The translations under genes were made by a program, and so were the position numbers. This document shows positions 1-33,171 of a DNA stretch of 33,171 nucleotides, piece by piece (within the stretch, counting starts at the first letter, position 1; every line of letters begins with the position of its first letter). The notes under the pieces were generated by a model that worked only from the letters and a program-made list of their open reading frames with translations, did not search any database and was not told the DNA's origin. Source of the DNA: Lysobacterales bacterium (GTDB lineage Bacteria > Pseudomonadota > Gammaproteobacteria > Xanthomonadales > Wenzhouxiangellaceae); contig JAKSCJ010000115.1 of assembly GCA_022360675.1 (NCBI GenBank), positions 1 through 33,171 of the forward strand, written 5' to 3'.

Positions 1-76
1 CGTATTGAATATTCTGGGTGAACCAGAAATCACGATCAAAACCAGAAAGGTGGAGCTCGCTTCTATTTTAAAATGA
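1..76 (+). CDS. 3' end of an unidentified gene (partial)
   Basis: One plus-strand frame is open from base 2 to a TGA at 74-76 and encodes 24 residues ending in VELASILK. A strong hairpin with a T-run follows directly, which is where a gene's terminator would be expected. The fragment is too short to assign a family. The support is position and frame only, so this could also be intergenic sequence that happens to be open. Confidence 0.35.
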   Translation, partial: VLNILGEPEITIKTRKVELASILK

Positions 77-107
77 AAAAAGACTCTCACCGTTGAGAGT
101 CTTTTTT
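76..107. terminator. Bidirectional rho-independent terminator
   Basis: An 8-bp stem (82-89 with 94-101, loop CCGT) is preceded by six A and followed by six T, so it works in both directions. It would end the plus-strand gene entering from the left and the minus-strand tRNA-Arg transcript. Confidence 0.85.
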
Positions 108-116
108 ACTGAAACA

Positions 117-193
117 TGGCGCGCCCGGAAGGATTCGAACCTCCGACCGCCTGGTTCGTAGCCAGGTACTCTATCCAGCTGAGCTACGGGCGC
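117..193 (-). tRNA. tRNA-Arg (anticodon ACG)
   Basis: The minus strand folds into a full cloverleaf of 77 nt including an encoded CCA at 117-119. The acceptor stem pairs GCGCCCG with CGGGCGC. The anticodon arm is CCTGG-CTACGAA-CCAGG, giving anticodon ACG (Arg, codon CGU; A34 is normally edited to inosine by TadA). The T-arm contains GGTTCGAAT. Its first ten bases overlap the end of the alkane monooxygenase gene upstream on the same strand, so it is probably cut out of a joint transcript by RNase P unless it has a promoter inside that gene. Confidence 0.97.
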
Positions 194-1305
194 GAAGGAG
201 GAGCATTATTCACTTCTAACGCAGTTTTGTCAACACTTGAATGTAAATTTACTGCATATTCTTTTACCCGTGGATTCATCACTTGGCGCCACAGTGGTGG
301 CAGCAAAGCCAAGACAAACATCGCCGCATAACCCAAAGGCAATTGTGGGGCGGAATCACGGTGCCGAAGATAAGGAAAACTACGCAAAGGGTGAGCGTGG
401 TGATCGGCATGGCGCTGCAGCTGCAGCAAAATGGCGTTACTTAAAAAGTAGTCGGAATTCCACGAGTGATGTTCGTTAGGTGCTTCGTAACGGCCATCAA
501 TTTTTTGCCGCATTAAGCCGTAGTGCTCCACATAGTTAATCACTTCCAACGTGGCTGCTGCCAAAACACCTTGCATCACAAACGCTAACAAACCAAAGGC
601 TCCCCAAAGCCCGAGCGCAATCAGCGCCAATATCACACTCACACCATGCCACCACAGCAGCTCGTTTTGCCAATGCCAGCTCGACAAGCCTTGCCGCTGC
701 AGTCTGGCTGCTTCTAATTGCCAGGCACGCTGTGGATTACGCCATAAAGAAGTGAGTACGAAATGGTAGGCCGACTGGTTCAAATGTGCTGTAGAGGCGT
801 CTTTGGGCGTGGCCACATAAAGATGATGACTACGTAAATGCTCTACCTTAAAGCCCGAGTAATTCACCAAACTCAGCAGCAAGCCACCGGCTATGCGATC
901 CAGCCTGCTTCGCCGATGAATCAATTCGTGTGCCACGTTAATAGCAACAATACCGCCGATCACGCCCATGGAAGTAAACCACAAGATAGCCGCAGGTAAT
1001 GGCAAATCGATACCGAAGGGAATACCCCACCATAACATTGCCGCTTGCGCCGGCAGGCAAAGTAAGGGCAATAAGCGACGCTCTAGCCAAGTAAACTGGT
1101 ACTCGGGCAAGTTAATGGATTCGCGCCCAATTAAAGCATCAATGAGTGGCAATAAAACAAACATCACCACCAGAGGAATTGCGGCAGCCAGGGCGGCAGG
1201 CACATATTGCATCGCCTGGGCACTGGAATACATGAGCAGAGGAATACTCAGCAAGAGCGCATGGCACCAAGGGCGTAGATGAATCAATAGTCGTTCACGC
1301 GACAT
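184..1305 (-). CDS. alkB: AlkB-type alkane 1-monooxygenase
   Basis: This 373-residue integral membrane non-heme diiron enzyme hydroxylates the terminal carbon of n-alkanes, using rubredoxin as electron donor in the known family. All family signatures are visible: HELIHRR (126-132), EHLRSHH (155-161) followed by VATPKD, NYVEHYGL (257-264) and QRHADHHAHP (297-306), plus a late LPLGYAAM. Several hydrophobic segments (about 15-32, 36-58, 78-95, 103-122, 222-250) fit the six-helix AlkB fold. The length is slightly below the usual 390-410. The start is supported by GGAGGTG five bases upstream. The TAG stop (184-186) lies inside the tRNA-Arg gene. No rubredoxin or rubredoxin reductase gene is in the window. 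The second histidine box has Arg-Ser where AlkB usually has Arg-Gly before the two His, so the substrate range is uncertain. Confidence 0.92.
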   Translation of the reverse strand: MSRERLLIHLRPWCHALLLSIPLLMYSSAQAMQYVPAALAAAIPLVVMFVLLPLIDALIGRESINLPEYQFTWLERRLLPLLCLPAQAAMLWWGIPFGIDLPLPAAILWFTSMGVIGGIVAINVAHELIHRRSRLDRIAGGLLLSLVNYSGFKVEHLRSHHLYVATPKDASTAHLNQSAYHFVLTSLWRNPQRAWQLEAARLQRQGLSSWHWQNELLWWHGVSVILALIALGLWGAFGLLAFVMQGVLAAATLEVINYVEHYGLMRQKIDGRYEAPNEHHSWNSDYFLSNAILLQLQRHADHHAHPLRSFPYLRHRDSAPQLPLGYAAMFVLALLPPLWRQVMNPRVKEYAVNLHSSVDKTALEVNNAPPSRP

Positions 1306-1326
1306 CGCACACCTCCATCGATAGCA

Positions 1327-1350
1327 GCACGGCAGCCGAAGCTGCCGTGC
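1327..1350 (-). promoter_or_regulatory. UUCG-tetraloop hairpin in the alkB leader
   Basis: On the minus strand, ten perfect base pairs (GCACGGCAGC with GCTGCCGTGC) are closed by TTCG in C(UUCG)G context, an exceptionally stable RNA hairpin. It ends 21 nt before the alkB start and just upstream of the Shine-Dalgarno. No T-run follows, so it is more likely an mRNA-stability or 5'-leader element than a terminator. Confidence 0.55.
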
Positions 1351-1371
1351 ATTGAAATCTGCATCCTTGTC

Positions 1372-1390
1372 ACGAAGTGCTGAACTTCGT
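1372..1390. promoter_or_regulatory. Inverted repeat upstream of alkB, possible operator
   Basis: ACGAAGT and ACTTCGT form a perfect 7-bp inverted repeat with a 5-bp spacer. It lies between the terminator of the preceding minus-strand gene and the alkB leader, where the alkB promoter should be. No confident -35/-10 pair was found, so the operator role is inferred from position only. Confidence 0.3.
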
Positions 1391-1421
1391 AAAAAATCCC
1401 CGCCCCGATCATCGGGGCGGG
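1391..1421 (-). terminator. Rho-independent terminator after the GEGTG-repeat gene
   Basis: Read on the minus strand, a GC-rich palindrome (CCCGCCCC against GGGGCGGG, 1399-1421) is followed by ATTTTTT. It lies 33 bp beyond the stop of the minus-strand gene ending at 1454 and should end the DUF6502/secreted-protein operon before alkB. Confidence 0.8.
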
Positions 1422-1453
1422 TGAACAGGCCTCATAGGGCCTGGCGAGGATCG

Positions 1454-2023
1454 CTAGTTCCAGCCACATCCATTCCCTGATGCAAGACCGGAAACGGCGA
1501 TGTCTGCAAAAACCTGATATTCGGTCAGTGTTTCGCCGGTTTGTTCATGAATAATGATATCGGCGAGATCCGTTGTGGTATTGATGGAAATCTCAGCCCA
1601 GCCCCAATAGTTGTTATCGGTGGCTGAATAATCGGGCTCGGGGGCACCAGTGCCCTCACCTGCCGAATTCGTTGCATCACCCGTGCCTTCACCCGCCGAG
1701 TTGGTGGATTCACCGGTGCCTTCACCTGCTGAATTTGTGTCTTCGCCGCCGGTGCCCTCGCCTGCACCATTGGTATCGTCGCCAAATAAACTCAGACCGA
1801 CCATTGCATAGGCCGATTCAATCGGTGCGCTTCCTACGTATAAATCACTTCCCAGAGCCGCACCTACGGAAATACTATCGCAGCCATCCACCGCCACGGT
1901 TACATTGGTAGCCTGGGCACTTTGCGTCCCCAGAGTCGTCATTGCCAGAGCCAGAACTGATGCTTTTAAAGAGCAGCACAGAACGGAACCGATCCCCGTA
2001 CCTTCACGTTCAACAATGCGCAT
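1454..2023 (-). CDS. Exported protein with GEGTG tandem repeats, unknown function
   Basis: The 189-residue product has a hydrophobic export signal (about 18-38, ending TQSAQA) and a mature part with four near-identical repeats of the form TN(S/G)AGEGTG plus a two-residue linker (residues 84-128). A C-terminal domain (about 133-189) looks beta-rich and contains a YWGWAEISI segment and a terminal NGCGWN. Two ATGs lie two codons apart; I chose the second (2023) because GGAG is then six bases upstream, whereas it would touch the first ATG. The gene starts 24 bp after the stop of the DUF6502 gene and shares its transcript. The repeat region is rich in Gly, Glu and Thr and probably unstructured. 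No function can be assigned. Confidence 0.8.
   Translation of the reverse strand: MRIVEREGTGIGSVLCCSLKASVLALAMTTLGTQSAQATNVTVAVDGCDSISVGAALGSDLYVGSAPIESAYAMVGLSLFGDDTNGAGEGTGGEDTNSAGEGTGESTNSAGEGTGDATNSAGEGTGAPEPDYSATDNNYWGWAEISINTTTDLADIIIHEQTGETLTEYQVFADIAVSGLASGNGCGWN
1646..1774 (-). repeat. In-frame 33-36 bp tandem repeat encoding TNSAGEGTG units
   Basis: Four consecutive units of 11-12 codons encode TN(S/G)AGEGTG separated by GE, ES and DA dipeptides. The units differ at silent positions, so the array is not freshly amplified. Unit sizes are multiples of three, so copy-number change would lengthen or shorten the protein without a frameshift. Confidence 0.8.
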
Positions 2024-2047
2024 GGCCATCTCCGTCTATTTAATTGT

Positions 2048-2908
2048 TTATGGATGATCGCTATCTTCCCAGTAGTAGGCCCCGACACCTGCGGTAATTA
2101 AGTCGCCTTGGCTGTTGGCACTGTCAAAAGTATCAATAACCGCCTCTACCTCAGACATGGCTTTCTCCAGGCTATCTCGCACAGCCTGACGATAAACGGG
2201 TAGAGCTTCTACTGGAATAGAATAAGAAAAACGCGCTTGCTGGAACCATTTTTCATCGGGTTCCAGCGCACAATGAGAAACATTGTGCTGAATTGTATTT
2301 ACTAATCGACCAACCGCTTTACTCCCCACCTCAATCAGGGGCTTCTCGTTTTTAGAACCCAGCGAGAAGAAGCGATTCGTCAGGCGTACGTGGAATTCAT
2401 CGATCATTTCCACATTACCGCCTTCTAACAAACGATCTAAAACAGTATTGACTGTCACATTACGCCCCGCCGCGCGGGTCACCAAACCCTGAAATGTCGG
2501 GCCATGGCCGTAAATAATGAGATCTTTAGGCAGATTATTTTCAGGATCAACATATAAAGGATCGCTGGCCCATCTGGCTAAAATAGCAGCCTCACGTGAC
2601 AGTTCTTCGGGCGCATAACTCGGTTGGGTCGCCATCAGTTTGTTGATCATGCGACTGTCCATACCCGTGCGCAACGCCAAGGAAGACAAAGTCACTTTGC
2701 CTTGGCGCTCGTTAGACGAGCCCATTTCTTGAGCCAAAATTTTGCTGCACTCGTCAACATAGATACGCCGCACTACATCGAGCAGAGCATCATAGGTAAT
2801 ACGATTAATGAGGAGACGAACCACTGGCCGCAACATGCGATATACGGATTTGATGAGCCAGTCGGTATCCGGAGAAAGGTTATCTTTTGGCAGAACTTGT
2901 AACGTCAT
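2048..2908 (-). CDS. DUF6502-like protein, copy 1 (putative HTH protein)
   Basis: The 286-residue product is cytoplasmic, without signal peptide or membrane segment. It has an N-terminal helical region with a HTH-like stretch (VTLSSLALRTGMDSRMINKLM, about 72-92), a middle region with WASDP and VTVNTVLDRLL, and a C-terminal signature AGVGAYYWED. These features recur in the same order in the protein at 26116-26865, so the two are paralogues. I recognise the family as DUF6502, with no established function; a DNA-binding or anti-sigma-like role is only inference from the HTH-like part. The start has a weak GGAC ten bases upstream. Downstream it is coupled to the GEGTG-repeat exported protein. Upstream lies a GGA-hairpin RNA element with no terminator in between, so translation could be under CsrA/RsmA control. 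Confidence 0.72.
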   Translation of the reverse strand: MTLQVLPKDNLSPDTDWLIKSVYRMLRPVVRLLINRITYDALLDVVRRIYVDECSKILAQEMGSSNERQGKVTLSSLALRTGMDSRMINKLMATQPSYAPEELSREAAILARWASDPLYVDPENNLPKDLIIYGHGPTFQGLVTRAAGRNVTVNTVLDRLLEGGNVEMIDEFHVRLTNRFFSLGSKNEKPLIEVGSKAVGRLVNTIQHNVSHCALEPDEKWFQQARFSYSIPVEALPVYRQAVRDSLEKAMSEVEAVIDTFDSANSQGDLITAGVGAYYWEDSDHP

Positions 2909-3060
2909 AGTTTTTTGTCCGTGCGCCGCAGGCTGCTGGTGACCTGCAGGTGTTAGTCGCCCTATTCCGCGTCGCCGTAACTTATGACTTGTTCTAATGA
3001 GCCCTTACGGCAAGCCCGTTGCGGCAAGCAATAGTGGAATCCTGAACATACGGACTCCAG

Positions 3061-3485
3061 CGGAAGCAATATCTTTAGCGTAAGAATACTACAGGCTTCC
3101 GTGGGTAAGGTTCGCACATCCCTGTGCTCGTTGCCTCCTGGCACTCATTCCTGAGTCAGGATCTCTCCTGAGAGAACACCTTCACATTTCCCTGGTATCT
3201 GGGCAAGTTCACAACCATGTGTGCCCGTCGTCCTAACCGCCATTCCGTCGGCAGTAAACTTGAAAACTGTGAATGCTAATGTTTGCTAAATGCGTTTAAA
3301 AGCCCGTACTTGCTGGAAGAAAAGCGTCACGTCCATGTGACCACGCAACATCCTGTTTCACCATCACAACCGGCCTGCCATCTCTTGCGAGTCCCCTTGC
3401 GACCGATTGCGGACCAGGCTTTTATCAGCGTTGTAACCGGCTAATTACCCCTGCTAAAAGCGAAGTAGCTACAACCTGAAGTTGC
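3061..3485 (-). ncRNA. CsrB/RsmZ-like CsrA-sequestering RNA (or CsrA-binding leader)
   Basis: Read on the minus strand, this segment is a series of short hairpins presenting GGA in or at the loop, the hallmark of RNAs that titrate CsrA/RsmA. Examples, 5' to 3': GCAAG-GGGA-CTCGC (3400-3387, one mismatch), AACA-GGA-TGTT (3357-3347), GTCAC-ATGGAC-GTGAC (3341-3326), GCCG-ACGGAA-TGGC (3252-3239), TCTCTCAGGAGAGA (3175-3162), ACTCA-GGAA-TGAGT (3156-3143), TGCC-AGGA-GGCA (3143-3132) and GCACA-GGGA-TGTGC (3127-3114). I count eleven GGA between 3394 and 3098. The last hairpin contains ACAGGGATGT, an exact match to the core of the SELEX CsrA consensus RUACARGGAUGU. A promoter sits directly upstream. The 5' end is estimated from that promoter. 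The 3' end is uncertain: 3061 is the base of the last long stem (CGGAAGC with GCTTCCG) and no T-run follows, so the transcript may continue into the DUF6502 gene. Confidence 0.72.
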
Positions 3486-3490
3486 AATAG

Positions 3491-3519
3491 ACTATAACGT
3501 CAATTTCAAAATGGGTCAA
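3491..3519 (-). promoter_or_regulatory. Sigma70-type promoter of the CsrB-like RNA
   Basis: On the minus strand, TTGACC (3519-3514) and TATAGT (3496-3491) are separated by exactly 17 bp, a near-consensus sigma70 promoter. Transcription should begin near 3483-3485, just before the first hairpin of the GGA-rich RNA. Confidence 0.75.
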
Positions 3520-3549
3520 TAAATTCAGTGCATTTTTTCTTAAATCGGT

Positions 3550-3571
3550 CATTTGTACTTTTTTGCAAATG
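3550..3571. promoter_or_regulatory. Inverted repeat CATTTG-N10-CAAATG upstream of the RNA promoter
   Basis: A perfect 6-bp inverted repeat is centred about 75 bp upstream of the predicted start of the CsrB-like RNA. Known csr/rsm RNA genes often have an activator site (GacA/UvrY) in roughly this region, but the sequence does not match the usual TGTAAG-N6-CTTACA. The role is therefore open. Confidence 0.25.
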
Positions 3572-4412
3572 TTTCTCAGTTACTTATCTATTGGTCTCGT
3601 TTTCAGCAGCTTTGGCCGCAGCAACAATGCACACCGATCAGTGTAGAAAGCGCGGCGCCGCAAAAACTTGATTTGACAACACTTCTGAGGCCAATCAGGC
3701 CGCAAATCACTAAACAATCTGGAATAACGCTGGCAATAAAATCGTTAAGTCTCAGACAAAAACGTTACCAATCAAGGCTCTGAAGACACAATTGGGGTCG
3801 TTTAAGATTCAACATTCATATAACAGACCGGCAAGCGGGAAATTAAATAACACCAGTTTTGTCCGAATTAATGCCGCATGGGTGCTTCACTAAGCGGTAG
3901 AGGGACACGCCGTTTGCTGGTGTAAATCAGCCGTTGGTAGTGAATGTTCATTGACGCAACAATGTTCTAAGCCCTCTCCCCACCAAAACCACGGCTGTTA
4001 ATAGTGAAAAAAACTTTTTAATACAGCCCCAGCAGAAAACACTTCTGGCCAGATTCTGACTGAGAGCATTTTTTCGCTCTGGCGCGCTGCCGCTTTCTCG
4101 CAAACGTCGCGCCCCACTATGGGTTTCCGTTAAAATGAGCGGCTTCGTGGCGGGCTTGAAGGGAGCTTGCCGCACAACACAACGCGCTTTAGGGTGCGCT
4201 CCGAGCTGTCCACGGATTGGTGGTTTTCGGGCATTTTCAAGCGTGTTGTCTGCGTTTCTATATTTTATGGCAACGGTTATTCAACGCAGCCTGCAAGCTA
4301 TTTTGCGGGTGATCGACTAAGACTCATAACTGCGTGTTTATTCGTTTCCGGCATTGTCATCAACCTGGCAGCCGCACTAATCGTGCTGCCCTACCCCCTT
4401 TGGAGGAATTCC
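3572..4412. other. Non-coding stretch between the CsrB-like RNA and leucine dehydrogenase
   Basis: No gene with a credible ribosome-binding site, codon usage or recognisable product was found on either strand. Short open frames are present but look random. The last 250 bp must hold the promoter of the leucine-degradation cluster, yet no clear -35/-10 pair or LiuR-type operator stands out. TTGTCA and TAATCG with an 18-bp gap (about 4355-4385) are a weak candidate. Confidence 0.5.
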
Positions 4413-5516
4413 ATGAACCTGTTCGAGACGATCCATGCTTCCGAACATGAGCAAGTGGTGTTTTGTCATAACAAGAGTGCTGGCTTAAAAGCCATCATCG
4501 CGATCCACAACACCACCCTCGGTCCCGCTCTCGGCGGCTTGCGCATGTGGCCTTACGCCACTGAAGAGGAAGCACTGAACGATGTGCTGCGTCTCTCTCG
4601 GGGTATGACCTACAAAGCAGCGGTTGCTGGCCTGAACTTAGGCGGCGGCAAGTCTGTCATCATCGGTGATCCCTCCAAAGATAAATCTGAAGCCTTATTC
4701 CGCGCTTTGGGTCGCTTTATCGAGTCCTTAAACGGCCGTTACATCACTGCCGAAGACGTAGGCATCGATGTCAACGACATGGAATACGTATTCCAAGAAA
4801 CCGACAATGTTGTGGGCGTACACCAAGTTCACGGCGGTAGCGGCGATCCCTCACCCTTTACCGCTTACGGCACCCTGCAAGGCATTAAAGCCAGCTTGCA
4901 ACGTAAGTTTGGCGACGAAGAAGTGGGCCGTTACAGCTACGCTGTTCAAGGTTTGGGCCACGTGGGCTACGAACTGGTTAAATTGCTGCGCAACGAAAAC
5001 GCCAAAGTCTTCGTTACCGACATTAACCAAGAATCCGTGGATCGTTGTGTTGAGCTGGGTTGTGAAGCGGTTTCTGCCGACGACATCTACCAAGTCGACG
5101 CCGATGTGTTCAGCCCCTGCGCTTTAGGCGCCGTGGTGAACGAAAACACCCTGCCACAATTTAAGTTCAAAATTATCTGTGGCGCATCAAACAACCAGCT
5201 GGCCAACGACGAGTGCGGTGACGAGCTGGAAAATCGTGGCCTCATCTACGCCCCCGATTACGCGGTTAACGCTGGCGGCCTGATGAACGTATCCATCGAA
5301 TTCGAAGGCTACAATAAAGAACGTGCCACCCGCATGATGCGCACCATTTACTACAATGTGAGCAAGATCTTCCAGATTGCCGACCGTGACGGCATTCCTT
5401 CCTGGAAAGCAGCCGATCGCATGGCGGAAGAACGCATCCGCGCCATCGGCCAGCTCAAGCTACCGTTCATGGGACGCGCGCACCGCTTCCCTGGTCGCGA
5501 ACGCGGCAACCACTAA
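4413..5516 (+). CDS. ldh: Leucine dehydrogenase (Glu/Leu/Phe/Val dehydrogenase family)
   Basis: This 367-residue NAD-dependent enzyme oxidatively deaminates leucine (also valine and isoleucine) to the 2-oxo acid, feeding the liu genes downstream. The length matches the family (about 365). Visible motifs: LGPALGGLRMWPY (substrate-binding region), GLNLGGGKSVIIGDP with the catalytic lysine of the GGGK motif, TAEDVG, and a Rossmann segment VQGLGHVGYELVK for NAD. ATG 4413 is chosen because GGAGG lies seven bases upstream and the protein then begins MNLFETI, as family members do; an in-frame extension to 4167 is low-complexity and lacks a ribosome site. A terminator follows 15 bp after the stop, so the gene may be partly uncoupled from liuA. 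Confidence 0.95.
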   Translation: MNLFETIHASEHEQVVFCHNKSAGLKAIIAIHNTTLGPALGGLRMWPYATEEEALNDVLRLSRGMTYKAAVAGLNLGGGKSVIIGDPSKDKSEALFRALGRFIESLNGRYITAEDVGIDVNDMEYVFQETDNVVGVHQVHGGSGDPSPFTAYGTLQGIKASLQRKFGDEEVGRYSYAVQGLGHVGYELVKLLRNENAKVFVTDINQESVDRCVELGCEAVSADDIYQVDADVFSPCALGAVVNENTLPQFKFKIICGASNNQLANDECGDELENRGLIYAPDYAVNAGGLMNVSIEFEGYNKERATRMMRTIYYNVSKIFQIADRDGIPSWKAADRMAEERIRAIGQLKLPFMGRAHRFPGRERGNH

Positions 5517-5531
5517 TTTTTAGTGGATACC

Positions 5532-5557
5532 AAGAAGCGGCCGCAAGGCCGCTTCTT
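5532..5557 (+). terminator. Hairpin terminator after leucine dehydrogenase
   Basis: An 11-bp stem (AAGAAGCGGCC with GGCCGCTTCTT) is capped by a GCAA tetraloop. The T-run is short (CTTCTTTAT), so termination may be partial and allow read-through into liuA. Confidence 0.65.
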
Positions 5558-5797
5558 TATCTCTGATCCAGCGAGGTCGCCGTGTTGTGACTTCACATCG
5601 TGGTCAGTAGAACTCAGGCACCATCACCTGCTCGATTCGCCAAACCACAATCAACGAGCCGTATCAGCAAGTTACCCCAAGACGGATAACTTAAAGGCTC
5701 TGGCAGGGCAATCGCTTTTGTAATCGTCAACACCGACTCATTGCCCGCGCTTCCGGTTCGCGGTGCGGTAGACGGAAGTGAGCTCAAGGAGTGAACA

Positions 5798-6961
5798 ATG
5801 GCCATCGCCATTCCCTTAAATGAAGACCTAGAACTGCTGCGTGACACGGTTCGTAAATTCGCAGAACAAGAAATCGCACCGCGCGCGGCAGCTATCGACG
5901 AAAACAACGAGTTCCCCCAAGATCTGTGGCCTAAATTAGGCGAACTAGGCTTGTTGGGCATGAGTGTCAGCGCCGAATACGGCGGCTCTGAGATGGGTTA
6001 TTTAGCCCACTTGGTGGCGATGGAAGAAATCTCCCGCGCTTCAGGTTCGGTGGGTTTGTCTTACGGTGCCAATTCCAATTTGTGCATGGATAACCTGTTC
6101 CGCAACGGTAGCGACGCCCAACGCCAAAAATATCTGCCCAAGTTGTGCAGTGGCGAATGGGTGGGCGCTTTGGCCATGTCTGAGCCGGGTGCTGGTTCCG
6201 ATGTGGTAGGCAGCATGAGTTGCCGTGCCGAGTTCAAAGATGGCCGTTGGATCGCCAATGGCAATAAAATGTGGATCACCAATGGCCCCGAAGCCGACGT
6301 GCTGCTGGTGTACATGCGTACCGCCGATAAAGACGCCGGTTCACGTTGCATGACTGCCTTCATTATTGAAAAAGGCATGCCCGGTTTCTCCACCGCGCAA
6401 AAGCTCGACAAACTGGGCATGCGCGGCTCTAACACCTGCGAACTGGTGTTCGAAAACTGCGAAATTCCCGAAGAAAATGTCGTGGGCGAAGTCAACCAAG
6501 GCGTGAAAGTCTTGATGAGCGGCCTGGACACCGAGCGCATGGTACTCAGCGGTGGCCCCTTGGGCTTAATGCAAGCCGCTGTTGAAATCACGCTGCCCTA
6601 TGTGCGCGAACGCAAGCAATTCGACCGCCGTATCGGCGATTTCGGTGTCATGCAGGCCAAAGTTGCCGATATGTACACCGCACTGCAAACCTCTCGCGCC
6701 TTTGCTTATCGCATTGCTGAAGATTTCGACGCCGGTCGTAAATCGCGCATCGATGCAGCCGCTTGCTTGCTCAATGCCTCGCGTAACGCAGTTCAAGTGA
6801 GCTTAGAGGCGATTCAGGCACTAGGCGGTAACGGTTATATCAACGAATACCCTGTGGGCCGTTTATTACGCGACGCCAAGCTGTACGAAATTGGTGCAGG
6901 CACCAATGAAATTCGTCGCATGCTGATCGGCCGCGAGTTGATCACCAGCGATAAATACTAA
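5798..6961 (+). CDS. liuA: Isovaleryl-CoA dehydrogenase
   Basis: The 387-residue FAD acyl-CoA dehydrogenase converts isovaleryl-CoA to 3-methylcrotonyl-CoA, the first CoA-ester oxidation of leucine breakdown, passing electrons to ETF. Domain order is helical N-domain (about 1-120), beta-domain with MSEPGAGSD (127-135) and WITNG, and helical C-domain. The isovaleryl-specific motif [18 protein letters not shown] (241-258) places the catalytic base at Glu246, as in human IVD, rather than late in the C-domain as in medium-chain enzymes. The C-terminal [33 protein letters not shown] part is typical. The start has AAGGAG seven bases upstream. A 280-bp gap separates it from ldh. The oxidative decarboxylation step (branched-chain 2-oxoacid dehydrogenase) between ldh and liuA is not encoded here. 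Confidence 0.95.
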
Positions 6962-7295
6962 GTCGACATAGACGCAGCGCTCATTAGCTTCCTAGCAAGC
7001 GTGGAAATAATGAGCGCCAGGACTTTCGCCCACCGCCCAGCGTTGGCGCGAACACAACGCACCGCGTTTTCAGCAACGCGGCGTTGAAATAGGACTTTCG
7101 AATGACAAAGGCACACCCCATATTGTGTGCCTATAGTTAACACAAGCAGGCAGCGGTTTCGTGCTGCCTCAATGCATATTCCCAGGCTGCCAGCTGTGCC
7201 CTGTCACTTCGCAATCAGCGCACGGGGCTGGCTGCCCGTTCAACCTCCAGCACTGCTTTATTGCAATGCGGAAACACGTAGGCGAGAGACTGCAC
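6962..7295 (+). promoter_or_regulatory. liuA-thiolase gap with three inverted repeats
   Basis: This 334-bp gap has no gene. It contains a perfect 10-bp inverted repeat GCGCTCATTA/TAATGAGCGC (6977-6986, 7008-7017), a 7-bp hairpin GGCACAC/GTGTGCC (7110-7131) and a 6-bp hairpin GGCAGC/GCTGCC (7149-7168). None has a T-run, so they look like RNA-processing, stability or attenuation structures rather than simple terminators. Confidence 0.5.
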
Positions 7296-8477
7296 ATGAG
7301 CAATGACCGCATCGTTATCGTTGGCGCCAAACGCACCGCCATCGGTTCTTTTCAAGGCCAATTCAACGGTGTCGAAACACCGCAACTGGGCGCAGCCGCC
7401 ATCACCGGTGCCATGCAACAAAGTGGCCTCGAAGGCAACGCCATCAGCGAAGTCATCATGGGTTGTGTATTGCCCGCAGGCTTAGGTCAAGCGCCCGCTC
7501 GCCAAGCCGCATTAGCCGCCGAGCTGCCGTTAAGCGCTGGCTGCACCACCATTAATAAAGTGTGTGGTTCAGGCATGAAAAGCGTGATGATGGCCCACGA
7601 TCTGCTGAAAGCTGGCAGCGCCGACGCCATTGTGGCCGGTGGTATGGAATCCATGACCAACGCACCTTACCTGCTGCCCAAAGCACGCGGTGGTTACCGC
7701 ATGGGTCACGGCGAAGTGCTGGATCATATGTTCTTAGATGGCCTGCAAAATCCTTACGATAAGCAGATGATGGGTCAGTTCGGTGAGCTATGCGCCGATA
7801 AATACACCTTCACCCGTGAAGAACAAGATCAGTTCTCCATTGCCAGTGTGGAGCGTGCTCAAAACGCGGTTGCTAACAACACCTTTGAAGCCGAAATCAC
7901 CCCGGTTACCGTGAAAACCCGCAAAGGCGAAAATATCGTCAGCCAAGACGAAGAGCCAGCACGCTGTAATGTGGAAAAAATTCCCGCACTGCGCGCGGCC
8001 TTCAAAAAAGACGGCACGGTCACTGCGGCCAGCTCATCGAAAATCTCCGACGGCGCAGCGGCCTGTATTTTGATGCGTGCCAGCGATGCCGAAGCACAAA
8101 ATATTCAACCGCTGGCCACCGTGGTTGCCCACACCACCCACTCCCAAGAACCCGAGTGGTTCACCACCGCTCCGGTGGGAGCCATCAGCAAACTGCTGGA
8201 AAAAACGGGCTGGAGCGTAGACGACGTTGACCTGTTTGAAATCAACGAAGCCTTTGCTGTGGTTACCATGGCTGCCATGCGCGAGCTGAACATTGATCAC
8301 GATAAAGTCAACGTGAACGGCGGTGCTTGTGCATTGGGCCACCCCATTGGTGCCAGCGGTGCGCGTTTGATCGTTACCCTGTTGTACGCACTACAACAAC
8401 GCGGCCTGAAACGCGGTATTGCTTCATTGTGCATTGGCGGCGGCGAAGCCACCGCTATCGCTTTAGAACTGCCCTAA
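7296..8477 (+). CDS. Acetyl-CoA C-acetyltransferase (thiolase)
   Basis: The 393-residue protein has the standard length of biosynthetic-type and acetoacetyl-CoA thiolases. Visible signatures: nucleophilic Cys90 in NKVCGSGMKSVM, the EINEAFAVV segment, NVNGGACALGHPIGASGARL with the catalytic His, and the C-terminal CIGGGEA Cys. It could cleave acetoacetyl-CoA derived from the HMG-CoA lyase product, although no CoA transferase or acetoacetyl-CoA synthetase is in the window. It could also cleave 2-methylacetoacetyl-CoA from isoleucine, working with the HSD10-like dehydrogenase at 14721. ATG 7296 is chosen because it gives the family N-terminus MSNDRIVIVGAKRTAIG; the ribosome site (GGCGAGAG) is weak. 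Its position between liuA and liuB is not part of the textbook liuABCDE order. Confidence 0.93.
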   Translation: MSNDRIVIVGAKRTAIGSFQGQFNGVETPQLGAAAITGAMQQSGLEGNAISEVIMGCVLPAGLGQAPARQAALAAELPLSAGCTTINKVCGSGMKSVMMAHDLLKAGSADAIVAGGMESMTNAPYLLPKARGGYRMGHGEVLDHMFLDGLQNPYDKQMMGQFGELCADKYTFTREEQDQFSIASVERAQNAVANNTFEAEITPVTVKTRKGENIVSQDEEPARCNVEKIPALRAAFKKDGTVTAASSSKISDGAAACILMRASDAEAQNIQPLATVVAHTTHSQEPEWFTTAPVGAISKLLEKTGWSVDDVDLFEINEAFAVVTMAAMRELNIDHDKVNVNGGACALGHPIGASGARLIVTLLYALQQRGLKRGIASLCIGGGEATAIALELP

Positions 8478-8505
8478 TTCAGCAGCACTAAAGTCGCTTC
8501 GTAGC

Positions 8506-8532
8506 GAATGGCGGCCGCGCTTGCCGCCATTC
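8506..8532 (+). promoter_or_regulatory. 10-bp hairpin between thiolase and liuB
   Basis: GAATGGCGGC pairs perfectly with GCCGCCATTC across a 7-nt loop, 28 bp after the thiolase stop. No T-run follows. It may protect the upstream mRNA's 3' end or be a weak terminator. Confidence 0.5.
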
Positions 8533-8570
8533 CACACCGAGCAAAAATCCGGCCCAGCGACCGTCTGTAG

Positions 8571-8579
8571 TTATCCACA
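8571..8579 (+). other. Exact DnaA-box sequence TTATCCACA
   Basis: A perfect match to the 9-bp DnaA-box consensus lies 52 bp before liuB. A single box with no AT-rich unwinding region or neighbouring boxes does not make an origin. Regulation of liuB by DnaA is possible, but chance occurrence is as likely. Confidence 0.3.
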
Positions 8580-8631
8580 GTTTGTTATCGCTAACGGGTC
8601 GTCATCGTATTTTGAAGAATAAGGTTTGAAT

Positions 8632-10239
8632 ATGCCCAGGATCAGCTCACGCATCGACCCCCAGGGAGAGGACTACCGCCGCAATGCCGAGCACATGCAA
8701 GGCCTGGTGGACGATTTACGCCAAGTCATGGCCAAAACCGCCCAAGGCGGTGGTGAAGCAGCTCGAGCCAAGCACGAAGCACGCGGCAAACTTCTGCCCC
8801 GCGAGCGTATTCGCACCTTATTAGACGACGGCAGCCCCTTCTTAGAATTAGCGCCCATCGCCGCCCATGGCATGTACAAAGACCAAGCCCCCGCCGCCGG
8901 TGTGATTGCAGGCATTGGCCGAGTACACGGTCAAGAAGTGATGATTGTGGCTAACGATGCCACCGTCAAAGGCGGCACCTACTTCCCCATGACGGTGAAG
9001 AAGCACTTACGGGCACAAGAGGTGGCCTTAGAAAACCACCTGCCCTGTATTTATTTGGTGGATTCCGGCGGCGCGTTCTTGCCCATGCAAGACGAGGTAT
9101 TCCCCGATCGTGAGCACTTTGGTCGTATTTTCTACAACCAGGCACGCATGTCGGCGCGCAATATTCCGCAGATCGCCGTGGTCATGGGCTCCTGCACCGC
9201 CGGCGGCGCTTATGTACCGGCCATGTGTGATGAATCCATCATCGTTAAAGAGCAAGGCACCATTTTCTTAGGTGGCCCACCGTTGGTGAAAGCGGCCACC
9301 GGTGAAGTAGTCGACGCCGAAACCCTGGGTGGCGCTGAAGTGCACACCACCACCTCGGGTGTGGCCGACCACTTTGCCGAAGACGACCACCACGCCTTGG
9401 CCATGGCTCGCGATTGTGTGCGTCACTTGGCGCGCAGCGACGACAGCTGGCTGCAACAGCAAGCAGTACGCGAGCCCGAGCACAAGCCCGAAGAAATCTA
9501 CGGCATTGTGCCCAGTGATACGCGCTATCCCTACGATGTACGTGAAATCATCGCCCGCATTGTCGACGGCTCCGACTTCCAAGAATTCAAAGCGCGCTAC
9601 GGCAAAACCTTGGTGACCGGCTTTGCCCATATCTGGGGTTTCCCCGTGGGCATCGTGGCCAACAATGGCATTTTGTTCTCCGAGTCGGCTCAAAAAGGCG
9701 CGCACTTTATTGAGCTGTGTAACCAGCGCGGCATTCCGCTGGTGTTCTTGCAGAATATTACCGGCTTTATGGTGGGGCGCAAATACGAAAGCAGCGGCAT
9801 CGCCCGCGACGGCGCGAAAATGGTCACCGCCGTGGCTTGTTCCCGCGTGCCTAAATTCACCGTGGTGATTGGTGGTTCCTTTGGCGCCGGTAACTACGCC
9901 ATGTGTGGTCGCGCCTATCAACCGCGCATGCTGTGGATGTGGCCCAACGCACGCATCTCGGTGATGGGTGGCGAACAAGCAGCCACCGTGTTGTCGATCG
10001 TACGTCGTGACGGTATCGAAGCCAAAGGTGGCGAATGGCCCGAGGCCGAGGAAGAGCAATTCAAAGCGGGTATCCGCGATCAATACGAAAACCAAGGTCA
10101 CCCTTACTACGCCAGTGCCCGCATGTGGGACGACGGCGTCATTGATCCACTCGATACGCGTCGTACTTTAGGTTTAGCTTTGGCCGCCTCACGCCATGCA
10201 CCGCTGGAAGACGAGCGCTTTGGCGTGTTCCGCATGTAA
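8632..10239 (+). CDS. liuB: Methylcrotonyl-CoA carboxylase, beta (carboxyltransferase) subunit
   Basis: The 535-residue protein transfers CO2 from biotin on LiuD to 3-methylcrotonyl-CoA, giving 3-methylglutaconyl-CoA. Its length equals that of characterised LiuB proteins. It is a crotonase-fold carboxyltransferase with an N-half containing [57 protein letters not shown] and [13 protein letters not shown], and a C-half containing [27 protein letters not shown] and the [13 protein letters not shown] motif typical of MCC beta. I chose ATG 8632 over the TTG at 8626 because AAGG is seven bases upstream of it. An overlapping long antisense frame is an artefact of its GC-rich codon pattern. Confidence 0.96.
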
Positions 10240-10321
10240 TTCATGCGCAGGCAAAAGACGGGCCCGCTTAATAGACAGGCCCCAGCCAAGCCATTACCGC
10301 TAAGCTTTTCGAGATTGCCAA

Positions 10322-10343
10322 TGCTGGTGTGAGTACACCAGCA
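10322..10343 (+). promoter_or_regulatory. 9-bp hairpin just upstream of liuC
   Basis: TGCTGGTGT and ACACCAGCA form a perfect hairpin with loop GAGT, ending 23 bp before the liuC ATG, close to its GGAG ribosome site. It may influence liuC translation or mark an mRNA-processing point. No T-run. Confidence 0.45.
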
Positions 10344-10366
10344 CGCCAGGACGGAGTCCGCCAATA

Positions 10367-11164
10367 ATGAATACAACACCCGACCCCATTCGCATAAGTC
10401 GCGACGCGGCGGTGGTCACCATCACCTTTAACCGCCCCGAGCTACACAATGCTTTCGACGATCAATTAATCGGCGAATTGCATACGGCCTTAGACGAAAT
10501 TGCCGCCGACAGCAGCATTCGTGTGGTGGTGATTCGCGGTGCAGGCGCGTCATTCTCGGCTGGCGCCGATCTCAACTGGATGCGCCGCATGGCCCAAGCC
10601 AGCGAGGCCGATAACGAAGCCGATGCTCTGGCCTTAGCCCATATGTTGCGCCGTTTAGACACGCTGCCCCAGGCCACCGTGGCCCGAGTTCAAGGTGCGG
10701 CTTTAGGCGGTGGCATGGGTATTGTGTCGTGCTGCGATGTGGTGATTGCGGCTGAAGAAGCCGTATTTGGCTTAACCGAAGTGCATTTAGGATTAATTCC
10801 GGCGGTGATCTCACCTTATGTGGTGGCCAAAGTGGGCAGCGGCCAAGCGCGCGCCTTATCGGTTACCGGCCGTCGTTTCAAAGGTGCCGAGGCGCTGCGT
10901 TTGGGTTTGGCCAATCAGCTGACCTGCGCCGACGAACTCGACACCGCCTTAGAGAAAACCGTGCGTTTAATCCTCAGCGCCGCACCCCAGGCTGTAGCCG
11001 AAGCGAAGCAGTTAATTCAAACGGTCAGCCATTTCGATGGCCAAAATCCCGAGACGGAAGACCAACAAACCGCCGCCTGGATTGCGCGTTTACGTGTAGG
11101 TGCCGAAGGCCAAGCAGGCTTACAAGCCTTCTTAAACAAAGAAAAACCGGCCTGGCGTGAATAA
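10367..11164 (+). CDS. liuC: Methylglutaconyl-CoA hydratase
   Basis: The 265-residue enoyl-CoA hydratase/isomerase family protein hydrates 3-methylglutaconyl-CoA to HMG-CoA. The crotonase fold is evident: the oxyanion-hole segments SFSAGADLNWM (about 64-74) and AALGGGMGIVSCCD, then FGLTEVHLGLIPAVISPYV, whose Glu corresponds to the second catalytic Glu of hydratases. The position of the first Glu of classical crotonase (GGGCELA) is Gly-Ile here, as I recall for other bacterial LiuC/AtuE-type hydratases. GGAG lies ten bases before the ATG. The place between liuB and liuD supports LiuC over a citronellol-pathway AtuE, since no other atu genes are present. Confidence 0.92.
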   Translation: MNTTPDPIRISRDAAVVTITFNRPELHNAFDDQLIGELHTALDEIAADSSIRVVVIRGAGASFSAGADLNWMRRMAQASEADNEADALALAHMLRRLDTLPQATVARVQGAALGGGMGIVSCCDVVIAAEEAVFGLTEVHLGLIPAVISPYVVAKVGSGQARALSVTGRRFKGAEALRLGLANQLTCADELDTALEKTVRLILSAAPQAVAEAKQLIQTVSHFDGQNPETEDQQTAAWIARLRVGAEGQAGLQAFLNKEKPAWRE

Positions 11165-11301
11165 CACCTGCACCTGCCGCACACCGAATCGTTACATGCT
11201 GAACCCAAGCCAAAGCCCACACGGGCCACGCCCCGGTTCAGACGATAAACAAAGGATGAAGCACAGCGTTGCTTGATCCAGAATGAGAAATGGGAACACT
11301 C

Positions 11302-13308
11302 ATGGCCGAGAAGCAACAATCAAGTCAGGCAATTCGCCCCATTCATAAGGTCCTCATTGCCAACCGTGGCGAGATTGCCTGTCGTGTGATTCGCACCTGC
11401 CGCCGCTTAGGCATTGCCACCGTGGCAGTGTATTCCGATGCCGATCAAAACGCGCGCCATGTCCGCTTGGCCGACGAAGCCATTCATGTGGGCGAAGCGG
11501 CTCCCAGCGCTTCTTATTTACAACAAGAGCGCATCATTCAAGCGGCGCAACAAACCGGTGCTCAAGCCATTCATCCCGGTTACGGTTTCTTATCAGAAAA
11601 TACCGAGTTTGCGCGCAAGGCCCAGGAAGCTGGAATCACCTTCATTGGCCCCAGTGCCAGCACCATCGACAAAATGGGCTCGAAGGCCGAAGCGAAAATC
11701 ACCATGCGCGCCGCCGACGTGCCCTGCGTACCCGGCTACGACGGCGCACAACAAGACACAGCCAGCCTGAAGCAAGCTGCCCAAGAGGTGGGTTTTCCGC
11801 TGCTGATTAAAGCCTCGGCCGGTGGTGGCGGTAAAGGTATGCGCGTGGTCAACAACGCCGACGAGTTCGACGATGCCCTCGCCTCGGCCCGCCGTGAAGC
11901 GGCCAGCGCCTTTGGCGACGACCACGTGATTCTCGAACGCTTCTTGGTGGAACCCCGCCACGTCGAATTCCAGATCTTCGGCGATCACCACGGCAATGTG
12001 GTGCATCTGTTCGAGCGCGATTGCTCCAGCCAGCGCCGCTATCAAAAAGTGATTGAAGAAACACCGTCACCGGCTATTACCGACGCCATGCGCCAAGCCA
12101 TGGGCGAAGCCGCTGTGGCCGCCGCCAAAGCGGTGGACTACGTGGGTGCCGGCACGGTGGAGTTTATCGTCCAAGGCGAAGAATTCTTCTTCATGGAAAT
12201 GAACACTCGTCTACAGGTAGAGCACCCGGTTACCGAGCTGATAACCGGCCAAGATTTAGTGGAATGGCAGCTGCGCGTGGCCGCAGGCGAAGCGCTGCCG
12301 CTGAGCCAAGAGCAGCTACAGCGCCAAGGCCATGCGGTGGAATTACGCCTGTATGCCGAAGATCCAGCCACTGGCTTCTTGCCATCTACCGGACGCTTAG
12401 AGCGCTTGGTATTACCACGCCATGTGGCCAACACTCGCGTCGATACCGGTGTGGACGAAGGTGACAGCGTGACCGTGCATTACGATCCGATGATCGCAAA
12501 GTTGATCGCCTGGGGCGATAACCGCGAAGCTGCCCTGGCCAATATGGCTGAAGCCTTAGCCAATACCTTTGTATTAGGCCCGAAAACCAATTTGGATTTC
12601 CTCAGCAGCCTGATTCAACTACCGTTGTTCCGCAATGGCGATATCCACACCACCTATATCGACCAACACCTAGACGATCTACTGGCTGTCGACGACCAAA
12701 GCCGTGAATTAGCCATGGTGCTGGCCGCAGCAACGCGCTTGGCGTACGAGCAACAGCAAACCATCACCGACCCATGGCACAGCCGCGAAGGCTGGTCGAA
12801 CAGCGGCATGATGAAACGCAGCTGGCGCTTAGACGATGGCGAGCAAAGCATCGACTTAAGCGTATTGAAACAAGGCGATATCTGGCTGTTGAGCCATGGC
12901 GATCAACAATGGCAGATCCAAGATGCGCGCCTGACGGGCCAGCACTTAAGCGTACGTATCGATGGCATCGGCCGTCGCGCCACTGTGAACCATCACGGTC
13001 ATGCACTGAGCCTGACTGTGGCCGGCCGCCAATGGGCTTACCACTGGCGCAGCACCCACGAGGCGCAAGGTCAGCAAGAACAACACGCAGGCAGCTTAGT
13101 CGCCCCCATGCCCGGCAAAATCATCGCCGTGAACGTGGCCGAAGGCGATAGCGTTGAGGCCGATCAAGCGCTGCTCGTGATGGAAGCCATGAAAATGGAA
13201 ATCACGCTGCGCGCACCCAGCGCGGGCAAAGTAAAGGCCATTCGCCACCAAGCCGGTGACCAAGTGGAAGCCGACGCCCTGCTCATCGAATTGGAAGACG
13301 GCGAATAA
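11302..13308 (+). CDS. liuD: Methylcrotonyl-CoA carboxylase, alpha (biotin carboxylase/BCCP) subunit
   Basis: The protein of about 668 residues carboxylates its own biotin with ATP and bicarbonate and hands the CO2 to LiuB. Domain order: biotin carboxylase N-domain (IHKVLIANRGEIACRVIRTCRRLG), ATP-grasp domain with the glycine loop KASAGGGGKGMRVV and EMNTRLQVEHPVTE, C-domain with ELRLYAEDP, an MCC-type linker, and a C-terminal biotinyl domain with the attachment lysine in MEAMKM 37 residues from the end. Two in-frame ATGs exist: 11302 has GGGA six bases upstream and is preferred; starting at 11290 would add MGTL. The 137-bp gap to liuC contains nested inverted repeats (TGAACC...GGTTCA, 11200-11240, with GCCC/GGGC inside). 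Confidence 0.96.
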   Translation: MAEKQQSSQAIRPIHKVLIANRGEIACRVIRTCRRLGIATVAVYSDADQNARHVRLADEAIHVGEAAPSASYLQQERIIQAAQQTGAQAIHPGYGFLSENTEFARKAQEAGITFIGPSASTIDKMGSKAEAKITMRAADVPCVPGYDGAQQDTASLKQAAQEVGFPLLIKASAGGGGKGMRVVNNADEFDDALASARREAASAFGDDHVILERFLVEPRHVEFQIFGDHHGNVVHLFERDCSSQRRYQKVIEETPSPAITDAMRQAMGEAAVAAAKAVDYVGAGTVEFIVQGEEFFFMEMNTRLQVEHPVTELITGQDLVEWQLRVAAGEALPLSQEQLQRQGHAVELRLYAEDPATGFLPSTGRLERLVLPRHVANTRVDTGVDEGDSVTVHYDPMIAKLIAWGDNREAALANMAEALANTFVLGPKTNLDFLSSLIQLPLFRNGDIHTTYIDQHLDDLLAVDDQSRELAMVLAAATRLAYEQQQTITDPWHSREGWSNSGMMKRSWRLDDGEQSIDLSVLKQGDIWLLSHGDQQWQIQDARLTGQHLSVRIDGIGRRATVNHHGHALSLTVAGRQWAYHWRSTHEAQGQQEQHAGSLVAPMPGKIIAVNVAEGDSVEADQALLVMEAMKMEITLRAPSAGKVKAIRHQAGDQVEADALLIELEDGE

Positions 13309-13356
13309 AGCGCGCACCAAAGCAAACACGGTGTGCCAGCGCGCCAAGGAGAACCC

Positions 13357-14286
13357 ATGAACACAAACACGCACAGCCCCGCCAGCGACGACTTCGTCAA
13401 AATGGTGGAAGTGGGCCCACGCGACGGCTTACAAGATGAGCCGCGTTTGGTGCAGCTAAAAATTAAACTGGACTTGATTCAACGCCTGGTAGAAAGCGGC
13501 TTAAAAGTGGTGGAAGCCACCAGTTTTGTGAGTCCTAAGTGGATTCCCCAACTGGCCGACGCCGACGAGCTGTTTCCCTTGTTAGAACAGCGCGATGATG
13601 TGTCGTATCCGGTACTGGTGCCCAATGTGCGCGGTTTAGAGCGTGCCCTGTCGGTCAATGTGAAAGCCATCGCCGTGTTCACCGCCGCTTCCGAGGCCTT
13701 TAATCAACGCAATATCAATTGCAGCATCGACGACTCCCTGGCCCGTATTGAGGCGGTCATGGGTATGGCCCGCGAACACGGCCTGTGGGTGCGCGGTTAT
13801 ATTTCCTGCGTTTTGGGTTGCCCGTATCAAAAAGACGTACCCGTCAGCGAAGTAGTACGGGTCGCACGTCGTTTACACGAGATTGGCTGTGACGAGATTT
13901 CCTTAGGCGACACCATCGGTGTAGGCACACCAGCCAAAGCGCGCGCCATGATCAAAGCCGTGGCGAGCGAAGTTCCCATTGCGCGCTTAGGCGCTCACTT
14001 CCACGACACCTACGGCCAGGCCATGGCCAATTTATTAACCTGCCTGGAAGAGGGCGTGCGGGTGATCGATGCCTCTGTGGCCGGTTTGGGCGGCTGCCCG
14101 TATGCCAAAGGGGCCACTGGCAATGTAGCCACCGAAGACGTGGTCTACATGCTGCACGGCTTAGGTTTAAACACCGGCATCGATCTAGAAAAACTGGCGT
14201 TGGTGGGTCAGCATATTTCCGACCTGCTCGACCGTCGCAATCAAAGCCGCGCGGGCAGTGCCATTGTTAAGGCGCGCATGAGCTAA
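13357..14286 (+). CDS. liuE: Hydroxymethylglutaryl-CoA lyase
   Basis: The 309-residue TIM-barrel lyase splits HMG-CoA into acetyl-CoA and acetoacetate, ending the leucine pathway. Signature motifs: VEVGPRDGLQDEP near the N-terminus (metal Asp and catalytic Arg), CVLGCPYQKDVP, DEISLGDTIGVGTP, AHFHDTYGQA (metal histidines) and VAGLGGCPYAKGATGNVATEDVVYMLHGLG with the conserved active-site Cys loop. ATG 13357 is chosen because AAGGAG lies five bases upstream; a GTG at 13333 would add MPARQGEP. The gene follows liuD by 48 bp and is surely co-transcribed. Strong hairpins follow the stop codon. Confidence 0.95.
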   Translation: MNTNTHSPASDDFVKMVEVGPRDGLQDEPRLVQLKIKLDLIQRLVESGLKVVEATSFVSPKWIPQLADADELFPLLEQRDDVSYPVLVPNVRGLERALSVNVKAIAVFTAASEAFNQRNINCSIDDSLARIEAVMGMAREHGLWVRGYISCVLGCPYQKDVPVSEVVRVARRLHEIGCDEISLGDTIGVGTPAKARAMIKAVASEVPIARLGAHFHDTYGQAMANLLTCLEEGVRVIDASVAGLGGCPYAKGATGNVATEDVVYMLHGLGLNTGIDLEKLALVGQHISDLLDRRNQSRAGSAIVKARMS

Positions 14287-14720
14287 ACGCTGCACGCCAA
14301 GGGCTCTCCAAGAGCCCACCACCAAGCGATTTCGACACCCAGCCGAGCCACCGTTGCTCGGCTGGCTGAGCCGGTAGCTCACCTTCCTCAAGCACTTTCC
14401 CATGGCCATTCCACACTCGGTCTGTATGATCCTACTCTGGCTCCGCTCATTAAAAGCTGCGTCCTGACCGCCGCACCCGCATCCAATTCGGGCGCTCACC
14501 AAGGAAAACCCCACACCAACCCTTGAAGGGCTCAAACTGACACCCATTGTTAAAAGCTGATCGTGCTTAAAACACATGACCTAAACATCCAAGGCCATGT
14601 GTAGCGTGCACATAAATGATACAAATCGGGGTCAGCAAATCCTGCTGCTCATAATCATTCCGATGCAAGCGTCATCATCTGGCGCTGCGGCACAGCAATC
14701 GAACAAAGAAGGTAGATGTT
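14287..14720. other. 434-bp gap after liuE with terminator-like hairpins
   Basis: No gene was recognised. The gap holds a 7-bp hairpin GGGCTCT/AGAGCCC (14301-14317), a perfect 10-bp hairpin CCAGCCGAGC/GCTCGGCTGG (14339-14365) and an interrupted inverted repeat ACACATG...CATGTGT (14572-14602). The first two probably mark the end of the liu transcript although T-runs are absent. The third lies about 120 bp before the next gene and could be an operator for it. Confidence 0.5.
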
Positions 14721-15488
14721 ATGGATCTCAGTCAATCTAAAGCGGTCATCACCGGTGGCGTCTCTGGCCTGGGCTTGGCCGTGGCGAGACGCTTAGTTGC
14801 CGCCGGCGGTAAAGTCACTTTATTTGATGTGAACGCCGACAAAGCCGAAGCCGCTTTGGCCGAACTGGGCGACAACGCACAGTTTTTGGCTGTAGATGTC
14901 ACCGATGAACAAGCCGTACGTGCCGCTCTGGCCAAAGCAGCTGAGTTTTCTGACGGTATTAACGCAGCCATTAACTGCGCCGGGGTACTGGGCGCTGGTC
15001 GTGCGTTGGGTCGTGAAGCCCCCATGCCTTTGGGTCGCTTTGCCACCACCGTACAAATTAATCTGGTCGGTAGCTTCAACATGGCCAAAGAAGCCGCAGC
15101 GGTCATGCAAAACAATGAGCCCAATGCCGACGGCGAGCGCGGTGTCATCATCAACACCGCCAGCGTGGCGGCCTACGAAGGCCAAGTGGGCCAAGCGGCA
15201 TACTCGGCCTCTAAAGCAGGCTTGGTAGGCATGACCTTGCCGCTGGCGCGCGAGTTCACCCGTTTCGGCATTCGTGTAATGACCATTGCGCCCGGCATTT
15301 TCCATACCCCCATGGTGGACGAAATGCCGCCGGCAGTGCAAGAATCGTTGGGTGCCAGCATTCCCTTCCCTCAACGCTTGGGTAAATCGGCCGAGTTTGC
15401 CGATTTAGCTGCACATATTATTGAGAATGCATACCTCAACGGCAGCACCATTCGTTTAGATGGCGCGGTTCGTTTACAGGCGAAATAA
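14721..15488 (+). CDS. HSD10-like short-chain 3-hydroxyacyl-CoA dehydrogenase
   Basis: The 255-residue classical SDR resembles type-2 3-hydroxyacyl-CoA dehydrogenase (HSD17B10), which oxidises 2-methyl-3-hydroxybutyryl-CoA (isoleucine pathway) and other short 3-hydroxyacyl-CoAs with NAD. Visible: TGGVSGLG (11-18) for cofactor, DV at about 59-60, NCAGV (85-89), the catalytic Ser148 in NTASVAAYEGQVGQ, and YSASK with Tyr161 and Lys165. The motif around the Ser and the GIFHTPM segment fit the HSD10 group. AAGG lies eight bases before the start. It is followed one base later by the next gene, so the two form an operon. With the nearby thiolase it could complete isoleucine degradation, which is an inference. 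Confidence 0.87.
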   Translation: MDLSQSKAVITGGVSGLGLAVARRLVAAGGKVTLFDVNADKAEAALAELGDNAQFLAVDVTDEQAVRAALAKAAEFSDGINAAINCAGVLGAGRALGREAPMPLGRFATTVQINLVGSFNMAKEAAAVMQNNEPNADGERGVIINTASVAAYEGQVGQAAYSASKAGLVGMTLPLAREFTRFGIRVMTIAPGIFHTPMVDEMPPAVQESLGASIPFPQRLGKSAEFADLAAHIIENAYLNGSTIRLDGAVRLQAK

Positions 15489-15489
15489 T

Positions 15490-15894
15490 ATGGAAACCTT
15501 CAGCGAGATTCGCGAACATGTGTGCCAACACTACAATGTTGTGCACGATGAACCTTTTGTCTTAGCGATCGAACTTAAGTTCGAAGATGGCCGCCATCAA
15601 AGCGTGTTCATGGCCGAACTGGAAGATCGCAATGGCCGACGCTACTTGCGTATTGAGTCACCCATTGCGCCTTTGGGTAACTTAGAAGCAGAAAAATGCC
15701 TGCGCATTAATCTGCATTTACGCATTGGCTACCTTGCGGTGGGCGATATGGATGGCACGCCCTATATCAAACTGTGCGAGAACATCGATTACCGCACACT
15801 CGATACCACCGAACTGGATTTCATCGTTAACCGCATGGGCCCTCTGGCTGATCAAATGGAACAAAAGCTGGTTCACGGCCAAGACATCAGCTAA
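15490..15894 (+). CDS. Small YbjN/CesT-like protein, unknown function
   Basis: The 134-residue cytoplasmic protein has no signal peptide and an alternating alpha/beta pattern (FSEIREHVCQHY helix, then strands FVLAIELKF, HQSVFMAEL, YLRIESPI, a long helix near the C-terminus). This resembles the YbjN/type-III-chaperone fold, but no diagnostic motif proves it. The start is ATG 15490, directly after the TAA of the dehydrogenase, implying translational coupling. A strong hairpin follows the gene. No function can be assigned. Confidence 0.78.
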   Translation: METFSEIREHVCQHYNVVHDEPFVLAIELKFEDGRHQSVFMAELEDRNGRRYLRIESPIAPLGNLEAEKCLRINLHLRIGYLAVGDMDGTPYIKLCENIDYRTLDTTELDFIVNRMGPLADQMEQKLVHGQDIS

Positions 15895-15927
15895 AGCGAG
15901 TGCTTTGCGGTACCAGCCTTGTTAAAG

Positions 15928-15961
15928 CTTGTGGCAGTTCACCACCGTGAACCGCCACAAG
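15928..15961 (+). terminator. Hairpin terminator after the YbjN-like gene
   Basis: CTTGTGGC-A-GTTCAC pairs with GTGAAC-C-GCCACAAG around CACC: 14 pairs with one mismatch. A modest T-rich stretch (TTGTTTTC) begins a few bases later. Confidence 0.6.
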
Positions 15962-16184
15962 AACCCATTGTTTTCTTAGCTATTTCCTTACTAAGTTAAG
16001 CTTATTTAAAGCGGTTAGCTGCAAGATTCCATAAGCTGTGGCTTTATCAATGCCCTCATCATTGCTTAACGAATATTCCTAAAACACAAAAACTCTCTAA
16101 ACTAAGCGCGCCTGTAACAAGCAAGCCTGCTCACTTTTTAGTGCAGGAGCACAACAACAATCCGCTTTGTTCTGGAGGGTTTTA

Positions 16185-17018
16185 ATGGACAGCTTCTTCT
16201 CGAATATCGATTGGCAATACTGGCACACCATGATGCAAACCTGGGGTGTGCGCATTATTTTAGCCATCATTATTTTTGTGATTGGTTCATGGATCAGTCG
16301 CCGTGTGAGCAATATGGTGGTTCGCTTGCTCAAAGCACGCGACCTCGATGGCTTGCTCACTTCATTTATCGGCAATATTGTTTACATGGCCTTAATGGCC
16401 GCTGTGATCATTGCTGCTCTCGACGCCATTGGGGTCGAAACCACCTCTTTCTTAGCCGTTGTCGGTGCCGCAGGTTTAGCCATCGGCTTAGCGTTGAAAG
16501 ATTCTTTGGGCAATCTGGCCTCAGGCGTGATGATCGTGGGCTTACGCCCCTTCACCGAAGGTGATTTTGTCGAAGTAGCTGGCACCAGTGGTACCGTGCG
16601 TCAGGTACGCTTGTTCCATACCACCTTATACACACCCGATAACCGCAAGATCATCATTCCTAATGGCCAAATTACTGGTGGCACCATCACCAACTTCACC
16701 GCCATGGATACCCGACGCATCGATATGATGATCGGTGTTGGTTACGACGACGATCTAAAAGTTGCGCAAGAAGTGATGAACCGAGTCATCAGTGCACACG
16801 AGCAGGTTTTATCGGATCCAGCACCGGTTGTGCTGTTAATGGAGCTAGCTGACAGCAGTGTCAATTTCGCCGTACGCCCATGGGTCAACAAAGAAGATTA
16901 CTGGACCGTACGTGCCGATTTACTCGAAAGCTTAAAGTTCGAATTAGAAAAAGCGGGTTGCTCTATTCCGTATCCGCAACAAGATGTGCATATGCACTAT
17001 CCAGAGAAAGCCGCTTAA
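16185..17018 (+). CDS. mscS: Small-conductance mechanosensitive channel, MscS family
   Basis: The 277-residue inner-membrane channel opens under membrane tension to release solutes after osmotic downshock. The length is close to E. coli MscS (286). Three transmembrane helices are visible (about 22-38, 62-82, 86-115). The pore helix carries the Gly/Ala pattern VGAAGLAIGLALKDSLGNLASG, followed by the family hallmark LRPFTEGDFVEVAGTSGTV and the cytoplasmic beta and alpha/beta domain (NGQITGGTITNF, then LADSSVNFAVRPWV). GGAGGG lies eight bases before ATG 16185, which decides the start. It is a single-gene unit with its own terminator. Confidence 0.93.
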   Translation: MDSFFSNIDWQYWHTMMQTWGVRIILAIIIFVIGSWISRRVSNMVVRLLKARDLDGLLTSFIGNIVYMALMAAVIIAALDAIGVETTSFLAVVGAAGLAIGLALKDSLGNLASGVMIVGLRPFTEGDFVEVAGTSGTVRQVRLFHTTLYTPDNRKIIIPNGQITGGTITNFTAMDTRRIDMMIGVGYDDDLKVAQEVMNRVISAHEQVLSDPAPVVLLMELADSSVNFAVRPWVNKEDYWTVRADLLESLKFELEKAGCSIPYPQQDVHMHYPEKAA

Positions 17019-17043
17019 TAACATAAGCTTAAAAACACAACAC

Positions 17044-17069
17044 AAAGGCTCAGCTCATGCTGGGCCTTT
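17044..17069 (+). terminator. Terminator after mscS
   Basis: An 11-bp stem, AAAGGCTCAGC with GCTGGGCCTTT, has loop TCAT and is followed by ATCGTTATT. The A-rich 5' side could also let it act on the opposite strand. Confidence 0.7.
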
Positions 17070-17202
17070 ATCGTTATTACAGCAACGAAAGTCAAATGTA
17101 CTAACAATAGCGGGTAAGCAATAGACGTCATTAAACATAAAATGAAATGGCACCGAGTATCGCCAACAATACCACATGCCTAAATTTAACTAACAATATA
17201 AA

Positions 17203-17250
17203 AACAGTATTTTACTGTTATACAAAGTGCTTACATTATAAGTAGTAAGC
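17203..17250. promoter_or_regulatory. AT-rich control region with two inverted repeats
   Basis: AACAGTA-TTT-TACTGTT (17203-17219) is a perfect 7-bp inverted repeat. GCTTAC...GTAAGC (17229-17250) is a second one with a 10-bp spacer. They lie 45-90 bp before the next gene's start and probably include its promoter and a regulator site. The first is not a LexA box, because the half-site order (ACAG...CTGT) is the reverse. Confidence 0.35.
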
Positions 17251-17294
17251 TGCACAGGAGCATTACTAAAGACAACAACAGAGCATGGAATCAT

Positions 17295-18200
17295 ATGATG
17301 ACCAAGAAATGTCAAACCACCCAAAGAAAGGATGCACTAGTTAAACCAAAGGATTTCCCACTAAGTCGCCACTCTTGTGCCGATAACAGCTCAATTTGCA
17401 AAACGACCACACAATATCATTTCGGAAATGCTGCCGGCATATCACGTAAACAAGTGGGCCATGCTCTTATTAAACATATCAATCAGCAAGAGGGAATTAT
17501 TACCTCAGCCTTGCATTTACTCGCTGTAAATTCTCAGCATCAAGACATCACACTGGGTATGGATACGGTAGCTTTCCCTTCAGCGCAATCAACCCAGGAA
17601 AACCAAGAAAACCAAGAAAACCAAGAAAACCAAGAAAACCAAAACCCGAACCTCCTCTGCCTTTCCATTCAGTATCAACAGCTATGCTTAGGTTTTACCA
17701 TAGTAAAGACTAGCAATGCACATTGGTCGCGTCATTATTTAACATATCGAAATCAACTCTTAAAGAAACAATTGATCGAAACCTTGTTTCAGCTACACCA
17801 CCATAACAAGAATGCAGCAAGTGTCATTCACTACCGAGAGGAATTTTACAAGGCTGTTGCCTACGCGGTTAAAAATTACCATTGCAGCGACAAACTGCAA
17901 CATTGCCTACTACTTAAATGTGCTTTGATAAGCAATAGCAAGCCTGGATTCAACATGAACCCTTTAAGCACACTGAGATCAATTATTAAATCTCATATCG
18001 AAGTGATGCAACAATGCCAAAAGACCAAGCAATGGGGTTTTTTACTACAGCAGATCTACCTGGACCAATCCATTAACCAAGAGCAAATGGCGGAACGCAT
18101 CAATAAATCTGCAAGTACACTACGCCGCCAGTTAAAACTAGCCAAAAACCACTTAAGTGCTGAACTATTTCAAGAAGAATTAACGGCACAGCGTTTATAA
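17295..18200 (+). CDS. HTH protein with QEN repeat, possibly AraC-like regulator
   Basis: The 301-residue cytoplasmic protein is rich in Gln, Asn, His and Lys. Residues about 101-115 are five exact QEN triplets. The C-terminal 50 residues read like the first helix-turn-helix of AraC-type regulators (SINQEQMAERINKSASTLRRQLK followed by LSAELFQEEL), but only one HTH is clear and the protein ends soon after, so a normal two-HTH AraC domain is not present. The central part has no motif I recognise. The start (two ATGs, 17295 and 17298) has GGAA about six bases upstream. Codon use and AT content differ from the liu cluster, a hint of separate ancestry. A transcription-factor role is inference. Confidence 0.7.
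   Translation: MMTKKCQTTQRKDALVKPKDFPLSRHSCADNSSICKTTTQYHFGNAAGISRKQVGHALIKHINQQEGIITSALHLLAVNSQHQDITLGMDTVAFPSAQSTQENQENQENQENQENQNPNLLCLSIQYQQLCLGFTIVKTSNAHWSRHYLTYRNQLLKKQLIETLFQLHHHNKNAASVIHYREEFYKAVAYAVKNYHCSDKLQHCLLLKCALISNSKPGFNMNPLSTLRSIIKSHIEVMQQCQKTKQWGFLLQQIYLDQSINQEQMAERINKSASTLRRQLKLAKNHLSAELFQEELTAQRL
17595..17639 (+). repeat. Five tandem 9-bp repeats encoding QEN
   Basis: The unit CAAGAAAAC is repeated five times head to tail (the first copy is CAGGAAAAC), coding for QENQENQENQENQEN. Four units are identical at every base, which suggests recent slippage. Copy-number change would keep the reading frame. Confidence 0.9.
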
Positions 18201-18232
18201 AAAAACGCAGAGCCATATTAGTGACTCTGCGT
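18198..18232 (-). terminator. Terminator for the minus-strand secreted-protein gene
   Basis: On the minus strand ACGCAGAG (18232-18225) pairs with CTCTGCGT (18212-18205) across a 12-nt loop and runs straight into a stretch of seven T. It overlaps the stop codon of the convergent plus-strand HTH gene and may also terminate that transcript weakly. Confidence 0.75.
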
Positions 18233-18271
18233 AAAAGCAGGCTTACCTATTTGCTAAAAAAACCAAAGAAA

Positions 18272-19147
18272 TTAATGTGTATCTTCTTGCATTACACGTT
18301 GAACACTAGACAGCAAACCTTGTGCTTCTGAAAGTAATCGCTTCGATTTATCGCAAGCGCTTTGTGCAGCAGTTACATCGTTTTCATCCGATGCTGCATG
18401 GCATAGCTCCAATGCCAATTTAGCATTAGATAAGTCAGCTAGAGCAAGATCCTCAGCAACACGTATATTATCTTCCTCCTCACCCAGATCACTCATACGG
18501 CGCAGCTGAATTGCGTTATTCACGCCCACTGTTAAGGTGCTAATACCTGCTAGTGCCGCGCTCGCTGCATCTTTTGCCTTGAGTAACTGGCCTTGTTGCA
18601 AAGCCAAGTCAGCTTTGCCCAACTCGAGCTCAACTTCGCTTTGAGTAGATTGGCGTCCAAAAATAATGGTTCCACTGCCGCTACATCCACCATTACAACC
18701 GCCAAAACCACGCCCATTACGGTCGACCCAATAGGTAATATACGACTGAGGAACAAACTCGGTAGCATTGCTAGGCGTAGAAATAATACGGCCATCCACC
18801 TGAATTTTCACTGAATTATACCGACAACCCCTGCCTGGCAAATGGACAATAACGATACCTGCATTGGGACCACCTCGATAAGGGCCGTTGTTGATCCGCC
18901 AGTCACTACGCACATCTTCAAACCGCATACCACAAGCACGGTTTGGTCGCGGTAGAACATCGCGGTAAGCGTCTTCTAAACTGATATCACCATATTGAGG
19001 GTTAAATACGATTTCGTCATCCGTTAAGTGCACGAAATAATCATAATAAGTTTGAGGATTAACATCCCGATAAGAAGCACCGGCATTGGACACCACAGAA
19101 AGCATTGAGCACAGAGCTAAGGCTTTCAATAATGATAGTTTATTCAT
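18272..19147 (-). CDS. Secreted protein of unknown function with C-terminal helical domain
   Basis: The 291-residue protein has a signal peptide (MNKLSLLKALALCSMLSVVSNAGA, cleavage probably before SYRDV). The N-terminal half (about 25-165) carries the strand-like segments DEIVFNPQYGD and NAGIVIVHLPGRGCRYNSVKIQVDG, and a Gly/Cys cluster GFGGCNGGCSGSG (two cysteines four residues apart). The C-terminal half (about 175-291) is predicted almost entirely helical and Ala/Leu/Glu-rich (LGKADLALQQGQLLKAKDAASAALAG), probably a periplasmic helical bundle or coiled coil. The start at 19147 is preferred over 19180 because AAGGA lies seven bases upstream. I recognise no family. Confidence 0.75.
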   Translation of the reverse strand: MNKLSLLKALALCSMLSVVSNAGASYRDVNPQTYYDYFVHLTDDEIVFNPQYGDISLEDAYRDVLPRPNRACGMRFEDVRSDWRINNGPYRGGPNAGIVIVHLPGRGCRYNSVKIQVDGRIISTPSNATEFVPQSYITYWVDRNGRGFGGCNGGCSGSGTIIFGRQSTQSEVELELGKADLALQQGQLLKAKDAASAALAGISTLTVGVNNAIQLRRMSDLGEEEDNIRVAEDLALADLSNAKLALELCHAASDENDVTAAQSACDKSKRLLSEAQGLLSSVQRVMQEDTH

Positions 19148-19245
19148 AACCATATCCTTACTGCTTGAAGCGTCGACCATTTCGACAGCTTCAACAATAA
19201 GAAAAAAAACGCTTAGTAAACGATCATCTTTTGCTTAACTTAAGC

Positions 19246-20457
19246 TCACTGCAAAAAGCGTAACACCGCACCGTGGGCGGCAGTTATTAAGTCATTATGA
19301 ACAACTATGGAATCATTAATGCGCGTCCGATGGTTAAACTCAATACACTGACTGAGCCCTTGTTGATTAATGAGTTCATGTAAGGCTTCAAAATCACGCT
19401 GCGGTGTGATCATACCCCATTCAATCAAATGCGCCAGAGCGTTATTGATATGGCGAACCAAAAAACCATTACGCTTCGACACTGCATTTCGCTGCCAGCG
19501 CAAAGCCCAGGTGGCAGGTAATAAGTAAGAAAACCAATGCGGTTTCGGTAAGGGAAAATAGGCAAAAGGTTTAGCACTAGCATTAGCTTCGGCCATCATC
19601 ATGGCGCTATCACCGGTCACCAATAAACGTTGACTGGCTGCCAATATGGCCCGATAAGGATTGGCACGGGGTGAGAATTGCACGCTTTTAGATTGACGCC
19701 AATCGTACACCCAACACCGATCTTGCACATAAGACTGAATAATCTTTAATACAAATTCTGGCGTTCGACGGGAGCTGGTGATTAAGAAATAGCCAGGCGT
19801 ATTCTGTAAATACCTGCCAATACGATGCGCATGTTGGGTATCGTATCGATAAGGCCAAGTATTACCACCCAATAACACACCCACAATGTTTTGCTTTTGA
19901 AAGGCAAAATGTTCACGCCAGGGCATTAACGCTTGCTGCAATTGCGTCGTTTTAAAGCGTGCCATAGGCAAAGGTAAAGATAAAACATTAGACCGCTGTG
20001 GTAAGCGATACTGTGGTGTAGTAATCACCAGATCGAACCAGTGCAAAGGTGCACGCGGACGGCCACAAATAATTACCTTTGTACGACCTGCCGAAGCGCT
20101 TTTAAGCCAACGTAAAATGGGAACACTGCGTGGGCCACAAGCAATAACCACTTGTGGCCACCCTGATTTTGCTGCGTCTTGGATTGCGCTGCGACTGTGG
20201 AGTTTAATGCTACTTAAAGAATTGCCTTTCACGATCGCAGGTAATGGATAAAGCCAATTGTAGTGCAGCGCAATGGTGAGATAGCCAGTTTTTAAGGTTG
20301 ATGCGAGATGAATAATTTGCGCATTATCACCCGCATTGGGCCCAAGCAAAACCCAAACTTTACTATTGTGTGATTTTGGACTTGATATCTGCGCATTGAG
20401 ATGAACTGTTGGATTAGTCGTAGCCTCATCGTTAGCCAGTTCGTTTAAGCAATCCAT
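19246..20457 (-). CDS. ELM1-family (mitochondrial fission ELM1-like/DUF1022) protein
   Basis: The roughly 403-residue cytoplasmic protein has the GT-B-like layout of the ELM1 family: VWVLLGPNAGDNAQ near the N-terminus, VVIACGPRSVP, KVIICGRPRAP, then VGVLLGGNTWPYRYD, LITSSRRTPE, and NPYRAILAASQRLLVTGDSAMMMAEANASAKPFAYFPLP, which resembles the nucleotide-sugar region of GT-B glycosyltransferases. In plants ELM1 recruits a fission dynamin; the bacterial role is not established and a glycosyltransferase-like activity is often suspected. An ATG at 20457 and a TTG at 20469 are both possible starts and neither has a good ribosome site. The gene is alone on its transcript, with a strong palindrome 70-85 bp upstream. 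Confidence 0.78.
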   Translation of the reverse strand: MDCLNELANDEATTNPTVHLNAQISSPKSHNSKVWVLLGPNAGDNAQIIHLASTLKTGYLTIALHYNWLYPLPAIVKGNSLSSIKLHSRSAIQDAAKSGWPQVVIACGPRSVPILRWLKSASAGRTKVIICGRPRAPLHWFDLVITTPQYRLPQRSNVLSLPLPMARFKTTQLQQALMPWREHFAFQKQNIVGVLLGGNTWPYRYDTQHAHRIGRYLQNTPGYFLITSSRRTPEFVLKIIQSYVQDRCWVYDWRQSKSVQFSPRANPYRAILAASQRLLVTGDSAMMMAEANASAKPFAYFPLPKPHWFSYLLPATWALRWQRNAVSKRNGFLVRHINNALAHLIEWGMITPQRDFEALHELINQQGLSQCIEFNHRTRINDSIVVHNDLITAAHGAVLRFLQ

Positions 20458-20525
20458 AAGTATCAACAATCAACATGGGTTCACTACGCTAGGCGAGTGT
20501 GTTGACAGTTTAATGAAAACAACGA

Positions 20526-20541
20526 TGTCATATTTATGACA
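20526..20541. promoter_or_regulatory. Perfect operator-like palindrome TGTCATA-TT-TATGACA
   Basis: Seven-base half-sites with a 2-bp centre match perfectly. The site lies about 70 bp upstream of the ELM1-like gene in an AT-rich gap and is probably an operator of a dimeric regulator. The cognate regulator is not identifiable here, and it differs from the TetR sites near 25 kb. Confidence 0.45.
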
Positions 20542-20640
20542 AACAAAACTTCTAAATACTGTAAAGCACGCTAAATCAAATCAGGATCAAACACATCCAA
20601 GATTAAGTAAATACCACGTTAAGAAAGCATCAATGCCAAG

Positions 20641-21729
20641 TTAAATCGTGATACGTGCGGCAAGATATGCATAAAAGTCCACCAGCACCTGCTCTAAACT
20701 CACCAAGGCACCGCCCTCGGCATAAGCGCTATTCACACCTCGTTGAACGCGCTCACATATGGCCTTATCTTCAGCAAAAAATTGTTGGGTGAAAGCCACA
20801 CTTTCGGCGTCTTCACGGCCTTCATCGGCAGCTAAAGCGCCAGACTCGACCCGGCTTTCAAAAGCATTAATGGGCCGAATACTGATCCAAGCCAGCGCAT
20901 CATAGGTAATGATGGCCACAAAGCCTGGCGGCAAAGCGATGAGATAATAATGATCTTTCGGTACTTCGCTACCGCTTAGCCAATCTAACCAGCCCGGTGT
21001 GGTTTTCATTTCGCCTTCGGTTAAGGTCCATCGTGGGCCGCCAGCCACATAGTTAGCCGATTTAGTAGGCGTGATGGTTTCTAAAGTTTCTTTATGCACT
21101 TTGAACAGGTGATAGCTTTCCGCCGCATTTTCATAAATCAACTTCCAGTTAGACTGCCAATGCTCGTTCTCACCGATATGGGCATAGCGATATCGCTCGG
21201 GCTCGTAAGCTTTTAAGTATTCGTCAACCTCAGAGAGGTGTGTGGCTAAATCACTTTGTGCCGCCAAACTCACAAACACCAAACCTTGCCATACCGCCAC
21301 ATGAAACTGGGGCAAGCATATGCCCGATTTATCGATATCCGCATCACCCGCGTGGGGTAGCGCGGTTAAACGTCCTTCTTGATTGTAAGTCCAAGCGTGA
21401 TACGGGCAAATCAAACGCTCGGCCTGGCCGTAGCCTTCGTCTAAAATGGGAGTGCTACGATGGCGACACACATTAGAGAAAGCACGCAGCTCACCATCTT
21501 TGCCACGAATCAGTACAACGGGTTCACCACATAAATCAAAAGCATAATATTGATGAGCTTCGCTAACTAAAACTTCTGGGCAGGCAAAAACCCAATCGCC
21601 ATGAAAAACACTATTGCGCTCATCTTCAAACAGGGTTTCGTCGGTGTAGTAATAACCCGGTAACGCGTTGTGGGATTCAACACTGTGTTTGAGTGTTTCT
21701 ACAAATGAAGGATGTATTGCTTCCGACAT
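20641..21729 (-). CDS. Rieske non-heme iron oxygenase, alpha subunit
   Basis: The 362-residue catalytic subunit of a ring-hydroxylating or demethylating oxygenase has a Rieske [2Fe-2S] domain with Cys88-X-His90 and Cys108-X2-His111 (17 residues between). The mononuclear iron site is NWKLIYENAAESYHLFKVH, with His207 and His212. The overall pattern resembles choline monooxygenase/glycine-betaine-type members more than aromatic dioxygenases, but the substrate cannot be read from sequence. No reductase, ferredoxin or beta subunit is nearby, so it must use a partner encoded elsewhere. GAGGTG lies five bases before the ATG. It follows the cytochrome gene on the same strand but a strong hairpin separates them. 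Confidence 0.88.
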   Translation of the reverse strand: MSEAIHPSFVETLKHSVESHNALPGYYYTDETLFEDERNSVFHGDWVFACPEVLVSEAHQYYAFDLCGEPVVLIRGKDGELRAFSNVCRHRSTPILDEGYGQAERLICPYHAWTYNQEGRLTALPHAGDADIDKSGICLPQFHVAVWQGLVFVSLAAQSDLATHLSEVDEYLKAYEPERYRYAHIGENEHWQSNWKLIYENAAESYHLFKVHKETLETITPTKSANYVAGGPRWTLTEGEMKTTPGWLDWLSGSEVPKDHYYLIALPPGFVAIITYDALAWISIRPINAFESRVESGALAADEGREDAESVAFTQQFFAEDKAICERVQRGVNSAYAEGGALVSLEQVLVDFYAYLAARITI

Positions 21730-21827
21730 ATCGCACCTCAGGCAGGTATTGCACTTATCGAGTTCAAGAAAACAAACTCATAGAAATGAGCGAAATAAAA
21801 TGAGCAAAAGGACATGAAGTAAATAAT

Positions 21828-21864
21828 AAGCCGGGCAATGTGGACGAGCCACACTGCCCGGCTT
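21828..21864 (-). terminator. Long hairpin between cytochrome and Rieske genes
   Basis: AAGCCGGGCA (21828-21837) pairs with TGCCCGGCTT (21855-21864); inside, TGTGG pairs with CCACA, interrupted by one mismatch. On the minus strand it runs into ATTATTTACTT. It probably terminates the cytochrome transcript, fully or partly. Confidence 0.7.
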
Positions 21865-21880
21865 AGTTCTCGGTATTTAT

Positions 21881-24800
21881 TTATGCCGATTCATCGCCAT
21901 CGAGAACACCATCTAAATCACGATCCAAGGCCATGCGTACACCCGAGCCCGGAGGCACACAGGTGAAGGTGACTTCTTGACCTCTGAAGAATGCCATACG
22001 GCGAATGGCAAAGCGGCCAATGTCATGATCTTTAACACTATCGGGTTGATAGCGGCGGGTTTCGGGGTTGTACAGCCAGCCACGTTCTTGGCCATCAACC
22101 ACCACCTTGGCCACCAGCTCGCACTCACGCACATTGCCACCTAGAATTTTCGAGACAAAAGGCGTTGCTGCCCGTTGTTCCAGTAAAGCTAAACGCTCGT
22201 AGGCATCAAAGTTTACATAGCGCGTCAGTGTCATTTGCTGACCAACAATGGGCGCTAGGTCTGAGTCAAACTCAAACATATATTGCTCAAGTCCACGGCG
22301 AGTGGCGTCGTCGGGAATACCCACCATGCCTTCGTTGATATCGGTACCACCGCCATCGTCGCTTTCACCGTTATCGAAAACCGCACCTTTTAAGAAATTG
22401 AAGAAGGTATCGGTAGCACCATCATGCAGCACACCAAAGCCACGAATTTGCTCGCCCTGATGTTGACGGGTATCGGAAGGTAAGAAGCCGGCACGGTTAG
22501 GCAAGCCAAACATGCCTACCTTGGTATAGGCCGTACGTAACTGAGGCGTTTTGGTGATTTGATTCTCGGTGGTATGGCCACCATTGCCATCGGTACCAAA
22601 GAAACCCTGGCCAGGATCTAAGCGGTGGCAACCTTCACAAGTAAAGCCATCTTGTTGTCCGCTGACATCGAAAGCTAAACCGTCTGAGCGTCGTGCACCG
22701 TGGAAGAACTGACTACCTTTGCGAGCCAAGGGGCTTAAGGTGTTATCTAAACCACGAATAGGATTGGGTGGTAACGCCACTTGCAGCATGAAATCGGTGA
22801 AGTGTTCGATATCTTGCTCCAGCGTCATCACGGCTTCGGGCTTATTATTGGCATCCACATTTTCTGGTAAGGCAATATCCATACCGTTCAAGCCTTCAAA
22901 AGCTACGATAAAGTTTTTAAACGACAAACGTTCATCGTATTCATCGCCACTGTGGGTGCCGAAGTAACCCACTGCGCGGTCGCCACGCCAGTGCATATGA
23001 CCGGAGTTCGATAAGCCTTTCAGGGTCTGCGTGGTCATGGGGCCTTTCATGGAACCCAAGGTACGGCCATCGCCATCGCCATTGAGCACTTGTGAAGCCA
23101 AGCAACCCAGCGAGTCGGGGCCGTCGTAGATGCAATCCCACTCGATGGTGTGCTCCAGATTAATGTCGATGGGGTTACGCTTATTGGCAAGGTCGGGATC
23201 ACCTAAATCCCAAGCCAGACTATCTTGATCACCAAAGATATGGCAGCCCGCACAGCTGGCTTCACCATTGGATGAAGTGCGTTGGGCATCGTATAAAACA
23301 GCGCGACCACGCACGATGGATTCGGGCTCGGGGTTGTGCATGGCGATATGCTCAACTTCTGAGCCATTTTCTAAATCAATAACCGAAATACCATTGTCGA
23401 AACGAGTGGCCACATACGCCACTTGATTGGCCTCGTTCAACACAATGCCCGCCGGACCACCGCCGCTCACATCAATATAATTGGCACTGGCTTGACGCGG
23501 ATCGAACTCATCGCCGCTACCATCCCAAAAATGATCGTTATCTAACTGCTCGGTGGCGAACACGCCAATCCGTGAAGAACCATAGGCACTCACATACAGC
23601 CATTCACCATCGCTGCTCACCGCCATATCCAAAGGTGTGGCCAAGCTATGCTGGCGGGTTTCGGGCGTGGCTTTAAGTTGGTTGTAGTCGATATGACGAT
23701 TGATCGCCCGGGGTTTCACGGCTTCGGTATGGGGCTCGATCACGGTGATCTGCGCTTTGGCAAACGCCCCCTGTACCGTACTGCCACCAAATTCACCCGC
23801 ACCTTCAAAGCGCACATGGTTATTGGCGTCGGTGTTGCTCACATAAACATGGCCGTTCACCGGATTCACCGCCATATTAAATAACACCGTACCCACATGC
23901 TCGAAATCTTGGGTTTGTCTTAAGGTGTCGGCATTAATGGCGAAAACATCGTGATCGGGTAGATCAAAACGAATAGCGTTAGAGAAATTCCGCCCCAGCT
24001 CGTCGCGCCACTGACCTAAGTCACGATCGTACTTCACCATCATGCTGATCCAGGGCTGGAACTCACCAAAGGCGTTCACGCCCGGAGCCGGTCGGCCGCC
24101 AGGCAAGCCACCATCGGGTAAACCCTGCGGTGAGGTAATGCCATCTGCCACTTGGCATGGAAAACTGCCCAGGCCATCGTCCATAAAACCATCACAAACC
24201 ACGCCCTCGTGCACCACTGAGGTTTGGTTACCCGATTGGAACACCGCCGCATAAACGGTGAGGCCATCGGGCGCTACCGCCAATGCGCGCGGTGTGTCGC
24301 CAAACATGGTGACGATTTTCTCCGGCCGTCCACCAAATTGATAACCCGGCCGTGCGGTGTCAAAGACCCAAACATCGGCACGATCCACAGAAGCCGTGCT
24401 CAACTGCGGGTCGCCCGAACCGGCAACGCCGCGCAACGTGCGGTTTTCACGATGCTGACCACGGTGGGCGGTGGTAATAAACGCCCGCTCCTTACGACCG
24501 CCAGCAAACACAATATCGCGTGGCTCGTCGCCTACTAATAAAGTTTTAATGACACGCGGCGGTTGCGCTTTGAGATCAACAATACTCACGCTATCCGACA
24601 GGTGATTCACCACCCAGGCCTGCCCCCGTTGATTCACCGACACCGCCACAGGCTCCATACCCACGCTCACTGAAACCGGCGTTCCTAAAGCCCCTTGCTC
24701 GTCCAGCGGAAAGATCTCAATACGGTTATCCGGCGTATTCACCACGATCAGCTGTTGACCGTCAGCACTCATGGCCATGGGCCGTACCGGGCCCGATTCA

Positions 24801-24937
24801 AAGGCAATAAAGCTAGGGCTTGTGGAATCCCCAGCGGCGAGATTCATCTCGGTTTGTGGCGCGGCACTGGCGCCGATGGCCAAAGCCATCAAGCCTAAGC
24901 CCCAAGCACCGCGGCCAAAAATGTTCAATTGCGACAT
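21881..24937 (-). CDS. Secreted beta-propeller/diheme cytochrome c protein
   Basis: The 1018-residue exported protein has a signal peptide 1-25 (ends GASA). Residues about 40-540 form a YVTN/NHL-like beta-propeller (repeated blades such as PVAVSVNQRGQAWVVNHLSDSVSIVDL and PLDMAVSSDGEWLYVSAYGSSRIGVF). Residues about 540-900 form a cytochrome-c-peroxidase/MauG-like part with two heme motifs, CAGCH (562-566) and CEGCH (767-771). The C-terminus carries an EF-hand-like calcium loop DRDLDGVLDGDE (1005-1016). It is probably periplasmic or outer-membrane associated, transferring electrons to or from an oxidised substrate; the exact reaction is unknown. ATG 24937 is preferred over 24952 because GGAGGTG precedes it by four to five bases. 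The promoter overlaps two TetR-type operators, implying repression by the TetR protein at 25351. Confidence 0.85.
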   Translation of the reverse strand: MSQLNIFGRGAWGLGLMALAIGASAAPQTEMNLAAGDSTSPSFIAFESGPVRPMAMSADGQQLIVVNTPDNRIEIFPLDEQGALGTPVSVSVGMEPVAVSVNQRGQAWVVNHLSDSVSIVDLKAQPPRVIKTLLVGDEPRDIVFAGGRKERAFITTAHRGQHRENRTLRGVAGSGDPQLSTASVDRADVWVFDTARPGYQFGGRPEKIVTMFGDTPRALAVAPDGLTVYAAVFQSGNQTSVVHEGVVCDGFMDDGLGSFPCQVADGITSPQGLPDGGLPGGRPAPGVNAFGEFQPWISMMVKYDRDLGQWRDELGRNFSNAIRFDLPDHDVFAINADTLRQTQDFEHVGTVLFNMAVNPVNGHVYVSNTDANNHVRFEGAGEFGGSTVQGAFAKAQITVIEPHTEAVKPRAINRHIDYNQLKATPETRQHSLATPLDMAVSSDGEWLYVSAYGSSRIGVFATEQLDNDHFWDGSGDEFDPRQASANYIDVSGGGPAGIVLNEANQVAYVATRFDNGISVIDLENGSEVEHIAMHNPEPESIVRGRAVLYDAQRTSSNGEASCAGCHIFGDQDSLAWDLGDPDLANKRNPIDINLEHTIEWDCIYDGPDSLGCLASQVLNGDGDGRTLGSMKGPMTTQTLKGLSNSGHMHWRGDRAVGYFGTHSGDEYDERLSFKNFIVAFEGLNGMDIALPENVDANNKPEAVMTLEQDIEHFTDFMLQVALPPNPIRGLDNTLSPLARKGSQFFHGARRSDGLAFDVSGQQDGFTCEGCHRLDPGQGFFGTDGNGGHTTENQITKTPQLRTAYTKVGMFGLPNRAGFLPSDTRQHQGEQIRGFGVLHDGATDTFFNFLKGAVFDNGESDDGGGTDINEGMVGIPDDATRRGLEQYMFEFDSDLAPIVGQQMTLTRYVNFDAYERLALLEQRAATPFVSKILGGNVRECELVAKVVVDGQERGWLYNPETRRYQPDSVKDHDIGRFAIRRMAFFRGQEVTFTCVPPGSGVRMALDRDLDGVLDGDESA

Positions 24938-24951
24938 GTTCACCTCCATCA

Positions 24952-24971
24952 ATGAAACACATTTGTCTCAT
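24952..24971. promoter_or_regulatory. TetR-type operator O2
   Basis: ATGAAACA-CATT-TGTCTCAT: the 8-bp half-sites match at 7 of 8 positions across a 4-bp spacer. It lies immediately downstream of the predicted -10 of the cytochrome gene, a typical repressor position. The same half-site recurs at O1 and O3. Confidence 0.65.
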
Positions 24972-24973
24972 GA

Positions 24974-25001
24974 ATATTAATGATACACACATGTCTCGCA
25001 A
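24974..25001 (-). promoter_or_regulatory. Predicted promoter of the propeller-cytochrome gene
   Basis: On the minus strand TTGCGA (25001-24996) and TAATAT (24979-24974) are 16 bp apart. Operator O1 fills the spacer and O2 follows the -10, so repressor binding would block polymerase. The hexamers are moderate matches. Confidence 0.45.
24980..24999. promoter_or_regulatory. TetR-type operator O1
   Basis: ATGATACA-CACA-TGTCTCGC is an imperfect palindrome with the same ATGA(T/G)ACA half-site as O2 and O3. Aligned to the reverse complement of O3, 14 of 17 core positions are identical. Confidence 0.65.
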
Positions 25002-25350
25002 AATCAAATCTCTTTTTGCTTTGGATAAAAATTAGCCAGGATGAAACGCACGCAGTAAACCTGCCGCACAGCCATAAAGACAACAGCCGAGGCCGCCGGA
25101 TAGTGCGGCAAGCACGCCTTAGCAAAACGCGCCCGAATAGAAAGAATCAGGAGAAAAGGTCAGAAAAAAGCTCAAGGGAGAAGCGCCCAGCGGCAAGCCA
25201 TGGCAAGAGCCACTCAAGCCAACATCAGCCGGCAAAAAACTAAGCAGTAAAAAGCTAAGAAGAAAACCATCGGCGGTGCAGTAAGTACTCGCCGCCACAC
25301 ACAAAACAGGCGCTAACTTAGCAAAGGCGCTAACAAAGAAAGCCTGGGCC
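25002..25350. other. Gap between tetR and the cytochrome promoter
   Basis: These 349 bp hold no credible gene. Composition is A- and purine-rich on the plus strand. A 10-bp direct repeat AGGCGCTAAC occurs at 25308-25317 and 25325-25334. A probable tetR terminator lies at 25271-25296. Confidence 0.5.
25271..25296 (-). terminator. Probable terminator of tetR
   Basis: On the minus strand GGCGG pairs with CCGCC over a 15-nt loop, and the T-rich run GGTTTTCTTCTTAG follows a few bases later. The stem is short, so this is only a candidate. Confidence 0.4.
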
Positions 25351-25914
25351 CTATGGCGTTGAGCCCTGCGGAGTAAGGCCGTGGATCAGAGTGCGGTATA
25401 CCCAAGCCGCAGCCGCACTGGCGCCCACTTGCTGCTCTCCAATCATTTGCCATGCGGCATAAATTAAATTATTGAACGCCAAGACCACCCAATCGGCGGG
25501 GATTTCGCGGTCAATCGCCAATTCTTGCTGGCTGGCTTGAATCAGCATTTTCAGCTCATTATTTTGTCGATTCAGCTGCTTAATGACTTCCTCATCGCTG
25601 ATGGAAGGCTGACGAATCAAAAAATAATAGCGATCACCCATAGGTACGATGGCCTCAATGGTGAGGCGCAAAGCATCCAAAGAAGAAGTGGCCGCTGTCA
25701 TCACATGGGCGGTGGCGTCGTCGGTGGCTTGTATCGCCTCTAAACTCAGTGCTCGCAATAGATCTTCACGGCTCGGAAAGTGGCGGTATAAAGTGGCGCG
25801 GCCAATACCAGCCGCCTCGGCCACTTCAACAAATGAAGCGCCAGGGTTCTCGGCCAATAACACCGTAGCCGAATCCATCAACGCTTGGCGTGTCGCGCGT
25901 TGCCGTGCATCCAT
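25351..25914 (-). CDS. TetR-family transcriptional regulator
   Basis: The 187-residue repressor has an N-terminal TetR DNA-binding domain (MDARQRATRQALMDSATVLLAENPG, then the helix-turn-helix VAEAAGIGRATLYRHFPSREDLL at about 31-53) and a helical C-terminal ligand domain (about 60-185). ATG 25914 is preferred over a TTG at 25935: it gives a normal TetR N-terminus and AAGG precedes it. A palindrome matching those at the cytochrome promoter (O1, O2) lies at 25935-25954, just upstream of its own start, which points to autoregulation and control of the cytochrome gene and perhaps of the divergent DUF6502 gene. The ligand is unknown. Confidence 0.92.
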   Translation of the reverse strand: MDARQRATRQALMDSATVLLAENPGASFVEVAEAAGIGRATLYRHFPSREDLLRALSLEAIQATDDATAHVMTAATSSLDALRLTIEAIVPMGDRYYFLIRQPSISDEEVIKQLNRQNNELKMLIQASQQELAIDREIPADWVVLAFNNLIYAAWQMIGEQQVGASAAAAWVYRTLIHGLTPQGSTP

Positions 25915-25934
25915 AGACCTTCTCAATATTAACA

Positions 25935-25954
25935 ATAAGACACTTTTGTATCAT
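25935..25954. promoter_or_regulatory. TetR-type operator O3 in the tetR/DUF6502 divergent region
   Basis: ATAAGACA-CTTT-TGTATCAT has the half-site and 4-bp spacer of O1 and O2; 6 of 8 half-site positions match. It lies 21 bp upstream of tetR and 162 bp upstream of the divergent DUF6502 gene. Confidence 0.65.
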
Positions 25955-26115
25955 AAAATGCATTGTTTGTCCATGCATGTTATGGGCTCATCAAACCGCC
26001 TGCTGACTTTAATGGTTTTTCATAAGGCTTGTTGATAAGGGTCGAAGTTTTTATATTGTCTGCCGAACTTATTTTAACGGGCGATGCCAACAGGCATATA
26101 AGGGACGTCTTAACC

Positions 26116-26865
26116 ATGTCGGAAGATGCAAAGGAGGCAGCGGAAGCGCTGTTAGAAGAAGTATTTATTGCGCTCTTACAAATTGCCGATCGACATGGCA
26201 TTACCATCAAGCGTATGGCCGAGCTACTCCCCATTGCTCAAGTTCAGGCGATGCGCGCTCAAGGCATGACCCAGCAAGACATCATGGCGGCCAGTGGTTA
26301 CGCACTAAAAACCGTACGCAAATTACTCGCAGCCGATATTCCCAACGATAACTACAACCGCATCGAACGCTTTGTGGGCTCGTGGATGAGCGACCCTAAC
26401 TTCCCCCAATCTTTACCGCTCAATGGTGGTCGTTTCCCTAATTTTCATGATGTGGTGTTCCGCTACGGCCGCGAGTTTACGCCCGGTGCCTTACAGCGCA
26501 TTTTGGTGGAACAAGCCCTAGCCACTGTTGAAGACGAACAAATCACCTTAACTGGACGCGCCGTGTTGGGTCAGTCCACCACCGAGCGTTTAGAATCGGG
26601 TGCGATCAGCCTAGGTAATTTCATCAATACGGTGGCACATAACATTAGCGGCCACCAACCCCCACTGCTTGAACGACGTATTTGGTCTCATTCTATTCCC
26701 CCCGATCGCATCCCCATTGTGCGTGAACAAACACTCTCGGCGGCGCTGGAGTTTAAAGAGAAAATTGTCGCGATACTCAGCGCTGAAGAAGATCCAGAAG
26801 CAATGGAGCAAACGGATAGCTCACTGGCCGCAGGGATTGGTATTTACTGGTTTGAACGAGGGTAA
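26116..26865 (+). CDS. DUF6502-like protein, copy 2 (putative HTH protein)
   Basis: This 249-residue cytoplasmic protein is paralogous to the product of 2048-2908. The HTH here is clearer (MTQQDIMAASGYALKTVRKLLAADIPN, about 60-86). It shares the central WMSDP motif (WASDP in copy 1), a TPGALQRILVE segment matching VTVNTVLDRLLE, NFINTVAHNIS matching RLVNTIQHNVS, SIPPDRIPIVREQ matching SIPVEALPVYRQA, and the C-terminal AGIGIYWFERG. I chose ATG 26116 because AGGGA lies upstream and the extension to 26029 is not conserved in copy 1. As in copy 1, the next gene on the same strand encodes a small exported protein. Function is unknown; DNA binding is inferred from the HTH. Confidence 0.73.
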   Translation: MSEDAKEAAEALLEEVFIALLQIADRHGITIKRMAELLPIAQVQAMRAQGMTQQDIMAASGYALKTVRKLLAADIPNDNYNRIERFVGSWMSDPNFPQSLPLNGGRFPNFHDVVFRYGREFTPGALQRILVEQALATVEDEQITLTGRAVLGQSTTERLESGAISLGNFINTVAHNISGHQPPLLERRIWSHSIPPDRIPIVREQTLSAALEFKEKIVAILSAEEDPEAMEQTDSSLAAGIGIYWFERG

Positions 26866-26934
26866 GCTTTCCCCGCCGCAGGATTTGAGGGCTGTGCCTT
26901 AAAGCTTGCGGCTTTATTCCTAAGGAGGTTACCC

Positions 26935-27102
26935 ATGAAAAAACGATACACATTGTTCTTACTATTATTTGTGTCAATCTCAAGTTTTGCAGTTAATGAG
27001 GGCGGTACAGGCATACCAGAAAGCATCGAAAGTACCGGTAGTAACGCACCACAGTCGAGCTATCAATGGTTCGATGCATTCATGCGTTGGTGGCCGTTTT
27101 AA
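26935..27102 (+). CDS. 55-residue exported peptide paired with DUF6502 copy 2
   Basis: ATG 26935 is preceded by AGGAGGT at good distance, one of the best ribosome sites in the window. The product begins with a classic signal peptide (MKKRYTLFLLLFVSISSFA) and leaves a mature peptide of about 35 residues starting VNEGGTGIPES, ending in the aromatic tail FMRWWPF. The GGTG motif recalls the GEGTG repeats of the exported protein that follows DUF6502 copy 1. It lies 69 bp after the DUF6502 stop and before a strong terminator, so the two genes form an operon. No family known to me; a secreted signal, toxin-like peptide or envelope-stress ligand are all open. Confidence 0.8.
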   Translation: MKKRYTLFLLLFVSISSFAVNEGGTGIPESIESTGSNAPQSSYQWFDAFMRWWPF

Positions 27103-27150
27103 GTACCACTAATTCAAGCGCAATATCATAACGAGGATCGCACATCATCT

Positions 27151-27184
27151 ATTCAGGGGTAGTCGTGCACTATCCCTGAATTTT
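27151..27184 (+). terminator. Terminator of the DUF6502 copy 2/peptide operon
   Basis: A 13-bp stem from ATTCAGGG-G-TAGT with ACTA-T-CCCTGAAT (one G-T pair), loop CGTGC, is followed by TTTTATC. It lies 48 bp after the peptide stop. Confidence 0.85.
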
Positions 27185-27311
27185 ATCTACCCACCGCGAA
27201 AAGCAACACTGTTAATCGGATTCTGCTAGCGCTTAACGAAATATAAAATATATCGATATCAAAGCTTTGCTAGACTGCCCGCTCCCTTGTAAGGACACAG
27301 GAGCGTATGGA

Positions 27312-29483
27312 ATGAAGGCTCGTATTTCTGCCTTTTTCGCCCCCATAGCCAGCCTTATGCTGGCGGGCGGCTTGTATTCACCCAGTGCCTCGGCCACCTG
27401 GTCGGTGGTGGTGTTCGATACCGAAACCCAAGAGGTGGCCGTGGGTGGTGCCACTTGTTTATCGAGTGCGCAGGTTCCCGGCATCGATTTAAGCGAAGAG
27501 CTACCCGTCATCGTTGTAGGCGCTGGCGGCGGTGCCGCCCAATCCCAACTCGACGCCTCGGGCCAACGCCGAGTTATTATCAACAACGGTATTCGTGGCC
27601 AATTAAGCGCCACACAAATTCGCGATCAACTCATTCAGTTATCGGGTACCTCGGCCCATCAGCATGGTATTGCCGGTGCCGGTGGCAGCCAGGCAACACA
27701 AACCGGTAGCGGTAACTTCCCCCATGCTTCGGGCGTGGCGGGCAGCAGCGGTAATTTACATTACGCCATTCAAGGCAATGTGCTGGCCGGGCCCGAAGTG
27801 GTGCAAGCAGCCGAACAAGCCTTAGTGAACGATGGCGGCGATTTACCGCAACGTTTAATGGCGGCCATGGAAGCAGCTCGCGATTTCGGTGGCGATGGTC
27901 GTTGTTCTTGCAATGGGCCGCGCGCCGATAGCTGTGGTTCACCACCGCCTAATTTCAATAAATCGGCCCATGTGGGCTTTATGTTGGTTTCACGCTTTGG
28001 CGATACCGATGGCAACAGCTGTAATGGTGGTGGTTGCGCCAATGGCGACTACTTCATGCGCTTGAATGTGCCCAACCAACCCGCTTCGGCCCCCGATCCT
28101 GTCGATCAACTGCGCAATCAGTTCGATCAATTCCGCAGCAATTTAAATAATCGTCCCGATGCAGTGCAGTCCGATATCAACCTCACGCCCAACAGTGGTG
28201 GTTTTCAATTACAACTCACCATTAACGATTGGCGTGGTGTGCGGGTAAACGCGGGTATTAATAATGTGACCGTTAGCCATGCCGCCAACAGCGCGGGCAA
28301 CGCACAAATTGGTAGCGTGATTAACAATGGCAACGGTGTGTTCACGGTAAACCTCAACACGCCCGAACAACGGGTAGGTGACGATCTCTTTGAGGTGCGA
28401 ATCGACGACGGCCTGCGCGATGTGGTGATTCCGCCCCAACGTACACGTATTGCCGGTAACGCCATGGCCAGCTGCCCGGCGGGCTCTATTGATTTCAATG
28501 CCTTTGCCACCACCAGTTTCTCGAATCAAGACAACCCCGATACCGGCTCGGTACAAGTGCAAGATGGTGGTGCCACCTTGGCCTTAACGGGTAATCGCTG
28601 GCGCGCGTCCAGCCAAAGCTTTAGCGTCACACCCAACACCGTGATCGAATTCGAATACGCCGCCGGCCCGCAGGGCGAAATCCACGGCATTGGCTTTGAC
28701 GAAGACGATACCATCAGCCAGGACCGCATCTTCCGAGTGTGGGGCGTGCAAAACTGGGGCATGACGTTTAATCCGCAATACGATGGTTCGGGTGCCTTCC
28801 AAAGCTTCCGTATTCCGATCGGACAAAGCTACACCGGCAACAGCATGCGTTTGGTTTTTGTGAATGATCACGATGCGGCACCGCAAAATGCGGCTTCGCG
28901 TTATCGTTGTGTACGCGTTTTTGAAGAAGATACCGGCCCCGGCGGCAGTTGTAGCCTCGAACAGAATTTTGATAACAATGCCAGCGGTTGGACCAACGCC
29001 AGCAATGCCAGCTGCAGCACGGGTAGCTTTGTGCGCGGCACACCCACCGTTACCAGTAATGGTGGCATTACCATTCAAGCGGGCGGCGATAACACCTCGG
29101 GCAATGGTGGCGCCATGTTTACTGCGGTCAATAGCTCCGCCGGTGTAGACGACGTAGATGGCGGCGAATGCATCTTAGAGTCGCCCACCATCACCGTAAA
29201 TGAAGCCTCCACATTAAACATGGCTTACTTCCATGGCCAACGCGACGCTGGCGATGATGCGGGCGACTTCTTTGCATTAGAAGTCTCCACCAATGGCGGT
29301 GGCAGTTATCAACCCATTGTGAACATTGGCGATGTACAAAGCGTTGGTGCCTGGAGCAATGCTCCGGCCACCAATATCGCCGCCGGTAGCCAGGTGAGAA
29401 TTCGCCTGCGCGTAGCGGATGGCAGCGCGAATGGCGATTTAATTGAAGCCGGTTTGGACGATGTGAGTATCTGCCCTAATTAA
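27312..29483 (+). CDS. Secreted DUF1028 (Ntn-hydrolase-like) multidomain protein
   Basis: The 723-residue exported protein has signal peptide 1-28 with SASA before TWSVVVFD. Cleavage there would leave Thr29 at the N-terminus, where DUF1028 proteins and other Ntn hydrolases carry their nucleophile. Residues about 29-250 are the DUF1028 domain (TWSVVVFDTETQEVAVGGATC, IVVGAGGGAAQSQ). It is followed by an Ig/Big-like segment (about 290-385), a beta-sandwich that may bind ligand (about 390-540, with IEFEYAAGPQGEIHGIGFDEDD) and a MAM-like jelly-roll module (about 545-723, with LNMAYFHGQRDAGDDAGDFFALEVSTNGG). Several Cys suggest disulphides. AGGAG lies nine bases before ATG 27312. A single-gene unit between two terminators. 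Substrate unknown, perhaps peptides or amides on the cell surface. Confidence 0.82.
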   Translation: MKARISAFFAPIASLMLAGGLYSPSASATWSVVVFDTETQEVAVGGATCLSSAQVPGIDLSEELPVIVVGAGGGAAQSQLDASGQRRVIINNGIRGQLSATQIRDQLIQLSGTSAHQHGIAGAGGSQATQTGSGNFPHASGVAGSSGNLHYAIQGNVLAGPEVVQAAEQALVNDGGDLPQRLMAAMEAARDFGGDGRCSCNGPRADSCGSPPPNFNKSAHVGFMLVSRFGDTDGNSCNGGGCANGDYFMRLNVPNQPASAPDPVDQLRNQFDQFRSNLNNRPDAVQSDINLTPNSGGFQLQLTINDWRGVRVNAGINNVTVSHAANSAGNAQIGSVINNGNGVFTVNLNTPEQRVGDDLFEVRIDDGLRDVVIPPQRTRIAGNAMASCPAGSIDFNAFATTSFSNQDNPDTGSVQVQDGGATLALTGNRWRASSQSFSVTPNTVIEFEYAAGPQGEIHGIGFDEDDTISQDRIFRVWGVQNWGMTFNPQYDGSGAFQSFRIPIGQSYTGNSMRLVFVNDHDAAPQNAASRYRCVRVFEEDTGPGGSCSLEQNFDNNASGWTNASNASCSTGSFVRGTPTVTSNGGITIQAGGDNTSGNGGAMFTAVNSSAGVDDVDGGECILESPTITVNEASTLNMAYFHGQRDAGDDAGDFFALEVSTNGGGSYQPIVNIGDVQSVGAWSNAPATNIAAGSQVRIRLRVADGSANGDLIEAGLDDVSICPN

Positions 29484-29514
29484 CTTGTTTGTCCTTAAAA
29501 CCCTAAAGGCAAAA

Positions 29515-29547
29515 CAACAACAGCGGGCTTATGGCCCGCTGTTGTTG
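29515..29547. terminator. Bidirectional terminator between convergent genes
   Basis: A perfect 14-bp stem (CAACAACAGCGGGC with GCCCGCTGTTGTTG, loop TTATG) lies between the DUF1028 gene and the convergent multiheme gene. The minus-strand reading continues into TTTTG, so it best serves the cytochrome gene; it can also stop the plus-strand transcript. Confidence 0.85.
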
Positions 29548-29596
29548 CTTAAGATGATGATAAAAAAACGCTCAGTTAGGTATCGCTTATCGTCAC

Positions 29597-32500
29597 TTAC
29601 AACGCACAGCTTTGTGATTGACCATTAAGATTGCTCTTCGCACATACCAAACCCAATTTCCATTGTTTGATATACGCCTGGCCGTTCACCATGGTGTTGG
29701 TGTTTAAGTGGCTCGTGAGATACCACAAACGCTGAATTTCGTTTTTCTTCGCCGGTCCGCGGTTGGCATCGCGGAATCGTTGTTGCAGATAAAACGGCGG
29801 AATCGATTGATTAAACAAGCGTACTTCCACACCGGCAACCTTTTGTAAGGTGGTTGCATCTAAATTCACCGAATAACGAATTTGATCGGCACCGGTTAAG
29901 CTGGGATCGGTGTAGTAAGGATCGTTCGCCGCTTCACCATGGGTAATGGATAACTCTTGAATATATTTCGAATCAAACTGGGTTTTAAAGAACTCAGGGT
30001 CATAGCCCAACGGACGTAAACGGTTATCTTTAACATGGGTGACCCGACGCAGGAAGCTAGTGGTGAAATCACCCGCTGAATCGGTGATGAGCTCTTGATA
30101 AATCTGTGCCTGATCCTGGCGTTCAATCAACTGATAATGGGGTTGATACGCCTTAGGGTTTTTAATGGGCAATTCACTGGGCAACGGTGTGGGCATACGT
30201 TGCGATAAGGTCGCGCCATCCACCACTACGCCCAAGTCATTGGTACAACCTGAACACCATAAGGTATTGCCGCTGGCATCCACTAAGCGATATTCCAAAA
30301 TCACGCGCCTAAAGCCCACACCCGAAGGCAAGTAATGGCCCGCTTTATTGTGCACCGTTACATCGGTGGTAATGGTATTGCCATCCACTTTGGGTGCTTG
30401 AACACTGATGGTGGCGGTTTCGTTCTCGGCAATTTCAATGAATTGATCGCGCGTATGGGTTAATGCGGGCTTAGGCGCACCATTCATATAGTCGATCTGG
30501 CGTAAGCCCAGTAACACCGGGAACTGCTGGAACATTTCATTTAAGAACACATTCAAACCCAGCAGGGTATGGCGGGCAAAACCCTTTTGCTTGGTCAGGC
30601 GAATGTCTTCATCGGGCAATCGATTGGTGGTGGGCGGGAAGCTGTTGCTATCTTCAATATTGGCAATATAACTATTTAAAGGCTCGCCTTCGAAATGGGT
30701 TTTCATATGGCAGTCTTGACACGACTGCGCATGTTCTTTCGACCAAGAAAATTGACTATTACTCCATTCCAAACCCGTGGTTTGTTCATACGAACCAGGT
30801 AAGGGTTTGCCATCGTTGGTAAACACAGGCAATAAAATATTATGACAAGAGCTACACAGTTCAGACGATTTAATTTGTGCAGCAAATTTAGGTGTTACAC
30901 CCAAAGCGTGTTCCATAGGTTTAGGAACAATGGTGTCGTCACCGAAGGGACCATAAACTTCATCGCCGGGGCCAGTAATAAAGTTGCCGGTAAAGCCAGC
31001 TTCGGTGCCTAAGCCTTCATCGCTAATGTGATGACACACCGCACATGAAATACCATCGCGCGCTAAACCACCGTAATCGCCCGCATGGGGGGCTGCATCG
31101 GTGTTTTGGTATTGGGTGACATTACTCAATGCAAAGGGCTGACCAAAAGGGACTTCTTTAGGCGGTGGCACGGGAAAGATATCGCGACACTCATCGCCTT
31201 GATTTTGGGTATCGATGGCTAATTGACGTTGGCCCATCACACCATGGCAATGCAGGCAGGTGTTCTCGATACAGGTGGTGAGCTCGGGTAGATTATTGGT
31301 TTCACTTTGCAGTTGCGAGAAAAAGATGGGATCGCGCCCGGCCAAACCCATGGGTGAGGTCCGCCACGTGGCATAGGGCGATAAATTTACCTCTTCGCCC
31401 AGCTTATTGGTAAACACCATATTAGGCGCTTGCGAGTTCGACACCGTGGCATCGTGGCAACCCATGCATTGGTCCGAGGTTAAAAACTGACCCGGCCCGT
31501 GCGCTGTCGAGACTTTATGATCGAAGGTTTCAGCTGGCAGGCGTAAATCCCAAGCGGCGCTGAAGTTCACCGGCGAGATCTGATTGTAAAAGGCCACAAA
31601 GTTAGGATCGGCCTGATTGAGTGGCGTTGAAAACGGTGCCGGTCGCTCGGTGCCACGCGTCGCGCTGGGCTTGGCCGCTAATAACTGTTCACGGGCAGCC
31701 AAGGGCATATCATGCTTGGCATTGGGCGTGATGGCACGCGCCTGGCGGAGCCTACGCTGTGGATAGAAATGATATTGAATACCGGCGGAAACCACATTTT
31801 CTAGCGAAGAATAGGTACTTTCTGAAGCCGCCGAAGCGTGGCAATTGATGCAATAGTTACCAAACGAGTTATACGGATATACCGTAATGGGCTTGGTATC
31901 GTAGGTTTGACCATCCACCACATACTTACTGGCGGTGTTGGTGGGATACCAGGCCGGATCGGGCGCACTGGGTTTGGGTGGAATGGTATCCACACTGCCC
32001 GCTGCCGATGCATTCACAATGGGTGGATTACCACCGCCTTCGTTGCCCACCCAATACCAACCATCGTGGGAAGCTTCTTGGTCTTTCACCATGACCGCCC
32101 AAAAGATGTTGTTGTCATCCATTTGTTGCGTAGGTATCGATAAGCAAGAGTTATCGCCTAAATCCACCGTGGGTTCGGTGATCGACATCATTTCTTTGAC
32201 GATCACCGCACCATCGGGAATCTCCCCTTGGCGATCGTTACATAGCCAATCCACCATCTTGGGCGAATAATAAATCCGCACCGCCGGATGCACACCGTAA
32301 GACTGAGCGCCACTGGCAATTTTTCCATTAGCAGTAGAACCCACCACCGGACCAGTAAAGCGCCAATCGCGATCGGCCACCCAGTCGCGATAGCTATGAT
32401 TCCCTAGCCAGTCGCCAAAGCGTTCATCGTATTCATTTTTTTGTTCCAGTTGTAACAAGCTGGCGGGCATCCAACTGGGCTCGGGGGTTCGTTGGCGTTT

Positions 32501-32692
32501 TGCTTCTACCGCACAGAAGGCCTGAACATCCTTCATAATCTGCACTTCATCACCTCGCTCACACACCCAATCGTTAGGATCGCCCTTGGGCGGTGTGGCA
32601 GCAGCACAGGTGTGACCTAAGGCAACACCAAGCACAACGAGAAGCAAAGACGTAAGCCTTTGCTTTTTCCGCAGTAAGCGTTGTTTATTCAT
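29597..32692 (-). CDS. Hexaheme c-type cytochrome with P460-like N-terminal domain
   Basis: The 1031-residue exported protein has a signal peptide about 1-31 (ends TCAA or CAAA). Residues about 40-290 look like cytochrome P460 (VRIYYSPKMVDWL, IPDGAVIVKEMMSI, then DGWYWVGNEGG and the terminal CINCH at 281-285). The middle region carries five more heme motifs: CMGCH 409, CLHCH 479, CAVCH 550, CSSCH 613, CQDCH 658. The C-terminal third is a beta domain with HNKAGHYLPSGVGFRRVILEYRL (781-803), common in large multiheme cytochromes. Six hemes in total. It is probably a periplasmic or extracellular electron-transfer or oxidising enzyme; P460 relatives oxidise hydroxylamine, but the substrate here is unknown. 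ATG 32692 has GGGA five bases upstream; 32728 would add 12 residues before the signal peptide. Convergent with the DUF1028 gene. Confidence 0.85.
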   Translation of the reverse strand: MNKQRLLRKKQRLTSLLLVVLGVALGHTCAAATPPKGDPNDWVCERGDEVQIMKDVQAFCAVEAKRQRTPEPSWMPASLLQLEQKNEYDERFGDWLGNHSYRDWVADRDWRFTGPVVGSTANGKIASGAQSYGVHPAVRIYYSPKMVDWLCNDRQGEIPDGAVIVKEMMSITEPTVDLGDNSCLSIPTQQMDDNNIFWAVMVKDQEASHDGWYWVGNEGGGNPPIVNASAAGSVDTIPPKPSAPDPAWYPTNTASKYVVDGQTYDTKPITVYPYNSFGNYCINCHASAASESTYSSLENVVSAGIQYHFYPQRRLRQARAITPNAKHDMPLAAREQLLAAKPSATRGTERPAPFSTPLNQADPNFVAFYNQISPVNFSAAWDLRLPAETFDHKVSTAHGPGQFLTSDQCMGCHDATVSNSQAPNMVFTNKLGEEVNLSPYATWRTSPMGLAGRDPIFFSQLQSETNNLPELTTCIENTCLHCHGVMGQRQLAIDTQNQGDECRDIFPVPPPKEVPFGQPFALSNVTQYQNTDAAPHAGDYGGLARDGISCAVCHHISDEGLGTEAGFTGNFITGPGDEVYGPFGDDTIVPKPMEHALGVTPKFAAQIKSSELCSSCHNILLPVFTNDGKPLPGSYEQTTGLEWSNSQFSWSKEHAQSCQDCHMKTHFEGEPLNSYIANIEDSNSFPPTTNRLPDEDIRLTKQKGFARHTLLGLNVFLNEMFQQFPVLLGLRQIDYMNGAPKPALTHTRDQFIEIAENETATISVQAPKVDGNTITTDVTVHNKAGHYLPSGVGFRRVILEYRLVDASGNTLWCSGCTNDLGVVVDGATLSQRMPTPLPSELPIKNPKAYQPHYQLIERQDQAQIYQELITDSAGDFTTSFLRRVTHVKDNRLRPLGYDPEFFKTQFDSKYIQELSITHGEAANDPYYTDPSLTGADQIRYSVNLDATTLQKVAGVEVRLFNQSIPPFYLQQRFRDANRGPAKKNEIQRLWYLTSHLNTNTMVNGQAYIKQWKLGLVCAKSNLNGQSQSCAL

Positions 32693-32913
32693 GACCTTCC
32701 CTACCTTTGCATTACAATGTAACGACAAAAACTATTTATATATAGAAAAAATCACTAAAATTAATCATACACCCCAGAGCCAAGCCACTGCGACCCAAAC
32801 AGTGACCAGAGCTCTCTTTTAGTGAGTTTCCTCGCTCTTTTATACAAACCTTAAGATCATGTGATTTCAACCCCAAGCGTTTCCCTACGCTCAGGCTCTA
32901 CGGATACTCAAGC

Positions 32914-33171
32914 TCAATCCACGGGCTTTAACAGGCCAGATTCATCAATCACCCAACCCGGATTAAGCACTAGCGCCCAGCCTTCACCCTGCAGCCGACT
33001 TTGTGTGGAACTCAAGCTTTCTGCTGGATTCAATGCCACGGCAATGAAAGCAAAATCACTGCTTAACAAGGCTTCTTGGCGCACAGTGATTTTCCCCCAG
33101 GCATCAATCAGGGTGATCTCCGGATACACCGTACCGTAAGGGCTTAAACTAAAGACTTTTTGTGGATTAAA
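32914..33171 (-). CDS. 3' end of an unidentified gene (partial)
   Basis: A minus-strand frame is open from the window edge to TGA 32914-32916 and gives the last 85 residues (FNPQKVFSLSPYGTVYPEITL, ... LQGEGWALVLNPGWVIDESGLLKPVD). It looks like real, beta-rich protein sequence with no membrane segment. I do not recognise the family. It lies upstream of the multiheme gene on the same strand, but 221 bp away from its start, so co-transcription is uncertain. The 5' part lies outside the window. Confidence 0.7.
   Translation of the reverse strand, partial: FNPQKVFSLSPYGTVYPEITLIDAWGKITVRQEALLSSDFAFIAVALNPAESLSSTQSRLQGEGWALVLNPGWVIDESGLLKPVD

Follow-up and report, generated by a model that had tools for sequence, protein, structure and literature searches.

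The closest described systems to the gene pairs reported here are those of the cyanobacterial transcription factor HetR, which is inhibited by peptides featuring RGSGR (from PatS and HetN) or RGTGR (from PatX) (PMC7761841). HetR recognizes DNA with the consensus GGG-N5-CCC; its flap and hood domains were described as novel folds and HetR itself as a novel transcription factor, and the peptide PatS6 joins the hood as an extra strand and frees HetR from DNA (PMC4649674). PatX is exported by the Sec route and cleaved by the peptidase PatP, and the HRGTGR peptide binds HetR (PMC12756182). In Leptolyngbya, patX and hetR stand together behind one predicted promoter, and the role of HetR outside heterocyst formers has been called a mystery (PMC11298460). 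To our knowledge, peptide signals that act on cytoplasmic regulators are rarely described in Gram-negative bacteria. The two protein families that concern us here, DUF6502 (PF20112) and DUF5666 (PF18914), are both named only as unknown. The literature that we searched, which did not cover subscription journals and preprints, contains no mention of DUF6502 or of a HetR relative outside cyanobacteria, and no description of a common motif, fold and operator of DUF6502/DUF5666.

The window analyzed here is a stretch of 33,171 nucleotides from the genome (3.9 Mb in 518 contigs) of a relative of Wenzhouxiangella (Gammaproteobacteria), and it holds two pairs of a DUF6502 gene and a downstream gene for an exported protein with a GTG motif (Table 1). 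The original prediction, made from sequence alone, comprised a DUF6502 gene followed on the minus strand by an exported protein after a 24-bp gap, with one terminator common to both genes, and a second pair at 26116-27102 with an otherwise different exported peptide bearing GGTG, the whole being a two-part system with no described function. The gene order, the strand and the second pair held, as did the single strong terminator, to which nothing between the P0002 and P0001 genes is comparable; the lack of a described function stands as well, DUF6502 being absent from the literature searched. Counted from the first ATG, the intergenic gap measures 18 bp; the predicted 24 bp holds for a start at the second in-frame ATG. 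P0001 was said to contain four TNSAGEGTG repeats: the count of four held, but they are one TNGAGEGTG and three TNSAGEGTG, and a fifth GTG copy was missed, REGTGIG, which precedes the signal-sequence core. The position of this copy corresponds to the arrangement of the EKSGTGI repeats in relatives. P0002 scores 60.7 bits (1.3e-16) and P0003 36.6 bits (3e-9) against the Pfam DUF6502 model, whose gathering score is 27 bits; both exceed this cut-off, and the objection that the two proteins might be non-homologous, foreseen in the original prediction, therefore fails. P0004 is of the same type as the partners at five loci (L004, L012, L258, L259 and L261). Directly after the second pair, the window encodes a 738-aa exported-looking protein with a DUF1028 domain (27267-29483).

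Table 1. Features of the two gene pairs, in window coordinates
Feature	Start	End	Strand	Basis or detail
P0002, DUF6502 protein, 286 aa, predicted HetR-fold DNA-binding regulator	2048	2908	-	Pfam, AF2 model, Foldseek, VIA
P0002 N-terminal helical/HTH part, residues 13-95, corresponding to the HetR DNA-binding domain region	2624	2872	-	secondary structure
P0002 winged-helix part, residues 100-180, in place of the HetR flap region	2369	2611	-	model secondary structure
P0002 C-terminal part, residues 184-286, ending GVGAYYWE, in place of the PatS-binding HetR hood	2051	2359	-	
P0001, exported partner, 191 aa, five GTG motifs	1454	2029	-	
P0001 GTG motif REGTGIG, ahead of the signal-sequence core	1994	2002	-	
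P0001 repeat array, four TN(G/S)AGEGTG units within the exported portion	1646	1774	-	
Intrinsic terminator closing the two-gene unit	1399	1421	-	10-bp stem, 9 G-C pairs, then T-run
P0003, second DUF6502 protein, 249 aa, short type	26116	26865	+	Pfam, AF2, Foldseek
P0004, exported partner peptide, 55 aa, VNEGGTGIPE...	26935	27102	+	
P0004 GTG motif, NEGGTGIPE	27004	27012	+	

We propose, with a rough probability of 0.6, that DUF6502 and its exported GTG partner are a proteobacterial counterpart of the HetR-PatS/PatX switch, a reading that rests on analogy and in which peptide binding is inferred. As in HetR-PatX, a regulator with a predicted HetR fold is adjacent to a gene for an exported precursor with a G-T-G core (PMC12756182, PMC11298460), the two genes form a short unit, and in some DUF6502 clades a palindromic DNA site lies ahead of that unit. 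The likeness extends to HetR-PatS/HetN (PMC4649674, PMC7476756, PMC7761841) in the G-S-G core and the C-terminal hood-like domain, and the motif is carried by unrelated proteins, much as RGSGR is found both in the small PatS and in HetN; however, an exported precursor encoded beside the regulator gene has been described for PatX and not for PatS. Unlike in HetR-PatX, the gene order is reversed (DUF6502-partner here and patX-hetR there), the partners lack the arginines of RGTGR and are often large and unrelated to one another, and there are many DUF6502 copies per genome, in proteobacteria rather than in filamentous cyanobacteria.

The pairing of DUF6502 with an exported GTG partner recurs in three proteobacterial classes and is repeated many times in the source genome of the window, as is shown by computation. 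Within the window's order, 74 of 250 genomes contain DUF6502, as do 21 of 61 in a single betaproteobacterial family, 10 of 240 from alphaproteobacteria and 15 of 299 taken across the phylum; none of the 14 control genomes does. The alpha- and betaproteobacterial labels rest on annotated relatives and protein types. The 203 DUF6502 genes that we scored came from alpha-, beta- and gammaproteobacteria; they and control genes taken from the same loci were put to a crude automatic rule that accepts a next same-strand ORF with a hydrophobic segment near its start and a GTG near that segment, signal sequences being called by hydropathy and not by a dedicated signal-peptide predictor. An exported GTG protein is encoded by the next gene for 129 of the 203 DUF6502 genes (64%) versus 22 of 277 controls (8%; odds ratio 20, p = 4e-40), with the caveat that this p-value overstates independence because the DUF6502 genes are mutually related. 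The rule is a stricter one, adopted because the first control rule, which 47 of 446 control genes passed, was too loose. It errs both ways: real partners at four loci (L012, L131, L133 and L258) were scored negative, and some shadow frames were taken as genes. A degenerate DNA pattern for EKSGTGI gave 29 matches at 12 loci in 12 of 43 whole family genomes, every match directly downstream of DUF6502 and every one of the 12 genomes possessing DUF6502; the 15 family genomes without a DUF6502 match yielded none, and the reversed control pattern had 0 matches in the 43. The scoring of next genes across genomes, which the original prediction had called for, thus finds the pairing strongly enriched, and the random downstream neighbors that would have refuted it are not what is seen. 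Chance pairing is likewise rejected on the 129/203 versus 22/277 counts and on the confinement of EKSGTGI to positions downstream of DUF6502.

The same arrangement is displayed by annotated alphaproteobacterial DUF6502-DUF5666 neighbors, namely those of Rhizobium etli p42f (RHE_RS27340/27345), Azospirillum lipoferum 4B, Methylocystis iwaonis and Pseudoroseomonas cervicalis. The pairing is not universal: about a quarter to a third of the DUF6502 genes have no recognizable GTG beside a signal sequence, and in some clades IGSG, IGLG or IGHG replaces GTG. In one family of the window's order, we also observed tandem DUF6502 pairs without a recognizable GTG partner (L178, L179, L181 and L186). At L112 and L113 (Rhizobium etli p42f and Azospirillum lipoferum), the DUF6502-DUF5666 pair has a methyl-accepting chemotaxis gene a short distance behind it.

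The only feature common to the exported partners, which are otherwise unrelated, is the GTG motif, most often in the forms EKSGTGI, xEGTG, GIGGTG and QGGTG; the G[TS]G core of RG[S/T]GR is present in them without its flanking arginines. The alpha- and betaproteobacterial partners are DUF5666-type lipoproteins with GGIGGTG or repeated RGIGGTGI, those of the window's order are proteins of about 490 aa with QGGTG or IIGSG, and those of Wenzhouxiangella carry EKSGTGI repeats ahead of the signal core. Across 149 partner genes, we counted 637 copies of the motif in 59 different nine-base spellings, with codon frequencies at the background of the rest of the partner gene. Therefore, GTG is a protein feature and not a DNA site, and its conservation at the protein level is shown by computation. 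On the same figures, we reject the candidate explanation that the repeats are an operator inside the partner gene. The first copy of the motif lies after the hydrophobic core in 99 of the 149 genes and before it in the other 50.

These observations bear on a rival that remains possible, in which DUF6502 is a HetR-fold operon regulator and the partner an envelope protein whose G[TS]G serves as an extracellular structural or attachment motif and not as a DUF6502 ligand. In its favor, long envelope proteins or lipoproteins are numerous among the partners (DUF5666 in alpha- and betaproteobacteria and the about 490-aa proteins in the window's order), GTG begins a domain in the long partners, and there are no binding data. 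Against it, the same motif is found in unrelated partners ranging from 47 to about 500 aa, and in the 50 genes noted above the first copy is on the cytoplasmic side of the signal core; an extracellular structural role accounts neither for these cytoplasmic-side copies nor for the likeness of G[TS]G to the ligands of HetR.

The predicted HetR fold of the regulator is the point that the original prediction could not see, and it supplies a concrete mechanism for the proposed system of a cytoplasmic regulator-like protein and a secreted partner, which is itself supported by the recurrent pairing, the predicted DNA-binding fold and GTG as the sole common feature of the partners. An AF2 monomer model of P0002 from a 51-sequence alignment (pLDDT 91.5, pTM 0.82) has HetR as its top three Foldseek matches in the PDB (4j00, 5.8e-5; 4izz, 3.0e-4; 3qod, 5.7e-3), and the next hit after these has an E of 0.15. 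By VIA, the five best HetR entries reach Z-scores of 10.6, 10.1, 9.9, 9.6 and 8.8 over 215-234 residues at an rmsd of 6.4-7.1, the best of them pairing 231 residues at 6.7, and the first non-HetR row has a Z of 7.5 over 50 residues. The TM-score to HetR is moderate (0.42), and such scores together with the large rmsd look as if the domains might be placed differently than in HetR. The VIA alignment pairs P0002 residues 16-283 with HetR 10-298: HTH-only structures match at residues 37-95, winged-helix structures cover 97-183, the region where the hhalign alignment to HetR 184-274 starts, and in the C-terminal part a long helix leading into an extended stretch occurs twice, resembling the alpha-beta-alpha-beta hood of HetR. 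P0003, which is about 20% identical to P0002 and was modeled separately (AF2 monomer, pLDDT 87), retrieves HetR chains as its top seven Foldseek hits (E 6e-3 to 5e-2) with a weaker VIA match (Z 6.8, 207 residues, rmsd 11, rank 2). The HTH, flap and hood fold is accordingly a model-based prediction for two divergent DUF6502 proteins, the weaker one being that for P0003. Both models are of monomers; HetR itself forms an intertwined dimer.

The hhalign alignment of DUF6502 and HetR is colinear over the wing and into the beginning of the hood with P of 0.0007-0.0017 and a probability of only 15-26%; HetR beat all 331 unrelated decoy proteins with both profiles tried. Sensitivity was low because only two HetR sequences from the PDB were usable for the profile (the Anabaena HetR sequence used matches PDB entry 4hri letter for letter), and no HetR homologs for a deeper one were found in plasmids or viral contigs. 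A DUF6502 profile search of the PDB sequences did not list HetR, NCBIfam offered nothing useful, PF03574 (Peptidase_S48) and PF18460 (HetR_C) had no match to P0002, P0003 or a betaproteobacterial DUF6502 protein, and HetR_C had none in the whole source genome at E 10. By the Pfam definition, DUF6502 falls outside the HetR family. By sequence alignment, the PatS-contacting Glu253, Asp270 and Asp278 of HetR are not conserved in DUF6502, where the PatS-binding positions are mostly aromatic (F/W/Y), R/N/K or variable, and the position of HetR Arg223 features a basic or polar residue only sometimes. The case for membership in HetR proper is weaker on account of the missing Pfam match, the unconserved contact acids and the absent arginines. 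At P0002 positions 240 and 244, where HetR has acids facing the arginines of PatS, arginine is found in many DUF6502 proteins of the window's family, and GTG in their partners is immediately preceded by an acidic residue; this observation is suggestive only.

That palindromes lie upstream of the alpha- and betaproteobacterial DUF6502 genes is shown by computation. They take the form GTGGGA-W5-TCCCAC and are often multiple, with 2-3 copies spaced at about 29-36 bp (e.g., L045-L049, L079-L084 and L113-L116). A search of 230 alphaproteobacterial genomes gave nine such sites in seven genomes, six of these with DUF6502, and six of the nine sites lie no more than 200 bp upstream of DUF6502; the remaining sites are without a clear target, two being in genome G554 (one 2.2 kb upstream of DUF6502 and one distant) and one in G670. 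This palindrome reads GGG-N7-CCC where the consensus of HetR, which regulates its own gene, has N5, and binding data are lacking. Upstream dyads of other kinds, TTGTAA-N6-TTACAA or TTGCAA-N6-TTGCAA, occur in other clades of the window's order. More generally, a perfect 7+7 dyad is found in 97 of 191 DUF6502 upstream regions versus 32 in shuffles, the corresponding figures for control genes being 53 of 221 versus 35. We found no operator common to the Wenzhouxiangellaceae DUF6502 genes and no clear palindrome or operator site upstream of P0002. An ATGCAT-N9-ATGCAT dyad lies at 25958-25978 of the window, in the interval separating a divergent TetR-family gene (25351-25935) from the P0003 gene, and could belong to either the TetR-family or the DUF6502 regulator.

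The upstream palindromes also speak to the rival that DUF6502 is a dedicated chaperone, which recognizes GTG in the precursor and steers its export. In support of it, the DUF6502 and partner genes often overlap by 4 bp, the motif is beside the signal sequence and sometimes in its N-region, and some partners have Tat-like signals. Against it stand the two DNA-binding-type domains with the HetR fold, the palindromes themselves and the copies of the motif that lie far along the mature protein, and we regard it as very unlikely.

Returning to the preferred reading, a HetR-like predicted shape together with an exported neighbor bearing a G[S/T]G-type motif leads us to suggest that proteobacteria may use the same kind of peptide signaling. 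DUF6502 would be a DNA-binding regulator with the three-part fold of HetR (N-terminal HTH, winged-helix flap and C-terminal hood); it would bind palindromes in its own promoter and autoregulate, with the exported partner being made from the same short operon. Short peptides around the G[TS]G core of the partner, either released by processing or met before export, would bind the hood-like domain and alter DNA binding by DUF6502, and the outcome would be a negative (or self-sensing) feedback. Inferred, in the absence of data on binding, export or expression, are the role of the motif as ligand, its binding by the hood, the release of the peptide and its return into the cell, and the direction of the regulation. 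On that inference, the DUF6502 system would, by analogy, work like HetR-PatX. A wider reading, which we consider somewhat less likely than not, is that HetR-type signaling is not a cyanobacterial invention: it would have a large DUF6502 branch in alpha-, beta- and gammaproteobacteria, with up to about 20 pairs per genome that differ in their motif surroundings, amounting to multi-channel peptide signaling or self-sensing in Gram-negatives. Were a HetR relative thus available in proteobacteria that can be cultured, Rhizobium etli for example, a family without prior study would become accessible, DUF6502 would give an evolutionary outgroup for HetR-PatX, and the pairs would constitute a whole family of Gram-negative peptide signals acting on cytoplasmic regulators.

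The source genome has 12 DUF6502 genes by the Pfam model and 20 matches by a profile of its own family, of which 14 have an exported GTG partner, two a GSG partner and four none. Among the partnerless genes, L006 stops short of the hood-like domain and another is truncated at its N terminus; the former, lacking both hood and GTG partner, is a single case that could be consistent with the hood as the target of the motif, or may be a decayed gene. Two types can be distinguished in this genome: the long type combines a DUF6502 protein of 280-310 aa with a partner of 117-190 aa, mostly showing a WGxxE...C...C pattern in its C-terminal part, and the short type combines a DUF6502 protein of about 250-260 aa with a peptide of 47-56 aa (xxGTGxP...) that has a hydrophobic tail. 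The short peptides raise the rival of a toxin-antitoxin-like or bacteriocin pair, in which they would be antibacterial and DUF6502 an antitoxin, immunity or control protein. The hydrophobic/aromatic ends of the 47-56-aa partners (...WPF, ...WPW) and the many paralogs within one genome speak for it; however, other clades pair the same regulator with large, non-toxin-like lipoproteins, and a betaproteobacterial DUF6502 query had no match in 50,697 phage records, and we judge this rival, too, to be very unlikely. On the HetR-PatS/PatX reading, some 16 to 20 pairs with differing GTG surroundings would act as parallel switches in the source genome.

Several individual loci are worth recording. At L260, an AbiEi-type-antitoxin-like gene lies 3′ of DUF6502 and is followed by a nucleotidyltransferase-like ORF, as judged by eye. 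At L011/L257, one DUF6502 gene is followed by three tandem exported GTG partner genes and then by an N-terminally truncated second DUF6502. The paralogs L003 and L005 of the source genome have long perfect upstream palindromes that are different for each (GCAGATAGATCGAATCTATCTGC; AAAGTGGTAGCATATTACCACTTT), and these are possible candidates for paralog-specific operators.

Follow-up and report, generated by a model that had tools for sequence, protein, structure and literature searches.

Several described systems resemble parts of the locus studied here. LfrR of Mycolicibacterium smegmatis (PDB 2V57/2WGB) is a TetR repressor that consists of a single domain and has a ligand pocket; its target, as outlined in PMC5895659, is the gene of an efflux pump. 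FatR binds an 18-bp palindrome located downstream of the transcription start and ahead of the Shine-Dalgarno sequence, as outlined in PMC3814354, and FatR/Bm3R1, which is displaced by fatty acids, is described as repressing an oxidative enzyme gene (CYP102) as well as its own gene. In Lysobacter enzymogenes, LeTetR is described as affecting fatty acid hydroxylase gene expression, in this case positively (PMC7287984). Among enzymes, FadCcp (PA2077/PA2078, oleate diol synthase) is described as di-heme, with two CXXCH motifs, and as acting on fatty acids (PMC4496055).

We analyzed a 33,171-nucleotide stretch of DNA (the window) that encodes a predicted TetR repressor, P0001, next to a gene for a predicted secreted propeller and di-heme protein, P0002. 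The system appears to be an ordinary local TetR regulon, of a known kind but with new members. P0001 resembles LfrR in having a single TetR domain and a ligand pocket; the two proteins are about 26% identical, and the predicted local target of P0001 is the propeller di-heme protein rather than a pump. No transporter gene, a feature of LfrR orthologues, was seen next to the window tetR, whereas a close homologue in genome G007 does face a pump, of the HlyD/RND type. The arrangement proposed here, repression of an oxidative enzyme gene and of the repressor's own gene, is that described for FatR/Bm3R1. One of the window sites, O2, is placed much like the FatR palindrome as described; the window tetR, with tandem sites, is likened to FatR by description, FatR acting on CYP102, while no P450 or CYP102 was found among the eight window proteins scanned around tetR. 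LeTetR, by its description, shares with the window TetR a tie to a fatty-acid-hydroxylase gene but acts positively. FadCcp is a possible functional analogue of P0002, likened to it by description: the two CXXCH motifs are common to both, and the FadCcp abstract mentions no propeller.

No description of the operator proposed here, ATGRNACA-N4-TGTNYCAT, was found among the open-access papers listed in the literature searches. The regulon is notable in that distant genomes appear to have retained this operator, whereas the oxidative genes under its control have changed. Using sequence alone, the analysis yields a predicted operator for an uncharacterized TetR subfamily and a short set of predicted targets, and assigns an uncharacterized propeller di-heme protein and a membrane fatty-acid hydroxylase to the same regulon. 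Since both enzymes would share a regulon, the question of their substrate becomes testable through the TetR inducer.

The predicted repressor and its candidate operators

The tetR gene (25351..25914, minus strand, ATG start) encodes a predicted TetR-family repressor of 187 amino acids. P0001 contains a TetR_N helix-turn-helix (PF00440, E 4.1e-10, 39.7 bits against a cut-off of 24), and its predicted model is all-helical, with eight helices, a C-terminal ligand/dimer domain, and a pLDDT of 90.4; known TetR structures align to the model over residues 1-186. By sequence, the nearest solved relative is LfrR (E 4.1e-16, residues 3-156), which was also the top Foldseek match of the model, at 26% identity. 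In VIA-align, several TetR proteins, KstR2 and FadR among them, tie with LfrR (Z 17-18).

The first-pass annotation had reported three related palindromes with a common half-site around tetR and the adjacent cytochrome gene. A search of the window for ATGAKACA-N4-TGTMTCAT with up to three mismatches recovered exactly these three sites at the coordinates reported, while shuffled sequences gave 0.23 matches on average and reached three in 0 of 100 shuffles. Site O2 (24952..24971, no strand assigned; ATGAAACACATTTGTCTCAT, one mismatch) lies downstream of a promoter-like −10 and upstream of the cytochrome gene's Shine-Dalgarno sequence. O1 (24980..24999, no strand assigned; ATGATACACACATGTCTCGC, two mismatches) overlaps the best promoter-like match at its −10, and O3 (25935..25954, no strand assigned; ATAAGACACTTTTGTATCAT, one mismatch) is located 20 bp upstream of the tetR ATG (25914). 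O1 and O2 are spaced 28 bp start to start, and both precede the cytochrome ATG (24937). The common half-site was borne out for one half of each site, which is perfect; the other half is imperfect in all three, and the right half of O1 is degenerate.

The sole σ70-like match directed towards the cytochrome gene, TTGATT-16-TATCAT (25007 to 24980), has its −10 within O1. The overlap of O1 and O2 with the cytochrome promoter that was originally suggested is the weaker part of the observation; O2 is downstream of this −10. Since σ70-like matches were no commoner in the region than in shuffles (2 found, 1.5 expected), they are not promoter evidence, and the promoter position is a guess. It is very likely that O1, O2, and O3 serve as operators for the neighboring TetR.

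A second operator locus in the own genome

The genome scan with ATGAKACA-N4-TGTMTCAT that the first-pass annotation had proposed was carried out on the 518 contigs (3.91 Mb) of the genome from which the window comes. Four places matched with at most one mismatch, compared to 0.14 expected under an independent-base model: O2, O3, and two sites on contig C281, at 516-535 and 551-570, the latter being a perfect match to the palindrome. The exact core ACAN4TGTMTCAT occurred six times, always within O1, O2, O3, or the two C281 sites (3.3 occurrences expected; reversed controls, 0 and 1). Because near-perfect sites and cores are confined to these five sites, there is one further locus beyond the window, which the regulated set named earlier had overlooked. 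Two additional matches with two mismatches, at C219:2337 and C411:2878, are both inside long ORFs; they were rejected as operators and taken as background.

The C281 tandem pair starts 15 bp before the ATG of a gene for a secreted protein (L016, minus strand), and the contig ends within this gene. One end of contig C110 carries 257 bp of the same gene, with 244 bases identical, and continues through the gene's 3′ end to a membrane fatty-acid hydroxylase gene 15 bp further on (PF04116, E 2.2e-28; histidine motifs HRFAH, HTVHH, and HHRVH). The gene beyond the hydroxylase on C110 is presumably trpE and those on the other side, on C281, presumably trpG-D-C, as named from their ORFs. The end overlap and the fit of these flanks suggest that C281 and C110 form one locus, in which the hydroxylase gene probably follows the secreted-protein gene. 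At 95% identity, the overlap suggests strain variants in the assembly.

The secreted protein matches Pfam Cass2 below the cut-off (E 1.9e-4; 22.1 bits against 27), and among 299 genomes its relatives were found in the own genome only. The two-gene unit of the Cass2-like protein and the hydroxylase appears inserted between trpE and trpGDC (G000 C281:1-500, C110:7708-9091; L016, L121). A match of the C110 protein to globin (E 0.47) was dismissed as noise.

Co-occurrence of operator and repressor in other genomes

A phylogenetic profile was compiled for 61 genomes, the own genome and 60 relatives, with TetR homologues accepted at E up to 1e-10. Homologues were present in 2 of the 61, the own genome and G007, and sites with at most one mismatch occurred in the same two genomes; the reversed-pattern control was found in 1 of 61. 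If TetR and site were unrelated, the chance of such a coincidence would be 1 in 1830. Taken with the counts in the window and in the genome, the exact co-occurrence with TetR makes it extremely improbable that the sites arose by chance or are structural palindromes on which no regulator acts, even though O1 has two mismatches and the promoter-like matches do not exceed those in shuffles.

In G007, two sites 35 bp apart lie between the TetR gene and a divergent HlyD/RND efflux pair. The pair of sites (L037 8649-8703) contains TTGYAT-17-TATGAT boxes on both strands, an arrangement that looks like a symmetric divergent promoter. A class-wide profile search (homologues in 2 of 369 genomes) identified a TetR of 26% identity in G416, where two variant sites, ATGGWACA-N4-TGTWCC, again 35 bp apart, separate the TetR gene from a divergent Rieske oxygenase gene. 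A search of G416 and its relatives (2 of 116 genomes) yielded a TetR of 39% identity in G681; one site overlaps its start, and the gene shares an operon with that of a fatty-acid hydroxylase 41% identical to the C110 hydroxylase. Finally, an order-wide profile search (4 of 328 genomes) yielded a TetR in G141 (E 4e-57), with one site at its start; a gene for a DUF418/HGSNAT-like membrane protein overlaps the end of this tetR. All four homologues were found via the protein alone, not via the site.

A site with at most one mismatch to ATGRNACAN4TGTNYCAT lies no more than 100 bp ahead of the TetR start in every close family member, five in total (own, G007, G416, G681, and G141). When the five upstream regions were shuffled, the score was matched in 0, 0, 0, 0, and 1 of 2000 shuffles. 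A more distant homologue from the order-wide search, in G253 (E 5e-16), had no site upstream (best match, six mismatches; shuffle value 0.94). With a looser pattern, a few matches were found away from TetR in G007 and G416, at a rate like that of the reversed control. A palindromic site near the repressor's own gene, a feature of the TetR family, is thus present in the window as O3, with equivalents at all 4 other close homologues, which strengthens the original proposal of autoregulation.

The tandem pairs and the single O3 could in principle have different owners: TetR would regulate itself alone through O3, while O1/O2 and the C281 pair would be bound by a different regulator, encoded elsewhere and recognizing a similar site. 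Operators can be common to TetR regulators whose recognition helices are alike, and O3 is single whereas O1/O2 and the C281 sites are tandem. Nevertheless, no paralogue of P0001, and hence no second TetR homologue, was found in the own genome at E up to 1e-10, tandem pairs directly adjoin homologous TetR genes in G007 and G416, and a C110-type hydroxylase is within the TetR operon in G681. We consider a separate regulator improbable. The rarity of the sites, their co-occurrence with TetR, the family-wide upstream sites, and the independent gene links make the assignment of the sites to the window TetR well supported, and with it the predicted autoregulation and the predicted link to the cytochrome gene.

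Remote homologues of the repressor

A TetR scan of 84,980 species genomes, from which the best 80 of 288 relatives were kept, gave remote relatives only, the best of these 80 being 33% identical (E 3e-20). Upstream regions were checked at the 79 of the best 80 loci that were long enough, together with 2242 control windows. The 18-base core was found with at most one mismatch before 2 of the 79 loci, both from Microtetraspora (L040, L041), compared to 0.13% of controls, and with at most two mismatches before 5 of 79, compared to 1.1% of control windows.

An initial inspection for palindromes had taken in 30 of the 80 loci plus L037, 31 in total. A homologue on a Streptomyces antimycoticus plasmid has a perfect palindrome upstream (0 of 2000 shuffles). 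The best upstream matches had two mismatches in Microtetraspora fusca (shuffle value 0.001), three in M. glauca (0.0125, with the tetR start coordinate assumed to equal that of L041), and three in Paenibacillus urinalis (0.0385); upstream of the Nocardioidaceae locus L039, with its start approximated, the best match had six mismatches (0.78). In the P. urinalis plasmid locus (L135 3983-7781), the 33%-identical TetR gene directly precedes an annotated cytochrome P450 gene of about 1062 codons, a length like that of CYP102 fusions, and the imperfect palindrome ATGATAGATCATACTATCAT is upstream.

The propeller di-heme cytochrome gene

The predicted main local target (21881..24937, minus strand) encodes P0002, a predicted secreted protein of 1018 amino acids with a propeller and two CXXCH heme motifs, CAGCH at 562 and CEGCH at 767. 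The N-terminal propeller has Lactonase/YncE-type matches. The C-terminal part alone matches PF03150 (CCP_MauG) below the cut-off (E 0.0016; 19.5 bits against 25.6). Identification as hydrazine synthase beta/gamma was rejected (45 bits against an NCBIfam cut-off of 560, over the propeller part only), and a match of the C-terminus to a PDB toxin chain was noise (E 0.27).

Control of this gene by TetR, as the first-pass annotation had it, is favored by the sequence evidence: near-perfect sites occur only before tetR, the cytochrome gene, and the C281 locus, and the operator travels with TetR. In the locus of the G045 relative of the cytochrome gene (54% identical), the best match to the operator had five mismatches, and the best match in the locus of the G007 relative, with three mismatches, is not ahead of the cytochrome gene; neither relative is preceded by an operator, and no TetR of the same kind was seen in the loci examined. 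The evidence for the TetR-cytochrome link therefore comes from the own genome. As far as seen, the cytochrome gene would have joined the regulon in the own lineage only.

Proposed mechanism of regulation

The sites, their rarity, their co-occurrence with TetR across genomes, and the gene order on each contig were read from the sequence. On this basis, we infer binding, repression, promoter positions, the C281-C110 join, and a ligand class. We think it highly likely that TetR is a ligand-released dimeric repressor that acts on ATGRNACA-N4-TGTNYCAT and controls itself, the cytochrome gene, and the C281/C110 genes. TetR (25914-25351) would bind the 20-bp palindrome as a dimer. From O3 it would repress its own gene, from the tandem O1/O2 sites the gene of the propeller di-heme cytochrome, and from the C281 tandem pair the gene for the Cass2-like secreted protein, probably with the following hydroxylase gene. 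As the sites cover promoter elements or the transcript start, bound TetR should stop RNA polymerase, either excluding it or acting as a roadblock. A ligand would free TetR from DNA; by analogy with LfrR, FadR, and FatR, our guess is a lipophilic or cationic amphiphilic molecule.

Tandem sites are 35 bp apart at C281, G007, and G416, compared to 28 bp at O1/O2. In the 35-bp pairs at C281 and G007, the half-sites contain TTGTAT-17-TATGAT, and so the operator could hold both promoter hexamers. At the 28-bp O1/O2 pair and at the single sites, the operator lies over the −10 of a promoter-like match, over the first bases of its transcript, or over the start codon (G681, G141). All these layouts would allow simple repression.

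A broader reading is tentative, and we hold it to be somewhat doubtful. A TetR subfamily found from Gammaproteobacteria to Actinomycetota may have retained its 20-bp operator and exchanged one target for another, the targets being oxidative enzymes and pumps that are not related to each other (Rieske oxygenase, P450, propeller di-heme protein, membrane fatty-acid hydroxylase, and RND efflux). Each of them would respond to a single class of toxicant, lipophilic and perhaps cationic, for which the propeller di-heme protein would be a secreted oxidase or peroxidase; the half-sites of the 35-bp pairs would serve as −35 and −10 elements, forming a repressible promoter cassette.

The Rieske oxygenase, DUF6502, and other window genes

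The mechanism proposed above leaves out DUF6502 and includes the Rieske gene only as a possibility, whereas the first-pass annotation had considered both as further targets. The window Rieske oxygenase gene (20641..21729, minus strand; GbcA/CntA-like) is downstream of the cytochrome gene on the same strand, and the G416 Rieske oxygenase, divergent from TetR across a tandem operator pair, is 37% identical to its product, which suggests a functional tie of Rieske to TetR. Directly after the cytochrome stop codon, between the two genes, there is a strong terminator-like hairpin (21827..21865, minus strand; 17-bp stem, U-rich tail; −31.5 kcal/mol, z −7.8), and the window scan with up to three mismatches revealed no operator before the Rieske gene. 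Co-transcription of the Rieske gene is therefore doubtful, as is its membership in the regulon, and what survives of the earlier suggestion is the G416 arrangement. When 299 genomes were searched for close relatives of this Rieske protein at E up to 1e-50, 1 genome gave a match, the Rieske itself.

In the case of DUF6502, O3 is about 160 bp from the ATG (26116), no site is present at the gene's own promoter-like match (26032-26059), and no DUF6502-like gene was seen beside homologous TetR genes in ORF lists read by eye. DUF6502 was accordingly rejected as a target, and this part of the first-pass proposal was abandoned. A single local redox regulon, in which TetR would also control the Rieske gene and perhaps DUF6502, is on this evidence unlikely.

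The window contains two DUF6502 genes, at 2048-2908 and 26116-26865 (Pfam 1.3e-16 and 3e-9, respectively). A large, secreted-looking multiheme cytochrome with six CXXCH motifs is encoded at 29597-32728 on the minus strand, and a small secreted protein with repeated NSAGEGTG-type units at 1454-2029.
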